From: Jatrophihabitans sp. GAS493
GTDB taxonomy: Bacteria > Actinomycetota > Actinomycetes > Mycobacteriales > Jatrophihabitantaceae
Reading direction: 5' to 3'
Length of the DNA: 64,000 nt
Assembly: GCF_900230215.1 (NCBI RefSeq)
Contig: NZ_LT907982.1
Span: 4,201,568-4,265,567 of the forward strand
The position numbers and the translations under genes were made by a program. Positions 1-64,000 of the stretch are shown one piece after another. The notes under the pieces were generated by a model. That model ran no database searches, had not been told where the DNA came from, and saw only the letters and a program-made list of their open reading frames with translations. The number at the start of each line of letters is the position of its first letter. The first letter of the stretch is position 1.

Positions 1-1055
1 CGGGCGGTGACCCGCGCGGTGTCGGCGTCGATCCGCTCGATCGGCGGTCGCTCGTTGTCGTACTCGTCGGCGATCTCCCCGACGATCTCCTCCAGGATGT
101 CCTCGATAGTGACCAGCCCGGCGGTGCCGCCGTACTCGTCGATGACGATCGAGATGTGCGTGCGGTGCGCCTGCATCTCCCGGAGAAGCTCATCCACCGG
201 CTTGGATTCCGGGACGTAGACGGGGACGCGCATCACCTCGTCGACGGTGGTGATGCGGGCCCGGTCGGCGTCCTGGGCCCGGCGAGCCAGGTCTTTGAGG
301 TAGACGACGCCGATGATGTCGTCGATGTTCTCGTCGGTGACCGGGATGCGGGAGAAGCCGCTGCGCAGCGCGAGGGCCAGCGCCTGGGGCACGGTCTTGG
401 TGCGTTCGATGTAGACGAGCTCGGTGCGCGGCACCATGACTTCGCGGGCGATGGTGTCGCCCAGTTCGAAGACGGACTGGATCATCTCGCGCTCGTCGTG
501 CTCGACCACGCCGCGGCTCTCGGCCATGTCGACGAGTTCCCGCAGCTCGACCTCAGATGAGAAGGGACCCTCGCGGAACCCCTTGCCCGGGGTCACCGCA
601 TTGCCGAGGACGATGAGCAGCGAGGCGAGCGGGCCGAAGACCCGTCCGAGCAGGTGCACGGCGCCGGCCGAGACGAGCGCCACCCGGTAGGGGTGCTGCC
701 GCCCGATGGTGCGCGGCCCGACCCCGACAAGCACGTAGGTGGCGACCACCATCACGGCGATGGTCAGCACGGTCACCGGCCAGTGCGGGCCGAACTGCGC
801 GCGCGCGACGATCGTCACCAGCACCGTCGAGGTGAGCTCGCAGGTCATCCGCAGCAGCAGCAACAGGTTCGTGTAGCGGGCCCGGTCGGCCACAACCAGG
901 GCCAGCGTCTTGGCCCCGCGGCGTCGCTCCCGGGCGAACTCGTCGACGCGGGCCACCGACACCCGGGCCAGTGCCGAATCGACGCAGGCCAGGCCACCGG
1001 CCAGCGGGACCAGCAGGATCGCCCCGATGAGGACGATCACGTCCGATTGGCTCAT
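1..1055 (-). CDS. CorC/HlyC-type CBS-domain membrane protein, C-terminus cut by window edge
   Basis: Integral membrane protein of the DUF21-CBS pair family, linked in other bacteria to divalent-cation efflux (CorC, CNNM-like); the exact substrate is not visible here. The N-terminus has a hydrophobic segment from about residue 6 and at least two more before residue 160, as expected of DUF21. Two CBS motifs follow, and the cytoplasmic end reads [20 protein letters not shown] before the window stops. The ATG at 1055 overlaps the ybeY stop codon as ATGA, so translation is probably coupled. In related actinobacteria this gene sits at the same place, after phoH and ybeY and before era. Family call is firm; the missing C-terminal CorC_HlyC domain cannot be checked. 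Confidence 0.9.
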
Positions 1056-1648
1056 GTCGGATCGGACTGGGCCTCGGAATGAGCCTCCGAATGAGCCTCC
1101 GAATGAGCCCAGGCCCGGACCTCGCCCGCGGTGCCGGGCAGCGGAGCGTTGATCGGCCCGTGTCCGGAGCTGGCCGACCAGGCGGCGAGGAGTTCGGTCT
1201 GGCGGGCGAACATCTCCCGCTCCTCCTCCGGGTCGCCGTGGTCATACCCCAGCAGGTGCAGGATGCCGTGGGTGGTCAGCAGGTGCAGCTCGGCCGCGGT
1301 GCTGTGACCGGCGGCCTTGGCCTGCGTGGCCGCGACCTCCGGGCAGAGCACGACGTCGCCCAGCAGCGTCTCGACCTGCTGCTGCGGCGCCGAGGCGCGT
1401 GGCCCGGAGAGGTCGCTGTGATCCGGCGGCGAGTCGGAGCCGTCCATCGGGAAGGACATCACGTCCGTCGGGCCTGGTATGTCCATCCACTGCACGTGCA
1501 GGGCGGCCATCGATTCGGAGTCCATCAGGACGATGGAGAGCTCGGCCAGCGGGTCGATACCGAGGCGGTCCAGCACGAAACGGCTCAGCTCACGCAGGAC
1601 GAGCTCGTCGACCTCGATACCCGATTCGTTGTTGACCTCGATGCTCAT
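1052..1648 (-). CDS. ybeY: Endoribonuclease YbeY (16S rRNA maturation)
   Basis: Single-strand endoribonuclease acting in 16S rRNA 3' end maturation and ribosome quality control. The zinc-binding signature H-x3-H-x5-H is intact (His127, His131, His137 in [12 protein letters not shown]). I start at the ATG at 1648 ([10 protein letters not shown]), which matches the family start; an in-frame ATG at 1657 would add three residues that lie in the upstream repeat. The last residues carry three copies of HSEA encoded by a 12-bp tandem repeat, beyond the conserved domain. The ATG overlaps the stop of the last mini-ORF of the upstream repeat array, and its own stop overlaps the next gene's ATG. Gene order phoH-ybeY-corC is the usual one. 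Confidence 0.95.
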
Positions 1649-1728
1649 CGGGCACACGGCTCTTCGCTGGCGCTCATCGCTGGATTCGCTCCGGTCCTCA
1701 CTCGTACCTCGCTGCGATCCTCACTCAT
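1645..1728 (-). CDS. Mini-ORF of 27 aa in the phoH-ybeY repeat (unit adjoining ybeY)
   Basis: ATG at 1728, stop at 1645-1647; the peptide starts [10 protein letters not shown] and ends EEPCAR. The start overlaps the stop of the previous unit and the stop overlaps the ybeY ATG, both as ATGA. It resembles no family I know. It may serve only to carry ribosomes by termination-reinitiation, so a functional peptide is not claimed. Confidence 0.35.
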
Positions 1729-1808
1729 CGGGCACACGGCTCTTCGCTGGCGCTCATCGCTGGATTCGCTCCGGTCCTCACTCGTACCTCGCTGCGATCC
1801 TCACTCAT
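1725..1808 (-). CDS. Mini-ORF of 27 aa in the phoH-ybeY repeat (middle unit)
   Basis: ATG at 1808, stop at 1725-1727. It encodes the same 27-residue peptide as the next unit, because the repeat is exact. It is linked by ATGA overlaps on both sides. The 80-bp period is not a multiple of three; the frame is re-set at every unit by the overlap (84 nt ORF minus 4 nt overlap). Confidence 0.35.
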   Translation of the reverse strand: MSEDRSEVRVRTGANPAMSASEEPCAR

Positions 1809-1837
1809 CGGGCACACGGCTCTTCGCTGGCGCTCAT
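1805..1837 (-). CDS. Mini-ORF of 10 aa overlapping the phoH stop codon
   Basis: ATG at 1837 overlaps the phoH TGA (1834-1836) and the ORF ends at 1805-1807, where it overlaps the next mini-ORF. The peptide, [10 protein letters not shown], is identical to the last ten residues of the 27-aa units. It is the partial copy of the repeat fused to the end of phoH. Confidence 0.3.
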   Translation of the reverse strand: MSASEEPCAR

Positions 1838-2982
1838 CGCTGGGCAGCGCGGTGGGCGCTGGCCGGCGCGGCGATCGCGTTGCTGGAGTCGTAACGCTCA
1901 TAAGCGTCGACGATCTCACCGACCAGCCGGTGACGAACCACATCCGCACTGGAGAGCTTCGCGAAGTGCACGTCATTGATGTCGGTGAGGATCTCCCGCA
2001 CCACCTTCAAGCCACTCGCCCCGCCCGGCAGGTCAACCTGGGTGACGTCGCCGGTGACCACCATCTTGGAGCCGAACCCGAGCCGGGTCAGGAACATCTT
2101 CATCTGCTCCGGCGTGGTGTTCTGGGCCTCGTCGAGAATGATGAACGCATCGTTGAGCGTCCGCCCGCGCATGTAGGCCAGCGGCGCCACCTCGATCGTG
2201 CCGGCCGCAGTGAGGCGCGGGATCGACTCGGGGTCGAGCATGTCGTGCAGCGCGTCCAGCAGCGGCCGCAGGTACGGGTCGATCTTGTCGTAGAGGGTGC
2301 CGGGCAGAAATCCGAGACGCTCGCCGGCTTCGACGGCCGGGCGGGTCAGGATGATCCGGCTCACCTGCTTAGCCTGCAGCGCCTGGACGGCCTTCGCCAC
2401 GGCGAGGTACGTCTTCCCGGTGCCGGCCGGACCGATGCCGAAGACGACGGTGTTCTTGTCGATCGCATCGACGTAGTTCTTCTGGTTCACCGTCTTGGGA
2501 CGGATGTTCTTGCCGCGCCGGGAGAGGATGTTGAGGCTCAGCACCTCGGCGGGGCGATCGCCGTTGTCCGCGGTGAGCATCGCCAGGGAGCGACTGACCG
2601 CGTCCGGCGTGAGGTGATTTCCACCGGTGACCAGGGCGACCAGCTCGTCGAAGAGCCGGGCCGCGATGGCGTTGTTCCCGGGCTCGCCGGTGATGGTGAT
2701 CTCGTTGCCGCGAACATGGACATCGCTGTCGAGGCTTCGTTCGATCACCCGTAGGAGCTCGTCTCCGGAGCCGAGGAGCGCCACCATCGCAACGTCAGTC
2801 GGAACCACGTAGGTCGTGGAGACCGGGTCAGCAGTTACAGCTGAGCCGGCCGGTGAACTGACAGCGGAGCTGACAGAAGACCGAGGACTGGCAGGACTCG
2901 AGGTGCTGGACGTCGACGTCAAGTACGGTTCACTGCTTTCGTTGGCGGCTGATGCTCTGATTCTAGCCGGGAACACCGACAT
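1834..2982 (-). CDS. phoH: PhoH-like ATPase
   Basis: Cytoplasmic P-loop ATPase of the PhoH family, often found beside ybeY and thought to act with it in RNA metabolism (family knowledge). Walker A GPAGTGKT lies near residues 174-181 and the Walker B region FIILDEAQN follows near 265. The first roughly 55 residues are Ser/Thr/Ala-rich and not part of the conserved fold, so the true start may lie downstream of the ATG at 2982; the ribosome site there is weak. The gene lies 35 bp after the HIT gene, in the same direction. Its stop codon is inside the 80-bp repeat array that leads to ybeY. Confidence 0.93.
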   Translation of the reverse strand: MSVFPARIRASAANESSEPYLTSTSSTSSPASPRSSVSSAVSSPAGSAVTADPVSTTYVVPTDVAMVALLGSGDELLRVIERSLDSDVHVRGNEITITGEPGNNAIAARLFDELVALVTGGNHLTPDAVSRSLAMLTADNGDRPAEVLSLNILSRRGKNIRPKTVNQKNYVDAIDKNTVVFGIGPAGTGKTYLAVAKAVQALQAKQVSRIILTRPAVEAGERLGFLPGTLYDKIDPYLRPLLDALHDMLDPESIPRLTAAGTIEVAPLAYMRGRTLNDAFIILDEAQNTTPEQMKMFLTRLGFGSKMVVTGDVTQVDLPGGASGLKVVREILTDINDVHFAKLSSADVVRHRLVGEIVDAYERYDSSNAIAAPASAHRAAQR

Positions 2983-3017
2983 CGAGCAGGCGCTTTATCT
3001 GCCGCCGGTGCTGGCCG

Positions 3018-3356
3018 CTAGCCGGGTGGCCACCCCATGGGGCGGCCGGAGAGCAGATGTGCGTGCACGTGAAAGACGCTCTGCCCAACCTCGGCACCGG
3101 TGTTGAAGACGGTCCGGAACGCGGTGAGACCCAGCTCAGCTGCCGTGGCGCGCACCCCGGCCACGAACGCCCCGGCCAGCTGCGGGTCCTGTCCGAGCTC
3201 GACGATGTCGCGCACGTGCGTCCTCGGTACGACCAGCAGATGAGTCGGAGCCTGCGGGTTCAGGTCCTCGAAGGCGATCACCGAGTCGTCACGGAAGCGG
3301 ATGGTGGCCGGAATTTCACCGGCGACGATCTTGCAGAAGAGGCAGTCATCGGTCAC
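3018..3356 (-). CDS. HIT-family nucleotide hydrolase (Hint-like)
   Basis: Small histidine-triad protein of 112 aa, the normal length for the Hint branch, which hydrolyses AMP-linked substrates such as phosphoramidates. The triad HVHAH is at residues 96-100, and the N-terminus has the paired cysteines DCLFCKI. GTG start at 3356. It lies 59 bp downstream of rsmE and just upstream of phoH in the same direction, a common actinobacterial arrangement. The physiological substrate is not known from sequence. Confidence 0.92.
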   Translation of the reverse strand: MTDDCLFCKIVAGEIPATIRFRDDSVIAFEDLNPQAPTHLLVVPRTHVRDIVELGQDPQLAGAFVAGVRATAAELGLTAFRTVFNTGAEVGQSVFHVHAHLLSGRPMGWPPG

Positions 3357-3415
3357 CGTTCGAGCCTAACCGGAGCCCACCGAGAACCCGGCCGCCGTGA
3401 CCGCTGAAGTTGGAC

Positions 3416-4156
3416 CTACCAGCGCTTCAGTCGTAGCGAGAGGGCGGCCAGCGCCGCCGCGCCGGCAGTGGAGGTTCGCAGCACTTCGCTGCCCAGACGG
3501 ATCGCGCTGGCCCCGGCGTCGGCGAAGGCGGCGAGCTCGTCCGGGCTGATGCCCCCCTCCGGCCCGACCACCAGCAGCACGTCGCCCGCGGTCGACAACG
3601 GCGCCGCGGAGATCCCGACCGAGGCATCTTCGTGGAGTATCAGTGCAGTGGTCGCCGCGCGCAGCCGGCCGGCGACGGCTGCGGTGGAGGCGAGCGCGCT
3701 CACCGACGGGATGAAGGATCGGCGGCTCTGCTTGGCCGCCTCACGTGCCGTGCTGCGCCAGCGCTGCAGTGCCTTCTCCCCCCGCGCGCCGTGCCACTGC
3801 ACGATCGAGCGGGACGCCGACCAGGGGACGATCTCATCCACGCCGAGCTCGGTCATCACCTCGACGGCGAGCTCGGCCCGCTCCCCCTTCGGCAACGCCT
3901 GGATCACCACCAGGCGCGGCGATGCGGCCGGGTGCACCCGCACGGCGAGCACGCTGAGTACGACCTCGTCCGAGCCGACCCGCTGCACCTCGCATTCGAC
4001 GACGAGGCCACGCCCGTCTCCGACGAGGACCGCCTCGCCGGCCGTCATCCGTTTCACCCGTGCCGCGTGCCGCCCCTCGTCACCACTGAGGGTGAGCAGC
4101 GCGCCCACGGCGACTCCGGGCGGAAGCTCGGGGAGTAGGAAGAGCGGTGGCGTCAT
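3416..4156 (-). CDS. rsmE: 16S rRNA m3U1498 methyltransferase RsmE
   Basis: SAM-dependent SPOUT methyltransferase that methylates N3 of U1498 in 16S rRNA in the assembled 30S subunit. At 246 aa it has family length. The C-terminal knot motifs are clear: LVVGPEGGISPDE, then LGSEVLRTSTAGAAALA, which bind SAM. The N-terminal PUA-like part includes HAARVKRMTAGE. It starts 26 bp after the dnaJ stop and is probably co-transcribed with dnaJ, as in most actinobacteria. Confidence 0.95.
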   Translation of the reverse strand: MTPPLFLLPELPPGVAVGALLTLSGDEGRHAARVKRMTAGEAVLVGDGRGLVVECEVQRVGSDEVVLSVLAVRVHPAASPRLVVIQALPKGERAELAVEVMTELGVDEIVPWSASRSIVQWHGARGEKALQRWRSTAREAAKQSRRSFIPSVSALASTAAVAGRLRAATTALILHEDASVGISAAPLSTAGDVLLVVGPEGGISPDELAAFADAGASAIRLGSEVLRTSTAGAAALAALSLRLKRW

Positions 4157-4182
4157 TAGATTTGGCTTACCCGGAAAGGGTG

Positions 4183-5328
4183 TTAGCGGCCGCCGAATGC
4201 CTCGCGCACCTTGCCGAAGATGCCGGTATGCGCGCTGGCCACCGAGACCTCCTCGGCCCGCAGTGCGGCCAGTTCACGAAGCAGTCGCTCTTGTGCCTCG
4301 TCCAGCTTGGTCGGCGTCCGGACCTCGACGTGCACGTGCAGATCGCCCCGGACGCTGCTGCGCAGACGGGGAACGCCCTTGCCGCGCAGCGTCACCACGG
4401 CGCCGTTCTGGGTGCCTGGTCGCAGGTCGAGCTTCTCCTCACCGTCGAGGGTCTCCAGCGCGATGTCGGTCCCGAGCGCCGCGGCGGTCATCGGAACGGC
4501 GACGGTGCAGTGCAGGTCCGAACCCTCCCGGGTGAAGACGTCATGCTGAGCCTCGGTCACCTCGACGTAGAGGTCGCCGGCCGGACCGCCGCCGGGGCCG
4601 ACCTCACCCTGGCCGGAGAGCCGGATGCGCATTCCGTCCTCGATCCCGGCGGGGACGTCGATGGTGATGGTGCGACGGGCCCGGACCCGGCCCTCGGTGC
4701 CACAGGTCGGGCAGGGCGACGGGATCTGCTCACCGGTGCCCCCACAGGCCGAGCAGGCGCGCGTGGTCATCACCTGACCGAGGAAGGATCGCTGGACGGT
4801 CTGGATCTCACCCCGTCCGGCGCAGACGTCGCAGGTGCGGGGCGAGGTGCCGGCCGCGCAGCCGGTGCCCGTGCAGGTCTCGCAGACGACCGCCGTCTCG
4901 ACGGCGATCTCGCGTCGAACACCGAAGGCCGCCTCGGCCAGCGTCACCTCGATACGCAGCAGCGCATCAGCCCCGCCGCGAACCCGGCTACGCGGGCCGC
5001 GACCGGAGCCGCCACCGGCCGCGTTGCCGAAGAACGCCTCGAAGACGTCGCCGAAACCACCGAAACCACCGAAGGGGTTTCCCTGGCCGCCGCCGCCACC
5101 GGAGGAGAGCGGGTCGCCGCCGAGGTCGACCATGCGCCGCTTCTCGTCGTCGGAGAGCACCTCGTAGGCCGCGGTGACCGCCTTGAACTTCTCCTGCGCC
5201 GCCGGATCGGGGTTCACATCGGGGTGCAGCTCACGAGCCAGCTTGCGGTAAGCGCGTTTGATCTCCTCTGCGGTGGCGTCCTTGGAGACGCCGAGGATCG
5301 CGTAGTAGTCGCGCGGTGCTTGTGCCAC
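4183..5328 (-). CDS. dnaJ: Chaperone DnaJ (hrcA-linked paralogue)
   Basis: Type I Hsp40 co-chaperone for DnaK. It has an N-terminal J domain with HPD at residues 35-37, a Gly/Phe-rich linker ([19 protein letters not shown]), four CxxCxGxG-type zinc-binding repeats ([32 protein letters not shown]) and C-terminal substrate domains; 381 aa is normal. GTG start at 5328. This is the copy usually linked to hrcA, not the dnaK-grpE one. Here three envelope genes separate it from hrcA, and a CIRCE element 65 bp upstream of its start suggests direct HrcA control. Confidence 0.95.
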
Positions 5329-5392
5329 TTGGTCGTTCTGCCTTCTCGAGTGCTAGACGGTCACGGGCGCCCACCCAGACGGTGCTCGCCAG

Positions 5393-5419
5393 CTGGCACT
5401 CGCGTCAGCCAAGTGCCAG
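5393..5419 (-). promoter_or_regulatory. CIRCE operator (HrcA binding site) upstream of dnaJ
   Basis: CTGGCACTC - 9 bp - AAGTGCCAG: a 9-9-9 inverted repeat with one mismatch, matching the CIRCE pattern (TTAGCACTC-N9-GAGTGCTAA and its actinobacterial variants). It lies 65 bp before the dnaJ start. A further half-site GAGTGCTAG is at 5348-5356. A possible -10 (TACACT, minus strand) lies just upstream of the operator at about 5426-5431, so bound HrcA would cover the transcription start. Confidence 0.85.
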
Positions 5420-5463
5420 ATCTAGTGTACGGACGTTCCGCTGGGGCGGGATCAGAGCTGGGG

Positions 5464-7347
5464 TCAACCGCACTTGGCGTCGTTGACCGTCGTCGTCATG
5501 GGGCGGACCAGGGGCTGTTCAAGCAGCGTCGGCGCGCCGCTGCCGGCGGGCTCGACGAGCTTGAGCACGATGGTCTTGGTGGCTCCGGCCGGGATCTCCA
5601 GGTCCATGAAGTAGGTCGGGTGCCCCAGCTCGGAAGCCGGGATCACCACCGATGGCTTCCCATCGACCGTCACACTGGCCAACCCGCCGCCCGAGGTTCC
5701 GTAGTAGACGGCCTGCAGACGCTGGTCACCCGGGGGCTTCCCGGCGGCGTTGGTGTCGTATCGGGTGGTCACGTATCGGGGCAGGCCCGACTTCGGGGCA
5801 CCGTTGGTGAGCTTGATGGTGACCGTCACGTCCCGCGTCGAGCCGCAGCCGGTTCGGGTCCAGGTGAGGCTGCGGTCGAGGTAGTAGTCCAACTTGTCGG
5901 CGGCACCGTTGGTGACCACCAACCCGGCGTAGGGGTTGGGCGTCGTCGGGATGACTCCGGCGAACGAGGTGGTCTGAAGTACCTTCTCCGCGGCCGGGTC
6001 GGCGCTCCAGATCAGCAGTCGTCGCTCGTCGGCCGCCTTGAAGGCCGCCTTGACCAGATCGGCGGCCCGGCTCTGGCTCTGCAGGATGTGCCCGTCGACC
6101 GCCGAGGCGATGTCGAGCAGGTAGGCCTTGCGGTCGGCCTGGTCGTAGAAGCCGAACTTGGAGTAGAGCGTCGACTGGGTCAGGGCCACGATGTTGTCGC
6201 TGCCGACCTTCATCCCGTCCGGCGCGGTGGCCGGACCGGTGACATCCAGGAAGTAGCTCAGCGCGGTGGGGTCGACGGCGATGGCACCGTCGATGTGCTG
6301 TCCGGTGGCCTTCTCCCAGGTGGCGGCCCAGATCTGCCCGACATACGGAAAGTTCGGGCTGATCGTGCTGTTGAGGAAGAACTTGGTGCTGTCGGAGTTG
6401 GCGTAGCGCTCGTCGTACTCGGCGCCGAGTTTCACTCCTGAGTCGACGTTCTTCAACTCGTCGTCGCTGCCGTAGTGGTCGAAGGAGGCGACGCCGTTGT
6501 TGAAGGTGGCGATGACGAAGGCGCCGGGAATCCCGCCGAGCCCGCGCGACTCCGCCTCGTTCATGATTCCGATGAAGTAGCGCTTCTCGCCCTTCTGGCC
6601 GAGCATCGACGGCATGATCGAGGTCGCCCGGTCGAGTCCGGCCAGGCCACCGTGCAGGCTGTCGAGCGAAGTGATGACACTGGCCCGGGCGTCGTCGACG
6701 GACGACAGCCACGTCTTGGGCGGCAGCGCGTTCACCCGATTGGACGCATCCTGCAGCAGCAGCACGCTGCGGTGTACCAGCGGCGCCGCGGCCGCCACCT
6801 TCGCCACGTTGATCCCGCTGGCGCCGGAGCGCAGCTGATTCGGGTCGAGTTCGTTCGAGGCCTCGATCAGGTCCGGGAGCACGCTGCGCCCGAGCTGGTC
6901 GGCGACCTCGGTGAGCGCCTGCACGGATTTGAACGGCGAACCGACGTAGGGGATGGCGCCGGTGATCGACCAGACCGGGCCGGCGGTGAGTTGCGCGGCG
7001 CGATGGGCGTGCGCGGCGAGATCGTTGGCCGTCGCCTTCGCCGAATCCACATCACCAGCGCTGACCGACGACCGCAGCGTGGTCATGTCGGCCTTGATCG
7101 CGGTGACCTCTTTGCGGGCCAGCAGCGCACTGACCGCAAGCCAGGCGAGCGAGACGAGGAGCAGCGTGCCGAAGCCGAGGATCACCAGCCGGCGACCCCA
7201 GCGGCGCATCTTGCGTCGCCGGGCTTCGTCGGCCGCCCCGTCTAGTGCGTCCTCGGCCGTCTGGTCTGCCGTGTCGTCCTGCGCCCCGACGGCCGGTGAC
7301 TCCGAAGCATCTTCAGAATCCGCGCCGCCGGGTTCGATGCCCGTCAA
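5464..7347 (-). CDS. DUF4012-family membrane-anchored protein
   Basis: A 627-aa protein with a cytoplasmic acidic N-terminus, a basic stretch (RRRKMRRWGRR) and one transmembrane segment at about residues 52-74; the rest is predicted outside the cell. Conserved DUF4012 features follow, including MNEAESRGLGGIPGAFVI and the region around GAIAVDPTALSYFLDVTGP. DUF4012 proteins occur near cell-surface polysaccharide genes in actinobacteria, but their activity is unknown. The start at 7347 is a TTG with a weak ribosome site and is uncertain; the membrane segment is in any case within the protein. It is the last gene of a three-gene envelope cassette placed between hrcA and dnaJ. Confidence 0.85.
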   Translation of the reverse strand: MTGIEPGGADSEDASESPAVGAQDDTADQTAEDALDGAADEARRRKMRRWGRRLVILGFGTLLLVSLAWLAVSALLARKEVTAIKADMTTLRSSVSAGDVDSAKATANDLAAHAHRAAQLTAGPVWSITGAIPYVGSPFKSVQALTEVADQLGRSVLPDLIEASNELDPNQLRSGASGINVAKVAAAAPLVHRSVLLLQDASNRVNALPPKTWLSSVDDARASVITSLDSLHGGLAGLDRATSIMPSMLGQKGEKRYFIGIMNEAESRGLGGIPGAFVIATFNNGVASFDHYGSDDELKNVDSGVKLGAEYDERYANSDSTKFFLNSTISPNFPYVGQIWAATWEKATGQHIDGAIAVDPTALSYFLDVTGPATAPDGMKVGSDNIVALTQSTLYSKFGFYDQADRKAYLLDIASAVDGHILQSQSRAADLVKAAFKAADERRLLIWSADPAAEKVLQTTSFAGVIPTTPNPYAGLVVTNGAADKLDYYLDRSLTWTRTGCGSTRDVTVTIKLTNGAPKSGLPRYVTTRYDTNAAGKPPGDQRLQAVYYGTSGGGLASVTVDGKPSVVIPASELGHPTYFMDLEIPAGATKTIVLKLVEPAGSGAPTLLEQPLVRPMTTTVNDAKCG

Positions 7348-7432
7348 GAGATGTGTCGCCTAATGGTGTTGATGGTCGGTGGTGTGGAGGTCGGTGGTGT
7401 TGATGGTCAGGATGCAGCGAACTTCGGTTGGC

Positions 7433-7933
7433 TCAGCTGTGCTGCGAGCGACGTCGTCCGCTGTACATGAAGACCAGCCCGGCAATCAGAAGCACGACCG
7501 CGACACCGAGGATCGAGAGCACGGCGACACCGGTGGAGGCCAGGCCAGAGCTGCCCGAACCACTCGAGTCGTTGAGCGAGAGCGCGTCGACGCCGCTGCC
7601 GCCGGTCTGGTTGGCGTTGGTGCTGTCGACGCCGCTGCCGCCGGTGGTCGGCGCTGCGGTGCTGGCACCCGGATCAGTCGAGGCCGGCGCGCTCGGCGCG
7701 ATGCTGTGCAGCCCCACGCAGACGGCGTCCGCAGCCACGAATGGCGCGACGTCGTTGGACGCGGGCGACGCGGCTGAGGTGGTAGAACATGGTGGTGGCA
7801 CAGCTTCGGTGCTGTTGCTGTGCGGTGCCGCCGAAGCGTGCATTGAACCGAGCGCTAGAAACACGACGAACATCGCCGCTACGCTGCCGAGTACGATCGA
7901 GAACCGACGTACAAACTCCCCCGAGATTGTCAT
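7433..7933 (-). CDS. Secreted surface protein with LAXTG sortase signal
   Basis: A 166-aa exported protein. It has an N-terminal signal peptide (hydrophobic core about residues 12-28, ending SMHASA), a Ser/Thr/Ala-rich middle with a duplicated GGSGVD motif, and a C-terminal sorting signal: LASTG near residues 131-135, a hydrophobic stretch, then a basic tail GRRRSQHS. LAXTG is the motif used by class E sortases of high-GC Gram-positives. No sortase gene is in this window. The middle region resembles no domain I know, so this is an anchored wall protein or pilin-like spacer of unknown role. ATG at 7933 with AAGGGG directly before it. Confidence 0.8.
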   Translation of the reverse strand: MTISGEFVRRFSIVLGSVAAMFVVFLALGSMHASAAPHSNSTEAVPPPCSTTSAASPASNDVAPFVAADAVCVGLHSIAPSAPASTDPGASTAAPTTGGSGVDSTNANQTGGSGVDALSLNDSSGSGSSGLASTGVAVLSILGVAVVLLIAGLVFMYSGRRRSQHS

Positions 7934-8124
7934 CCCCTTAGCGTACTAACACATCCGCTTCACGGAAAGTTGAAGCGCGATTAGCCACAGGATGTATCAG
8001 GAACGGCGAAAATTTGTCCCAAAGGTCGGGCTTGACGTTACCTTTACATGCCAAACGGTATCTTCCCGAACTTGCCGACCGGGAGACCCCTTATTCCACC
8101 TGAGATTTTCGGGCGAGGTCGGGG

Positions 8125-8652
8125 TCAGCAGGTGCGCTGCAGCAGCAGCGCCTTGAGCATGGCCATGCTCTGGTAGGGCACTCGGGCGATCACACTAAGT
8201 GAGCTTGACGGTGATTCGACCATCCGAAGATCTCCCTCCCAACAGCGGGAGAAACGCAGTCGCGCTCGCAGGAGCTGGTCGGCGCTGGTCACCACAGCGA
8301 TCGAGCTCGCCCCGCGCTCGCGGGCCAGTGCGGTGACATAGCGGGCTTCGCCGCGGGTCGTCGCCGGGTCAGCCCGGAAGCAGATCACCTCGAACTGGGG
8401 CAGATAGGTCTTCCACGGGCAGACCGACGGGTCCTCCAGCGAGAACATCAGGATCGTCCCCGGGCGCAGTCCGGCCACATCGATTCCGAGTTGCTTGCGC
8501 GAAGTGAAGTCCCCGCCGCCGAGCACCGCGACCACATCGACCGCCGCCGGCTTCGACGACGGTGGCTTCACGAAGACGACGAACTCCGCGACCAGCAGCG
8601 CGGCGAACACCACCCCGATCGCGACGAGCAGCCGCACACGCTGCGAGCGCAA
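8125..8652 (-). CDS. DUF218/YdcF-like membrane-anchored protein
   Basis: A 175-aa protein with an N-terminal membrane anchor (about residues 7-30) followed by a Rossmann-like fold of the DUF218 (ElyC/SanA/YdcF) type. Seen motifs are VDVVAVLGGGDF, ALARERGASSIAVVTSADQLLRARLRFSRCW and a short C-terminus. DUF218 proteins act in envelope metabolism in other bacteria; the substrate here is unknown. It begins 8 bp after the hrcA stop, so it is probably in the hrcA transcript and under the same heat-shock control. It is short for the family (usually 200 aa or more), with a reduced middle section. Confidence 0.75.
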   Translation of the reverse strand: MRSQRVRLLVAIGVVFAALLVAEFVVFVKPPSSKPAAVDVVAVLGGGDFTSRKQLGIDVAGLRPGTILMFSLEDPSVCPWKTYLPQFEVICFRADPATTRGEARYVTALARERGASSIAVVTSADQLLRARLRFSRCWEGDLRMVESPSSSLSVIARVPYQSMAMLKALLLQRTC

Positions 8653-8660
8653 CAGCAGAC

Positions 8661-9680
8661 TCAGCGCTCGGCGAGGATGTCGCCCATGTAGCGGGCCACC
8701 GCAGCCACTCGCGCCATCGTCTGGGCGTAGTCCATACGCCGCGGACCGAGCACGCCGACCGCACCCACCGTCGCCCCGCCCAGACCGTAGCTGCCCGTGA
8801 CCACCGAGGTGGTCTGCAGCCCTTCGTAGGTGTGCTCGTTGCCGATACGCACGACGATCTGGTTGGAGAGCAGCGACTGGTCGAGCAATCGGAGCAGCAC
8901 CACCTGCTCCTCCAACGCCTCGAGCACCGGGCGAATAGCCGGGAAATCAAGGCCATGCTCGGTCAGGTTGGCCGTCCCACCGAGCAGAATCCGCTCACTG
9001 CTCTGCTCGACCAGCGTCTCCAACAGCACCGAGACGAGCGTCGTCACCAGGCCCCGCAACTGCGGCGCGACGCTGGCCGGCAGCTCGCTGACGATCTCAG
9101 GTGTCTCGGTGAGCAGGCGGTCGCGTAGGCGCCCGTTGAGGGTGGCCCGCAGCTCGGCCACCGACTCGTCGGAGACCGCAGCCGGAAGCTCGACAACCCG
9201 CTGCTCGACTCGCCCGGTGTCGGTGATGAGCACCAGCATCAACCGGGAGGTGCTCAGCGAGACGATCTCGATGTGCCGGACCCGGCTGCGCGACAGCGAG
9301 GGGTAGCGCACCACCGCGACGTTGCGGGTGAGTTGAGCCAGTGCCTTCACCGCCCGGTGCAGCACGTCGTCCAGGTCGACGGCGTTGTCGAGGAAGGTGG
9401 AGATGGCGCGCTTCTCAGCCCCCGAGAGCGGCTTCACCGAGGCGAGTCGATCGACGAAGAGGCGATAGCCGGCATCGGTCGGCACCCGGCCGGCGCTGGT
9501 GTGCGGCTGGGCGATCAGCCCCTCGTCCTCCAGTGCGGCCATATCGTTGCGGATCGTCGCCGGCGAGACGCCGAGATTGTGCCGTTCGGAGAGGGTCTTA
9601 CTGCCGACCGGTTCGCTGGTGGCGATGAAGTCCTCGATGATCGCGCGCAGAACCTCGAGCTTGCGCTCCTCCACGCTCAC
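8661..9680 (-). CDS. hrcA: Heat-inducible transcription repressor HrcA
   Basis: Repressor that binds CIRCE elements and is released on heat shock. It has an N-terminal winged helix ([20 protein letters not shown], then [30 protein letters not shown]) followed by the GAF-like dimerization region. I start at GTG 9680 ([10 protein letters not shown]), preceded by a purine-rich GAAGCGAAG; a longer frame opens at 9749 but its extra 23 residues are not family-like. No clear CIRCE precedes hrcA itself, while dnaJ has one. The next gene downstream is DUF218-like rather than dnaJ, which is unusual. Confidence 0.93.
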
Positions 9681-9800
9681 CTTCGCTTCGCCCCCATGCT
9701 GGATTGGTTCTGCCCGACGACCACAAGTATCCGCCCTATCATCCGCCACAGCTTAGGAGAACTCGCAAGCATCTGTGAGAATGCGGCCTGAGCGGGTCAC

Positions 9801-9821
9801 GTAACGTTAGGCGAACGTAAC
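9801..9821. promoter_or_regulatory. Imperfect inverted repeat between divergent hrcA and 9846 gene
   Basis: GTAACGTT - AGGCG - AACGTAAC: eight-base arms with seven matching positions around a 5-bp spacer, in the 165-bp region between divergent starts. It ends 25 bp before the 9846 start codon, so it could be an operator for that gene. No known regulator consensus is matched with confidence. Confidence 0.4.
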
Positions 9822-9845
9822 TGCGAGAACCGCTGAGGGGGCGCT

Positions 9846-10169
9846 GTGATCTTCAAATCCGTTCGCGACGGGCGGCCCTACCCCGACCACGGCTTCTCCA
9901 CCCGAGACTGGGCCAACGTGCCGCCGCGCGCGGTGCGGCTGGATCAGCTGATCGCAACCAAGAAAGTGCTCGAACTCGACAAGCTGCTGGCCGAGGATTC
10001 GACCTTCTACGGCGACCTCTTCCCGCACGCCGTGCAGTGGGACGGCGAGATCTATCTGGAGGTGGGCATCCATCGCGCGCTTCGCGCGGCGCTGCAGCAG
10101 CGAAACGTGCTGCACGTGCGGGTGCTCGACCTGGATCAGCTCAAGCCGGCCGACAACTCCGGCCACTGA
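9846..10169 (+). CDS. Conserved actinobacterial protein of unknown function
   Basis: A 107-aa soluble protein. GTG start at 9846 with GAGGGG seven bases upstream. The sequence has a short basic N-terminus and the block VRLDQLIATKKVLELDKLLAED, then FPHAVQWDGEIYLEVGIHRALRAALQQ. The last block (D-G-x-x-Y-L-x-x-G-x-H-R-x-x-A) resembles the substrate-recognition words of ParB/sulfiredoxin-like folds, but this is a weak impression. No signal peptide or membrane segment. It is divergent from hrcA and its 3' end overlaps the convergent glycosyltransferase by 34 bp. I know similar small proteins in actinobacteria only as hypothetical. Confidence 0.8.
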   Translation: MIFKSVRDGRPYPDHGFSTRDWANVPPRAVRLDQLIATKKVLELDKLLAEDSTFYGDLFPHAVQWDGEIYLEVGIHRALRAALQQRNVLHVRVLDLDQLKPADNSGH

Positions 10170-11152
10170 TAACTCGCCCCGCCGACTCTGGCGGCGACCA
10201 CCGCTGCGTAGGTCTCCTCCCAGCGATGGGCATTCCCCTGGATGGTTCGACCGGCGGCCCACTCACGGGCTCGCTCCCCGACCTCAGCCCGCAACTGCGG
10301 GTCGTTGACGAGCATCCGCAGGTACTTGCTCCACTCGTGATCCTGATTCACCAGGAAGCCGGTACGTCCGTGCTCGATACGGGAGTACGGGCCGTAGTCG
10401 GCGGCAACGGTGGGGATACCGAGAGCGGAGAACTCGATCAGCTTCAGATCACTCTTGCTGCGGTTGAAGCGATGCCATGAGAGTGGGATGACGGCGATGT
10501 CGAAGTCGATGCTTCGGTGGTAATCGCCAGCGGCGGCGAAGTCAGTTCGGCGGGCGTCCGGGCGGTTCAGCAGCGCGCGATAGTCCCCACCCACCAGGTG
10601 CAGGTCGACGGTCGGAGTCTTGGCGAAGAAGGCGGCGAGCGGCCGGCGCGCGCTGGCCCAGTCGGCATCGTGGCACGCCGAACCGGCCCAGCCAATCGTC
10701 ACCCGATCGCGCTGCGGGCGCTGCCAGTGCAGGAGTGACCCATCGACGGTGTTCTCGAGGACGAAGACGTTGGGGTTGTACCGCGACACCACCTCGGCCA
10801 GCGGCTCCGTGCTCACGGTGACGGCGGTGGCCACCTCAAGGTTGGCCGCGACCCGGGCCAAAGCCTGCGGGGTGTATGCCGAGTACGGGCCGACATTGGC
10901 CGGGTCGATGTCGAAGAGATTGTCGTCGAGGTCGTAGATCAGGGTCCGCCCCTCGGCGGCGAGGCGCTGCCACTCGACGGAGCTGGTCTCCTGCCACACA
11001 CGGATGCCGACCACGACATCGACGTCGTCGGTCAGCGGGACACCCCAGCCACCATCGATCTGATGACCGCGTCGAGCCAGCTCGACGCTGGGAAGGACGC
11101 AGCGAACGTGGGCGCAGCCGCCACCCTCATCGATCAGATAATGGATCCTCAC
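10136..11152 (-). CDS. Glycosyltransferase family 4/1-like protein
   Basis: A 338-aa GT-B fold enzyme. The N-terminus (MRIHYLIDEGGGCAHVRC) has the glycine-rich first strand-loop, and the middle contains TIGWAGSACHDADW. The C-terminal nucleotide-sugar part reads SDLKLIEFSALGIPTVAADYGPYSRIEHGRTGFLV, close to the E-x7-E pattern of GT4 enzymes. A DLDDNLF block near residue 75 is typical of surface-glycan glycosyltransferases of this group. Donor and acceptor are unknown. GTG start at 11152 with a weak ribosome site. It stands alone, 92 bp after hemW on the same strand, with a tail-to-tail overlap with the 9846 gene. Confidence 0.85.
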   Translation of the reverse strand: MRIHYLIDEGGGCAHVRCVLPSVELARRGHQIDGGWGVPLTDDVDVVVGIRVWQETSSVEWQRLAAEGRTLIYDLDDNLFDIDPANVGPYSAYTPQALARVAANLEVATAVTVSTEPLAEVVSRYNPNVFVLENTVDGSLLHWQRPQRDRVTIGWAGSACHDADWASARRPLAAFFAKTPTVDLHLVGGDYRALLNRPDARRTDFAAAGDYHRSIDFDIAVIPLSWHRFNRSKSDLKLIEFSALGIPTVAADYGPYSRIEHGRTGFLVNQDHEWSKYLRMLVNDPQLRAEVGERAREWAAGRTIQGNAHRWEETYAAVVAARVGGASYQWPELSAGLS

Positions 11153-11244
11153 CTGCGGACGATCGGCACCAAAACCCTCGACTTGAGCGTCCGGCCAGTC
11201 AGGTTCTATGGAACCCGGTCACAGCGTCGATTCGCGCAAGCTCG

Positions 11245-12462
11245 TCAGGGCGTCAGCTCCCGCACGACGGCGTCGGCCATCAGCCGGCCGCGCTGGGTCA
11301 GCACGACCCGCCCGGCATCGAAGTACTTGGTCTCGACCAGCCCCCACGAGACGAGCTGCGGCACCTTCTGCTGCGCCTGTTCATCGAGATCCAGCATCGA
11401 CAGTCCCTCACCGAGCCGGACGCCGAGCATGATCTTCTCGGTATGGCGAGCGGCGGCGTCGAGCGTCTCGCGCCCGATGGCCGGACTGCCACCGGTCTCC
11501 AGCATCGAGCTGTAGCGCACCGGATGCTTGACGTTCCACCAACGCACCCCGTCGATGTGGCTGTGCGCACCCGGGCCCACGCCCCACCAGTTGGCGTCGC
11601 GCCAGTAGAGGATGTTGTGCCGGCAGATCGCGTCGGCGTTCTTGGCCCAGTTGGATACCTCGTACCAGTGGTAGCCGGCGGCGGCCATCGCCTGATCGGC
11701 CTGTAGGTACCGGTCGGCCATGGCGTCGTCGTCCGGGGCTGGGACCACCCCCTGAGCGATCTGGCGGGCCAGTGCCGTCCCCTCCTCGACGATGAGGGAG
11801 TACGCGCTGATGTGGTCCGGGTCGGCCCCGATGGCCGCGTCCAGGCTGGCCTGCCAGTCGGCGTCGGTCTCATACGGCGCGCCATAGATGAGGTCGAGGT
11901 TCACGTGCTCGAAGCCGGCGGCCCGCGCTTCGGCGACCGCCTCCTCCGGGCGCCCCGAGCGGTGCTTGCGGTCCAGTACCTCGAGCACCTTGGGTACGGC
12001 CGACTGCATCCCCAATGAAACACGGGTGAATCCTGCTTCCCGTAGCTTCTCGAAGTATTTCGGCGTGACCGACTCCGGGTTCGCTTCGGTGGTGACCTCG
12101 GCGTCGGGAACCAGCCCGAAGAGCTCGTCGATCTCGCGCAGGATCAACCCGAGGTGTTCGGCCGGCAGCAGCGTCGGCGTGCCACCGCCGAAGAAGACCG
12201 TTGAGACGGCCGGCAGATTTCCGTCCAGCACCTGCCGCGCCAGTCGCAGTTCGGAGAGCACGGTGTCGGCGTAGCTGCCCCGGCTGACGCCGGGGCCGAG
12301 TTCGGCCGCGGTGTAGGTGTTGAAGTCGCAGTAGCCGCAGCGAGTCTGACAGAACGGGATATGGACGTAGACGCCGAACGGGGTGATCCGCAGGTTCTGC
12401 AGCGACTCGCGGGGCAATCGTCCGTCCCTGGGGGGTGTGTCGCCTTGGGGTTGCACAGCCAT
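11245..12462 (-). CDS. hemW: Heme chaperone HemW (CPO-III-like radical SAM protein)
   Basis: Radical SAM protein of the HemN/HemW group. The 4Fe-4S motif CxxxCxxC is at Cys38, Cys42 and Cys45 (PFCQTRCGYCDF). HemW proteins have this motif without the extra cysteine and N-terminal elements of true HemN, and are now viewed as heme-trafficking chaperones; 405 aa fits. Further motifs include VFFGGGTPTLL and TTEANPESVTP. It sits between lepA and hrcA as in most actinobacteria, though several accessory genes separate it from lepA here. ATG start at 12462. Confidence 0.93.
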   Translation of the reverse strand: MAVQPQGDTPPRDGRLPRESLQNLRITPFGVYVHIPFCQTRCGYCDFNTYTAAELGPGVSRGSYADTVLSELRLARQVLDGNLPAVSTVFFGGGTPTLLPAEHLGLILREIDELFGLVPDAEVTTEANPESVTPKYFEKLREAGFTRVSLGMQSAVPKVLEVLDRKHRSGRPEEAVAEARAAGFEHVNLDLIYGAPYETDADWQASLDAAIGADPDHISAYSLIVEEGTALARQIAQGVVPAPDDDAMADRYLQADQAMAAAGYHWYEVSNWAKNADAICRHNILYWRDANWWGVGPGAHSHIDGVRWWNVKHPVRYSSMLETGGSPAIGRETLDAAARHTEKIMLGVRLGEGLSMLDLDEQAQQKVPQLVSWGLVETKYFDAGRVVLTQRGRLMADAVVRELTP

Positions 12463-12488
12463 ACCCCGAGTTTATGCAGGGTGAAGAG

Positions 12489-13199
12489 CTAGAGCGGTTC
12501 CACCGCGCCCGGCAGGGAGGTGCCGTCGATGACGTTCTCTCCCCCGCGCCGACGCCCACCGGGAACCCGCCCGGCCAGCCGCCCCAGCGGCTCGACCGAT
12601 TGTCCGATCGCCTTGGCCGACTCGTGCAGCTCGCCGACGCTGCTCTGCAGCGCGTCCAGCATCGGGTCCAGGTGGGAGAGCACGGCACCCAGCGAGGCGA
12701 CCTGCGCCTCGATGGCGCCCATCTGGCCGGCCAGCTCGGGCAGCGACTCCAGCGAGGTGACCAGGGACGAGAGCATCGGCAGCAGCTCGGCGAGCTGGTC
12801 GACCGGGCCGCCGGCGACGATCAGCTTCTCGATCCCGCCCCCTTGCGCGAAGAGCAGCTCCAAGGTTCCGCCGGGCTCGAAGAGCTTGTCCAATGGGCCG
12901 TCGTCGGCCAGCAGCCGGCTGATCGTGCCGTCGTTTCCCAGCGCGCGGCCGAGCGCGGTGTCGTCGGCGGTGAGCAGGGCCAGCTGCTCCAGACGGGCCA
13001 GAGGACCGGTCGGGCTGGCCAGCCGGGCGAGCTGCTCCAGGACGCCGCCGTCGGCCAGGATCACCTTCAGGCGTTCGCCGTATCCGCCCGGACGGCGCAG
13101 TGGGCCGTCGGGGACGATCAGGTCGCGAGTCGCGAAGAGCACATCGACCGAGGCCGAGGCGATCCGAAACGGCAAGGTGACCACCGAGAGAACGCCCAT
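12489..13199 (-). CDS. Unknown protein with central decapeptide repeats
   Basis: A 236-aa protein of no family I can name. It has a mildly hydrophobic N-terminus (VLSVVTLPFRIASASVDVLF). Residues 80-139 fall into six consecutive ten-residue units with the pattern [DG]-[TG]-x-[IL]-x-x-x-[LFI]-x-x: DTALGRALGN, DGTISRLLAD, DGPLDKLFEP, GGTLELLFAQ, GGGIEKLIVA, GGPVDQLAEL. A longer helical, probably coiled-coil segment (about 140-205) and a basic Gly/Arg tail follow. It lies 26 bp upstream of hemW on the same strand. A TACAGT box ends seven bases before the ATG, so the message may be leaderless. Confidence 0.75.
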   Translation of the reverse strand: MGVLSVVTLPFRIASASVDVLFATRDLIVPDGPLRRPGGYGERLKVILADGGVLEQLARLASPTGPLARLEQLALLTADDTALGRALGNDGTISRLLADDGPLDKLFEPGGTLELLFAQGGGIEKLIVAGGPVDQLAELLPMLSSLVTSLESLPELAGQMGAIEAQVASLGAVLSHLDPMLDALQSSVGELHESAKAIGQSVEPLGRLAGRVPGGRRRGGENVIDGTSLPGAVEPL

Positions 13200-13206
13200 G
13201 AGCCGG

Positions 13207-13212
13207 ACTGTA
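13207..13212 (-). promoter_or_regulatory. Possible -10 box for a leaderless transcript
   Basis: TACAGT on the minus strand, seven bases before the ATG at 13199. The TANNNT spacing places the transcription start at or next to the start codon. No convincing -35 is seen. Confidence 0.4.
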
Positions 13213-13277
13213 ACGAATGCGGCGGGAGTAGGCCATCCGGGCGTCTCCGACGGGCTGGAGGACGCCGCGCGACGCCG

Positions 13278-13574
13278 CTACGGGCCGGCTGGTTCGATGC
13301 GCACCGCGAGCGGACGGTACCCCTCACTGCTCTGCTCCTGAGCCTTGCGCAGCACTCGCTCGATGCCGGCTCGATCCTGCTCGGGCAGTTCGGAGGCGAC
13401 CTGCCAGAGCAGGCGCACCGGCCCGTCCGGAAGCCAGCTCAGGTCTCGCAGCACATCGGCCAGCCCGTCGAGATTCGGGCTGGCCCACTCCGGGGCCTGT
13501 AAGGCCCGATAGATGGCGCCGATCGCCGCCCGCTTGTCACTGGCCGGCGCAACGACGCGTAAGTACCCGGTCAT
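13278..13574 (-). CDS. Barstar-like ribonuclease inhibitor
   Basis: A 98-aa cytoplasmic protein of the barstar family. The core PEWASPNLDGLADVLRDLSWL matches barstar's inhibitory helix and loop; the two acidic residues that plug the barnase active site (Asp35 and Asp39 in barstar) are both present in NLDGLAD. Its ATG overlaps the stop of the upstream ribonuclease as ATGA (13571-13574), so synthesis is coupled. The pairing with an RNase Sa-like enzyme strongly supports an immunity role: protection of the producer from its own RNase before export. It slightly exceeds barstar in length (89 aa). Confidence 0.9.
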   Translation of the reverse strand: MTGYLRVVAPASDKRAAIGAIYRALQAPEWASPNLDGLADVLRDLSWLPDGPVRLLWQVASELPEQDRAGIERVLRKAQEQSSEGYRPLAVRIEPAGP

Positions 13575-14017
13575 GAGGTGATGTCCACCGCAACGAAGCT
13601 CTCGTAGTGATCGTCGGTGTAGTAGTACTCCCCGCCGGCGCCGTGGATGATCCGGCGGGCTCCCCGATCACTCGAGCCGGGCGTCGGCACGGTGTATTCG
13701 TGGTAGTAGCCAGTCGGCTGCTCGGGGAGCAGCTTCTCGTTGTTGTTGAAGACGACGCCGTCCTGGCTGTACGGGAACGGGCCGTCGTGCTGGATGAGGG
13801 CGACGGTGGCGGCGGCCTCGCTCGGCAGCGAGGAGAGCGGCGCCGGCGAATGCTTCTCAGCCGCCGACTTCGACGTGGCGGCTGTGGCCGTCGGTGTCGC
13901 GGTCGTGGTCTTGGTCGTCGGCGAACTGTCGTGTCGCACCGCGCTGACGGTGTACCCGATAACCAGCGCGGCCAGCAGCAGGATCAGCGCAATCTGCGGC
14001 CGGCGGAGACGAGTCAC
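13571..14017 (-). CDS. Secreted guanyl-specific ribonuclease, RNase Sa/barnase family
   Basis: A 148-aa protein with an N-terminal membrane/signal segment (residues 8-26), a Thr/Ala/Ser-rich linker (about 30-58) and a C-terminal RNase Sa-like domain (LSSLPSEAAATVALIQHDG onward). The residues equivalent to the RNase Sa catalytic set Glu54, Arg65, Arg69 and His85 are present as Glu107, Arg118, Arg122 and His137. The disulfide cysteines of RNase Sa are absent. GTG start at 14017, eight bases after a TAGAGT box, so the mRNA may be leaderless. The next gene is the barstar-like inhibitor. Whether the enzyme is released or remains anchored cannot be told: there is no clear AxA cleavage site after the hydrophobic segment. 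Confidence 0.92.
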   Translation of the reverse strand: MTRLRRPQIALILLLAALVIGYTVSAVRHDSSPTTKTTTATPTATAATSKSAAEKHSPAPLSSLPSEAAATVALIQHDGPFPYSQDGVVFNNNEKLLPEQPTGYYHEYTVPTPGSSDRGARRIIHGAGGEYYYTDDHYESFVAVDITS

Positions 14018-14025
14018 ATCGGCTC

Positions 14026-14048
14026 ACTCTAACGGCCCCCGCTAAGGT
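14026..14048. promoter_or_regulatory. Divergent -10 boxes between RNase and oxidoreductase genes
   Basis: Only 38 bp separate the start codons at 14017 (minus) and 14056 (plus). TAGAGT (minus strand, 14026-14031) lies 8 bases before the GTG, and TAAGGT (plus strand, 14043-14048) lies 7 bases before the ATG. Both spacings suit leaderless transcripts. The promoters would overlap and could compete. Confidence 0.45.
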
Positions 14049-14055
14049 TCGACTC

Positions 14056-15024
14056 ATGCGAGCTGCCTACGCCACCACGGCCACACCCGACAACCCTCTC
14101 GCCGGTCTCGTCGTTGGAGAACGGCCGGATCCGGTCGCCCTGGAGGGGTGGACGACGGTACAGGTGAAGGCGGCCAGCCTGAACCACCATGACCTCTGGA
14201 CGCTGCGCGGCGTCGGGATCAGCGCCGACCGCTTCCCGATGACCCTCGGCTGTGACGCCGCCGGAATCGACGAGTCGACCGGGGCGGAGGTGGTGGTGCA
14301 CAGCGTCATCAGCTCCGAGGACTGGAGCGGTGACGAGACCCTCGACCCGGGCCGATCGCTGCTGTCGGAGAAGCATCAGGGCAGCCTGGCCGAACGCGTG
14401 ATCGTCCCGAAGCGCAACGTGGTGCCGAAACCGGTCGAGCTCTCCTTCGAGGAGGCGGCCTGCCTGCCGACCGCGTGGCTCACCGCGTACCGGATGCTCT
14501 TCGTCAACTCCGAGCTGCGCCCCGGTCAGACCGTGCTCGTCCAGGGGGCGTCGGGCGGTGTGGCGACAGCCTGCATCACGCTGGCCCGGGCGGCCGGAAT
14601 CCGGGTCTGGGCGACGGCCCGAAGCGAGGCCAAGCAGGCCCGGGCTCTGGAGATCGGCGCTCATGCCAGTTTCGCCTCCGGGGCACGGCTGCCGGAGAAG
14701 GTCGACGCGGTGATGGAGACGATCGGCGAGGCGACCTGGGGGCACTCGACCCGCTCCCTGCGTCCCGGCGGGCGCATCGTCATCTCGGGTGCGACGACGG
14801 GCTCCAACCCGCCGGCCGACCTCTCCCGCATCTTCTTCCTGCAGCTGCAGGTGGTCGGCTCGACGATGGGGACCAAGCAGGAACTGCACGACCTGGTCGG
14901 TTTCATGCGCGCCACCGGGATCCGCCCGCTCATCGACCGGGTGATCCCGCTGGAGCAGATCGCCGATGGTCTGGCCGCCATGGAGTCCGGCGACCTGGTC
15001 GGCAAGATCGTCATCACTCTCTAG
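14056..15024 (+). CDS. Zinc-type medium-chain dehydrogenase/quinone oxidoreductase
   Basis: A 322-aa NAD(P)-dependent oxidoreductase of the MDR superfamily. The N-terminal catalytic domain contains VQVKAASLNHHDLWTLRG and FPMTLGCDAAG. The Rossmann domain begins QTVLVQGASGGVATACITLARAAG, with the GxSGGV nucleotide motif of the quinone-reductase branch. No structural-zinc cysteine cluster is seen, so it is probably zinc-free. Substrate unknown. It is divergent from the RNase/barstar pair and converges on the YbaK-like gene, with no apparent operon partners. Confidence 0.88.
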   Translation: MRAAYATTATPDNPLAGLVVGERPDPVALEGWTTVQVKAASLNHHDLWTLRGVGISADRFPMTLGCDAAGIDESTGAEVVVHSVISSEDWSGDETLDPGRSLLSEKHQGSLAERVIVPKRNVVPKPVELSFEEAACLPTAWLTAYRMLFVNSELRPGQTVLVQGASGGVATACITLARAAGIRVWATARSEAKQARALEIGAHASFASGARLPEKVDAVMETIGEATWGHSTRSLRPGGRIVISGATTGSNPPADLSRIFFLQLQVVGSTMGTKQELHDLVGFMRATGIRPLIDRVIPLEQIADGLAAMESGDLVGKIVITL

Positions 15025-15055
15025 CCGCGCTGGTTTGCTGGCCGCCCGTGGGTTG

Positions 15056-15595
15056 CTACGCCACTGCGGAGGCCAGCCCATCGACGACTTCCGCGCCGGG
15101 CAGGTCGGTGAGTGCCGCCGCCGGAAGCGCGATCTTGGAGCGGCGCAGACCGCTGCCGATCACCACGACCTCGCGTTCCAGTACTGCGGCGTCGATGAGG
15201 ATGGGCCATTCGGCAGGGAGGCCGATCGGGGTGATCCCGCCGAACTCCATCCCCGAGAGCGCCACCGCGTCGGCCATGGGCGCGAAGGAGGCCTTCCGGG
15301 CGTCTAGGCGACGACGAACGACGCCGTTCACGTCGGCCCGGGTTGTGGCCAGCACCACGCAGGCCGCGTAGCGGGTGCTCTCCCCGCGGCGGCCGGCGAT
15401 CACGACACAGTTCGCCGAGTCGGCCAGTTCGACCTGGTATTTCTCGCAGAACGCCGCGGTGTCTGCCAGGTCCGGATCGATGGGCGCCACCAGTACGTCG
15501 GCGCCCCGGCTCCAGCCGCTGACCGCGGCCGCCACTGGATCGGCGACCAACTCCGACGAGATGCCCTGCCAGCTGAGATTCCCGGGACCGACCAT
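15056..15595 (-). CDS. YbaK/EbsC-family aminoacyl-tRNA deacylase
   Basis: A 179-aa protein of the YbaK/ProX editing family, which hydrolyses mischarged tRNA in trans. The family motif GMEFGGITPIGLPAEWPILID is complete, as is the RRLDARKASFAPM region with the lysine used by the family. I take the ATG at 15595 (MVGPGNLSWQ). A longer open frame runs upstream to 15754 but crosses the divergent TraR/DksA-like gene and is not family-like. A TAGTGT box lies eight bases upstream, consistent with this start. The tRNA specificity cannot be read from the sequence. Confidence 0.88.
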   Translation of the reverse strand: MVGPGNLSWQGISSELVADPVAAAVSGWSRGADVLVAPIDPDLADTAAFCEKYQVELADSANCVVIAGRRGESTRYAACVVLATTRADVNGVVRRRLDARKASFAPMADAVALSGMEFGGITPIGLPAEWPILIDAAVLEREVVVIGSGLRRSKIALPAAALTDLPGAEVVDGLASAVA

Positions 15596-15603
15596 GGCTA
15601 CAG

Positions 15604-15613
15604 ACACTACTGT
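15604..15613. promoter_or_regulatory. Overlapping divergent -10 boxes (YbaK-like / DksA-like)
   Basis: TAGTGT on the minus strand (15604-15609) is 8 bases before the ATG at 15595. TACTGT on the plus strand (15608-15613) is 6 bases before the GTG at 15620. The two boxes share two bases, so the two genes should exclude each other's polymerase. Confidence 0.45.
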
Positions 15614-15619
15614 GAGAAC

Positions 15620-15973
15620 GTGATCGATTCGGAGAATGCCCAGCAAATGCTGGAGCAGCGTCGAGCCGAGACGATCGAGCGTATAGGGCGGCTGGCCGAC
15701 GAGATCGCCTCGCTGGTTGCCGCATCGGCCGACAGCAACGCCGACGACGAACACGATCCGGAGGGGTCGACGATCGCCTTCGAACGGGCACAGGCCCAGG
15801 CGTTCCTCGACGAGGCACGGGCGACGGTCGTTGACCTCGACGCCGCGTTGATCCGCCTGGCTGACGGGGACTACGGCCGCTGCACGAGCTGCGGCGCGAC
15901 GATCTCAGCGGCGCGGCTGGCCGCGCGGCCGGCGGCGCGAACCTGCATCGACTGCGCCACCGGGCGACGCTGA
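15620..15973 (+). CDS. TraR/DksA-type zinc-finger protein
   Basis: A 117-aa protein with an N-terminal coiled coil (about residues 5-80, acidic middle) and a C-terminal four-cysteine zinc finger, CTSCG - x13-16 - CIDC, as in DksA/TraR proteins. These act in the RNA polymerase secondary channel in proteobacteria; actinobacterial members are poorly studied and may be ppGpp-linked regulators. GTG start at 15620 after a TACTGT box, with no ribosome site, so probably leaderless. It ends 5 bp before the convergent lepA stop. Confidence 0.85.
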   Translation: MIDSENAQQMLEQRRAETIERIGRLADEIASLVAASADSNADDEHDPEGSTIAFERAQAQAFLDEARATVVDLDAALIRLADGDYGRCTSCGATISAARLAARPAARTCIDCATGRR

Positions 15974-15978
15974 TCCGC

Positions 15979-17871
15979 CTACTTCTTGGCGGTGTCCCCG
16001 GTCTCACCGGTTGAGAGGGCGGCGATGAAGGCCTCCTGCGGAACCTCGACCCGGCCCACCATCTTCATCCGCTTCTTCCCCTCCTTCTGCTTCTCCAGCA
16101 GCTTGCGCTTACGGGTGATGTCACCGCCGTAGCACTTGGCCAGCACGTCCTTTCGGATCGCCCGGATCGACTCGCGGGCGATGATGCGGGCCCCGACGGC
16201 CGCCTGGATCGGCACCTCGAACTGCTGGCGCGGGATGAGCTCGCGCAGCTTGGAGGTCATCGACGTCCCGTAGCCGTAGGCCTTGTCCTTGTGCACGATC
16301 GCGGAGAAGGCATCGACCGCCTCGCCCTGCAGCAGAATGTCGACCTTCACCAGGTCGCCGAGCTGTTCGCCGGCCACCTCGTAGTCCAGCGACGCATAAC
16401 CGCGGGTGCGGGACTTCAGACTGTCGAAGAAATCGAAGATGATCTCGCCCATCGGCAGCGTGTACCGCAGCTCAACCCGGGTCTCGGAGAGGTAGTCCAT
16501 CCCCTGCAGAATCCCGCGCTTGCCCTGGCAGAGCTCCATGATCGCGCCGATGTATTCGCTGGGCGCGATGATCATCGCCTTTGCCACCGGCTCCCAGATC
16601 TCGGCGATCTTGCGCCCGGCCGGCCAGTCGGAGGGGTTGGTGACGATGTACTCGCCCTGCTTGTCCTCCAGCACGACCCGGTAGACCACGTTCGGCGCGG
16701 TCGAGATGAGATCGAGGTCGAACTCGCGCTCCAACCGCTCCCGGACGATCTCCAGATGCAGCAGCCCGAGGAAGCCGCAGCGGAAGCCGAAGCCCAGCGC
16801 GGCCGAGGACTCCGGTTCGTAGACCAGCGCCGCGTCGTTGAGTTGCAGTTTGTCCAGCGCGTCGCGCAGCAGCGGGTAGTCCGAGCCGTCGAGCGGGTAG
16901 AGGCCGGAGTAGACCATCGGGCGCGGGTCGCGGTAGCCGCCGAGTGACTCGGTGGCCGGCTTGTTCGCCGTGGTCACCGTGTCACCGACCCGCGACTGCC
17001 GCACGTCCTTCACACCGGTGATGAGGTAGCCCACCTCGCCGACGCTGAGTCCCTGGGTCGGCTTGGGCTCGGGCGAGATGACGCCGACCTCGAGGAGCTC
17101 GTGGGTCACGCCGTTGGACATCATCTTGATGCGCTGACGGGGCAGGATCTCCCCGTCGATGACCCGGATGTAGGTGATGACGCCGCGGTAGATGTCATAG
17201 ACGGAGTCGAAGATCATCGCCCGCGGCGGCGAATCAGCCTCCCCGATCGGGGCCGGGACCTGGGTGCAGATTACGTCGAGCAGATCCTCCACGCCGAGCC
17301 CGGTCTTGGCGCTCACCCGCAGCACGTCGTCCGGGTCGCAGCCGATGATGTGGGCGATCTCCTCGGCGTAGCGATCGGGCTGCGCGGCCGGGAGGTCGAT
17401 CTTGTTCAGCACCGGGATGATCTGCAGATCGTTCTCCAGTGCCATGTACAGGTTGGCCAGCGTCTGCGCCTCAATGCCCTGCGCAGCGTCGACCAGCAGC
17501 ACGGCACCCTCGCAGGCGGCCAGCGAACGGGAGACCTCGTAGCTGAAGTCGACGTGGCCCGGGGTGTCGATCATGTCGAGGACGTACTCGACGCCGTCCA
17601 GACGGGAGGTCCAGGGCATCCGGACGTTCTGCGACTTGATGGTGATGCCGCGCTCGCGCTCGATGTCCATCCGGTCGAGGTACTGGGCCCGCATCTGCCG
17701 CGCGTCGACGACACCGGTCAACTGCAGCATCCGGTCGGCCAGCGTCGACTTGCCGTGGTCGATGTGGGCGATGATGCAGAAGTTACGGATGATGGCCGGA
17801 TCGGTGCGGTTCCGGTCGGTGCCGCTGCCGGTGTTCCGATCGGAACCGGTGGGGCCAGAGGGTGCGCTCAT
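15979..17871 (-). CDS. lepA: Elongation factor 4 (LepA)
   Basis: Ribosome-bound GTPase (EF4). The G1 motif AHIDHGKST is near residue 35, G3 DTPGHVDF near 110 and G4 NKID near 160, followed by EF-G-like domains and the unique LepA C-terminal domain ending in [18 protein letters not shown]. Length 630 aa is slightly above average because of an N-terminal extension rich in Gly/Ser/Thr/Asn. Its place between hemW and the rpsT-holA region is the typical actinobacterial one. Confidence 0.96.
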
Positions 17872-18020
17872 GCGTGGGTATGGGGTCTTTCGCTAGCTGG
17901 TGGGAGCGTTCGACGCCCTCGATGACGGGCAGGCGCTGCGGCTCGGACTCCTCCATGGTCCCACGTCCGACCGGGCCTGTCTGGCACGAGCAACCCGGGG
18001 ACTCGTGGAATGATGTCCGG

Positions 18021-18410
18021 ATGAGTTCCCTGCCGGATCCCCGGACCGCCGTTGAATACCGCATTCCCGCCGCCGAACTGGTGGTCGGTGACCTCGTGAA
18101 CACCCAGCCCGGTGCCGGGGACGACTGGCAGCAGGTGCTGGGCGTCTACCCGGGCGTCGAGTCGCTGGCCGGCGCCACCGAGGAGGTCACCGAGCTGGTG
18201 AAGAGCCTGGACGGCCGTTACGTACTCGTCCAGCTCAGCGACCTGGCGCCGGTCGACGCCGCCGTCTACTTCGTCGACGGGACGGCGCTCACGGTGGGCG
18301 AGACGGACTCCGACGACCAGCCGGTGCTCGACCAGATCAGCACCGAAGACGGCGAGCGGCTGTACCTGTACACCAAGCACGAACTGGTGCACATCCGCGC
18401 GACCTCCTGA
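18021..18410 (+). CDS. Conserved hypothetical protein
   Basis: A 129-aa acidic soluble protein (MSSLPDPRTAVEYRIPAAEL...). I use the ATG at 18021; the frame is open upstream to 17862, but that part overlaps lepA and has atypical composition. The beta-rich pattern, including LVVGDLVNTQPG and RYVLVQLSDLAPVD, suggests a small beta-barrel, but no family is recognised. It is divergent from lepA and precedes rpsT by 125 bp in the same direction. Third-position GC looks like that of its neighbours, so it is probably a true gene. Confidence 0.75.
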   Translation: MSSLPDPRTAVEYRIPAAELVVGDLVNTQPGAGDDWQQVLGVYPGVESLAGATEEVTELVKSLDGRYVLVQLSDLAPVDAAVYFVDGTALTVGETDSDDQPVLDQISTEDGERLYLYTKHELVHIRATS

Positions 18411-18438
18411 GGCGAGCCAGCTCCGCGCGAGCAGGGAT

Positions 18439-18492
18439 TTGGGTCCCCGGCGCCGCGCTGGTAACCTGGGATGGTTGCCGTCTCGGCGGCAA
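18439..18492 (+). promoter_or_regulatory. rpsT promoter and leader hairpin
   Basis: TTGGGT (18439-18444), 17 bp, TAACCT (18462-18467): a reasonable sigma-70-type promoter. Just after it, TTGCCG (18475-18480) can pair with CGGCAA (18487-18492) around a six-base loop within the rpsT leader. The leader may be a site of S20 autoregulation, though only the hairpin is seen. Confidence 0.5.
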
Positions 18493-18535
18493 TCCAGTTC
18501 TGTCCTTACCACTGCTAAATTTTTGAGGCTCCTTC

Positions 18536-18796
18536 GTGGCGAACATCAAGTCCCAGATCAAGCGGATCCAGACCAACGAGAAGGCCCGCTTGCGCAACAA
18601 GAGCGTTAAGTCGGCGCTGAAGACGTCTGTGCGTCGCTTCCGTGAGGCTGCCGAGGCTGGCGACAAAGAGGCGACCATCGTCGCCTTCCGCGACGCTTCC
18701 CGCGCCCTCGACAAGGCCGCCAGCAAGGGCGTTATCCACGCCAACCAGGCCGCCAACAAGAAGTCGGCCCTGGCGAAGAGCGTCAACGCTCTCTAA
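18536..18796 (+). CDS. rpsT: 30S ribosomal protein S20
   Basis: Primary 16S rRNA-binding protein of the small subunit, 86 aa. The family signature [20 protein letters not shown] opens the protein, which is highly basic and helical throughout. The start codon is GTG at 18536, with TGAGG upstream; S20 is known for non-ATG starts in several bacteria. It is transcribed opposite to the neighbouring lepA and holA, as usual in actinobacteria, and is followed by two terminator hairpins. Confidence 0.97.
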
Positions 18797-18810
18797 CTCC
18801 AGCTACTGAC

Positions 18811-18877
18811 GCTGCCCGTTCGGGCAGCCCAGTCGAGCCCGCAGACGATCCTCACCGGATCCGTCGGCGGGCTCTTT
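18811..18877 (+). terminator. Two hairpins after rpsT
   Basis: GCTGCCCG-TT-CGGGCAGC at 18811-18828, then a larger stem GAGCCCGC (18835-18842) with GCGGGCTC (18867-18874), further paired inside by GACG/CGTC, and followed by TTT. The second has the form of an intrinsic terminator reading on the plus strand. Confidence 0.75.
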
Positions 18878-18891
18878 GGCGTTCGCGCCGA

Positions 18892-19165
18892 CTAGCGCAG
18901 CAGTTCGGGGTCGTGCCGAAGCACGCGCTGCTCCAGCTGCAGCAACTCCGGTCCCGGGTCGACTCCCAATTCGGAGTTCAGCAGGGTTCGGGCTCGCCCC
19001 AGTGCAGCGAGCGCATCGCGCTGTCAGATCCAGCCGAGCACCGATGCGTACCTCCTCAGCCAACCCATGCAACTCGCCGAGGCGGGTTCGGGCGATCTCG
19101 GCCTCCGGCCAGCACTCGATGTGACGATCGTGGGCGGCGAGGTCAGCTACCTGCGCTGGGGCTCG
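18892..19165 (-). pseudogene. Remnant of a BTAD-domain (SARP/AfsR-type) regulator
   Basis: Two adjoining fragments in different frames read as pieces of a bacterial transcriptional activation domain. The first (from 19165) reads VADLAAHDRHIECWPEAEIA and on to EEVRIGARLDLT. The second is ALAALGRARTLLNSELGV followed by DPGPELLQLEQRVLRHDPEL and a stop at 18892-18894. In intact BTAD proteins about 35 residues lie between these blocks, so an internal deletion with a frame change is implied. The DNA-binding half is absent. The fragment abuts the holA stop, suggesting that the regulator was lost by deletion next to holA. Confidence 0.7.
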
Positions 19166-19167
19166 CC

Positions 19168-20145
19168 TCAGCGGCTGCCGCGGGCCGCGGTGACGTGACG
19201 GATGGTGCGTTCGATGGCGTAGTTGGGGTCAGCCGCCGCACCCTTGACGTCGGCGTTGAGCGAAGCGACGAGACCCAACGCCTCACGCAGGCCAGCTTCG
19301 CTCCAACCGCGCACCTGACCCTGAACCCGATTCACCTTCCAGGGCGGCATACCCAGCTTCTGGGCCAGGTCGTACTGGTTTCCCCGGCCGGCGGCGGCGA
19401 CCCGGGCCACCGCCTCCACCCCTTGGGCGAGCGCGTCGGCGATGACGACATGCGGCACCCCGTCGGCCAGGGCCCAGCGCAGTGACTCCAGCGCTCCGGT
19501 CGAATCCCCGGTTACGACCTTGTCGGAAATCTCGAAGCCCTTCACCTCGGCCCGTCCCTGGTGGTACCGCGACACCATGTCGGTGTCGATCCGGCCACCG
19601 GAGTCGCTGACCAGCTGCGCCGAGACTGCGGCGAGCTCGCGCAGATCGGTACCGACGGCGTCCACCAGCAGCTGGGCCGCGTCCGGCGCGATACTGCCGC
19701 CGGCCCGGCGCACTTCAGCCTTGATGAAGTCCAGTCGCTCGCCCGGTTTCGTCAGCTTGGCGCAGGTGATCGTGGATGCACCGGCCTTCTTCGCCGCATC
19801 CAACAGCGCCTTCCCCTTCGCCCCGCCGAGATGCTGCAGCACGATGGTGACATCGTCACTGGGGGCGGCCAGGAAAGGCTTCAGGGCGTCGAGGAGTGCG
19901 ACTCGTATGTCCTGGGCCGAGCGAAACACGACGACGCGGCGCCCCCCGAAGAGCGAGGGACTGAGGGCCTCATAGATCTCGGCCGCCTCGACCTCGCTGG
20001 CCTGATATTCGCGGACGTCTGCGTCCGGGTCAGCCTTGATGGCGGCCAGCGATATCTGTTCGATGGCCCGGGTGACGAGCAGCTCCTCGTCGCCGACGAC
20101 CAGTATCAGCGCCGGGATCGGGGTCGGGCTCGATTCGGGCATCAT
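19168..20145 (-). CDS. holA: DNA polymerase III subunit delta
   Basis: Clamp-loader subunit that opens the sliding clamp. The 325-aa length and pattern fit actinobacterial HolA: ALILVVGDEELLVTRAIEQI at the N-terminus (degenerate nucleotide-binding fold), the SPSLFGGRRVVVF block, and a C-terminal alpha domain with LGMPPWKVNRVQGQVRGWSE. It is usually found as comEA-comEC-holA; here comEC is 3.8 kb away because tetR, a carotenoid oxygenase and glpK intervene. ATG at 20145; a second ATG follows directly. Confidence 0.93.
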   Translation of the reverse strand: MMPESSPTPIPALILVVGDEELLVTRAIEQISLAAIKADPDADVREYQASEVEAAEIYEALSPSLFGGRRVVVFRSAQDIRVALLDALKPFLAAPSDDVTIVLQHLGGAKGKALLDAAKKAGASTITCAKLTKPGERLDFIKAEVRRAGGSIAPDAAQLLVDAVGTDLRELAAVSAQLVSDSGGRIDTDMVSRYHQGRAEVKGFEISDKVVTGDSTGALESLRWALADGVPHVVIADALAQGVEAVARVAAAGRGNQYDLAQKLGMPPWKVNRVQGQVRGWSEAGLREALGLVASLNADVKGAAADPNYAIERTIRHVTAARGSR

Positions 20146-20157
20146 CCGTCCATCGTC

Positions 20158-20829
20158 TCAGGTCGCTCGGACAGTGGCGAGCACCGCCCGAATCGACTCC
20201 AGGGACGGCGGCGCGGTATCCCCCATGCCGATGAGGATGTTTCGGGCCAGCGGCACCAGCACCAGCTCGATCCCGTCCCCATCCGGACCGAAGAAGCCGG
20301 CGATCTCCAGCAACACGTACCCGTGCATCGCGCTCCAGAGCTGCAGCGCCGCCGACATCGGGTCACCCTGGTGGATCCGGCCCGATGCCATCACCCGAGT
20401 CACGCCGTCGAGCAGGTGACCGAAGGCGGCCGCCCCCTCCGGCCCGGCCGCGCCCATCTGGCCGGCGGTGAAGTCGACGGCGGCCGGGGACTTGCCGGGG
20501 CTGAGCCCGAACATGAGCCGATAGAGGTTGGCGTTGTTCAGCGCGAAATCCCGGTAGGCCAGTGCGATGGAGAAGAGGTGGACCAGGCTGTCGTCGTGGG
20601 GCGGCACGGCGGCCAGCCCCGCACCGAACTCGACGAAACCCTGGACCGCAACCGCCTCGACCAGCTGCCCCATGCCACCGAAATGCGTGTAGACGGCCAT
20701 CGTCGAGGCGCCGATCTCGGCCGCAACGCGCCGCGCCTGCAGCGCGTCCGGCCCCTCATCGGCCAGTAGACGCAGCGCGGCGGCTAGTAGCCGATCGCGG
20801 GGGCTCTCCGAGTTCATCCTTGCCATCAT
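20158..20829 (-). CDS. TetR-family regulator
   Basis: A 223-aa repressor-type regulator. The N-terminal helix-turn-helix is clear (RDRLLAAALRLLADEGPDAL, then VAAEIGASTMAVYTHFGGMGQLVEAV), and the C-terminal ligand domain resembles the TetR_C_33-like group (YRDFALNNANLYRLMFG, GRIHQGDP). It is divergent from the carotenoid oxygenase gene, and ATAAC/GTTAT inverted repeats lie between them, so it most likely controls that gene and itself. Start codon ambiguous among ATGs at 20829, 20826 and 20817; GGCAAGG sits just before the last. Confidence 0.9.
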   Translation of the reverse strand: MMARMNSESPRDRLLAAALRLLADEGPDALQARRVAAEIGASTMAVYTHFGGMGQLVEAVAVQGFVEFGAGLAAVPPHDDSLVHLFSIALAYRDFALNNANLYRLMFGLSPGKSPAAVDFTAGQMGAAGPEGAAAFGHLLDGVTRVMASGRIHQGDPMSAALQLWSAMHGYVLLEIAGFFGPDGDGIELVLVPLARNILIGMGDTAPPSLESIRAVLATVRAT

Positions 20830-20832
20830 TCC

Positions 20833-20868
20833 ATAACCTTGTTATAACATGATCCATAATCATGTTAT
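20833..20868. promoter_or_regulatory. Probable TetR operator, two overlapping palindromes
   Basis: ATAACATGAT (20844-20853) and ATCATGTTAT (20859-20868) form a perfect 10-bp inverted repeat around CCATA. A shorter palindrome, ATAAC-CTT-GTTAT (20833-20845), overlaps its left arm. Both share the ATAAC...GTTAT ends, so the regulator could bind as two dimers. The site lies between the divergent tetR and carotenoid oxygenase starts. Confidence 0.75.
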
Positions 20869-20887
20869 GCCGAGAGGGTGGATCACC

Positions 20888-22333
20888 ATGGTCAATGCAT
20901 ATCTGAGCCAGAACCTAGCCCCGGTGCGCGAGGAGCAGACGCTCACCACGCTGGAAGTCACCGGCACCATCCCGCCCCATCTGGACGGCCGCTACCTTCG
21001 CAACGGCCCGAACCCGGCGTCGGCGATCGATGAGGACGCCTACCACTGGTTCATGGGCGACGGGATGGTGCACGGCATTCGGCTGCGCGACGGACGGGCC
21101 GAGTGGTACCGAAATCGCTGGGTCCGCACTCCTGAGCTGGCCCATCGCTTCGGCGAGGCACTGAGCAGCACCCGTCGGGCCGCGCCGATCGAGTTCGTTG
21201 GCGCGAACACCAATGTGATCTCTCACGCCGGCCGGACGCTGGCTCTCATCGAGGGCGGCTCCGCCTGTCACGAATTGACCGACGAACTCGACACGATCGG
21301 TCCCTGCGACTTCGACGGCACCATAACCGGTGGCTACACCGCACATCCGAAGCTGGACCCGCAGACCGGTGAGCTGCATGCGGTCTCCTACTTCTTCGCC
21401 CGTCCGAACAGCGCCCAGTACTCGGTGATCGGGGTGGACGGGCGGGCCCGTCGCGTGATCGACATCCCGGTCAGCGGCGGACCGATGATGCACGACTTCT
21501 CGTTGACTGAGAAATACGTTGTCTTCTATGACCTTCCGGTCACCTTCGATGTGAAGCAGGCCGTTGCGGCGACAGTGCCGAAGTTCATGCGGGCGCCGGC
21601 CCGCCTGACCATGTCGGCCCTGCTCGGCCGGGTCCATGTCCCCGATCCGGTCGCTGCCTCGCTCGGGCGTAAGACACCGGCCAACGGCGGGATGCCCTAC
21701 CGCTGGAACCCGGAGCATCCGGCCCGCGTCGGGGTGATGGCGCGTGAGGGCGACGGCACCCAGGTGCGATGGTTCGATGTCGACCCCTGCTATGTCTTTC
21801 ACCCGCTCAATGCCTACGACGACGGCGACACGATCGTGCTCGACCTGGTGCGGCACCCCAAGATGTTCGACACCGATCTGCACGGACCCGGCGAAGGCGC
21901 GCCGACGCTCGATCGCTGGATCGTCGACCTCAATGCCGGGAAGGTGCAGGAATCGCGGCTGGACGATCGTGCGCAGGAGTTCCCCCGGATCGACGAGCGC
22001 CTCGTCGGCCGACGGCACCGCTTCGGCTATTCGATGGACCTGGCGCGGCATGTGGAGCCCTCCGATGCCGTGCTGAAGCACGACCTGGTCAGCGGGTCCA
22101 CGCAGGCGCATCACTTCGGTGCTGGGAAGCAGTCGAGTGAGTTCGTCTTCGTCCCCAACTCCGCAGATTCCGCCGAGGACGACGGGGTGTTGATGGGCTT
22201 CGTCTTCGACCCGTCCGTGCAGCGCAGTGAACTGGCACTGCTGGATGCCGCGACGATGGAGAGCATAGCCACCGTCGCCCTGCCAGTGCGGGTGCCGGCT
22301 GGGTTTCACGGCAACTGGGTACCGGCGCGGTAG
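20888..22333 (+). CDS. Carotenoid cleavage oxygenase family protein
   Basis: Non-heme iron dioxygenase of the RPE65/CCD family, which cleaves a double bond of carotenoids or related stilbene-type compounds. The seven-bladed propeller is recognisable from the start: GTIPPHLDGRYLRNGPNPA. Candidate iron ligands are the histidines in TAHPKLD, MMHDFS, FHPLNAY and FHGNW, near the expected positions. I use the ATG at 20888 (MVNAYLSQNL) with GAGAGGG nine bases before it; the frame is open upstream to 20849. Probably repressed by the adjacent TetR protein. Substrate unknown. Confidence 0.9.
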   Translation: MVNAYLSQNLAPVREEQTLTTLEVTGTIPPHLDGRYLRNGPNPASAIDEDAYHWFMGDGMVHGIRLRDGRAEWYRNRWVRTPELAHRFGEALSSTRRAAPIEFVGANTNVISHAGRTLALIEGGSACHELTDELDTIGPCDFDGTITGGYTAHPKLDPQTGELHAVSYFFARPNSAQYSVIGVDGRARRVIDIPVSGGPMMHDFSLTEKYVVFYDLPVTFDVKQAVAATVPKFMRAPARLTMSALLGRVHVPDPVAASLGRKTPANGGMPYRWNPEHPARVGVMAREGDGTQVRWFDVDPCYVFHPLNAYDDGDTIVLDLVRHPKMFDTDLHGPGEGAPTLDRWIVDLNAGKVQESRLDDRAQEFPRIDERLVGRRHRFGYSMDLARHVEPSDAVLKHDLVSGSTQAHHFGAGKQSSEFVFVPNSADSAEDDGVLMGFVFDPSVQRSELALLDAATMESIATVALPVRVPAGFHGNWVPAR

Positions 22334-22387
22334 GAGCAGCCGCGCGAACCTCACCAGATACGGTGGTGCTTCGCGAGGGGAGCGCAG

Positions 22388-23902
22388 ATGGCAGATTTCG
22401 TCGGGGCGGTCGACCAGGGCACCACCAGCACCCGGTTCATGGTCTTCGACCACGGGGGCAACGAGGTCGGACGCCACCAGCTCGAGCACGAGCAGATCCT
22501 GCCGCAGGCCGGTTGGGTGGAACACAGCCCGATCGAGATCTGGGAGCGGACCAGTTCGGTCCTGCAGACCACAGCGAACCTCCTCGGCCTCGGGCCGTCG
22601 GATCTGGCGGCCATCGGAATCACCAACCAGCGCGAGACGACGGTTGTCTGGAATCGCCGCACCGGACGTCCGTATTACAACGCCATCGTCTGGCAGGACA
22701 CCCGCACCGATCGGATCGCGAGCGCTCTGGAGCGCGGTGGGCAGGGCGAGGTGATCCGGCGCAAGACCGGTCTCCCCCCGGCCACGTACTTCTCCGGCGG
22801 GAAGATCCAGTGGATTCTGGAGAATGTCCCCGAGGCTCGCGCCGATGCCGAGAAGGGCGAGGCGATCTTCGGCAACACCGACTCCTGGTTGATGTGGAAC
22901 CTCACCGGCGGGGTCAACGGCGGCATCCACATCACCGATGTGACCAACGCCAGCCGCACCATGCTGATGGATCTGCAGACGCTCGCCTGGGACGACGAAC
23001 TCCTGGGATTCTTTGACATTCCTCGAGCGATGTTGCCCGAGATTCGGCCGTCTTCCGACCCGCGCGGCTATGGCGAGACGGCCATCCCGCACGGGCTGGA
23101 GGGAGTGCCGCTGACCGGCATCCTCGGCGATCAGCAGGCCGCGATGTTCGGCCAGGTCTGCTTCGCACCGGGCGAGGCCAAGAACACCTACGGCACCGGA
23201 AACTTCATGCTGCTGAACACCGGCGAGGAGCTGGTTCGCAGCAGCAACGGCCTGCTCACCACCGTCTGTTACCAGATCGGGGAGGCCAAACCGGTCTACG
23301 CGCTGGAGGGATCGATCGCGGTGACCGGCTCGGCTGTGCAGTGGCTGCGAGATCAGCTGGGCATCATCTCTGGCGCCAGCGAGATCGAAGGACTGGCCGC
23401 CGGGGTGAGCGACAACGGGGGTGTCTACTTCGTGCCCGCCTTCTCGGGCCTCTTCGCGCCTTATTGGCGAAGTGACGCCCGCGGGGCGATCGTCGGGCTC
23501 TCCCGATTCAACACGAACGCCCACGTGGCGCGAGCGACCCTTGAGGCGATCTGTTACCAGAGTCGCGACGTGGCCGAGGCGATGGAGGCCGACTCCGGCG
23601 TGCACCTGGACGTGCTCAAGGTGGACGGCGGGGTGACCGCGAACAATCTCTGTATGCAGCTTCAGGCTGACATCCTCGGCGTTCCGGTGAGTCGGCCGGT
23701 GGTGGCCGAGACGACGGCCCTGGGGGCAGCCTATGCAGCCGGCCTCGGCGTCGGCTTCTGGTCGGACACCGATGAGCTTCGCGATAACTGGAACGAGTCG
23801 ACGAACTGGAAGCCGACATGGAGCGATGAGCAGCGCCGCGACGGGTATGCCGGCTGGCAGAAGGCGGTACAGCGCACGCTGGGCTGGGTCGAAGTCGAGT
23901 AG
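22388..23902 (+). CDS. glpK: Glycerol kinase
   Basis: ATP-dependent kinase making glycerol 3-phosphate, FGGY family, 504 aa. Family words present are [50 protein letters not shown] as a conserved block, [10 protein letters not shown], and the C-terminal [20 protein letters not shown]. Strong ribosome site GAGGGGA before the ATG at 22388. It follows the carotenoid oxygenase by 54 bp and may be transcribed with it, though no metabolic link is evident. No glpF or glpD is adjacent. It converges with comEC. Confidence 0.95.
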
Positions 23903-23929
23903 GTCGACACGTCTCAGGCCACGCACCGG

Positions 23930-26437
23930 CTAAGCCGCTTCACTCGCGGCGACGCCTCGGATCACCGTCTTCAGCTGGCCGTTGGTGACGGTAACCGCGA
24001 TGTCTCCGTCCTGGTCGGTCCGCAGGATTGGAATCGACAACCTTTGCAGTTCGGACAGCAGCACGGCCGATGGCAGGCCGTAGTCGTTGTGGGCGCCCAC
24101 ACTGATGATCGCCACCTTCGCATGCACCGCGGCCAGCAGCGCCGGTACCGAGTAGGCACTCCCGTGGTGCGCAACCTTCAGGATGTCGGCGGTCAGGTCA
24201 ACGTGGTCGTCCAGAAGGGCCTGCTGCGCCTCGACCTCGGCGTCGCCCATCAGCAGGATCCGTTTCCCGGCGACGGTGGCCCGCATGACCAGTGAGGAGT
24301 TGTTCGGATCCGAGCGTGTGCCGCGGTAAGCGGTCGGCGGCCCGAGGACCTGCAGCAGCACCGCCCCGTCGGCAAAGGACTCACCGGGCTGAGCCCGGCC
24401 CAGCGTCAACCCGTGGGCGTCGAGGGTCTTCTGCACCTGCTCCACTCCGGACTGCGGCTCGTCCAGCGGCCCGGTTACCACCGCCGCGACCCGGCGGTCA
24501 TGAAATACCCCGGCAAGACCACCGATGTGGTCCAGGTGGAAGTGGGTGAGCACAACGAGCGGGATGTCGGTGATCCCGAGATCGTGCAGGCAGCGGTCCA
24601 TCGCCACCGGTTCGGGACCGGTATCCACCACGATGGCGCGACCGGGTGCGGTTGGCAGCACCAGGCCATCACCCTGCCCGACATCGCAAGCCACCAGAAC
24701 GCTCGAGACGGCCGGCCACCCGGCGACGGCGGAGCGCACCGGGAGCTGCACCAACAGCCCGACGACGGTTGCCGCAATGAGCATTCGCCGCAGTAAACCG
24801 TGCCGGGCCAGCGCGACGGCACCCGCGGCCGCGCAGACAAGCAGCATCGCCCCCACTGCGCCCGCCGGCCAGGGCAGCGAGGCCCCGTCCAGGCCGCCGA
24901 AGAAGTCCGCCACCCAGACCAGCCAGCGGCACGGCCACCCCGCCAGCTGCGCGAGGGTTGCCCCGAGGCCGAGCGAGATCGGCGCCGTGAGGGCCGCCGC
25001 GAAGCCGACGATCGTCGCCATCGAGACCACCGGCTCAGCCAGCACGTTAGCCGGGATCGCCACGACACTGATGTGTCCGGTCATTGCCGCGATGACCGGC
25101 GCCGTCACCACGTGCGCCGCGGAGGCGACCGCAATCGCCTCGGCCAGCACCGGCGGGACATGGCGTCGCCGCAGCGCCTGCGCCCAGCGCGGGCTCAGTA
25201 GCACGAGCGCAGCGGTCGCGATGACCGACAGCGTGAAACCAACGTCATTGGCCAGGTCCGGCTGGTAGAGCAACAGCAGCAGCACCGCGGCCGACAGAGT
25301 TGGAAGCGCCGCCCTCGGTCGCCCGAGAGCCAGCGCAACCAGAACGATCACTCCCATCACGGCCGCCCGAAGCACGCTCGGTGATGGGCGAGCGATGACC
25401 ACGAAGCCGGCCAGCACGACGGCGGAGATGAAGGCTGTGGTGACCGGGCCCAGTCTGAAGCGGCGCATCACCAGCAGTGCGGCGCCGACCAGAATCGAGC
25501 AGTTCGTTCCCGAGACGGCGACCAGGTGGGTGAGACCAGCGACTCGGAAGTGCTCGGCCAGAATCGGATCGAGCTGCGAGGTGTCGCCGTCGACGAGTCC
25601 CGGTAGCAGCCCCCGGACACTCGTCGGAAGCCCGGCCGACGCGTCGCGCAGTGAGGAGCGGACTACACCCGCGGCGCGCTGCCACCACGGCGGGTGCCCC
25701 AGCAGCGTCGGCGCGGACTCCCCGACCAGTGCCGCGACGCGCAGCGGATCGCCCCGCGCAGGCTGCAGGCGGGCATCCAGGCGAATTCGCTGGCCGGGAA
25801 GCAGCTGCGCCCAATCCGCGGCGGCCCCGAAGACCAGGACGGCGCCCCGGGCAGCGACTTGACTCGTACCGACCCGAATCGACAGCAGCGTGGCGTCGAC
25901 GATGACCCGCGGACCTCCGCCCCCGACTCCGGCACCGGCCAACGGGTGCGGGTCGCCGGTGATTCGCAGCTGGGCAGTGACGGCCGTGTGCGCCGCCGCG
26001 AGACTGGTGACCGGCGATTGACGTACTCGTTCCATTCGGGCCGACAATGGTGCGAGTGTCAGCAGCAGCACCGCCCCGACCAGCGCCACGCCACAACTCA
26101 CCCGAATCGTAAGGTCCTCGTGCTGGTCGTGTCCGGCCACCACCCGATGACGGGCCAGCCAAGCCGCGAGACCGGCGACGAACAGCGCGGCGGCGGCAAG
26201 CTTGGCCACGGTGGCTGGCGAACACCCAAGACCGATCAGCGTCGCGACCCACGCGGCCGCCGCGCCGACCGCCAGCCGGAGGTCGACGGGTGGGGTCTGT
26301 TCTCCATCGGCGCCGCGGAGAACTCGTCGAAGGGCGGTATCGACGCCGCTCGCCCCAAACCCTCTCAAGCCGAAGCTGGCCAAGCCGGCATCATCCGGCC
26401 CAGGCGCGCCGAAACCGGGCATGCGGACACCGCTCAT
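23930..26437 (-). CDS. comEC: Competence channel protein ComEC
   Basis: Polytopic membrane protein forming the DNA-uptake channel, 835 aa. It has an N-terminal DUF4131-like part with two or three membrane segments, the central Competence domain (THLVAVSGTNCSILVGAAL and many hydrophobic helices) and a C-terminal metallo-beta-lactamase-like domain with LTHFHLDHIGG and VAHHGSAYS. I start at ATG 26437, which overlaps the comEA stop as ATGA; the frame is open upstream through comEA but that is an artefact. With comEA it indicates a possible DNA-uptake pathway; no pilus motor genes are in this window. Confidence 0.93.
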   Translation of the reverse strand: MSGVRMPGFGAPGPDDAGLASFGLRGFGASGVDTALRRVLRGADGEQTPPVDLRLAVGAAAAWVATLIGLGCSPATVAKLAAAALFVAGLAAWLARHRVVAGHDQHEDLTIRVSCGVALVGAVLLLTLAPLSARMERVRQSPVTSLAAAHTAVTAQLRITGDPHPLAGAGVGGGGPRVIVDATLLSIRVGTSQVAARGAVLVFGAAADWAQLLPGQRIRLDARLQPARGDPLRVAALVGESAPTLLGHPPWWQRAAGVVRSSLRDASAGLPTSVRGLLPGLVDGDTSQLDPILAEHFRVAGLTHLVAVSGTNCSILVGAALLVMRRFRLGPVTTAFISAVVLAGFVVIARPSPSVLRAAVMGVIVLVALALGRPRAALPTLSAAVLLLLLYQPDLANDVGFTLSVIATAALVLLSPRWAQALRRRHVPPVLAEAIAVASAAHVVTAPVIAAMTGHISVVAIPANVLAEPVVSMATIVGFAAALTAPISLGLGATLAQLAGWPCRWLVWVADFFGGLDGASLPWPAGAVGAMLLVCAAAGAVALARHGLLRRMLIAATVVGLLVQLPVRSAVAGWPAVSSVLVACDVGQGDGLVLPTAPGRAIVVDTGPEPVAMDRCLHDLGITDIPLVVLTHFHLDHIGGLAGVFHDRRVAAVVTGPLDEPQSGVEQVQKTLDAHGLTLGRAQPGESFADGAVLLQVLGPPTAYRGTRSDPNNSSLVMRATVAGKRILLMGDAEVEAQQALLDDHVDLTADILKVAHHGSAYSVPALLAAVHAKVAIISVGAHNDYGLPSAVLLSELQRLSIPILRTDQDGDIAVTVTNGQLKTVIRGVAASEAA

Positions 26438-27285
26438 ACCGTGACGGCGCCTTTGAGGGTGGCGAACTTGGCCGGACCGATTCCGGTGACTTCGCGCAAT
26501 TGGTCGATGGTGTCGAACCTGCCGTGGGCCGTACGCCACTCGACGATGTTCTTCGCCAGCACCGGCCCGACCCCGGGCAGCGTGTCCAGCTGTTCGGCGC
26601 TGGCGGTGTTCAGATCGACCAGGCCCGCCCCTGAGGCCGATGCGGCGGTGGAGGCGACGGGCGGCGCCGATCCGGCGCCCGGCACGCCGACCGCGATCTG
26701 CTGGCCGTCGGCCACCAGGCTCGCCAGATTCAATCCACTCAAGTCGACCCCGGGCAGCGCTCCCCCGGCCGCCTTGATCGCGTCGTTCACGCGAGATCCG
26801 GGCGGCAAGCGGTACACACCCTGGTGCCGCACCCGTCCAGCGACATCGACAACCAGGTTGCTCGGCGCGGAGGGCATGGGAGCACTGCTCCCCGTCGGGA
26901 TCGGAGGGGACGAGAGACTTGCGGGGAGATTGCTCGTCATCGCGGTCGCCGAAGAGACCGCCGTAGAGGCCGCGGCCGAGACCGTCCTCGTCGAGACCGC
27001 AAGTGATTGCGGCCGGTCGTTGCTGACCCACCAGATGCAGATCACCGCCACCACCAGTGCGACCACTCCCACCGCGGCCGCCGATCGGCGACCGGGGTCG
27101 ACGCGCGCGCGATGCTGTCGCTGGGGCACTGAAGTGGGCCCGGTAGAGGGCAGCGCAGGGAGGGCCGGCACCGGCACCGGCTCCGAGGCCGGCCGGCGAT
27201 CACCCGGCGGCTCACCGACGTCGAGCAGCGCCCGGACCCGTTCTGCGATGGCGCTGCGCTCAGCGCTGTTGCTCAGTACCCGCAT
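26434..27285 (-). CDS. comEA: ComEA-like DNA-binding helix-hairpin-helix protein
   Basis: Membrane-anchored DNA receptor for uptake. A cytoplasmic N-terminus (about 70 aa) precedes one transmembrane segment (VGVVALVVAVICIWWV), then a Thr/Ser/Ala-rich linker, an SLBB domain (VVDVAGRVRHQGVYRLPPGS) and C-terminal paired helix-hairpin-helix motifs (VDLNTASAEQLDTLPGVGPV, QLREVTGIGPAKFATLKGAV). Length 283 aa fits the actinobacterial form. The stop overlaps the comEC ATG, so the pair is coupled. Two DnaA-box-like sites lie just upstream. Confidence 0.93.
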   Translation of the reverse strand: MRVLSNSAERSAIAERVRALLDVGEPPGDRRPASEPVPVPALPALPSTGPTSVPQRQHRARVDPGRRSAAAVGVVALVVAVICIWWVSNDRPQSLAVSTRTVSAAASTAVSSATAMTSNLPASLSSPPIPTGSSAPMPSAPSNLVVDVAGRVRHQGVYRLPPGSRVNDAIKAAGGALPGVDLSGLNLASLVADGQQIAVGVPGAGSAPPVASTAASASGAGLVDLNTASAEQLDTLPGVGPVLAKNIVEWRTAHGRFDTIDQLREVTGIGPAKFATLKGAVTV

Positions 27286-27335
27286 GCCTCAAAGCTAGAG
27301 CCGCAACGGCCGCACCGGGACACACCGAGGACAGT

Positions 27336-27363
27336 TGTGGATACCGCCGACGCCTGTGGATAT
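27336..27363 (-). promoter_or_regulatory. Two DnaA-box-like sites between degV and comEA
   Basis: GTATCCACA (27336-27344) and ATATCCACA (27355-27363), read on the minus strand, each differ by one base from TTATCCACA and start 19 bp apart. They lie in the 80-bp gap upstream of comEA. Similar sites occur at 40305 and 49714-49752. Confidence 0.4.
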
Positions 27364-27365
27364 CC

Positions 27366-28220
27366 CTATTTCTTAAGGGATTTCGAGATCACGGTACCCA
27401 GACCGCCGGGCCCGAGATGCGCTCCGACGACCGGGCTCAGTTCGGCGATGTGCAGTTCCTGCAGGTACGGGATCTGGGCGCGCAACTGATCGGCCGTCGC
27501 ATTGGCCCGCTCCGGCGCCCCGAGATGCTGCACCGCTACATCGACGTCCGCGGTGCCGGCCGCGGCCACTGTGAGCTGCACGAGTCGCGCGATCGCCTTG
27601 GATGAAGTACGCACCTTCTCCAGCGGCACGATCTGCCCATCCAGCATGTGCAGCAACGGCTTCACCGAAAGGGAGGTGGCCATCATCGCGGCCGCCGCAC
27701 CGACCCGCCCACCGCGCCGCAGAAACTCCAGGGTGTCCACATAGAAGTAGGTGCGGGTGCGATCCACCGTCCGGACCGCGGCGTCCTGGACCTCGGCCGG
27801 AGTGCCGCCACCCTCGGCACACAGCTGCGCCGCCCGCACCGCGAACCCGAGCGCCGCGCCGGTCGAGCGCGAGTCGACCACCCGGATCACGCCGTGACCG
27901 AAGTCCTGCGCGGCCAGCACGGCCGACTCCCACGTCCCCGAGAGACGGGACGAGAGGTGCACCGAGACCACGTTGTCGGCGCCGGCGTCGAGCGCCGTCC
28001 GGAACGCGGCGGCGAACTCGGCCGGTGAGGGGCGGGAGGTCGTCACTGCCTCCTTACGGTGCAGCGCCTCCACAACCTGCGCGGAGGTGATCTCTCCATC
28101 GGGTCCGGTTCGTTCGCCGATGGTCACCTGCAGCGGTATGACCGTCACGCCCTGCATCGCGCCGGGCAGGTAGGCCGTCGAATCAGTGAATACCGCTACT
28201 CTTACTGCCTTCCTGCGCAC
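27366..28220 (-). CDS. DegV-family fatty-acid-binding protein
   Basis: A 284-aa DegV protein (also called FakB). Members bind a fatty acid and, in Firmicutes, present it to the kinase FakA. The N-terminal VAVFTDSTAYLP and the phosphate/lipid-binding TSRPSPAEF and SVHLSSRLSGTW words are typical. GTG start at 28220. It lies between leuS and comEA as in many actinobacteria, 10 bp after leuS. No FakA-like kinase is in the window. Confidence 0.93.
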   Translation of the reverse strand: MRRKAVRVAVFTDSTAYLPGAMQGVTVIPLQVTIGERTGPDGEITSAQVVEALHRKEAVTTSRPSPAEFAAAFRTALDAGADNVVSVHLSSRLSGTWESAVLAAQDFGHGVIRVVDSRSTGAALGFAVRAAQLCAEGGGTPAEVQDAAVRTVDRTRTYFYVDTLEFLRRGGRVGAAAAMMATSLSVKPLLHMLDGQIVPLEKVRTSSKAIARLVQLTVAAAGTADVDVAVQHLGAPERANATADQLRAQIPYLQELHIAELSPVVGAHLGPGGLGTVISKSLKK

Positions 28221-28230
28221 CGCACGCCTC

Positions 28231-31080
28231 TCAGACGACGAAGTTGACGAGGCGTCCGGGCACGACGATGACCCGCTTGGGTTCCTTACCGTCGAGCGCC
28301 GCGATCACCTTCTCATCCGAGCTGGCGGCTGCCTGCAAAGCGTCCTTCTCCAGACCTGCCGCCACGGTGAGGACGGTGCGGACCTTGCCGTTCACCTGCA
28401 CCGGGATTGAGACGCTGTCATCGACCAGCAGTGCCTCGTCGGCGACCGGGAAGTCGGTCCAGGCCAGTGAAGTCTCGTGCCCGAGTCGAGCCCAGAGTTC
28501 CTCGGCCGCGTGCGGAGCCAACGGAGCCAGCATCAGCACCAGCGGTTCGATCACCGCCCGGGGCGCTCCGCCGTCGGGGAAGTTCTGTGTCAGCGTGTTG
28601 GTCAGCTCGGTGATCCGGGCGATCGAAGTGTTGAAACGCAGCGCGACGAAGCCGTCCCGGACCGCGGCGATCGTCTTGTGCAGCTGGCGATTCAGCTCCT
28701 CGTCGGGGGCGTCGTCGCTGACATGCGGCGCACCGGTCTGCTCGTCCAGTACCACTCGCCAGATGCGCTGCAGCAGCCGGAACGATCCGACGACGGCCTT
28801 GGTGTCCCACGGCCGGGACTGCTCCAAGGGGCCGGTGAACATCTCGAAGAGACGCAGGGTGTCCGCCCCGTAGGCGGCATACATCTCGTCCGGAGTGGTC
28901 ACGTTCTTCAGCGACTTCCCCATCTTGCCGTTGAGACGCGTGACTGCCTTCCCCTCGAAGAAGTACTCGCCGTCCTTCTCCTCCACCTGCGCGGCCTCGA
29001 CGTACATTCCGCGCTCGTCCTGGTAGGCGTAGGCCTCGACATACCCCTGGTTCACCAGCCGGTGGAACGGCTCGCGGCTGGAGACATGCCCCAGGTCGAA
29101 GAGCACTTTGTGCCAGAAGCGGGCGTAGAGCAGGTGCAGCACCGCGTGCTCGACGCCACCGACGTAGAGGTCGACGCCGCCCATCGGGCGGTTCGCGTCC
29201 GGACCCATCCAGTACTGCTCGACCTCGGGATCGACCAGTTTCTCGTCGTTGGTCGGGTCGAGGTAGCGCAGCTCATACCAGCAGGAGCCGGCCCAGTTCG
29301 GCATGGTGTTCGTCTCGCGCCGGTACTGCTTCGGACCGTCGCCCAGGTCCAGACTGACGGAGACCCAGTCGGTCAGCCGTCCCAGTGGCGGAGCGGGCAG
29401 CGAGTCGACGTCGTTCGGTTCGAAGGACGTCGGCGAGAAGTCGTCGGTGTCAGGGAGTTCGACCGGCAGCATCGACTCCGGTAGCGCGATCGGCAATCCC
29501 GTCTCGTCGTAGACGATCGGGAATGGTTCGCCCCAGTAACGCTGACGGGAGAAGAGCCAGTCCCGCAGCCGGTACGTCGTTGCGCCGCGGCCGCGTCCGC
29601 GCGACTGCAACCATTCGATGGTGGCTTCCTTGGCCTCGTCGACCTGCAGACCGTTGATGTCCAGGCCGTCGTCGTTGGCCGAGTTCATCACCGCGCCAGG
29701 GCCGACGTACAGCCCCTCCTCATGCCCCGGCGGAGCCTGGACGGTCTGTACCACCGGCAGCTCGAAGGCCTGGGCGAAGTCCCAGTCACGTTCGTCGTGC
29801 GCCGGCACCGCCATGATGGCACCGGTGCCGTAGCCGGTCAGGACGTAGTCGGCGATGAAGATCGGGACCTTCACCCCGTTCACCGGGTTGGTCGCGAAGG
29901 AGCCGGTGAAGACACCGGTCTTGGTCTTGGACTCAGCGCGCCGGTCAAGCTCGGTCTTGGCTGCGGCGCCGGCCTGGTACTGGGCGACGGCGTCGGACGG
30001 GGAGCCGGCGTAGGCCGTCCAGACCGGGGTGGTCTCCTCCGGCCAGCTGGACGCGGTGAGACGGGAGACAAGCTCGTGCTCAGGCGCCAGGACGAGGTAG
30101 GTGGCGCCGAAGAGCGTATCCGGACGGGTCGTGAAAACCTCGATGTCGCCGGCGTCCGACTCGAACTTCACGTGCGCACCGGTCGAACGTCCGATCCAGT
30201 TCCGCTGCATTGCCCGGACCTTGTCGGGCCAGTCGATGCCGTCCAGGTCGTTGACCAGGCGGTCGGCGTAGGCGGTGATGCGCATCATCCACTGGGCCAG
30301 CGGCTTGCGGAAGACCGGGAAGTTGCCCCGCTCGCTGCGCATGTCGGCGGTGACCTCTTCGTTGGCCAGCACCGTGCCCAGGCCCGGACACCAGTTGACC
30401 GTCGATTCGGTGCGGTAGGCCAGCCGGTAACCGTCGACGACCTCACGACGTTGCAGTTCACTCAGCTGCGGCCACTCGCCCGCCTCCGGCACCCGGGTAC
30501 CGGCCTCGAACTCGGCGACGAGCTCGCTGATGGGACGGGCCCGATCAAGTTCGGTGTCATAGAAGGAGTTGAAGATCTGCAGGAAGATCCACTGCGTCCA
30601 GCGGTAGTAGGCCTTGTCGGTGGTGGCGATGGCCCGCCGCTTGTCGTGCCCCAGGCCCATCCGGCGCAGCTGCCGGGAGAAGACCTCGATGTTGGCGTAC
30701 GTCGTGGTCGCCGGGTGCGTGCCGGTCTGGACGGCGTACTGCTCAGCCGGCAGCCCGAAGGCGTCGAAGCCCATCGTGTGGAGGACGTTCGCTCCGGTCA
30801 TCCGCAGATAACGGGCGTAGACGTCGGTGCCGATGAAGCCGAGCGGGTGTCCCACGTGCAGTCCGGCCCCGGACGGATACGGAAACATGTCCATCACGAA
30901 CGCGTGCGGGCGGATCGCGACCTCGCCGAAACCGTCACTCAGCGGCCCGGCCGGGTTGGGCGCGTTGAACGTGCCCTCAGTCTCCCAGCGGTCCTGCCAA
31001 CCGGTCTCGATCTGCTCGGCGAGGGCAGCCGTGTACCGAAACGGGGGAATGTCATTGGGCTGTTGCGTTGAGGATGTCAT
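28231..31080 (-). CDS. leuS: Leucyl-tRNA synthetase
   Basis: Class I synthetase charging tRNA-Leu, 949 aa. The HIGH motif appears as HVGH (near residue 75, [16 protein letters not shown]). The KMSKS loop is KMGKS near residue 718, a variant accepted in several actinobacterial LeuRS. The CP1 editing domain ([20 protein letters not shown]) is intact, so editing of mischarged tRNA is expected. ATG start at 31080. The leader of about 130 nt carries a stable hairpin, described separately. DegV follows closely. Confidence 0.97.
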
Positions 31081-31378
31081 TTGAGCGAAATCCTATCGCG
31101 GGGAAATTCACCGCGGATCAGTGCTTGACGGCGACCTCTTCGGGCCACTTAGCAGCAATTAGTGCTCGCCCCACGTCCGCCGTCCGTCGCCGCCGGACGC
31201 GGGGGCACCTGTCAAGGAGCTTAAGTCCGCACCAGGGGTGTCGCAACCGCTTGCAGGGTGTGTCCTCGGTTACTTTCTTCCGACATAGTTGAGAACCGCT
31301 CCATCTGCGGGGCTTTAACGAGATTTAACACCGCTAATTCGGCTACTCGTGCCTTGCCCGGCCGCCACGAGAGTCCGC
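31081..31378 (-). promoter_or_regulatory. leuS upstream region: promoter and structured leader
   Basis: This 298-bp gap holds no convincing gene. Read on the minus strand, TTGCGA (31241-31246), 17 bp, TAAGCT (31218-31223) is a plausible promoter. Downstream of it, the segment 31208-31194 can pair with 31179-31162 (GTGC and CCCCGCGTCCG with CGGACGTGGGG and GCAC). G-U pairing favours RNA of this strand. A 21-codon ORF (31286 to 31221) lies before the promoter but is not leucine-rich. I find no T-box motif. Confidence 0.5.
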
Positions 31379-32029
31379 TCAGGCCTCGGCGTCCGGCGCG
31401 TTGTCGCCGTCATCCTCAACCTTGAGGCGCGGAATCACCGGTCCCGGCGAGCCTACGTTGTGGGCCCGCAGCCGCCAGTGCTCCTCTTCGAAGCGCAGTT
31501 CGGACCAGTGGCAATTGGCCAGCGGACCGAGAACGTGAAGTTTCTGGGACATTCCGAGAATGTCCGAACAGAGAGCCATCGCCGTTGCACTGTGTGTAAC
31601 CAGAACTATGGTCTCTAAATCGGGCAATTCATCGAAGAGCTCACGGGCGCGCATAGCCACTTCGGCCCGGCTTTCACCTCCACGACGGCTCACATCCCGC
31701 CCGGCCAACCAGTCGGCGAATTCGTCCGGGTAGCGCTCCTGGACCTCCTCCCTCGACAGCCCCTCCCAGTGGCCCAGCGAGCGTTCCCGCAGCCGTGCGT
31801 CGGCCTGGACGCTCAGCCCGGTGACCTCACCGATCGGTGCGGCGGTCTGGCTCGCCCGTTGCGCGTCAGAGCTGATGATCAGTTTCGGCTCGAAGGCCGC
31901 GACGAGCCCGGCGACTTCGTAGGCCTGCGCGCGCCCGACATCGTCCAATGGCGGGTCGGCCTGCCCCTGGAAACGTCGCTGCGCGTTCCAGGCCGTGCGG
32001 CCATGGCGAAGCAGCAGCACCCGCAGCAC
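31379..32029 (-). CDS. Histidine phosphatase family protein (GpmB/CobC-like)
   Basis: A 216-aa phosphatase of the phosphoglycerate-mutase-like fold. The catalytic RHG motif is in VLLLRHGRTAWNAQRRFQG, the proton-donor region is SLGHWEGLSREE, and the second catalytic histidine is in VLVTHSATAMAL. In mycobacteria the equivalent gene after rsfS is glucosyl-3-phosphoglycerate phosphatase (GpgP), a possible identity based on gene order only. It starts 2 bp after the rsfS stop, so the two are surely co-translated. Confidence 0.9.
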   Translation of the reverse strand: MLRVLLLRHGRTAWNAQRRFQGQADPPLDDVGRAQAYEVAGLVAAFEPKLIISSDAQRASQTAAPIGEVTGLSVQADARLRERSLGHWEGLSREEVQERYPDEFADWLAGRDVSRRGGESRAEVAMRARELFDELPDLETIVLVTHSATAMALCSDILGMSQKLHVLGPLANCHWSELRFEEEHWRLRAHNVGSPGPVIPRLKVEDDGDNAPDAEA

Positions 32030-32031
32030 GA

Positions 32032-32499
32032 TCAGATCTCTTCGAAGTCGTCTGAACTGATGGCCAGGTCGGCGTCATCCTCGACGGCGGCATCGATCGC
32101 GACGACGCGGGGGCTGGAGTTGTTGGAAGGGTTCTGCGGACCCTCGGGCGTGAACGGAATGACCGGGCAGTCCTTCCAGAGCCGCTCCAGGGAGTAGAAG
32201 ACGCGCTCCTCGGCCTGCTGCACGTGAATCACGACGTCGGAGTAGTCCAGCAGCACCCAGCGACCGTCACGGTGTCCTTCGCGGCGTAGCGGCTTGGAGC
32301 CCTTCGCCCGCAGCGCCTCCTCGACGGCGTCGACGATGGCCGAGACCTGCCGGTCGTTGTTTCCGGTGACGATCACGAAAATGTCGGTAATTGCCAGTCG
32401 TTCGCTGACGTCGATGAGGACGATGTCAGTACCTAGCTTCTCGGATGCGGCGGCCGCGGCGGCGAGCGCGAGGTCCTGGGCGAAATCTGTAGCAGTCAC
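32032..32499 (-). CDS. rsfS: Ribosomal silencing factor RsfS
   Basis: Binds L14 on the 50S subunit and blocks subunit joining under starvation. The 155-aa protein has the RsfS core: DIVLIDVSERLAITDIFVIV, then NDRQVSAIVDAVEEALR and WVLLDYSDVVIHVQ. An acidic, poorly conserved C-terminal tail (about residues 125-155) is added. Gene order nadD-rsfS-phosphatase is conserved in actinobacteria; 17 bp separate it from nadD. Confidence 0.95.
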   Translation of the reverse strand: MTATDFAQDLALAAAAAASEKLGTDIVLIDVSERLAITDIFVIVTGNNDRQVSAIVDAVEEALRAKGSKPLRREGHRDGRWVLLDYSDVVIHVQQAEERVFYSLERLWKDCPVIPFTPEGPQNPSNNSSPRVVAIDAAVEDDADLAISSDDFEEI

Positions 32500-32516
32500 G
32501 GAGACCGAGCTTACGC

Positions 32517-33185
32517 TTACGCCGACTCGCGGTAGAGCCGATGCTTGGCGATGTACTGCACGACTCCGTCCGGGACGAGGTACCAGACCGGGCGGCCCGC
32601 ATGCACCCGTTCCCGGCAGGCGGTCGATGAGATAGCCATCGCCGGCACGTCGACCAGGGTGGCCGAGTTCGGCGGCAGATGAGCGTCGGAGAGCTCGTAA
32701 CCGGGGCGGGTTACACCGATGAACTTGGCCAGTTGCAGCGACCGATCCGTGTCCTTCCAGGTGAGGATCTGTCCCAGCGCATCGGCGCCGGTGATGAAGA
32801 AGAGCTCAGCACCCGGACGGATCTTCGCTATGTCACTGATCGTGTCCACCGTGTAGGTCGGGCCGTCCCGATCAATGTCAGCCCGGCTCACCAGGAAACG
32901 CGGGTTCGATGCGGTCGCGATGACCGTCATCAGATAGCGGTGCTCGGCCGCGCTGACCTGGCGGCTGGACTTCTGCCAGGGGGCCCCGGTCGGCACGAAG
33001 ATCACCTCGTCCAACTCGAACAGCTGCGCCACCTCGCTGGCTGCGACCAGGTGTCCGTGGTGGATCGGGTCGAAGGTTCCACCCATGATTCCCACCCGGC
33101 GGGGTCGCCGGCCACCGTCGCGCTCGCCTCGGCCGAGGTCGCTATCGCTGTCGCTGTCGCTGTCGCTGTCGTTGGGGCGTGTCAC
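32517..33185 (-). CDS. nadD: Nicotinate-nucleotide adenylyltransferase
   Basis: NAD biosynthesis enzyme that adenylates nicotinate mononucleotide. The nucleotidyltransferase signature [18 protein letters not shown] is intact, and [10 protein letters not shown] is the second signature. Start uncertain. I take GTG 33185, which lies 2 bp after the proA stop. A GTG or ATG farther upstream (33221) would overlap proA, while a downstream GTG next to VGIMGGTF would give the usual short N-terminus. The segment in question is an acidic (Ser-Asp) repeat of hexanucleotide origin. The conserved domain begins after it. Confidence 0.93.
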
Positions 33186-33187
33186 CG

Positions 33188-34444
33188 TCAGCGGGTCTGT
33201 CCGTCGCCGTACACGATCCATTTCGTCGAGGTGAGCTCAGTGAGACCCATCGGACCCCGGGCATGCATCTTCTGGGTGGAGATGCCGATCTCGGCGCCGA
33301 ACCCGAACTCGGCCCCGTCGGTGAAGCGGGTCGAGGCGTTCACCATGACGGCGGCGCTGTCAACGCGTTCGACGAATCTGCGGGCCGCCCGCAGATCACG
33401 GGTGATGATCGCTTCGGTGTGACCGGAGGAGTAGCGACGGATGTGGGCCAGCGCCTCGTCGGTGCTGGCGACGACACGGGCGGAGATGTCGAGACTGAGG
33501 TACTCGGTGCCCCAGTCATCGTCGGTCGCGGGTTCGGCCCCGGCGGCGACGAAGGCCTCGTCACCGTGCACGGTGACGCCGTTGCTGCGCAGATCATCCA
33601 TGATTTTCGGGATGAACTCGTCGGCGATCGCCTCATGGACGAGGATCGTCTCGGCCGAGTTGCAGACGCTGGGGCGCGACACCTTGGCGTTGACGATGAT
33701 GCGCTCGGCCATCTCTTGATCGGCCGAGGCGTCCACATAGATGTGCACGACGCCGACACCGGTTTCGATCACCGGCACCGTCGAGTTCTCCACGACGTAG
33801 TTGATGAGCCCGGCGCCGCCCCGCGGGATCACCAGGTCCACCAGTCCACGAGCGTGCAGCAGATGGGCGACGCTGGCCCGGTCGGTGCCCGGCACGAGCT
33901 GGATGCTGTCGCGCGGTAGGCCGGCCTTCTCGGCGGCCGAGGCGAGCACCTCGACCAGCGCGCTGTTGGAGTGGTAGGCCGAGCCGGAGCCACGCAGCAG
34001 CGCGGCGTTGCCGCTCTTGATGGCGAGCGCGGCGGCATCGACCGTCACATTGGGACGAGCCTCGTAGATCATCGCGAGCACGCCGAAGGGCACCCGTACC
34101 TGCTTCATCTCAAGGCCGTTGGGCTGGTTGTAGCCGCGCAGCACCTCCCCCACCGGGTCGGGGAGGTAGGCCACATCGCGCAGTCCGGCGCTCATCGCGG
34201 CTATGCGCTCCCGATTGAGGGCGAGCCGGTCGATCAGCGACTCCGACATGCCGGCCTCCCGACCGGCGGCCACGTCTTTCGCATTCGCCGCGAGTATGTC
34301 CTCCACCGCGCCGTCGAGGGCGTAGGCCATCGCATGCAGAGCGACGTCCTTGGCCGCGCGTCCGAGGGGTGCCAGTTCCGCGGCGGCTTCCTTGGCCCGC
34401 GCGGCAACCGCCCGGACTTCCGCCTCTGAGGTCTCCGAAGTCAC
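33188..34444 (-). CDS. proA: Gamma-glutamyl phosphate reductase
   Basis: Second step of proline synthesis: reduces gamma-glutamyl phosphate to glutamate semialdehyde with NADPH. The 418-aa length, aldehyde-dehydrogenase-like fold, catalytic cysteine region [16 protein letters not shown] and the [15 protein letters not shown] block all fit. It lies 54 bp after proB, in the conserved order obgE-proB-proA-nadD. An imperfect copy of the proB 3' end lies in the proB-proA gap. Confidence 0.96.
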
Positions 34445-34498
34445 CCCGTGATCCTAGGCGCAGAGCTCAGAGCAGGACCAGTTCTTTGCCCGCTGTGC

Positions 34499-35590
34499 TC
34501 AGAGCAACACGAGATCGTCGCGGTGCACGACCTCGCGCCGGAACTCGGCCGGAAGGTCATTGGTGCGGCGTCCGAGCATGCCGGGCAGGTCGGCCGAGTC
34601 GAAGCTGACCAGGCCCCGGGCCACCACCTGGCTCGAGACTCCGACGATCTCGACCGCGTCGCCGGACTCGAACTCCCCCTGCACGTCGACGATCCCGGCC
34701 GCGAGCAGTGAGGCGCCCTTGCTGGTGAGGGCCGTCACCGCACCGTCGTCGATGACCAACGTGCCACGGGGTGTCGAGGCGTGCTGCAGCCAGAAGAGTC
34801 GGGATGTGGTGTGGTCGCTGACCGGATGGAAGAGGGTGCCACCTTCGCCGCGCAGCGCGCTGGAGACGTAGGAGGCACCGGCTAACAGGACGGCGATGCC
34901 GGAGCCGGTGGCGATGGCCGCTGCCTCGATCTTGGTCGTCATTCCACCGGTGCCGACGCTGCTGCCGGTACCGCCGATACTGACCTCCCGCAGATCCTGC
35001 GGACCGAACACATCGTTGATGAGCTTGGAGTCGGGGCGACGCGGATCACCGGTGTAGAGGCCGTCGACGTCAGAGAGGAGCACCAGCGCGTCGGCGTGGA
35101 CCAGATGCGCCACCAGCGCGGCGAGCCGATCGTTGTCGCCGAAGCGGATCTCGTGGGTGGCTACGGTGTCGTTCTCGTTGACGATCGGGATGACCCCGAG
35201 CGCGAGCAGCCGCTCCAGAGTGCGGCTGGCATTGCGGTAGTGGCCGCGCCGGTGCAGGTCGTCGGCGGTGAGCAGCACCTGTCCGACCTGCAGCCCATGT
35301 CGGGCGAAGGATGCGGCGTAACGCTCGACGAGCAGTAGTTGACCGACGCTGGCCGCGGCCTGCTGAGTGGCCAGGTCGCGGGGGCGGCTGCGCAGTCCGA
35401 GCGGCGCGATGCCGGCGGCGATCGCACCGGAGGAGACGAGGACGACCTGCTGTCCGCTAGCGCGGCGCGCGGCCAGGGCATCCACCAGCGCGTCAAGCCG
35501 GCTCGGTTCCAGGCGACCGGCCGAGGTCAGTGAGGAGGAGCCCACCTTGACGACGCTGCGCGCCGCGGCAGCGATCCCTTCGCGACTCAT
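34499..35590 (-). CDS. proB: Glutamate 5-kinase
   Basis: First step of proline synthesis: phosphorylates glutamate with ATP. An amino-acid kinase domain (VVKVGSSSLTSAGRL, then VVLVSSGAIAAGI and PIVNENDTVA) is followed by a C-terminal PUA domain (GTLVIDDGAVTALTSKGASL and following). In known ProB, proline gives feedback inhibition and the PUA domain modulates it. It starts 2 bp after obgE. ATG at 35590. Confidence 0.96.
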   Translation of the reverse strand: MSREGIAAAARSVVKVGSSSLTSAGRLEPSRLDALVDALAARRASGQQVVLVSSGAIAAGIAPLGLRSRPRDLATQQAAASVGQLLLVERYAASFARHGLQVGQVLLTADDLHRRGHYRNASRTLERLLALGVIPIVNENDTVATHEIRFGDNDRLAALVAHLVHADALVLLSDVDGLYTGDPRRPDSKLINDVFGPQDLREVSIGGTGSSVGTGGMTTKIEAAAIATGSGIAVLLAGASYVSSALRGEGGTLFHPVSDHTTSRLFWLQHASTPRGTLVIDDGAVTALTSKGASLLAAGIVDVQGEFESGDAVEIVGVSSQVVARGLVSFDSADLPGMLGRRTNDLPAEFRREVVHRDDLVLL

Positions 35591-35592
35591 TC

Positions 35593-37278
35593 CTACTCCG
35601 TGACCTCATCGTCGTTGGCGGCATCGTCGTTGGCGGCATCGTCATTGGCGGCATCGTCATTGGCGGCATCGTCGTTGGCGGCATCGTCGTTGGCCGCGTC
35701 GCTGAGGGATTCAGCGGTGACGGTCTCGTCCGTCTCGATCGTGTCCGTCTCGATCGTGTCCGTCTCGATCGTGTCCGCCTCGATCTCGTCCGTCTCGATC
35801 TCGTCGTCGTAGATCGGGAGGCCCTCCTCGTCCCACTCGCCGTAGAAGACGTCGTCGCCCCGCTGCCGGCGCGCCTTCTTCGAGGCCAGCCGCTCGTCCG
35901 CGCGCGGGCGGGTGTCGGTGGCCAGTCGCTCGTCGGTTCCGCGCCGGGTCGGGCTGTACTCCGAATCGGCCATGCCGAGCGTCGGCTCGAAGTCGAAGGT
36001 GACGAGCCCGATGGTGACCGCAGCGCCGGGAACAGCTCCCTGCTTGCCGAGTTCGGCTTCGACGCCGAGGCGGGCCAGGCGGTCGGCCAAGAAGCCGATC
36101 GCCTCTTCGTTGCCGAAGTCGGTCTGGCGGATCCAACGCTCGGGCTTCTCGCCGCGGACGATGAAGGCACCCTCTTCGGCCGGGTTCGGCGTGACGGTGA
36201 AGCCCGCCTCGCCGTAGGCGCGCGGGGCGATAACGATGCGGGCGGGTTCCGGTTCGGGGCGAGCCAACCGATCCGCGGCGACCGCGGCGGCGAGCGCGAA
36301 TCCCAGTTCACGCAGGCCGGCGTGGCTGGTCGCCGAAACTTCGAAGACCTTCAGGCCGCGGGCCTCGAGGTCGGGGCGGACAAGTTCGGCTAGTTCCTTC
36401 GCCTCTGGGAGATCGACCTTGTTGAGTGCGACCAGGCGCGGACGTTCAAGCAGATCACCCAGCGACCCCTCGTACTGCGCGAGCTCGGCCTCGAGGAGGT
36501 CGAGGTCGGTGAGCGGGTCGCGTCCGGGGTCGAGGGTGCCACAGTCGAGAACGTGCAGCAGGACGGCGCAGCGTTCGATGTGCCGCAGGAATTCCAGGCC
36601 GAGGCCCTTGCCCTGGGCCGCGCCCGGGATCAGGCCCGGGACGTCGGCCATGGTGAAGACTTCGCTGCCCGCGCTGACGACCCCTAGGTTGGGGACGAGT
36701 GTGGTGAACGGGTAGTCGGCGATCTTCGGGCGCGCGGCGGACATCGCCGCGATCAGCGACGACTTCCCAGCCGAGGGGAAGCCGACCAGACCCACGTCGG
36801 CGACGCTCTTCAGCTCCAGGATGACGTCACGCGGTTCGCCCGGCTCGCCGAGAAGCGCGAATCCGGGGGCCTTGCGCCGGGTGTTGGCCAGCGCGGCGTT
36901 GCCGAGGCCGCCACGTCCGCCGCGGGCGGCGACGAAGCGGGTGCCGCTGCCGAAGAGGTCGGCCAGCACGTTGCCGTCAGGGTCGTGCACAACGGTTCCG
37001 TTGGGGACACGGAGGATCACGTCGTCGGCGCTCGCACCGTTCTTGTGGCTTCCGGCGCCGCCCTTGCCGTTGCCGGCTTTCTGGTGCGGGTGGTGGTGGA
37101 AGTCAAGCAGCGTGTGGACGTTCGGGTCGACCTCGAGGATGACGTCGCCGCCCTTGCCGCCGTTGCCGCCGTCCGGGCCGCCGAGCGGCTTGAACTTCTC
37201 GCGGTGGATGGAGGCCACACCGTGACCGCCATTGCCACCGGTGACGTGTAGTACGACCCGATCAACGAATGACGCCAC
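35593..37278 (-). CDS. obgE: GTPase Obg with long acidic repeat tail
   Basis: Essential GTPase in 50S assembly and stress response. It shows the glycine-rich Obg fold ([35 protein letters not shown]), a G domain ([11 protein letters not shown] near residue 167; [15 protein letters not shown]) and the OCT domain. The 561-aa total exceeds typical Obg (about 430-480) because of the tail. After about residue 480 come three ETDTI units and six AANDD units encoded by 15-bp tandem repeats. The tail is strongly acidic and likely disordered. The gene stands between rpmA and proB, as usual. Confidence 0.95.
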
Positions 37279-37359
37279 GAGTACTCCTCGACTGTTGTGC
37301 CGACCTTGTCGGCGGGAACTGCGGCACTGATGAACTGCAGTAATTCTCGGGTGAAACGC

Positions 37360-37397
37360 GAGAAGCGGGCTCCGGGATTACCCGGGGCCCGCTTCTC
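37360..37397 (-). terminator. Strong hairpin terminator between rpmA and obgE
   Basis: GAGAAGCGGGC pairs with GCCCGCTTCTC (11 bp), extended by CCGGG/CCCGG around the loop ATTA, giving a 17-position stem with one wobble. On the minus strand it is followed by GCGTTTCACC. It lies 30 bp after rpmA and would end the rplU-rpmA message, or attenuate read-through into obgE. Confidence 0.85.
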
Positions 37398-37426
37398 ATG
37401 AGCTTGTAGTGGATCAGCTGATGCGC

Positions 37427-37693
37427 TCAGGCCTCGACGAGGACCGGCGGAACGATGCTGACCGTCTTGCGGCCGCGACGGCGACCGAAGAGGACGCTTC
37501 CCTCAACGAGCGCGAAGAGCGTGTCATCGCTGCCGCGACCAACGCCGTCACCGGGGTGGAACTTGGTGCCACGCTGGCGGATGAGGATCTCGCCGGCGTT
37601 GACCGTCTGGCCACCGAAGCGCTTAACGCCCAGGTACTGGGGGTTTGAATCGCGACCGTTGCGCGAGCTGGACGCGCCCTTTTTGTGTGCCAT
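37427..37693 (-). CDS. rpmA: 50S ribosomal protein L27
   Basis: 88-aa ribosomal protein near the peptidyl-transferase centre. The N-terminus [20 protein letters not shown] is the canonical, uncleaved actinobacterial form. The core [20 protein letters not shown] follows. It lies 4 bp after rplU, in one transcription unit, and is followed by a strong hairpin. Confidence 0.97.
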
Positions 37694-37697
37694 GTCG

Positions 37698-38021
37698 TTA
37701 CTTCTTTCCGGAGGATGCGTCGATACCGGTGACCTTGAGCTCGGTCAGCTTCTGACGGTGGCCCATACGCTTGTGGTAGCCGGTCTTGTTCTTGTACTTG
37801 TGGATCTTGATCTTCGGGCCCTTGACCTGGGCGACAACCTCAGCCGTGACGGCCACGCTGGCGAGCTTGTCGGCCTCGTGAGTGACGCTCTCACCATCGA
37901 CGAGCAGGGTCGCCAGCAGGGCAACCTCTTCGCCGGCAGAGGCGTCGAGCTTCTCGACCTGGACGACATCGCCGACGGCGACCTTGTACTGCTTGCCGCC
38001 GGTCTTGACGATCGCGTACAT
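37698..38021 (-). CDS. rplU: 50S ribosomal protein L21
   Basis: 23S rRNA-binding protein, 107 aa. Start at ATG 38021 gives [20 protein letters not shown], the family N-terminus; the frame is open further upstream to 38114 but that part is not L21. The C-terminal [20 protein letters not shown] is conserved. A promoter about 125 bp upstream and a small hairpin (CCCTC/GAGGG at 38123-38136) lie in its leader. Confidence 0.97.
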
Positions 38022-38145
38022 CGAGAACTTCCATTCTTTGGGTCTATGAGCAAGTTCTGCGGCGCTGCCTCGCACTCGGCCGATTTTACCGGCCGCGCTG
38101 ACTGACGCACGCAAAATGAGGACCCTCTCACGAGGGCCGTTGTCC

Positions 38146-38175
38146 AGAGTACGTTATCCGGCACTGGCAATGCAA
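38146..38175 (-). promoter_or_regulatory. Probable rplU promoter
   Basis: TTGCAT (38170-38175), 18 bp, TACTCT (38146-38151) on the minus strand. The expected start near 38139 gives a leader of about 118 nt with a CCCTC/GAGGG hairpin. It lies in the 200-bp gap between rplU and the TadG-like gene. Confidence 0.5.
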
Positions 38176-38221
38176 AACAGTGCCAACCATCGGGCAACGC
38201 TGGGCACCTCCAGAGTAACCG

Positions 38222-38659
38222 TCAGGTGGTCGTTGGGGCGTCGGCCGGTGAGTAGGCGTTGTGCCGGACGCTGGATCGTCCGAAGAGCCACCCCATCGCC
38301 ACCGGAATCTCCTCGGAGCAGTGCAGCATCAGGCTGGACTGGTCCGGCGCGATCGTGATGTGGAAGTCGACGCTCTGGCGCTCCGGATCACGACGGATGT
38401 AGGCGTCCAGGGCGGTGTCCGTACTGCTCTGACTGAGCGCTTTATCCGGTTTGCCGGTCTCTCTCAGGTCGGCCAGATCTGGACGCACGACTGCTAGTGA
38501 GGCGGAGTCGCAGAGACTCTGCAGGCCCTGCTGGTCGATAGCCGCGTCACCGGCGGCGATGGAGCCGGCCACCACGAGCAGGGCCAGCACGAAGAAGCCG
38601 ACGATCAACGGGATGGTCGATCCCCGGTCATCGCCGCCGAGACACGCGGATCGCGTCAC
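38222..38659 (-). CDS. TadE/TadG-like secreted pilus-type protein
   Basis: A 145-aa protein with a short N-terminus containing DRGSTIPLIVGFFVLALLVV, the form of TadE/TadG and other Flp-pilus-type pseudopilins: a G-S-T/x motif, then one hydrophobic helix, then AAIDQQGLQSLCDSASLAVV as in TadG. The C-terminal part is short and extracytoplasmic. The GTG at 38659 overlaps the stop of the upstream PKD-like gene as GTGA. It is the last of a three-gene unit. The frame is open far upstream, but that part is a His/Pro/Arg-rich antisense artefact. No Tad secretion ATPase is in the window. Confidence 0.75.
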   Translation of the reverse strand: MTRSACLGGDDRGSTIPLIVGFFVLALLVVAGSIAAGDAAIDQQGLQSLCDSASLAVVRPDLADLRETGKPDKALSQSSTDTALDAYIRRDPERQSVDFHITIAPDQSSLMLHCSEEIPVAMGWLFGRSSVRHNAYSPADAPTTT

Positions 38660-39642
38660 GGGGTGGGTTCGGGGATGAGTTGGCCACGTTGTTGGGTGAC
38701 GGTGATGTTGGTGGTCGTGGGTTTGGCGGTGATCGGTGTGGTGATGGTGTTGGTCGGGCCATTGTCGACGGAGTAGGCGGCGGTCCAGGTTGCCGTGGCG
38801 GTGACGGTGGCGGGTCCGGATCGGCTGGTGTCGGTGTAGATGTGTCCGAAGAAGCCGGGACATTGCGGGGTGGAGCAGCGGTCGCTGGCGGTGTATTCGC
38901 GGCCGGGCGTGGTTGTCGTGGCGGTGTGGCCGTCGCCGAAGTTCCAGGTGACGCCGTGGAGATGGATAGTGATGCGGACCTGATGGCCGAGCAGGGTGAC
39001 GGTGGCGAGGGTGCGGTCGGCTGGGGTGTCGAGCCAGAAGATGGTCTGGATATTGACGAGAGTGGTGCCGCCGGCCGGGGTGACACCCAGCGGTGTGGTG
39101 GGCAGGAATTTGGTGACGCTGGCCAGCACCATCGCGTCGGTGACCTGCGGGGTCGCCGGTGCAGTTGCTGCGTTGGCGGCCACGCAGCGCATCCCGGCGT
39201 ATGTCCACTCAGAGTTTGCGGGGTTCGTGGGGCGCGAGTAGGTCACAACCGCACGTTCCGGATTCGCGGCGTCAGCGGTAGCGCAGGTACTCGCAAGTTC
39301 ACAGCCGTGTTCGGTAAGCGTCGTTGGCGTCGTCGTCGTCGCGACCGACCCTCCAGCCGGCAATGCCGCCGTCGTGCCATTGCAAGGTACGGTCACAGTC
39401 TCGAACGGAGGCGGGGTTACGGTGCTCCCAGGCGATCCGCCGCCGCCGTGCGACCCCGCGGTGCCTGCGCACGCTACGGCCCCGCCAATGGTCGCGCCGT
39501 CATCTGCGCTCGTTCCGAACCAACTGCCGCTAGTGCTCGGGTTCGGAGTGCATTTCGGTTCGGCGCGCGCCGTTGTTGTAAACGAAAGGCCCGACCACGC
39601 CAGGCCGGCGGCGACCAGCCATATTCCCAAACTCCGGATCAT
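38656..39642 (-). CDS. Secreted protein with PKD-like domain
   Basis: A 328-aa exported protein. The signal peptide MIRSLGIWLVAAGLAWSGLS ends with TTTARA, a good cleavage motif. A Gly/Ser/Pro-rich and Thr-rich region follows, with six or more cysteines. The C-terminal part, LHGVTWNFGDGHTATTTTPG, is the signature of a PKD-type beta-sandwich. Its role is unknown; in actinobacteria such proteins accompany small lipoproteins and TadG-like proteins, as here. Start ATG 39642 is one base after the upstream stop. Confidence 0.8.
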   Translation of the reverse strand: MIRSLGIWLVAAGLAWSGLSFTTTARAEPKCTPNPSTSGSWFGTSADDGATIGGAVACAGTAGSHGGGGSPGSTVTPPPFETVTVPCNGTTAALPAGGSVATTTTPTTLTEHGCELASTCATADAANPERAVVTYSRPTNPANSEWTYAGMRCVAANAATAPATPQVTDAMVLASVTKFLPTTPLGVTPAGGTTLVNIQTIFWLDTPADRTLATVTLLGHQVRITIHLHGVTWNFGDGHTATTTTPGREYTASDRCSTPQCPGFFGHIYTDTSRSGPATVTATATWTAAYSVDNGPTNTITTPITAKPTTTNITVTQQRGQLIPEPTP

Positions 39643-39643
39643 C

Positions 39644-40252
39644 TCAGTGCCTAATCGCAGCCATCATCCAGTGGCCGCCCTGCCACTTGAGATAGAACTG
39701 GTAGACGCCCGAAGCACCGGTTGCGGTGCGAATGACGGACCCGGCCGATGAGACAAGTGACTCGTCAGCGATGTTGAGGTGGGCGCGGATGACTTCGGTG
39801 GCACCGTTAGTTCCGTCGTTCTGGTCCAGCACCCGAAAGGTGATTTGGCTGTGCGAGCCCATCCAGTGACGGTTCTGCGCAGCATCGTGGTCGATCTCGG
39901 CAATGAGGTTCTCTTGGCAGGTCTTGCACGCAGTCAGTGAGAGTTGCTTCAGGGCAGCTGAGTTCATCGACTTCGAAGCCCAGTCAATAGCGGCCACGTA
40001 AAAGTCGGCAAAGGCAAACGCGCCAGCGGGGGTGTTTGTCTGGCCTACTGCGGCGAGGGTTGGCGGGGTTTCACCTGGCTTGATGTCCGGGCCGGTGGTC
40101 GGGAAGGTCGGCAGCGCGGCCGCCGTCGGTGCCGCTGACGTAGTCGGCGCGGGCGATGACTTCACCGGTTCCGGCGAGTTCTTCTTCGAGCACCCGGCAC
40201 CCATCAATACAAGCGTCAGCGCCGTCGCTAAGAACGCGACCTTCCTCCCCAT
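39644..40252 (-). CDS. Lipoprotein, DUF6318-like
   Basis: A 202-aa lipoprotein. The signal peptide ends in LVLMGAGC, with the lipidated cysteine at position 21. A Ser/Pro/Ala/Thr-rich spacer follows, then a folded domain (about 80-202) with AFADFYVAAIDWASKSMN, a CKTC pair and YQFYLKWQGGHWMMAAI. The domain resembles the small actinobacterial family DUF6318; I am moderately sure of that. It is the first gene of a tightly packed three-gene unit with the PKD-like and TadG-like proteins. Base composition is slightly less GC-rich than in flanking genes. Confidence 0.8.
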   Translation of the reverse strand: MGRKVAFLATALTLVLMGAGCSKKNSPEPVKSSPAPTTSAAPTAAALPTFPTTGPDIKPGETPPTLAAVGQTNTPAGAFAFADFYVAAIDWASKSMNSAALKQLSLTACKTCQENLIAEIDHDAAQNRHWMGSHSQITFRVLDQNDGTNGATEVIRAHLNIADESLVSSAGSVIRTATGASGVYQFYLKWQGGHWMMAAIRH

Positions 40253-40568
40253 GCCGGATACCCTCTCATGACCAGCATCAGCTCGGCATCAGCTTTCGCC
40301 AGACTGTGGATAACGTCTCTCCGGCGAGCCCGCTTATCTCCCGAAATCACCGCTTGGAGCGGCCCAGACCGATCAATCCGGGTGAAAAGCGAACGTCAGC
40401 GGACGCCAGCGGGCACCAACGGGCACCACGAAACGGGCACACTGCGGCCGACGACGACTTGGTGCGGGCGAACAGGCACGACGACGAGCCCGCAGGCGAG
40501 ACGAGACTGCCCCAGCAGCCGAGACGGTTGCTGGGGCAGTACTACGAAACGCGCGCGCCGTGCAGAGA
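40253..40568. other. Gap between the lipoprotein gene and rne
   Basis: 316 bp without a supportable gene. It contains a perfect TTATCCACA (minus strand, 40305-40313) 53 bp upstream of the lipoprotein start and the rne terminator hairpin at 40506-40540. Confidence 0.6.
40506..40540 (-). terminator. rne terminator hairpin
   Basis: ACTGCCCCAGCA (40506-40517) pairs perfectly with TGCTGGGGCAGT (40529-40540); CCG/CGG pair inside the loop. It begins 29 bp after the rne stop. No U-run follows, as is common in actinobacteria. Confidence 0.75.
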
Positions 40569-43500
40569 TCAGCTAGATGAGGTCGGCGGTCCAGCCGGAC
40601 GGCTCGCAGCCCGTCGACGAGGGCGGCGTCCGGCCGGCGCTGCCACCGGCACAACGATCGGCTCGACGACGGCAGCGGCTGACTCGGAGTCGGTCGACTC
40701 ACTCGCCGAACCACTGAGGTGTTCCAGAGCGACGGTCGTGCCAAGATCAGCCGTCGAATCACTGACCCAATCGACGGCCACATTGAAGCTGGAGCCGGTT
40801 GGGCCGGAGTCGGAACCACCGTTGACGCCGTGGCCGTTCAGTTCGTGCTCGTAGCCATTCGCGGCTGAGTCGCTTCCCACTGGCTCGATGTCTTCGGCCG
40901 CGGCCGCGTCGACGTCTAACGACGCCTCGTAGGAGACCGCGTCGCCACCATCGAGGATCTCGTCGGCCAGCGTCGACTCATCGGATGAGCCGATCTGGGC
41001 CGAGATCGGCTCAATCTCGAGCGAATCATCGAAATCATCAGCGGATTCAGCGTGATCGTGTCCGTGATCGGCAGTTCCACCGGCGTTGAGCACACCGGCC
41101 ATCGCGGCCATTGCGGTCGCGGCGGCGCGGCGCTGCTCCTCGGTCATCGGCTCGGGCAGCTCGATCGACTCGGCGGCGGCGGCACCCTTGCCTCGGCTAC
41201 GGCGGCTCTTGCGCTTCGATCCACCCTCGTCGACGGCCTCGACCGCGGCCGAGGAGATACCGACCGGCTCGCTGTGCACGATCACACCGCGTCCCTTGCA
41301 GTGCTCGCAGGGCTCGCTGAACGCTTCGAGCAGGCCCTCGCCAACCCGCTTGCGGGTCATCTGAACCAACCCAAGCGAGGTGACTTCGGCGACCTGATGC
41401 TTCGTCCGGTCACGACCGAGGCATTCGGTCAGGCGTCGCAACACCAGATCGCGGTTGCTCTCCAACACCATGTCGATGAAGTCGATGACCACGATGCCGC
41501 CGACGTCACGCAGGCGCAACTGGCGCACGATCTCCTCGGCCGCTTCAAGGTTGTTGCGGGTGACCGTCTGCTCGAGGTTTCCGCCGGCCCCGACGAACTT
41601 GCCGGTGTTGACGTCGACGACTGTCATGGCCTCGGTACGGTCGATGACCAGCGAGCCACCAGACGGCAGGTACACCTTGCGGTCGAGTGCCTTCGTCAAC
41701 TGCTCGTCAACCCGCAGGTCTCCGAAGAGATCACCGGTTCCCACGTACTTGCTGGCCCGCTCGGCGAGATCCGGAGCGACGTCGTTGACGTAGCCCGAGA
41801 TCTCCGACCAGGCGCGGTCACCCTGCACCACGAGACGGTTGAAGTCCTCGTTGAAGACGTCTCGCACGACCCGGATCGCCAGATCGGGCTCACCGTAGAG
41901 CAGAGTCGGGGCCGACTTTGGTGAGGCGGCCTTCGCCTGAATCGCCTCCCACTGCGCCTTCAGACGTTCGACATCGTGGGTGAGGTCGGCTTCACTTGCC
42001 CCTTCGGCGGCGGTGCGGACGATGACGCCGGCATCCTCGGGGACGATCTTCTTCAGGATCGACTTCAGGCGAGTGCGCTCGACGTCGGGAAGTTTGCGGC
42101 TGATGCCGGTCATCGCACCATTCGGCACGTAGACCAGGAAGCGGCCCGGCAGCGAGATCTGGCTCGTCAGGCGAGCGCCCTTCTGGCCGACCGGATCCTT
42201 GGTGACCTGCACGAGCACCGTGTCACCGGAGCTCAGCGCATTCTCGATCGCCCGGGACTTGCCGTCGATTCCGGCCGCGTCCCAGTTGACCTCGCCGGCG
42301 TAGAGCACGCCATTGCGCGTCTTGCCGATGTCGATGAATGCGGCCTCCATGCTTGGCAGCACGTTCTGCACGCGACCGAGATACACGTTGCCGGCGTAAG
42401 CGGTGCTGGAGGCGCGAGTGACGTAGTGCTCGACCAGGATGTTGTCTTCGAGGACGGCGATCTGAGTACGGTCGCCGAGTTCACGCACGGCCATCACCCG
42501 GTCCACCGACTCACGGCGAGCCAGGAATTCGGATTCGGTCAGGATCGGCGGCCGACGACGACTGGTGTCCCGGCCGTCACGACGGCGCTGCCGCTTGGCC
42601 TCTAGCCGCGTCGAACCCTTGACGCCCCGCACGCCATCGTCGTCGGAGGCGTTGTTGTTGCCACCGCCACGGGTGTTGCGGACGTGCACCACTGTGTTCG
42701 GCGGGTCGTCGGTGTCGCTGGCCTCCGCCGAGTCATTGGAGCCATCGGCCGAACGGCGGCGACGGCGACGGCGACGCGACGACGTGCTGCCGCCGCCCTC
42801 GTCACTCTGCTCGTCGCCCCCAGTTGAATCGGTCGCCTCGGAGGGGGCGTCGCTCTGCGACGTCACATCGGCGTCACCGTCCGTGCCCTCGACACTGTTG
42901 TCATCGCTACTGCCCTCGGCACCGGCCTCGGCCCCATTGCGTCCGCCACGGCCACGACGTCCACGACGGCGACGGCGACGGGCTCCGGTCGCCTCTTCAG
43001 CCGCGACCTCGCGGGCCTCTTCGGCGTCGAGGACCTCGACGGCTTCGAGGCCACCGGCGGCGTCAAGCGCCTCGATGAGTTCCTCTTCGGAGAGTTCCTC
43101 GTCGACGTCGGTGGGCGGAATCGGGTGCTCGGCCGCCGGGGAGGTAGCGGCGGAACTGCTGCGGCGACGGGTGCGGGGGGCCGGAGCGATCGCCTCGGAC
43201 GGCGGCACGAAGAGCACCGACGGAGCTACGAAGGCCGGTGCGGCGACGGCTGGCGGCAGACTGTCTGCGGCATCAGTGTCTGAAGCTTCAGTGGAGGTCG
43301 AGGCGCCAGCCGCCCTGGATGACCGGCGGCGAGGCGGCCGAGTAGCTGCGGCGGGTGCGGCCGGTGCAGCGTCGGCTGGGGCGTCCGGAGTGACATCGAC
43401 GGCGCTGGAGACATCAGCCGAAGTCTCGGCCTCGGGTGCCTTCTTGGACGTCCGGCGGCGCGGCGTCTTCACCGGCGCGGTCGGGGCGGTCGGGGCGTCG

Positions 43501-43766
43501 GATGCCGACTCGGCGCTGCCGGTGTCAGCAGGAGCCGACTCGACAAGCTCGGGCTGGGCGGCCTTCTTCGGTGAGCTCTTGCGGGCCTTCTTGACCGGCG
43601 GGGCAGTCACCTCAGCCCCGGACGATTCAGCAGTGGGCTCAGCCGAAGTTGCGGCGGCCTTGCGCGGGGTGGACTTGCGGGGGGCCTTCCGCGGTGCGGG
43701 GGCCGTCGTCTCCAACGAGTCTGAAGCGCTTGCGGTCGACTCTGTGGGGTTTTCTGGTTCGGACAT
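40569..43766 (-). CDS. rne: Ribonuclease E/G
   Basis: Endoribonuclease central to mRNA decay and rRNA processing, 1065 aa. The first 390 or so residues are low-complexity: Ala/Pro/Ser/Lys-rich, then acidic, then Arg-rich blocks. The catalytic part follows: S1 domain (TAYAGNVYLGRVQNVLPSME, near residue 455), the DNase I-like region with VIDFIDM (near 762) and the zinc-link CEHCKGRG (near 825). A further acidic/Gly/Ser-rich tail of about 200 residues ends the protein. In actinobacteria the catalytic core lies centrally between disordered arms, as here. It normally precedes rplU; a three-gene cassette intervenes. Confidence 0.95.
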   Translation of the reverse strand: MSEPENPTESTASASDSLETTAPAPRKAPRKSTPRKAAATSAEPTAESSGAEVTAPPVKKARKSSPKKAAQPELVESAPADTGSAESASDAPTAPTAPVKTPRRRTSKKAPEAETSADVSSAVDVTPDAPADAAPAAPAAATRPPRRRSSRAAGASTSTEASDTDAADSLPPAVAAPAFVAPSVLFVPPSEAIAPAPRTRRRSSSAATSPAAEHPIPPTDVDEELSEEELIEALDAAGGLEAVEVLDAEEAREVAAEEATGARRRRRRGRRGRGGRNGAEAGAEGSSDDNSVEGTDGDADVTSQSDAPSEATDSTGGDEQSDEGGGSTSSRRRRRRRRSADGSNDSAEASDTDDPPNTVVHVRNTRGGGNNNASDDDGVRGVKGSTRLEAKRQRRRDGRDTSRRRPPILTESEFLARRESVDRVMAVRELGDRTQIAVLEDNILVEHYVTRASSTAYAGNVYLGRVQNVLPSMEAAFIDIGKTRNGVLYAGEVNWDAAGIDGKSRAIENALSSGDTVLVQVTKDPVGQKGARLTSQISLPGRFLVYVPNGAMTGISRKLPDVERTRLKSILKKIVPEDAGVIVRTAAEGASEADLTHDVERLKAQWEAIQAKAASPKSAPTLLYGEPDLAIRVVRDVFNEDFNRLVVQGDRAWSEISGYVNDVAPDLAERASKYVGTGDLFGDLRVDEQLTKALDRKVYLPSGGSLVIDRTEAMTVVDVNTGKFVGAGGNLEQTVTRNNLEAAEEIVRQLRLRDVGGIVVIDFIDMVLESNRDLVLRRLTECLGRDRTKHQVAEVTSLGLVQMTRKRVGEGLLEAFSEPCEHCKGRGVIVHSEPVGISSAAVEAVDEGGSKRKSRRSRGKGAAAAESIELPEPMTEEQRRAAATAMAAMAGVLNAGGTADHGHDHAESADDFDDSLEIEPISAQIGSSDESTLADEILDGGDAVSYEASLDVDAAAAEDIEPVGSDSAANGYEHELNGHGVNGGSDSGPTGSSFNVAVDWVSDSTADLGTTVALEHLSGSASESTDSESAAAVVEPIVVPVAAPAGRRPRRRAASRPAGPPTSSS

Positions 43767-43885
43767 TTACTTGTGTCACTCCTTCTCACCCCCGGGCGCA
43801 GGCACTCGCACAAGCGAATACTCGCGGCCGCACGGAGGCGGTTCTGGCAACCGGTCCAGTTGGGCCGACTGCAAAGTCTGCGGGC

Positions 43886-43913
43886 GATCTTCCCGTGGGT
43901 TCGCGGGTAGATC
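43886..43913 (-). other. Hairpin upstream of rne
   Basis: GATCT-t-CCCG pairs with CGGG-t-AGATC around an eight-base loop, just after the DUF2344 gene and 120 bp before the rne start. It could be a weak terminator or part of an rne leader; rne leaders take part in autoregulation in other bacteria. Confidence 0.4.
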
Positions 43914-43928
43914 GTTCAAATCAAAAAG

Positions 43929-44693
43929 CTACGAATCTGACTGTCGCGCTGCTCGGTCTGCGGCGAGCGGATCGCCGATCACACCTGATTCATCGAGTGG
44001 TCCCTGCGCCAGCCGAACCGCCAACGGCGGCAGAGCAAGGGCGAGACCCGCGACGGATCGCAAGGCGGCAAGTACATCATCGGGGCGCACGGCAGGGGTT
44101 TCCTGTCGTACTACCAGTGCCAGTATCGCACGGTTCTCGTCGTCCGGCTCCGCAGGCGCGCCATGCACGGTCGCAGCGAGCACGGCTCCTCGAGCATCGA
44201 TAGTGCGTCGACCGTCTTTTGTGAGGCGCTCCACGGGCACCTCGGACTCGGCCAGAAACGCCTCCACCGCCGCACGGGCCTGCGTCTGGGTCACCCCGGG
44301 GAGTTGAATCTCCCAGCTCGAGGCCTGCATCTGCTCAGCCAGTGAGCCACCGGCGGACTCGACGGCCTCGACGATGTCCAGGCCGTCCGGCAGCGCCTCG
44401 TCGATGCGGGTGCGGACCTCCTCAACCTCCATGCGGGTGGAGAGACCGATCTCCAGGTACTCCGCTTCACTGGCCACGCCGGTCGGCGCGGCGCCGAGGT
44501 AACTGATCTTGGGATGCGGCGAGAAACCGGCAGAGTAGGCCATTGGGACATTTCCCCGCCGGAGCGCACGTTCAAATGCTCGCGCGAAGTCCCGATGCGA
44601 GGTGAACCGCAGCCGACCTCGCTTGGCGTAGCGCAATCGCACTCGCTGCACGATCGGCGGTGGCGGCGGACCCTCTGGGACGCGACGAGCCAT
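43929..44693 (-). CDS. DUF2344 / TIGR03936 radical-SAM-linked protein, orphan
   Basis: A 254-aa protein of the TIGR03936 family. The N-terminal RLRYAKRGRLRFTSHRDFAR and PMAYSAGFSPHPKISYLGA are the family hallmarks. The protein is normally encoded next to a TIGR03960-type B12/radical SAM protein just upstream of rne; the function of the pair is not known, with a role in tRNA or RNA modification suspected. Here the upstream neighbour is a DUF2510 protein and the radical SAM gene is not in the window, so its partner has moved or been lost. Confidence 0.9.
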   Translation of the reverse strand: MARRVPEGPPPPPIVQRVRLRYAKRGRLRFTSHRDFARAFERALRRGNVPMAYSAGFSPHPKISYLGAAPTGVASEAEYLEIGLSTRMEVEEVRTRIDEALPDGLDIVEAVESAGGSLAEQMQASSWEIQLPGVTQTQARAAVEAFLAESEVPVERLTKDGRRTIDARGAVLAATVHGAPAEPDDENRAILALVVRQETPAVRPDDVLAALRSVAGLALALPPLAVRLAQGPLDESGVIGDPLAADRAARQSDS

Positions 44694-44862
44694 ATTGTCA
44701 GCCTGTCCCTAGAGTTCGCTGAACTTCGCGGTGCGCCGCACGGTGACCGGCGCGGTGTTGTCGGCCGATCGGGTGGTCGAAGGCATTTGGCAAGTCTCGC
44801 AGCACCCACACCGATACCTCCAGAGGGGTCAACGGCGCGGGTGCCGCGCTCGACTTGCCGCG

Positions 44863-45351
44863 CTAGTGCGCGAACTGGGTGATGGCGAAGATGACGGCTA
44901 CTGCGGCGGCCACGGCGGCCAGGATCGCCAACGGCTCCCGGGCTCGAAAAGCCCGAGCCGTGAGCAGAACCGGCAGCACGCCGAGTACAGCGATGTGCGC
45001 TTCGACCGCGAGGAATGCATAGACCGCGCAGACTGCCAGCGTGATGGCGGTGAACTTGTTCCGCTGCAGCAGTCCGGTCGCGCTCTGCTGTGCATAGTTC
45101 TGCTGCGCGGAGGTCGCGACCGGCGGCGCGTAGAACCCGCTCTGCTGCGGTTGGGCGGGCTGCTCAGAGAAGATCTGCTCGCCGTAGACCGGCTGTCCAC
45201 CGTAAGTGGGTTGGACTCCGTAGGTCGACTGCTGGACATGGGGCGCGCCCTGCAACGGACGAGTGGAGTCACTCCACTTGCCGCCGTCCCACCAGCGCGC
45301 TGCCGGCGCTCCGGCCGGATCCGGGTACCAACCGGGCACTATGTTCGTCAC
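44863..45351 (-). CDS. DUF2510 membrane protein
   Basis: A 162-aa protein. An N-terminal DUF2510 motif (VPGWYPDPAGAPAARWWDGG) is followed by a Gln/Tyr/Gly/Pro-rich linker (about residues 40-95, with repeated YGxQP words) and two C-terminal membrane segments (AITLAVCAVYAFLAV; LAILAAVAAAVAVIFAI). I start at GTG 45351, with GGGAGGAAGAAAT before it; the frame is open upstream to 45462 but lacks the motif. DUF2510 is a small actinobacterial domain with conserved tryptophans and unknown function. The gene stands alone. Confidence 0.85.
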   Translation of the reverse strand: MTNIVPGWYPDPAGAPAARWWDGGKWSDSTRPLQGAPHVQQSTYGVQPTYGGQPVYGEQIFSEQPAQPQQSGFYAPPVATSAQQNYAQQSATGLLQRNKFTAITLAVCAVYAFLAVEAHIAVLGVLPVLLTARAFRAREPLAILAAVAAAVAVIFAITQFAH

Positions 45352-45497
45352 TATTTCTTCCTCCCTTTGCTTCGACGCACTCGAAGCAGTCTCGCGATCG
45401 TACGGGCGACCCGGAGCGACGTCGCGGCGATTTAGGTCACACGGTCGAGGGCGTTCCCTCACCCCCCGACAGCCCTTCCCGACGCGCCGAAGTCAAC

Positions 45498-45526
45498 TTG
45501 ACATTGTCGAACAGGCATTCGAATAT
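45498..45526 (+). promoter_or_regulatory. imuA' promoter with SOS (LexA) box
   Basis: The SOS box TCGAACAGGCATTCGA (45507-45522) differs by one base from the mycobacterial-type consensus TCGAAC-N4-GTTCGA. It lies between TTGACA (45498-45503) and GAATAT (45521-45526), spaced by 17 bp. LexA bound here would block polymerase directly. Confidence 0.85.
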
Positions 45527-45532
45527 TGAGGG

Positions 45533-46270
45533 GTGCTGGATGTCGCGATTCGCAGAGTAGACGGCGAGACCGTCATCGATCTGGGCTCGCGCGCCGCTCC
45601 CCCGTTACCGGTACTTCCGGCTCTGGCCCCTCTGCTCCCGAACGGTCTCCGACGCGGCAGCACCGTCAGTATCACCGGTTCGGTCTCCCTGCTCCTCGCC
45701 GTGATGGGGGCGGCCTCGGCCGACGGGGCCTGGTGTGCGCTGGTCGGCATGCCGCACATCAGCGCCGAAGCGGCCAGCGAATACGGCATCGAACTCTCCC
45801 GTCTGGCGTTCGTGCCCTCCCCCGGAAAAGGCTGGACCACAGCGGTCGGGGCGCTGCTGGATGCGGTCGACGTGGTGGCCACTCGCGTGCCGAATCGAGT
45901 CGCCGACGGCGATATCCGCCGTCTCAGTGCTCGTGTCCGCACCCGAGAGGCCGTCCTCCTCCCGTTCGGCACCACTGCGAGTCGCCCGGCCGGCCAGCCC
46001 GGGGCGGGCAGCTCACAGTGGCCCGGAGCTGATCTCCGACTAACCGCAGAGGGGAGCGAGTGGCTCGGGATCGGCGAGGGGTACGGACGGTTGAGGCAGC
46101 GACAGCTCGCGGTCACGGTCCAGGGACGGGGCCAGGCCGCTCAACCTCGTACTACAACGCTTTGGCTACCCGCTCGGGGCGGCGGTGCCGAGGCTGGTTC
46201 CTCCACGCCGACCCCTCTCCCGCTGCCCGTCGGGGTCACCGCGGCCCCGCTACCGGCTCAGGCCAGTTGA
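45533..46270 (+). CDS. imuA': ImuA' translesion mutasome protein (RecA-like)
   Basis: A 245-aa accessory protein of the ImuA'-ImuB-DnaE2 mutasome of actinobacteria, distantly RecA-like. LPNGLRRGSTVSITGSVSLL is the degenerate P-loop region, and SADGAWCALVGMPHISAEAASEYGIELSRL is the conserved central block. The C-terminus is Gly/Pro/Ala-rich. GTG start at 45533, directly after GAGGG. The gene has a SOS box in its promoter and is followed by imuB after one base, so both are damage-induced together. Confidence 0.9.
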   Translation: MLDVAIRRVDGETVIDLGSRAAPPLPVLPALAPLLPNGLRRGSTVSITGSVSLLLAVMGAASADGAWCALVGMPHISAEAASEYGIELSRLAFVPSPGKGWTTAVGALLDAVDVVATRVPNRVADGDIRRLSARVRTREAVLLPFGTTASRPAGQPGAGSSQWPGADLRLTAEGSEWLGIGEGYGRLRQRQLAVTVQGRGQAAQPRTTTLWLPARGGGAEAGSSTPTPLPLPVGVTAAPLPAQAS

Positions 46271-46271
46271 G

Positions 46272-48044
46272 ATGGCCGTCGATGTCATCTCTGCAACCAG
46301 GATGATCGCCATCTGGTGCCCCGACTGGCCGGTCACCGCCGCTCAGTTGGCGGCCGCCGACGCCCGGCGGCCCACACTGGCGGTCGATCCGACGGAGGTG
46401 CCAGCGGCCGTCTTCACCGCAAACCGAGTGGTGGCCTGTTCGCACTCGGCTCGGGAGGCGGGTGTACGCCGGGGGTTGCGCCGGCGCGAAGCCCAGGCCC
46501 GCTGCCCAGAATTGACTGTGCTCACCCGCAACGAGGCCGCCGAGGCGCGTGCCTTCGAGCCGGTGGTGCTGGCTCTGGAGTCACTGGCTCCCGGTGTCGA
46601 GGTCACCCGTCCTGGCCTGGCGGCGATCGGCGTCCGTGGTCCCACGCGCTACTTCGGCGGCGAGGCCCAAGTTTTGCATGTGCTCTCCCGCTCCGTCGCT
46701 GAACTGCAGCAGGCGAACGCCGGCATTGGTGTCGGTGCAAATCTACTGCTGGGCGTGGCCGACGGATCCTTCGCCGCCGAACAGGCCGCCCGCCGCGCGC
46801 TCATCGTGCCAGCCGGAGAATCTGCTGATTTTCTCGCACCATTGTCGGTACGCACTCTCGATCCATCCGGCACATCCGCCTTGGTCGACCTTCTGTTGCG
46901 GCTGGGCCTGCGCACTCTCGGTGCCTTCGCCGCACTACCGCCTCGGGAGGTGCTGGCCCGCTTCGGGTCAGACGGCGCCTGGGCCCATCGCCAGGCCGGC
47001 GGCCGGGACGACCGTCCGGTGGCCGGACGACGGCCGCCAGCCGAGTTCACCGTCACCCTCGACTTCGAGCCCGCCGTGGACCGGGTCGACACGGTGGCCT
47101 TCAGCGCCCGAGCCAGCACCGAGAAGTTCGTTGCCGACCTCGCCGACAATGGGCTGGCCTGCACCTGCTTCGAGCTGCAGGTGTTGACCGAGAACGGCAC
47201 CGAGGCGGTTCGCCGGTGGCGTCACGCCGGTGTATTGAGCTCAATAGACGTACTGGACCGGATACGTTGGCAGCTCGAAGGCTGGATGAGCACGCATGGC
47301 CCGAACTCCGGCGGTGTGACCCGCCTCTGCCTCGTCCCGCTCGAGACGGTTCCCACTGGCGCTCATCAGCAAGCGCTCTGGGGAGGCTCAGGAGCAAACG
47401 ACGAGCGAGCGCACCGCGCGCTGGCCCGAGTGCAGACACTGCTGGGGCATGGGTCCGTACTCACCGCCGTGGTCCAAGGCGGGCGAGATCCCCTGCAGCG
47501 CACCGGGATGACTGCTTGGGGCGATGAACCCACGCCACTACGTTCCCCGGAGCAGCCCTGGCCCGGGCACCTTCCGGCTCCCGCTCCCTCTGTTCTCTTC
47601 GACCCGCCACGTCCGGCGCAGGTCCTTGACGTCACCGGGCGCCCAGTCACGATCACTCCACGCGGCACCGTCCCCAGTCCTCCGGCGCATTTGGTCATAG
47701 AGAAGAGGACTGTTGCGGTGACCTCGTGGGCCGGGCCCTGGCCGGTGGATGAGCGCTGGTGGAGCAATGAATCGGGTCGTCAGCTGGCCCGATTCCAACT
47801 GGTCGACGTGCACGGGCGGGCCTACCTGGTTGGCTGCGAAATGCTCAGCACTCGGCCCAGCAATGGTCTCGACGCTGCTCCCCGGAGTGGCTCCGACGGC
47901 GTTCGCGGTGCGGGCACCACTGGTGGCGTCAGTAGCACCAACGATGGCGCGAGACCCGGCGGCGGCCGTAGTTCAGATCGGATCGAAGCCGGAGGTGGCG
48001 AGGAGTTCACGGCACGCTGGAGCTTGCACGCCACCTATGACTAG
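46272..48044 (+). CDS. imuB: ImuB, Y-family polymerase-like mutasome protein
   Basis: A 590-aa Y-family polymerase homologue that lacks a catalytic centre and bridges DnaE2 to the sliding clamp. I start at ATG 46272 (MAVDVISATRMIAIWCPDWP). In active Y-family enzymes the first carboxylate lies in a MxxxDxDxF-type word; here it is IAIWCPDWPV, as in ImuB. The thumb and little-finger regions follow (LLRLGLRTLGAFAALPPREV). Residues after about 560 are a Gly/Ser/Arg-rich, repeat-prone stretch before FTARWSLHATYD. It begins one base after imuA'. Confidence 0.92.
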   Translation: MAVDVISATRMIAIWCPDWPVTAAQLAAADARRPTLAVDPTEVPAAVFTANRVVACSHSAREAGVRRGLRRREAQARCPELTVLTRNEAAEARAFEPVVLALESLAPGVEVTRPGLAAIGVRGPTRYFGGEAQVLHVLSRSVAELQQANAGIGVGANLLLGVADGSFAAEQAARRALIVPAGESADFLAPLSVRTLDPSGTSALVDLLLRLGLRTLGAFAALPPREVLARFGSDGAWAHRQAGGRDDRPVAGRRPPAEFTVTLDFEPAVDRVDTVAFSARASTEKFVADLADNGLACTCFELQVLTENGTEAVRRWRHAGVLSSIDVLDRIRWQLEGWMSTHGPNSGGVTRLCLVPLETVPTGAHQQALWGGSGANDERAHRALARVQTLLGHGSVLTAVVQGGRDPLQRTGMTAWGDEPTPLRSPEQPWPGHLPAPAPSVLFDPPRPAQVLDVTGRPVTITPRGTVPSPPAHLVIEKRTVAVTSWAGPWPVDERWWSNESGRQLARFQLVDVHGRAYLVGCEMLSTRPSNGLDAAPRSGSDGVRGAGTTGGVSSTNDGARPGGGRSSDRIEAGGGEEFTARWSLHATYD

Positions 48045-48100
48045 CCAGAACGATCGTGATTCGCCAGAACAATCGGTGACAGCCAGAACAATCGCGTGAT
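48044..48100 (+). repeat. 19-bp imperfect tandem repeat after imuB
   Basis: GCCAGAAC begins at 48044, 48063 and 48082, giving three degenerate 19-bp units with GATCG or AATCG inside. It overlaps the last base of imuB. It may be part of the transcription end, but the units form no strong stem. Confidence 0.6.
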
Positions 48101-48223
48101 AGCCGGAAGGAGCGGTCCGAGGACTCGCACGGGATCGAATCGGATATGCATTTTAATCTCCTTCGGCGTGTCGTCGCGAGTTACGTATGGGGCAGTTAGA
48201 TACTTGTGAGTTCTGTGATGCAC

Positions 48224-48252
48224 TTGTGGTCTAGTGGGACTTGATTTACGTT
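48224..48252 (+). promoter_or_regulatory. Probable rpf promoter
   Basis: TTGTGG (48224-48229), 17 bp, TACGTT (48247-48252). The expected start near 48260 leaves a leader of about 47 nt before the TTG at 48307 and excludes the upstream TTG at 48241 as the translation start. Confidence 0.55.
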
Positions 48253-48306
48253 TGGGGCGGTCGATCGGTACAGACGTCGATCCCCTCAGACCAAAGAGGC
48301 ACAGTT

Positions 48307-49068
48307 TTGTCGCAGCTACTTGGCCCCACCAGCAGCCTGTCGTTCTTCGGACGCACCAACGAAGACGAGGACTCTCTTGAGCAGCAGTTGCTCATCGAAG
48401 AGGCTGGCGAGCCCGTCCCCGCCGTGAAGCGCTGGCGACGCCCGCGCCGCATTGCCGCGATCGTGGCGCTCGCGACTGCTTCAATCGCACTGGTTCCACT
48501 CACATCCGCCTCGGCTGACCCGTCGGCAAATGCTTGGTACCGGTTGCGCATGTGCGAGTCGAGCAATCGATATGACATCAACACCGGCAACAGCCACTAC
48601 GGCGCATACCAGTTCGATCTCTCGACCTGGCGCAGCGTGGGCGGGAACGGCTACCCCAACCTCGCCTCGCCGGCCGAGCAGGACAAGCGTGCCCTGATGC
48701 TCTACCGCAAGCGCGGCTGGCAGCCATGGCAGTGCGCCCGCATCATTGGACTTACCAATGACTCAGATGCCCGGAGCGGACGCACCAGCGACATCACCGT
48801 AGCCAGCGACGGCAGCGTCGCGATTCCGGCCAAGAGCAAGGCGCCGGCTTGGCGAGGAACTCGCAACTACAACATCGGTGACTACAACTCCGTGATCGCG
48901 GCCTGGCAGGTTCAGATGGGCAAGCGGGGTGCACCGCTCGTTGGAACCGGCCAGTTCGGACCCAAGACTGTTGCTGCCGCCAAGCGACTGCAGGCACGAA
49001 ATGGGCTACCCGTCACTGGCATCATCGGACCCAACACCTGGGCGCTCGCCTGGAACGGCAAGTACTAG
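48307..49068 (+). CDS. Resuscitation-promoting factor-like muralytic protein
   Basis: A 253-aa exported cell-wall enzyme. A long N-terminal region (about 45 aa) precedes a basic stretch (KRWRRPRR) and a signal-type helix ending PLTSASADP. The Rpf domain follows (NAWYRLRMCESSNRYDINTG, YGAYQFDLSTWRSVGG), with the catalytic glutamate in CESSN. A C-terminal peptidoglycan-binding domain (GQFGPKTVAAAKRLQARNGL) ends the protein. Rpf enzymes cut the glycan and help dormant cells resume growth. I start at TTG 48307 with AAAGAGG seven bases before; see promoter. No c-di-AMP riboswitch, which precedes some rpf genes, is evident. Confidence 0.9.
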   Translation: MSQLLGPTSSLSFFGRTNEDEDSLEQQLLIEEAGEPVPAVKRWRRPRRIAAIVALATASIALVPLTSASADPSANAWYRLRMCESSNRYDINTGNSHYGAYQFDLSTWRSVGGNGYPNLASPAEQDKRALMLYRKRGWQPWQCARIIGLTNDSDARSGRTSDITVASDGSVAIPAKSKAPAWRGTRNYNIGDYNSVIAAWQVQMGKRGAPLVGTGQFGPKTVAAAKRLQARNGLPVTGIIGPNTWALAWNGKY

Positions 49069-49116
49069 CCCCTCCCCCCTCACTTGCCGAGTAGTCGAGC
49101 GCCCAGGGTTGTTCCT

Positions 49117-49593
49117 CTATCGGACCGGTGCCGGCCCATATAGAGGTTGACGTCCAGGTTTCTGCGCGCAATTCTCTTGCCAGGGTAACCGGCCGCGCGC
49201 ATCCGGCCAGACGATCTGAAGCGCCTCCTCGCACGCTCCATAGATCTCGCGAACATAGATCAGGTCCATCGTGTCGGTCATCTGTATCACCTCGAAGATG
49301 ACATCTGCCTTATCAACCAAGCCTGTCAGTCGACTACCGGCGGCAATCGGACATCCGGCGACGATCCCGTCTCCGATCGCGTTAAGAATCCGACTGGAAA
49401 CCTCGGTCGACAGGCCATAGATCGCCAGCTCCGGATGCCCGAACGTCGTCAACCCAACGGTGTAGGCAAACGGCGGTCCGGGGTCGCCCGGACTTTCGGT
49501 TACACCGACGAGCGCCCAGCCGGTCGCGTCGATCTTCGACAGCAACCCCAGCATCGCCGTGTTCGCGTCGGCACCCTCGCACATCGTGCACAT
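49117..49593 (-). CDS. DUF4262 protein
   Basis: A 158-aa soluble protein of the DUF4262 family, of unknown function. Conserved words are GWALVGVTES, PPFAYTVGLTTFGHPELAIYGLS and the C-terminal ALQIVWPD. I use the ATG at 49593 (MCTMCEGADA), with GGGAG before it; the frame is open upstream to 49680. A CTMC pair opens the protein. It is flanked by rpf and the DUF222-HNH gene and appears to be an isolated accessory gene. Base composition is less GC-rich than in the core genes. Confidence 0.85.
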   Translation of the reverse strand: MCTMCEGADANTAMLGLLSKIDATGWALVGVTESPGDPGPPFAYTVGLTTFGHPELAIYGLSTEVSSRILNAIGDGIVAGCPIAAGSRLTGLVDKADVIFEVIQMTDTMDLIYVREIYGACEEALQIVWPDARGRLPWQENCAQKPGRQPLYGPAPVR

Positions 49594-49713
49594 CTCAACT
49601 CCCTTGTTTTTAAAGTCTGTTACGGCAATCGGATGCGCCTCCCGCTCCGACCAACTGAACGTAGAGCGATGGTCTGACAAGAACGGGGTTGGCGAGTCGC
49701 GTCAGCCCGCCGC

Positions 49714-49752
49714 TGTGGATAACGCTGGGCGAAGCTCCTTCGCTGTGGATAG
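49714..49752 (-). promoter_or_regulatory. Two DnaA-box-like sites upstream of the HNH gene
   Basis: TTATCCACA (49714-49722, minus strand) is a perfect E. coli-type DnaA box. CTATCCACA (49744-49752) differs by one base. Their starts are 30 bp apart, in the 293-bp gap between DUF4262 and DUF222-HNH genes. The rest of the gap shows nothing else. Confidence 0.45.
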
Positions 49753-49886
49753 GCCGGGTGAATTGTCGGTGGGATGTTGTAGGTTCGCGGCGGGACCACT
49801 CCAGCCTTCTTTGATTGTGCGAATCACCTTATTTTTGTTGATGATTCGGGTTGTCATCGCTCACGTGTTCGAGTAGTGTCGGGGGC

Positions 49887-51371
49887 ATGGTTGGAGGGCC
49901 TGAAGTCGACGCATCACCGAAAGTGGCTGCCCTGTTGGAGGCGGTCACGGCGGCGGTCGACACCCTGCTCGACGCCCCGTTGCCGTCGCTGACCTCCACC
50001 GAGCTGCTGGAACTGGTGCAGGGCTGGGAGACGCACCGCCGCCGGGAGGTCGCGGTGGAGCATCTGCTGCTGTCGGCGGTGATGGGACGAGGGGTGGCCG
50101 GTGAGTTCGGGTTCGCGTCCCCGCAGGCGTTGTTGGTGGGGGTGTTGCGGGTCGATCCAGGGGAGGCGAAGGCCCGGGTCAGAGCGGCGCAGGACCTCGG
50201 TCCGCGGACCGGTCTGACCGGGGAACAACTGGAACCGGTGTTCGGTGAGACCGCGGCCGCGCAGAAGACGGGGGTGATCTCGGCCGGGCATGCGAAGGTC
50301 ATCACCACCACGCTGGACGGGTTGAGCGAGGACCTGGACTTCGCCCACGGGGCCCGGGTCCAGGCCGAGCTGGTGGCCCAGGCCCGCTGGTTCACCCCCC
50401 GAGACCTCGCGAAACTCGCCACCCGGATCGTGGCCCATCTCGACCCTGACGGCACCGAACCGTCTGACACCCGGCAGCAGCAGAACCGGGGGTTCACGTT
50501 GGCCCGGCGCCCGGATGGGATGGTCATCCCGACCGGGGCACTGACCCCGGCCTGCGGCGCTGCGTTGGAAGCTGTCCTCGACTGTCTCAGCGCACCCACC
50601 CCCGCGACCCCCGCCCCGGCCAGCGACACCGATGCCGGTGCCGGCCAGACCGGCACGACGGGCGGCGCGGCCGGCGACAGCGGCGGTGTCGGTGACGGGG
50701 TGGTGGAACGTGACTCCCGGACCCCGGCGCAACGCCGTCATGACGCGTTGCTGGACTCCTCCCTCCGACTGCTGGCCGACGGTGGGCTCCCACCCAGCGG
50801 TGGGGTACCGACCACGTTGTTGATCACGATGAGCGACGAGCAGTTCCGCACCCAGACCGGGTACGCCACCACCAGCCACGGCGACCTCATCAGCATCCCG
50901 GAAGCCATGACAGTGGCTGAGGAAGCCGACGTCGTGTCGGTGCTGCTCAACCCGACCGGTGGGGTCATCAGCCACGGCCGGCAACGACGATTGGCATCTC
51001 CTGCTCAACGGCTCGCGTTGTATGCCAGGGACCAGGGGTGTTGTTTCCCCGGCTGCACCATCCCGGTCCAGTGGACCCAGGTCCACCACCAGATCCCCTG
51101 GCACCGCGGCGGGAAGACCTCAATTCACACGATGGCCCTGCTCTGCGGGCATCACCACCGCACCTTCGAGCAACTCGGCTGGACCCTCACCATGACCAAC
51201 GGCATCCCCTACTGGATCCCACCACCCTGGATCGACCCGACCCAACAACCCACCCGAAACACCCAACACCACCCACCCCCCATACCGATCGATGCTGCGC
51301 CGATCCGCGCGGATCGCGACTGCGACCTCGGCGGCGACGGCCCCCCACCGCAACAGGGATCCAGCCCCTAA
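49887..51371 (+). CDS. DUF222/HNH endonuclease-type protein (13E12 family)
   Basis: A 494-aa protein of the 13E12 family, abundant in actinobacteria. The N-terminal DUF222 region is helical (about residues 1-300). The C-terminal HNH nuclease motif reads CCFPGC, then WTQVHHQIPWHRGGKTSIHT and LCGHHHRTFEQ, with all metal and catalytic residues. The end is Pro/Thr/Gln-rich. I take the ATG at 49887 (MVGGPEVDAS). Such genes occur in many near-identical copies per genome and may be mobile or targets of recombination; their role is unknown. Its last 4 bp overlap the convergent flavodoxin-like gene. Confidence 0.9.
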   Translation: MVGGPEVDASPKVAALLEAVTAAVDTLLDAPLPSLTSTELLELVQGWETHRRREVAVEHLLLSAVMGRGVAGEFGFASPQALLVGVLRVDPGEAKARVRAAQDLGPRTGLTGEQLEPVFGETAAAQKTGVISAGHAKVITTTLDGLSEDLDFAHGARVQAELVAQARWFTPRDLAKLATRIVAHLDPDGTEPSDTRQQQNRGFTLARRPDGMVIPTGALTPACGAALEAVLDCLSAPTPATPAPASDTDAGAGQTGTTGGAAGDSGGVGDGVVERDSRTPAQRRHDALLDSSLRLLADGGLPPSGGVPTTLLITMSDEQFRTQTGYATTSHGDLISIPEAMTVAEEADVVSVLLNPTGGVISHGRQRRLASPAQRLALYARDQGCCFPGCTIPVQWTQVHHQIPWHRGGKTSIHTMALLCGHHHRTFEQLGWTLTMTNGIPYWIPPPWIDPTQQPTRNTQHHPPPIPIDAAPIRADRDCDLGGDGPPPQQGSSP

Positions 51372-51823
51372 AGGAGGCTGGCCGCGACAGTCGCGCCCAA
51401 GTCCCAGCAGGCGTCCAGGTCGGCCTTGGATGGCGCGCCGACCGTCAGCACCGGCTCGTGAACCTCTCTCCAGCCGAGGCCCTTCGCGATTGCCTGCACC
51501 CCACGCAGGGCGCCGGCGGTGTCGTTATTGCCATGAATGAAGCATCCGTACGGCGCGCCCACCTTCTCGGCCAGGGTCGGATAGTAGATCTGATCGAAGA
51601 AATGTTTCAGCGCGCCAGACATATAGCCGATATTTGCGGGTGTTCCGAGCAGAAACGCATCTGCCGCAAGCACGTCGACCGCCGTTGCCGCCAGCGCGGC
51701 CCGAACCGCTACGTCGACACCTTCGATCCCCTCCGCTGCGGTACCGCTGAGCACCGATTCGAGCATCCCGGCCATTGCGGGTGAGGTGGTGTGATGAACG
51801 ACGAGCAGCAGTGGATTGGGCAC
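51368..51823 (-). CDS. Flavodoxin-like / NAD(P)H-FMN reductase fold protein
   Basis: A 151-aa flavodoxin-like protein. The phosphate-binding loop is in LLVVHHTTSPAMAGMLE, and the FMN region is LLGTPANIGYMSGALKHFFD with GCFIHGNND near the third loop. Similar proteins are annotated as flavodoxin family or NAD(P)H-dependent oxidoreductases. Substrate unknown. It stands convergent to the HNH gene. Confidence 0.82.
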   Translation of the reverse strand: MPNPLLLVVHHTTSPAMAGMLESVLSGTAAEGIEGVDVAVRAALAATAVDVLAADAFLLGTPANIGYMSGALKHFFDQIYYPTLAEKVGAPYGCFIHGNNDTAGALRGVQAIAKGLGWREVHEPVLTVGAPSKADLDACWDLGATVAASLL

Positions 51824-52260
51824 AGGGCCAAATTAGCTCACGCCAGGCGCGTTGCCAGCGTCGATGCCGATGACCTAGCCTTCGACTTAACCTGGGGGTT
51901 ATCGATCATGACATCCGTCCGATCTTCGTGACATCCGTCCGAACTTCATGACGCATCCGCAGCGTCAGCTAGCCGGTAAAGGGATGCGTCAGTACCGCAA
52001 CTGCGGTGGCCCTTCTCCTGGCGGCAGTCTCCTGCAGCACGGTCTCAGGACTTCGTCGTCGGCGACTTCAACCCACGCTCCAGGCCGGTCAAGTCCAGTT
52101 ACGCATCAAACCCGACCAGGACCGAACTGCGCTGGTGACGGCGACGCGGCCGACTAACCACCACCGAGTAACCACAACCGAGTAACCACCGCCGACCAAC
52201 CACTCTTAGGGACAGCCGCGGAGCAGCGGGGCACCGAGACGAGCGCTAACGCTAGCGCCT
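51824..52260. repeat. 437-bp gap with two short tandem repeat arrays
   Basis: No supportable gene. It holds a 20-bp repeat TGACATCCGTCCGANCTTCR at 51909-51928 and 51929-51948 (18 of 20 bases equal), then three 14-bp units TAACCACNRCCGAS at 52155-52196. The rest is untranslatable in all frames beyond short runs and may be decayed DNA. Confidence 0.6.
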
Positions 52261-53094
52261 TTAGTTGGGGATCCAGTTGAACTCGTCCGGGTTCGGGCCA
52301 GTGCGCTCATCCTTGTTCAGCGCCGAGATGAGACCGACCTCGGCCGGAGTCAGCTCGAAGTCGAAGATCTCGAAGTTCTCCTGAATACGAGCGGGCGTGA
52401 CCGACTTCGGGAAGACGATGCTGCCCAATTCGATGTGCCAGCGCAGCACCACCTGGGCCGGCGACTTACCGTGATCGCGGGCGATGGCGGTGATCGTCGG
52501 GTCATTCAACACCAGACCCTGCGCGATCGGCGACCACGCCTCGGTAGCGATACCGTGTTCAGCGTCGAACGCGAGCAGTTCCTGCTGAGTCAGGTAGGGA
52601 TGCACCTCGATCTGATTCACGGCCGGGGTTATCTCGGTCTCTTCGTGCAGCCGACGAAGGTGATGCGGATGGAAGTTCGAGACGCCGATCGCGCGGGCGC
52701 GACCCTCGGAGTAGATACGCTCCAATGCCTTCCAGGTCTCGACGAAGTTCCCGACCTTCGGCAACGGCCAGTGAATCAGGAAGAGGTCAATCTTCTCCAG
52801 CTGCAGGTCGGCCAGCGTCCGGTCGAAGGCCTTCAGCGCGCTGTCAAAGCCGTGGAAACCGTTGTTCAGCTTGCTGGTGATGAAGACGTCAGCCGGCTCA
52901 AGATCCGACTGCGCCAGCGCCTGCCCGACCTCCTTCTCGTTCCCGTACATCTGCGCTGTGTCGATGTGCCGGTAGCCGACCTTGAAGGCGGCCGTGACAG
53001 CCTCGACGGTCTCAGTGGGCTTCACCTGGTACACACCGAATCCCAGCTGGGGGATCTCGACACCATTGTTGAGCGTTACATTGGGGACAGACAT
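52261..53094 (-). CDS. Aldo/keto reductase
   Basis: A 277-aa NADPH-dependent oxidoreductase of the AKR superfamily, 2,5-diketo-gluconate reductase-like (AKR5). The TIM-barrel signature VGYRHIDTAQMYGNEKEVGQ holds the catalytic Asp and Tyr. The catalytic Lys is in ITSKLNN, and the His in FLIHWPLP. The cofactor region is FPKSVTPARIQENFEIFDFE. Broad aldehyde/ketone substrates are expected. It begins a run of four same-strand redox and membrane genes (52.2-56.6 kb). Confidence 0.93.
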   Translation of the reverse strand: MSVPNVTLNNGVEIPQLGFGVYQVKPTETVEAVTAAFKVGYRHIDTAQMYGNEKEVGQALAQSDLEPADVFITSKLNNGFHGFDSALKAFDRTLADLQLEKIDLFLIHWPLPKVGNFVETWKALERIYSEGRARAIGVSNFHPHHLRRLHEETEITPAVNQIEVHPYLTQQELLAFDAEHGIATEAWSPIAQGLVLNDPTITAIARDHGKSPAQVVLRWHIELGSIVFPKSVTPARIQENFEIFDFELTPAEVGLISALNKDERTGPNPDEFNWIPN

Positions 53095-53148
53095 GTTTCT
53101 CCTAGTTGATAAGGGGAATTGTGGACTACGAAAGCCAGGGGCGATACG

Positions 53149-54198
53149 TCAGCTGCCGATGCGCAGTGAGGGCCAGAATGCGCCCACGGCCAACCCGATG
53201 ATGAACAGCCAGCCGAAGGCTCGGTTGTGCACCAGACACACCCGGTGGTACCAGAGCGGCCAGCCGACGTAGCCCTCCGGCGCCTGGGCCGGTGCCGGTC
53301 GAGACATCACCGAGAGTGCGCGCAGCGCCCGCGGGGCCGCCACCAAAACAACGGCCAGGAACGGGCTCAGCGCTCCGAGCAGGATCGCCACCGCGGTGAA
53401 GACGTACATCAGCACAACGACCGATTCGTTGAGCCGCCGGGCACCCCGCTCCCCCAGCAACACCGGCAGCGTGCGCTGATCCTGGGAGGTGTCGAAGGCC
53501 CGCTGGTCGATGTGCTTGCCGATCAGGATGGAGGCGACACCGAGTCCATAGGGGATGCTGGCCAGGAACGCATCACCCGACCAGTGACCGGTGATGACGA
53601 AGTAACCCCCGCCGATCATCAGCGGACCCCAGACGACGAACGCGGCCACCTCGCCCAGTCCGAGTTCCTTCAACGCTCGCGGAGCGGCGTCGTAGGCATA
53701 GAGCAGCAACCCGCCGACCAGCGCCAGCACCAGCGCCGCCACCCCGCGCAGCGCAACAAAGTACACACCGATCGCCACCGCCACCGCGGCCAGCAGGATC
53801 AGCCCGGTGGCCAGGAACCGCATCGTGAAGGCGCCGCTGGAGATGGGGTGAAGCGTGTAGCGGCGTCGCGGCGAATCCTCGGTGTCGTGTCCCCGGCGGT
53901 AACCGAAGTAGTCGTTGGAGAGATTGCTGATGCCGTGCAGCACCACGTACCCGACGAAGACCAGGATGAACGGCACGACCTGGAAACGACGGTCGGTCGC
54001 GGCCAGCAACCCGGCGATCGCCGCCGCCTGGGCGGAGATCACCAGAATCACGCTGCGTGCGGCGTACAGGAACCGGGTTACCGGATCCAGCCCCTCCAGC
54101 TCGCTGGCCTGCGCCGGATAAAACCCGGTGAAGGCCTTGGCCCAGGCGAAGGGACCCCGGGATGGACGGTTACCAAGTGCCGGCGTTGCTCCAGACAC
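53149..54198 (-). CDS. UbiA-type prenyltransferase family membrane protein
   Basis: A 349-aa polytopic membrane protein with about eight hydrophobic helices. The first aspartate-rich motif is SNDYFGYRRGHDTED (near residues 94-107), and the second is HIDQRAFDTSQDQRTLP. Both are as needed for Mg-prenyl diphosphate binding. The group includes MenA-, UbiA- and chlorophyll-synthase-like enzymes; acceptor unknown. It is longer than MenA (about 300 aa), with a C-terminal extension of two helices. It lies 63 bp downstream of the OYE gene on the same strand. Confidence 0.85.
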   Translation of the reverse strand: MSGATPALGNRPSRGPFAWAKAFTGFYPAQASELEGLDPVTRFLYAARSVILVISAQAAAIAGLLAATDRRFQVVPFILVFVGYVVLHGISNLSNDYFGYRRGHDTEDSPRRRYTLHPISSGAFTMRFLATGLILLAAVAVAIGVYFVALRGVAALVLALVGGLLLYAYDAAPRALKELGLGEVAAFVVWGPLMIGGGYFVITGHWSGDAFLASIPYGLGVASILIGKHIDQRAFDTSQDQRTLPVLLGERGARRLNESVVVLMYVFTAVAILLGALSPFLAVVLVAAPRALRALSVMSRPAPAQAPEGYVGWPLWYHRVCLVHNRAFGWLFIIGLAVGAFWPSLRIGS

Positions 54199-54261
54199 GT
54201 TTCGATCCTCTCTCTCCAGTTACACCGTACGTCGCTGTGCGGTGCGGAACGCGAGAGTGGG

Positions 54262-55353
54262 TCAAGCCGTGGGCGAAGACTCCAGGAATGGGTAATCGGT
54301 GTAGCCAGCGGCGTCGCCACCGTAGAAGGTGGACTGATCCGGCTTGTTCAGCGGCGCACCCTGCTTCCAGCGCTGCACCAGATCCGGGTTGGAGATGAAA
54401 TTGCGTCCGACCGCGACCAGATCGCCGAGGTCTTCGTCGATGAAGCGCTGCGCCGTGGCCAGATCGGTCACCGACCCGAACCCGTCGTTGACGATAACCG
54501 CGCCGTCGAACTTGGCACGCAGGCTGCGCACCAGCTCGCTGCTCGGGTCGGCCAGGATGTGCAGGTAGGCCAGTCCGAGCGGCGCGATCGCCTCGACGAG
54601 GGTCGTGTACGTCTCGGCCGTCTCAACCGGATCCGTCTCGATGGCCCCCTGGACGTTGTGCGACGGCGAGATGCGGATACCGACCCGCTCCGGCCCGATC
54701 GCCTCCGCCACCGCCGTGGTCACCGCGATCGCAAACTGAGCTCGGGCCTGCGGCGAGCCACCGAAGGCGTCGCTGCGCTGGTTGGCCGACGGGGCGAGGA
54801 ACTGATGGACGAGATAGCCGTTGGCGGCGTGGATCTCCACACCGTCCAGGCCGGCTTCGATGGCCGAGCGGGCTGCGTGGACGAACTCGGCGACCACATC
54901 GGCGATCTCCTCGGTCTCGAGCGCGCGGGGAACCACGTGCGGCTGAGGACCGGTGGCGGTGACGATCTCGCCTTCGAGCGGGATTGCGCTCGGCGCGACC
55001 GACTCCAGGCCGTTCTTGTTCTCCGGGTGGGCGATACGTCCGGCGTGCATCAGCTGGACGACGATCTGGCCGCCGGCCGCGTGCACCGCGTCCGCGACGT
55101 TGCGCCAACCCTCGATCTGAGCCGGGGTGTGGATGCCGGGCGTGTTCAGGTAGCCCTGGCCGACGGCGCTGGGCTGCGTTCCCTCGGTGATGATGAGTCC
55201 GGCGCCCGCGCGCTGCCCGTAATAGGTCGCGGCGATGTCTCGCGGAACCTGTCCGGAGCCGGCGCGGTTTCGGGTCAGCGGGGCCATCACAACCCGGTTG
55301 GCCAGGTTCAGCTTCCCCACGTTCACTGGTTCGAAAAGGTCTGGCATCGTCAC
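54262..55353 (-). CDS. Old Yellow Enzyme-type alkene reductase (NemA-like)
   Basis: A 363-aa FMN-dependent ene-reductase, reducing activated C=C bonds or nitro compounds with NAD(P)H. Family words are LANRVVMAPLTRNRAG (FMN loop), QLMHAGRIAH, GVEIHAANGYLVHQFLAP, RSDAFGGSPQAR and RVGIRISPSHN. The catalytic His/Asn-type residues lie in HAANGYL. The C-terminal VAVGRNFISNPDLVQRWKQG binds the FMN phosphate. It neighbours an aldo/keto reductase and an alcohol dehydrogenase, suggesting a carbonyl/enone detoxification set, though each may be regulated separately. Confidence 0.94.
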   Translation of the reverse strand: MTMPDLFEPVNVGKLNLANRVVMAPLTRNRAGSGQVPRDIAATYYGQRAGAGLIITEGTQPSAVGQGYLNTPGIHTPAQIEGWRNVADAVHAAGGQIVVQLMHAGRIAHPENKNGLESVAPSAIPLEGEIVTATGPQPHVVPRALETEEIADVVAEFVHAARSAIEAGLDGVEIHAANGYLVHQFLAPSANQRSDAFGGSPQARAQFAIAVTTAVAEAIGPERVGIRISPSHNVQGAIETDPVETAETYTTLVEAIAPLGLAYLHILADPSSELVRSLRAKFDGAVIVNDGFGSVTDLATAQRFIDEDLGDLVAVGRNFISNPDLVQRWKQGAPLNKPDQSTFYGGDAAGYTDYPFLESSPTA

Positions 55354-55520
55354 GTTCCTCGCGTCATCGTCGGTCAGGTTGCCATCGATCAGTCATCGAT
55401 AGCTGCGGCTGCCGCAGTGGACAGCTCACAGGAGGCAACCCGCCGCGACGCCGATCAGATTCCGATCCGGGCAATTTCGAGAGCTTCGCCACGATCCCGT
55501 TAGATAGTTGGCCGCTCAGG

Positions 55521-56579
55521 TTACGAGGCGGGGATCGTCGCGACGTCGATGACGAAGCGATAACGCACCTGGCTGGCCAGAATCCGCTCATAGGCCTCCG
55601 AGACCTGAGTGGCATCGATGAGTTCGATGTCAGCCGTGATGCCGTGCTCGGCGCAGAAGTCCAACATCTCCTGGGTCTCGGCGATACCGCCGACGTTCGA
55701 GCCGGTGATACTGCGCCGGGAGCCGACCACCAGCCCGGCGCTGAAGGTGTCGGGCTTGGCGGGGATGCCGAGGTTGACGATCGCGCCGCCGATGCGCAGT
55801 AGCCGCAGGTAATTGTTCACGTCCAGGTTCACCGAGACGGTGTTGAGGATGACGTCGAACTGCTTTGAGAGCTGCTTGAAGGTGGCCGGATCACTGGTCG
55901 CGTAGTACGCGCCCGCACCGTAGGCCAGCCCGTCCGCCTGCTTGGCGAGCGTCTGGGAGAGGACGGTCACGTCGGCCCCCATCGCATGGGCGATCTTGAT
56001 GGCTACATGCCCTAGCCCACCCATACCGACGATCGCGACCTTCTTCGTCGCCGCGTCGTAGCGCTTCAACGGACTGAAGACGGTGATGCCGGCGCAGAGC
56101 AGCGGGGCCGCCGCGTCCAGGGGGAGTGAATCCGGGATACGGACCACGAAGCGATCGGTGACGACGATGGCCTGGCTGTATCCGCCATAGGTCGGCTCGC
56201 CGTCATACCCGCGGGAGTTGTAGGTGGAGACGACGCCCTTGACGCAGAACTGCTCCTCCCCGGCCAGGCAGTACTCGCACTCGGCGCAGGAGTCGACGAA
56301 GCACCCCACCCCGACCCGATCCCCGACGGCGAACTTGGTCACCTGCGCACCGACGGCCGACACGACGCCGGCGATCTCGTGGCCGGGGACCATAGGGAAG
56401 GTGCCGCGGCCCCAGTCACCGTTGACCTGGTGGATGTCGGTGTGGCAGATACCCACAAACTTGATGTCGATCGCCACGTCGTGCGGCCCGACGGCTCGGC
56501 GGTCGATGCTGGTGGGGCGGGCCGCTTCACCGACGGCGGGGACCGCGAGGGCCCAGGTTGAGATCGCATTCGATGGCAT
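55521..56579 (-). CDS. Zinc-dependent NAD(P) alcohol dehydrogenase
   Basis: A 352-aa MDR-superfamily alcohol dehydrogenase of the cinnamyl-alcohol/YahK type. Catalytic zinc ligands are Cys45 and His67-Glu68 ([19 protein letters not shown]), with a later cysteine in LCAGITVF. Structural zinc is bound by Cys98, Cys101, Cys104 and Cys112. The Rossmann motif [20 protein letters not shown] shows NADP-type cofactor binding as in the family. Broad aldehyde reductase activity is likely. It is divergent from the DUF1905 gene, with 110 bp between starts. Confidence 0.94.
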
Positions 56580-56689
56580 CAGAAGTCTCGTCTCTATGCA
56601 CGCGGGGCCGGTGCGGCGTCGCTACTTCCCTACCCTAGACAGCTGGCACCGGCCGTACGCCGGCCCCTGCCCGCGTCGTAGGCTGGGGT

Positions 56690-57142
56690 ATGAAATTTCG
56701 CAGCACCCTTGAGTTGCACGGCAAAACAGCAACTGGCCTGGTCGTTCCGGACGAGGTGGTCGCGACGCTCGGCGGCAGCAAACGCCCGGCCGTGCAGGTG
56801 ACGATCAACGGCTTCACCTACCCGAGCACGGTGGCGGCTCGGGGTGGCCAGTTTCTGATTCCGGTGAGCGCCGAGGTGCGCAAGAGCGCCGGTATCGCGG
56901 CCGGCGACGAGCTGGAGGTCGAGGTCGAACTCGACACCCAGGTCAGGACGCTCGAGGTCCCGGATGATCTGGCGGCGGGGCTGGCTGAGGACCCGGTCGC
57001 CGCTGAGTTCTTCGCCGGCTTGTCGCTGAGCCGCCGACGCGGCTACGTCGACTGGATCCTGCAGGCCAAGAAGGAGGAGACCCGACAGCGCCGGGTTGCG
57101 CAAGCGGTGTCGATGCTGCGCGAGGGTCGTGCCGACCGCTGA
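56690..57142 (+). CDS. DUF1905 / YdeI (OmdA)-type protein
   Basis: A 150-aa protein with an N-terminal DUF1905 beta-barrel (MKFRSTLELHGKTATGLVVPDEVVATLGG as a block, PAVQVTINGFTYPSTVA) and a C-terminal OmdA-type helix segment (AGLSLSRRRGYVDWILQAKK, then TRQRRVAQAVSML). Such proteins are linked to bacteriocin protection (OmdA) or unknown stress functions. A TAGGCT box ends five bases before the ATG, so the message may be leaderless. It is divergent from the alcohol dehydrogenase gene. Confidence 0.88.
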   Translation: MKFRSTLELHGKTATGLVVPDEVVATLGGSKRPAVQVTINGFTYPSTVAARGGQFLIPVSAEVRKSAGIAAGDELEVEVELDTQVRTLEVPDDLAAGLAEDPVAAEFFAGLSLSRRRGYVDWILQAKKEETRQRRVAQAVSMLREGRADR

Positions 57143-57143
57143 A

Positions 57144-57359
57144 TCAGGCTGACTGGGACTGGCTGAGCAGCAGGATGAGCCAGGTGACCGCGGCGTCGTT
57201 GGTGAGTGCGCGGTCGGCCGCGGTGAGCAGGCGCAGCGGGTCGGCGATGCCGGAGTCGGTGAAGGTCGTCTGGGGTGACCGCTGATCGGCGTAGGGAGCC
57301 AACTTCGCCGCGCGGCGCGGGGCAATCTCGGTGACTACAGAATCCATCAACGCGGTCAT
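57144..57359 (-). CDS. Small unknown protein
   Basis: A 71-aa protein starting at ATG 57359 (MTALMDSVVTEIAPRRAAKL), with AGGAG seven bases upstream; the frame is open to 57431 but the extra part lacks a ribosome site. Its C-terminal part reads DPLRLLTAADRALTNDAAVTWLILLLSQSQSA. It is mainly helical with a hydrophobic end. I do not recognise a family. It converges with the DUF1905 gene (1 bp between stops) and is preceded by the repeat/terminator region. Confidence 0.65.
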   Translation of the reverse strand: MTALMDSVVTEIAPRRAAKLAPYADQRSPQTTFTDSGIADPLRLLTAADRALTNDAAVTWLILLLSQSQSA

Positions 57360-57504
57360 TGGCAACTCCTGCTCAATCGGCGGAAAGGTCCGTGCCCAGC
57401 GGCACCCTCTGGTGGGGGTGTCCTGAACCACATCGGCCGTCAGAGCCAGGTCTTAAGGAAGTCGAACGATCTTATTTCCGAACGATCCCGCTCGCTGCAA
57501 AATG

Positions 57505-57585
57505 GGCTCCGCCTGGACGACAGAAGGCTCCGCCTGGACGACAGAAGGCTCCGCCTGGACGACAGCCGTCCGGGCGAAGCCTTCT
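57505..57585 (-). terminator. Chemoreceptor terminator with triplicated stem arm
   Basis: The 21-bp word GGCTCCGCCTGGACGACAGAA begins at 57505, 57526 and 57547 in tandem. The arm 57543-57561 can pair with 57567-57585 (CGTCCGGGCGAAGCCTTCT) over 19 positions with two non-Watson-Crick pairs and loop ACAGC. On the minus strand the single arm comes first, then three alternative partners, then CATTTTGC. It serves as an intrinsic terminator for the gene ending at 57625. Confidence 0.8.
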
Positions 57586-57608
57586 GCGTTGGAGCTACCT
57601 ACTTCTGC

Positions 57609-57640
57609 TTACTTGGCGTTGTCGTTACTTGGCGTTGTCG
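57609..57640 (-). repeat. 16-bp tandem duplication at the end of the chemoreceptor gene
   Basis: TTACTTGGCGTTGTCG occurs twice in direct tandem at 57609-57624 and 57625-57640. On the coding strand this duplicates the codons for the last residues plus the stop. Confidence 0.9.
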
Positions 57641-59229
57641 CTGAACTGGAAGCGTCCGACCAGGGTGTCGAGCTGGGCCGACATCTCCGAGAGGTTGCGG
57701 GCAGCCGCATTGGTCTCGGCGACGACGGAAGCCGTCTGCTGGGTGGCCGCAGCGATGTCGCTGATGTTGCTGGCGATCTGACCGGACTGGTTGGCCGTCG
57801 AGTTCAGCGTCGAGTTGATCGCATCCGTCGTCGCGCTCTGCTCCTCCACCGCCGATGCGATGGTCAGCTGGAACCGGTTGATGTTCTCGATGATCTCGCC
57901 GATCTCAGCGATCGCCTGGACGGCACCGGTGGTGTCGGCCTGAATCGCCTGCACCCGGCGGGTGATGTCCTCGGTGGCCTTGGCGGTCTCCCGGGCCAGG
58001 TCCTTCACCTCACCGGCGACGACCGCGAAGCCCTTGCCGGCGTCACCGGCCCGTGCGGCCTCGATGGTGGCGTTGAGGGCCAGCAGGTTGGTCTGGGCGG
58101 CGATCGTGGTGATCACCTTGACGACGTCGCCGATCTGCGACGAGGAGACGCCCAGGCGGGTAACGGTCGCGTTGGTCGACTCCACTACCTCGACCGCGTG
58201 CGAGGCGAACTGGGTGGCCTCCGAGGAGTTGGTGCTGATCTCCCGGATCGAGGCCGCCATCTGCTCACCGGCGGTGGCGATGGTGTGCACATCACTGGAG
58301 ACGGCCTGCGCGTTCTCCGCGACCTGCTCGTACTTCACTGAGGCCTCTTCGACCGACCCGGCCGCGGTGGCGGCGACGGAGATCAGGCGCCCGGAAGCGG
58401 CGGAGAGATCACGAGCGTTCGACGCGACCAGCGAGAAGTCCTGCTGCAACTGCACGCCGGCCTTGTCCAGCGCCTTGGCCATGGTGCCGACCTCGTCCTT
58501 GCAGTCCAGGCCGGTGCGCTTGGTGAGGTCACCGGCGGCCAGCGCGTCTACCACGACGCCGAGGGCGCCGAGGTTGCGGCGGGTCCGCGAGGCGACCAAC
58601 CAGGCCAGGCCCAGCGAGACGATCGCCGACGCGATCAGGGCCAGCAGCACGTTGCGAATCGCCCGGTTCTGGGCGTCCTTGCTCTGCTTGGTGGTGTCGG
58701 CGATGAGCTTGGCGACGTAGTCCTTGGTGGCCTGGGCCGCCGCGTGCTGCTTAGCCACCAGGTCGTTGTACTCGACCACGATGGCCTGACCCTCGGCTGC
58801 CGACTTGGGGGCGTGCGTCTCGTTGTTGAAGGCGACCGAGTCCTTCCAGGAAGCGGCCAGCTGGGCGGCCACCGACTCGCCGGGAGTGCCGGCCATGATG
58901 TTGGTCAGCTTGACGACCGCGTCCGAGGCGGCCTTGAGGTCCACCACCATCGACGACTTGCCCGCGTTTGAGTAGGCCGGGATCTGCGCGGCGAGCGAAT
59001 CGCCGGTCACCCCGACGGCAGCCGCCTGGAAGTCGGCCAGCGCCCCCTGCGCACTGAGCGCCACGTTGGCCGCGTGCTGGGAGGTGGTGCGGATCGACTT
59101 CATCGACGCCACCGAGATCCAGGTGATTCCAACCGTGGCGATCAGCGAGACCACGACGGCCGAGAGGATCTTGACCGGTAGGGACCGGTCATCGAGCAGG
59201 GCGCCGATGCGATTGTTGCGGGCAGACAT
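57625..59229 (-). CDS. Methyl-accepting chemotaxis protein
   Basis: A 534-aa transmembrane chemoreceptor. It has a short cytoplasmic start, TM1 (about residues 20-42), an extracytoplasmic helical sensor (about 43-192, Ala-rich four-helix-bundle type), TM2 (about 193-215), a HAMP domain ([20 protein letters not shown]) and a signalling coiled coil with the hairpin tip [20 protein letters not shown], then [20 protein letters not shown]. This indicates a motile or taxis-capable lineage. No che or fla genes are in the window. Ligand unknown. It is divergent from dnaE2. Confidence 0.94.
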
Positions 59230-59328
59230 CTATGTATTCCTTCCGGAGGTCATTACCGGTTTCATTCGGCTGCGCGAGGCCGAACCTGAGACGCCGGTCA
59301 GATCCTCCGGGCGGCGCCCCCTCCCGGT

Positions 59329-59358
59329 TTGACATTTCGAACTTACGTTCGACAATGG
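59329..59358 (+). promoter_or_regulatory. dnaE2 promoter with perfect SOS (LexA) box
   Basis: TCGAACTTACGTTCGA (59337-59352) matches TCGAAC-N4-GTTCGA exactly. It immediately follows TTGACA (59329-59334). A weak -10 lies at about 59353-59358, so transcription would start at or next to the ATG at 59363, giving a leaderless or near-leaderless message. Confidence 0.88.
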
Positions 59359-59362
59359 GTGG

Positions 59363-62300
59363 ATGGGATTCCAGAATCCGCCGATCCCCTGGCGCGAGCT
59401 GGAGCGGCGCCTCTCCGGCCGGAGTGACGGGCGCTCCGCTGAGCCTCGTCCGGGCGATCCACACTTCGACGATGTGCCGGGGGACGGCGGTGACTCTCCG
59501 GCCTGGTCGCGCAAGCGCGAGGCCTACATCCCGGGCCCCGAGCGCCTGGCACCTGAGCCAAATCGGACTCCCTACGCCGAGCTGCACGCGCACTCCTCCT
59601 TCAGCTTCCTCGATGGTGCGAGCTCGCCGGAGGAGATGGCCGAGGAGGCGGTGCGGCTCGGGCTGCAGGGGCTGGCCCTCACCGACCACGACGGGGTCTA
59701 TGGCATCGTCCGATACGCCGAGGCGGCCGACGCGCTGGGCCTGCCCACCATCTTCGGGGCCGAGCTGAGCCTGGACGTCGAGATTCCCCGCACCCAGTCG
59801 GAGCGGATGATCGCCGCCCGGGCCGGTATTCCCGACCCGCCCGGGCGGCATCTGCTCGTGCTGGCCCGCGACCCGATCGGATACGCCTCGCTCTGCCGGA
59901 CGATGAGCGCCGCCCACCGCCGAGGCGGGGTCAAGGGACGGCCGGTCTATGACCTGGAGGAACTCACCGCCGACGCCGACGGGCACTGGCTGATTCTCAC
60001 CGGCTGCCGCAAGGGCAGTGTCCGGGGGGCGCTGGAGAGCCCGTCGAGGTACGGCACCTTTGCCCTTGACCCGGCCCGCGCCGCCCTGGACGAACTGGTC
60101 GCCCGCTTCGGCCGGGAGAGCGTCGTCGTGGAATTGACCCACAGTCTCGATCCGCTGGCCGACGACCGCTACGACGCCCTCGCGCTGCTGGCCGAAGAGG
60201 CCCGGCTGCCGATGATCGCCAGTACCGCGGCGCACTACCACGCACCGGTACGACGTCCCCTGGCCACCGCGATGGCCGCCGTCCGGGCCCGCAGCACGCT
60301 GGACGACATGGACGGCTGGCTGCCGGGCTGGTCGGATCAGCACCTGCGTAGCGGTGATGAGATGGCGGCCCGCTTCAGCCGCTGGCGCAACTGCGGCCTC
60401 AGCGGGTCGGCCGCCGGCGCCAGCCTCACCGACACGGCAACCGGGCTGGCTACCGAGCTCGCCTTCAAGCTGAAACTCATCGCACCCGAGTTGCCGCCCT
60501 TCCCAGTGCCGGCGGGTCACAACGAGATGACCTACCTGCGCGAGCTCGCGTTGAACGGGGCCGAGCAGCGTTACGGCGCCCGCTCGGCTGAGACGGAGCC
60601 GGCCTACCAGCAGATCGAGCATGAGCTGCGGATCATCAATCAGCTCAACTTTCCCGGCTACTTCCTGGTCGTCTGGGGCATCACCCAGTTCTGTCACTCA
60701 CGAGGCATCCTCTGCCAGGGCCGGGGATCGGCGGCCAACTCGGCCGTCTGCTTCGCCATCGGCATCACCGCCGTCGACCCGGTGAGGTACGGGCTGCTCT
60801 TCGAACGCTTCCTCTCCCCCGACCGCGACGGGCCGCCGGACATCGACGTCGACATCGAGTCCGACCGCCGAGAGGAGGCGATCCAATTCGTCTACCAGCG
60901 CTACGACCGCGACCATGCAGCCCAGGTGGCCAACGTGATCAGCTACCGCCCCAAGTCGGCGCTGCGGGACGTGGCCAAGGCACTCGGCTACTCCGCCGGG
61001 CAGCAGGATGCCTGGAGCAAGGAGATCGACCTGAGCTACTACTGGACCCCGGACACCTTCGCAACAGTCGAATCAAGTCCAGAGTCACAGTCACAGTCGG
61101 AGTCACAGTCGAAGTCACAGTCAGAGTCAGAGTCGGAGTCACAGTCGGAGGCACAGGTCCCGCAGCGGGTTCTCGACCTGGCCGTCGAACTGCAGAACGC
61201 CCCGCGCCACCTCGGCATCCACTCGGGGGGCATGGTGATCTGCGATCGTCCGATCGTCGAGGTCTGCCCGGTGGAGTGGGGGCGGATGCCGAACCGCACT
61301 GTGCTGCAGTGGGACAAGGACGACTGCGCCTCGATCGGGCTGGTCAAGTTCGACCTGCTCGGCCTGGGGATGCTCTCGGCGCTGAAGTACTGCTTCGACT
61401 TCGTCGAAGAGTTCCACGGCAAGCGGTACGGCCTGCACGAGGTGCCGGCTGAGGATCCGCTGGTCTACGACATGCTCTGCGAAGCCGACACCGTCGGCGT
61501 CTTCCAGATCGAGTCACGGGCCCAGATGGGCACGCTGCCCCGACTGCGCCCCCGCGAGTTCTACGACCTGGTGATCGAGATCGCGCTGATCCGCCCGGGG
61601 CCGATCCAGGGCGAGTCGGTGCACCCGTACATCCGCCGCCGGAAGGGGTTGGAGGAGATCACCTACCCGCACCCGAAGTTGAAGAAACACCTTAAAAAGA
61701 CGCTGGGTATTCCGCTCTTCCAGGAGCAGTTGATGCAGCTGGCCATCGATGCGGCCGGCTGCTCGCCGAGCGAGGCGGATGCGGTGCGACGCGCGATGGG
61801 CTCCAAGCGCTCCCACGAGAAGATGGAGGCGCTGCGGCAGCGGCTCTACGACGGGATGGCGGCCAACGGGATCGTCGGCGAGGTGGCCGATGGCATCTTC
61901 ACCAAGATCAAGGCCTTCGCCGCCTTCGGCTTCGCCGAGAGCCACTCGATCAGCTTCGCGTTTCTGGTCTACGCCTCCTCCTGGCTGAAGCTGTACCACC
62001 CGGCGGCCTTCTGCGCCTCGCTGCTCAACGCACAGCCGATGGGTTTCTACTCACCGCAGTCGCTGGTGCATGACGCCAAGCGCCACGGCGTCACCGTGCT
62101 CGGGCCGAGCATCAACATCTCCCTCGCTGCGGCCAACCTGGAGTGGTTGCCCGCTTCTGACGCGAATCTCCTGCATTCTGAGGGCCATGGTGCCCATAGT
62201 GCAGGAGGGTTCGCCGAGGCTCCGTACTCCGGGCCCGGGCCGGTGCAGCCCGCGGTCCGGCTGGGGCTGAGCAGCGTGCGCAGCATCAGCGACGCCCACG

Positions 62301-62953
62301 CCGAGCGGATCGTGGCCGAGCGGGAGAGCAACGGCCCCTTCACCTCGATGGGGGATCTGGCCCGCCGCGTCGGGCTGAGCACCGACCAGGTGGAGGCGCT
62401 GGCCACCGCGGGTGCCTTCACCAGTTTCGAGATCGGGCGCCGGGACGCACTCTGGATCGCCGGCGCCGTCTCCTCCTCGCGACCGGGGCAGCTCGATGTC
62501 CGCACCTTTGACGAGACGAGCGTCCCCGACCTGCCGGCGATGACCGAACCCGAGCAGCTGATGGCCGACCTCTGGGCCACCGGGATATCGCGTGAGCACT
62601 ACCCGACCGCGCTGATCCGGCCCCGGCTGGATGCACTGGGAGTGATCCCGTCGGCCCAGCTGAAGCGAATCAGCAACGGAACACGGGTGATTATCGGGGG
62701 GATCGTCACCCATCGGCAGCGCCCGGCCACGGCCCGCGGGGTCACCTTCATCAACCTCGAGGACGAGACCGGCATGGTTAACGTCATCTGCGACCCGATC
62801 GTCTGGACCCGCTATCGCAAGGTGGCCCGGATGTCCGGCGGGCTGCTCATCCGCGGCATGCTGGAGCGGGCGGACGGGGTGACCAACGTCAGTGCCGAAC
62901 GGATCGAGCGACTACCGCTCGGGCTCCGCTCGACGTCGCGCGATTTCCGTTGA
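59363..62953 (+). CDS. dnaE2: Error-prone DNA polymerase DnaE2 (ImuC)
   Basis: Alpha-subunit paralogue of DNA polymerase III that performs mutagenic translesion synthesis with ImuA' and ImuB, 1196 aa. The N-terminal MGFQNPPIPWRELERRLSGR is typical of actinobacterial DnaE2. A PHP domain (YAELHAHSSFSFLDGA), the catalytic palm with PPDIDVDIESDRREEA (near residue 492), fingers with KSALRDVAKALGYS, a helix-hairpin-helix region (FTSMGDLARRVGLS) and an OB fold (VIIGGIVTHRQR) follow. A Ser/Gln/Glu low-complexity insert of about 28 residues (near 570-597) interrupts the core. SOS box in the promoter. Confidence 0.95.
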   Translation: MGFQNPPIPWRELERRLSGRSDGRSAEPRPGDPHFDDVPGDGGDSPAWSRKREAYIPGPERLAPEPNRTPYAELHAHSSFSFLDGASSPEEMAEEAVRLGLQGLALTDHDGVYGIVRYAEAADALGLPTIFGAELSLDVEIPRTQSERMIAARAGIPDPPGRHLLVLARDPIGYASLCRTMSAAHRRGGVKGRPVYDLEELTADADGHWLILTGCRKGSVRGALESPSRYGTFALDPARAALDELVARFGRESVVVELTHSLDPLADDRYDALALLAEEARLPMIASTAAHYHAPVRRPLATAMAAVRARSTLDDMDGWLPGWSDQHLRSGDEMAARFSRWRNCGLSGSAAGASLTDTATGLATELAFKLKLIAPELPPFPVPAGHNEMTYLRELALNGAEQRYGARSAETEPAYQQIEHELRIINQLNFPGYFLVVWGITQFCHSRGILCQGRGSAANSAVCFAIGITAVDPVRYGLLFERFLSPDRDGPPDIDVDIESDRREEAIQFVYQRYDRDHAAQVANVISYRPKSALRDVAKALGYSAGQQDAWSKEIDLSYYWTPDTFATVESSPESQSQSESQSKSQSESESESQSEAQVPQRVLDLAVELQNAPRHLGIHSGGMVICDRPIVEVCPVEWGRMPNRTVLQWDKDDCASIGLVKFDLLGLGMLSALKYCFDFVEEFHGKRYGLHEVPAEDPLVYDMLCEADTVGVFQIESRAQMGTLPRLRPREFYDLVIEIALIRPGPIQGESVHPYIRRRKGLEEITYPHPKLKKHLKKTLGIPLFQEQLMQLAIDAAGCSPSEADAVRRAMGSKRSHEKMEALRQRLYDGMAANGIVGEVADGIFTKIKAFAAFGFAESHSISFAFLVYASSWLKLYHPAAFCASLLNAQPMGFYSPQSLVHDAKRHGVTVLGPSINISLAAANLEWLPASDANLLHSEGHGAHSAGGFAEAPYSGPGPVQPAVRLGLSSVRSISDAHAERIVAERESNGPFTSMGDLARRVGLSTDQVEALATAGAFTSFEIGRRDALWIAGAVSSSRPGQLDVRTFDETSVPDLPAMTEPEQLMADLWATGISREHYPTALIRPRLDALGVIPSAQLKRISNGTRVIIGGIVTHRQRPATARGVTFINLEDETGMVNVICDPIVWTRYRKVARMSGGLLIRGMLERADGVTNVSAERIERLPLGLRSTSRDFR

Positions 62954-63049
62954 CGTACCCGACCGTTTTTGGCTTCGGCGCTTTCGCTCGGAATTGCCGA
63001 TTTTCGCGCGGAAACCGGTGATTCCATGTGAAAAGCGGGGGCTCGACGG
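62954..63049. other. Convergent gap after dnaE2 with short hairpin
   Basis: 96 bp between convergent stops. GGAAT/ATTCC with CCG/CGG (about 62991-63026) may form a bidirectional terminator; TTTTT at about 62965 precedes it on the plus strand. Evidence is modest. Confidence 0.4.
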
Positions 63050-64000
63050 TCAGCGGAGTTTGTAGACGGTCCAGCTGTCGTTGCTGTAGACCTTGTTCAG
63101 CTTGGCCAGCCCCGCCGGGTCGGTGGTGCCCGGAGCCTCGTTACTGCCGACCACCAGATAATCCGGCTTGTACTTGGCGACGTTCGGGTCGGTGAGATCG
63201 CCCCGCATCAGTGCGGCCAGCGCGGCGTCGCGCCCGGTGGTGTCCAGGTTGTAGTTGAAGAGCCACCCCGGATACGCCTGCAGCAGATTGCGACCGGCCA
63301 CCGTACCGGCCGCCTCCCCGGTGGACGGGGTGCCGGCGAAGATCGCGTTGATCGAGGTGTTCGCCTTGACCCAGTCGGCCAACGCCAAGTCATCGGCCGA
63401 CGCGAACTGGTATTTGAGCTGGTACTCCCGCACGATCGTCAATGCGCCGCCGGTTCCGATCACGGCGAAGGCCACCACCACGGCGACGGTTCGCAGCCCG
63501 CCGGTGGCCCAGGACGTGGGCAGCTTGATACGCATGATCAAGGCTCCGAGGAAGAGCATGGCCAGCATGAAGACGTAGAAGAAAAGCTTCAGGTTGTCAT
63601 AGGCCAGCGGCTGCACGCTGTAGAGCTGGGCCAGCACGAAGAGGATCAGGAACGGGATGTACCAGGGGCGGTACAGCCGCCAGCCCGGACGGAAGAGCAG
63701 CGCGATGATCACCAGCAGAACGATGAGCAGGAACCCGAAGTTGCGCCACTCGAAGGAGAGGATCGGATCTCCGGCGACCCGCACCCAGCCGTGTGTGACG
63801 TGCCCGCCGGTGCCGTTCTCGACGGCGAACTGCTGCCAGGCCAACTGCGGCAGCGCGATGACGATGGCCACTGCGGCGGCGATGAGCCACGTCTTCATCT
63901 CGGCCCGCCGGTGGATGACCACCCAGACGAAGAGCCCGGCGAAGAGCACCGCGGCGCAGATGAAGGAGTGGGCGTGCGTCATCGGCATGAGGCCGAAGAG
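63050..64000 (-). CDS. Integral membrane protein (GT-C-like), N-terminus beyond window
   Basis: The frame is open to the window edge, so only the C-terminal portion (about 317 residues) is seen. At least six hydrophobic segments (for example SFICAAVLFAGLFVWVVI, LLIVLLVIIALLF, AVVVAFAVIGTGGALTI) are followed by a soluble C-terminal domain of about 110 residues with DWVKANTSINAIFAGTPSTG and GRNLLQAYPGWLFNYNLDTT. This layout is usual for membrane glycosyltransferases or related lipid-linked sugar enzymes, where the N-terminal part (missing here) holds the catalytic Asp. Function is inferred only. Confidence 0.7.
   Translation of the reverse strand, partial: LFGLMPMTHAHSFICAAVLFAGLFVWVVIHRRAEMKTWLIAAAVAIVIALPQLAWQQFAVENGTGGHVTHGWVRVAGDPILSFEWRNFGFLLIVLLVIIALLFRPGWRLYRPWYIPFLILFVLAQLYSVQPLAYDNLKLFFYVFMLAMLFLGALIMRIKLPTSWATGGLRTVAVVVAFAVIGTGGALTIVREYQLKYQFASADDLALADWVKANTSINAIFAGTPSTGEAAGTVAGRNLLQAYPGWLFNYNLDTTGRDAALAALMRGDLTDPNVAKYKPDYLVVGSNEAPGTTDPAGLAKLNKVYSNDSWTVYKLR

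What the first reader, a model, noticed from the sequence alone, without database searches (positions are those of the whole stretch)
13278..14017. Complete RNase Sa-type toxin and barstar-type immunity pair with ATGA coupling
All four catalytic residues of RNase Sa are kept (Glu107, Arg118, Arg122, His137) and both key barstar acids are kept (NLDGLAD). The RNase has an N-terminal membrane segment without a clear cleavage site and lacks the disulfide cysteines of RNase Sa, so it may stay surface-bound. The toxin is translated first, immunity second, through an ATGA overlap. This suggests interbacterial competition or self-defence against extracellular RNA.
Basis: partly seen in the sequence, partly recalled or inferred. 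Interest (0 to 1): 0.6.

Follow-up and report, generated by a model that had tools for sequence, protein, structure and literature searches.

The report
Actinobacterial RNase Sa–barstar gene pair
Two overlapping bacterial genes encode an exported RNA-cutting enzyme of the RNase Sa family and a barstar-type inhibitor that probably keeps it from killing the cell that makes it; this is a well-known kind of gene pair, here at an old, conserved chromosomal site where it evolves unusually fast.

Summary
The minus strand at 13571-14017 encodes a 148-aa RNase (Pfam PF00545, E 1.2e-24; 61-63% identity to RNase Sa/Sa3 structures). The overlapping ORF 13278-13574 encodes a 98-aa barstar (PF01337, E 1.3e-12; modelled fold matches barstar). 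They share an ATGA stop/start. All catalytic and both key barstar acids are present.

The pair sits between a divergent quinone oxidoreductase gene and hemW, near lepA. Relatives in the same family (which includes Jatrophihabitans) and Pseudonocardiaceae keep it there, so it is an inherited locus, not a mobile toxin cassette. It is nevertheless the fastest-evolving gene pair of its neighbourhood. The own genome has one RNase and one barstar, and no polymorphic toxin carrying this RNase domain.

Best reading: an exported, probably surface-tethered, guanyl-specific RNase whose cytoplasmic barstar neutralises enzyme not yet exported. Competition is possible but has no specific support. Such simple pairs are already described (PMC3482391).

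One wider pattern: cysteine-free, mostly anchored RNases have a linked barstar (97/111), while disulfide-type RNases rarely do (4/41). This reflects only about four evolutionary changes, so it is a hypothesis.

The parts
13571..14017 (-). RNase Sa-type guanyl-specific ribonuclease, 148 aa; N-terminal hydrophobic helix (aa 6-27), Ser/Thr/Pro-rich stalk (aa 28-60), catalytic domain (aa 61-148; Glu107, Arg118, Arg122, His137; guanine-site Asn92 and Glu94)
13278..13574 (-). barstar-type RNase inhibitor, 98 aa, Asp36 and Asp40 kept; start codon overlaps the RNase stop (ATGA at 13574-13571)
14018..14055 (.). 38-bp divergent intergenic region; -10-like TAGAGT for the RNase operon (14031-14026, minus strand, 8 nt before GTG) and TAAGGT for the oxidoreductase (14043-14048, plus strand, 7 nt before ATG), both consistent with leaderless transcripts
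   Evidence: read from sequence; both motifs kept in the congeneric genome. No transcript data

Best explanation
An RNase-inhibitor operon of the barnase-barstar kind. The RNase is exported through the membrane by its N-terminal hydrophobic segment and cuts RNA after guanines outside the cell, probably while tethered to the membrane by the uncleaved segment and a flexible stalk. The cysteine-free enzyme could fold and act in the cytoplasm, so the barstar, translated from the same mRNA by stop/start coupling, binds the active site of any copy not yet exported. Shown: genes, families, predicted folds, catalytic and contact residues, coupling layout, conserved locus. Inferred: activity, binding, export, surface retention and the biological purpose (RNA scavenging, or degrading foreign or extracellular RNA at the cell surface).
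For: PF00545 and PF01337 matches; 61-63% identity to RNase Sa/Sa3 with all catalytic residues; barstar fold and Asp35/Asp39 equivalents; ATGA overlap in window and in G001; N-terminal helix; lipoprotein signals replace it in a family relative, L058, and in many Streptomyces homologues; catalytic domain and barstar helix 2 under purifying selection (dN/dS 0.24 and 0.15); conserved locus.
Against: 7 of 15 family genomes with the locus RNase have no linked barstar, and two (G003, G011) have no barstar match anywhere, so the inhibitor is not always needed. Barstar Trp38 is Ala here. The conserved possible -1 Ala leaves a cleaved, freely secreted enzyme open. No activity data.
Confidence: 0.8

Rival explanations
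1. Interbacterial toxin-immunity pair: the surface RNase is transferred to neighbours and kills cells lacking the matching barstar.
For: Toxin-before-immunity order; pair is fastest-evolving in its neighbourhood (dN 0.34 and 0.42 versus 0.007-0.04 for lepA, oxidoreductase, hemW, YbaK and the glycosyltransferase); same module is the tip of a 1502-aa Rhs-like frame with its own barstar in a family member, L070; Imm-Barstar is an established polymorphic-toxin immunity family (PMC3482391).
Against: Fixed housekeeping-site locus; no gene-wide dN/dS above 1; one RNase and one barstar in the genome; no repeats, WXG/LXG or other delivery domain; several relatives keep the RNase without any linked inhibitor.
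Confidence: 0.12
2. A variant of the best explanation on one point, the tether: freely secreted enzyme. The N-terminus is an ordinary Sec signal cleaved at VSA|VR and the RNase is released as an extracellular nutrient-scavenging enzyme, like RNase Sa; the barstar role is unchanged.
For: n/h/c layout and conserved possible -1 Ala in the family; RNase Sa itself is secreted (general knowledge).
Against: The stalk of about 33 residues would serve no obvious purpose in a free enzyme; disulfide-type free RNases in Streptomyces have almost none; homologues with linked barstars are often clear lipoproteins (42 of 42 lipobox-bearing cysteine-free RNases have a linked barstar by a crude motif rule).
Confidence: 0.35
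3. Intracellular toxin-antitoxin module acting on the cell's own RNA under stress, the N-terminal helix being only a membrane location signal.
For: Stop/start coupling and an inhibitor of a tight-binding family; divergent promoter region shared with a quinone oxidoreductase.
Against: Basic N-terminus followed by hydrophobic helix predicts the domain outside; homologues are lipoproteins or Sec-secreted; the order is toxin first; RNase kept without inhibitor in relatives.
Confidence: 0.05

Closest known systems
RNase Sa / Sa3 (Streptomyces aureofaciens; PDB 1sar, 1mgr, 1ay7)
   Same: Catalytic domain 61-63% identical over about 90 residues, same fold, same catalytic residues, guanine-site Asn39 and Glu41 kept
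   Different: No Cys7-Cys96 disulfide; long N-terminal hydrophobic segment plus stalk; linked barstar gene
Barnase-barstar (Bacillus amyloliquefaciens)
   Same: Exported cysteine-free RNase plus intracellular inhibitor with the two key Asp residues; barstar fold
   Different: RNase belongs to the Sa branch (barnase only E 0.07-0.9 by phmmer); genes overlap; barstar about 20% identical in the structural alignment, Trp38 replaced by Ala
Tox-Barnase / Imm-Barstar polymorphic toxins (PMC3482391)
   Same: Same toxin and immunity families, same toxin-immunity order
   Different: No polymorphic delivery region; conserved chromosomal site. The authors name simple pairs of this sort as a possible incipient toxin-immunity order without notable polymorphism
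Streptomyces lipoprotein RNase plus barstar pairs (for example L082, L086, L087 here)
   Same: Cysteine-free RNase domain, stalk, barstar gene directly downstream
   Different: Lipobox anchor instead of a longer hydrophobic helix; different genomic site

Membership tests
Microbial ribonuclease N1/T1 family (PF00545), RNase Sa branch | Profile match over the curated cut-off | tested here: met
   87.1 bits, cut-off 24
Microbial ribonuclease N1/T1 family (PF00545), RNase Sa branch | Catalytic Glu54, Arg65, Arg69, His85 and guanine-site Asn39, Glu41 | tested here: met
   Glu107, Arg118, Arg122, His137, Asn92, Glu94
Microbial ribonuclease N1/T1 family (PF00545), RNase Sa branch | Cys7-Cys96 disulfide of classical RNase Sa | tested here: not met
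   No cysteine in the protein. Most members sampled here also lack it, so it does not define the family; it only separates this protein from the classical disulfide subtype
Microbial ribonuclease N1/T1 family (PF00545), RNase Sa branch | Guanyl-specific RNase activity | not testable with these tools
   needs an assay
Barstar family (PF01337) | Profile match over cut-off and barstar fold | tested here: met
   48 bits, cut-off 23.4; Foldseek prob 1.00 to barstar
Barstar family (PF01337) | DxxxD acids (Asp35, Asp39) | tested here: met
   Asp36 and Asp40, invariant in 12 relatives
Barstar family (PF01337) | Binds and inhibits the cognate RNase | not testable with these tools
   needs binding or activity assay
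Polymorphic toxin system | Delivery or trafficking region with a variable C-terminal tip, or cassettes and orphan immunity genes | tested here: not met
   148-aa protein with signal/anchor only; one RNase and one barstar in the genome; conserved locus
Membrane-anchored surface enzyme | Uncleaved N-terminal membrane helix or lipobox | tested here: inconclusive
   Helix 6-27, no lipobox, possible VSA|VR cleavage site

The most novel reading that the evidence does not exclude
In Actinobacteria, RNases of this family come in two self-protection formats: free, disulfide-bonded enzymes that may be inactive in the reducing cytoplasm and mostly have no linked inhibitor, and cysteine-free, stalked, surface-tethered enzymes that are active before export and carry a coupled barstar. 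The window pair would be of the second format: a surface-displayed RNase shield. Disulfide and barstar would be alternative solutions to the same problem.
Probability: 0.25. Interest if true: 0.5.

Novelty: new member of a known kind. Interest (0 to 1): 0.3.

Why it matters
It places a simple RNase-barstar pair at an old, syntenic actinobacterial locus, showing that such pairs can be inherited chromosomal genes rather than mobile toxin cassettes, while still diverging far faster than their neighbours. If the two-format pattern is real, it offers a testable rule for when an exported RNase needs an inhibitor.

Tried and rejected
Disulfide versus linked barstar: raw counts look overwhelming (4/41 versus 97/111, Fisher p 2e-19), but the tree has only four changes of the disulfide trait and two independent pairs on supported branches, so the association cannot be tested as independent events. 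Positive selection: no gene-wide dN/dS above 1; the stalk value of 1.6 rests on an 18%-identical, uncertain alignment and is not used. Unlinked barstars as the missing partners in G018 and G020: the loci (L073, L074) carry a barstar but no RNase, so the link is unresolved. Anchor type by simple motif rules is crude and was not used to decide for the window protein. Paper searches for an anchored actinobacterial RNase with barstar, and for the RNase Sa inhibitors Sai14/Sai20 (recalled from memory), found nothing relevant in the open library. Tat export (RR before the helix) was considered; the helix is very hydrophobic and the full Tat motif is absent, so it is kept only as a minor possibility.

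Full report
What is there. On the minus strand, ORF 13571-14017 (GTG start, 148 aa) is followed by ORF 13278-13574 (ATG start, 98 aa); the stop of the first and start of the second share ATGA at 13574-13571. The first matches Pfam Ribonuclease (PF00545, E 1.2e-24) and the second Barstar (PF01337, E 1.3e-12), both above the curated cut-offs. By sequence the RNase is closest to RNase Sa and Sa3 (phmmer E about 1e-29), and only marginally like barnase; the barstar is weakly like Bacillus barstar by single sequence (E 0.07) but clearly so by profile and fold.

Residues and folds. Glu107, Arg118, Arg122 and His137 match the catalytic set of RNase Sa; Asn92 and Glu94 match the guanine site; Sa Gln38 is Asn here. 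The four catalytic residues are invariant in the 20 aligned relatives. The barstar keeps both Asp residues (Asp36, Asp40), invariant in 12 relatives; Tyr29 is Trp and Trp38 is Ala. AlphaFold models show a 22-residue N-terminal helix, a disordered stalk and an RNase domain (Foldseek to RNase Sa2 E 1.9e-11; to Sa 61% identity, rmsd about 1.4), and a barstar fold (Foldseek E 1.8e-4, prob 1.00).

Locus. The genome holds one RNase of this family and one barstar like this one. The pair lies between a divergently transcribed quinone oxidoreductase and, after a coiled-coil gene, hemW; lepA is close by. The gene order lepA / oxidoreductase / RNase / (barstar) / hemW recurs in relatives of the same family and order, and parts of it next to the RNase in named Pseudonocardiaceae such as Prauserella, Saccharothrix and Actinophytocola. 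One relative's contig (G002) has the same length as that of the MAG Jatrophihabitans sp. FW021_bin.43, so the family is that of Jatrophihabitans (inference). Of 24 same-family genomes, 15 have the locus RNase; 8 of these have a linked barstar and 7 do not. Five of the seven have a barstar elsewhere; G003 and G011 have none by Pfam. In G005 (L071) oxidoreductase and hemW are adjacent with no intact RNase between (only a weak N-terminal match).

Rate of change. Against the congeneric genome G001, lepA is 98.7% identical, the oxidoreductase 97.5% and hemW 95.1%, but the RNase is 61.5% and the barstar 49.5%. Nei-Gojobori dN is 0.34 and 0.42 for the pair versus 0.007-0.04 for lepA, oxidoreductase, hemW, YbaK and the glycosyltransferase (coil 0.14, DksA-like 0.13). 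The catalytic domain (dN/dS 0.24) and the barstar contact helix (0.15) are conserved; the stalk and the rest of the barstar are not. This is what either a drifting stalked enzyme or a mild arms race would give.

Export. The window protein starts MTRLRRPQ, then a hydrophobic core and YTVSA-VR. This can be a signal anchor or a cleavable signal; the family mostly keeps an Ala at the possible -1 position. One family relative (L058) and many Streptomyces homologues have a lipobox instead, which favours surface attachment as a common solution, but is not proof for this protein.

Wider comparison. Among 152 RNases from a similarity-ranked set and an evenly drawn set from the same class, cysteine-free ones have a barstar directly downstream in 97 of 111 and disulfide types (Sa-type Cys7/Cys96 or St-type Cys-3/Cys47) in 4 of 41. 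Some genomes hold one of each format (for example L092 and L154 in Prauserella muralis; L065 and L061 in G036). On the tree this is only about four changes, with too few independent pairs for a test, and some disulfide RNases (L119, L185, L197, L199) do have a barstar. It remains a hypothesis.

How it most likely works. An exported guanyl-specific RNase, probably held at the cell surface, with a coupled barstar that inactivates enzyme still in the cytoplasm. In Bacillus amyloliquefaciens this is the accepted role of barstar (PMC8837141); other Bacillus species secrete such RNases without a known barstar (same paper), much like the relatives here that lack it. Activity, binding and purpose are inferred. 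A role in competition is possible: barstar is an immunity family of polymorphic toxins (PMC3482391), and a family relative carries the module at the end of a 1502-aa Rhs-like frame (L070). At this locus no delivery region, no cassettes and no orphan immunity genes were found.

Known or new. PMC3482391 already describes widely distributed simple barnase-barstar pairs as a possible incipient toxin-immunity order without notable polymorphism. This is a new member of that kind. What is added is the conserved site, the contrast in evolutionary rate, and the two-format pattern.

Noticed in passing
window 14018-14055: Only 38 bp separate the divergent RNase and quinone oxidoreductase starts; each has a TANNNT -10-like hexamer 7-8 nt before its start codon (leaderless), and the two promoters would overlap so that both could hardly be used at once. 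Kept in G001, but most other relatives do not keep this close spacing.
   Followed up: partly
window 12489-13199 (-): 236-aa coiled-coil protein with short LADDG/LxxLFEPGG-like repeats and no Pfam family, between barstar and hemW; among the relatives' loci found by tblastn only in the congeneric genome.
   Followed up: no
L070 (G022:C439), RNase-like end at about 4572-4829: 1502-aa Rhs-like open frame ending in an RNase Sa-type domain with a barstar ORF overlapping its stop, in a member of the same family: a polymorphic-toxin use of the same module.
   Followed up: partly
L080, L089, L104, L115, L117, L150, L152: Amycolatopsis and Actinophytocola proteins with two RNase Sa-type domains in tandem, with four cysteines, and no linked barstar.
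   Followed up: no
L051, L053, L054, L055, L067 (barstar ORFs): Barstars of several family relatives start about 10 residues later and seem to lack the first beta strand of the barstar fold.
   Followed up: no
L048 (G003), L057 (G011): RNase with all catalytic residues and no cysteine, yet no barstar by Pfam anywhere in the genome; how these cells protect themselves is unexplained.
   Followed up: partly
window 15056-15754 (-) and 15620-15973 (+): The YbaK-type editing-domain ORF and a DksA-like zinc-finger ORF overlap head to head by about 135 bp as called; the YbaK start is probably further downstream.
   Followed up: no
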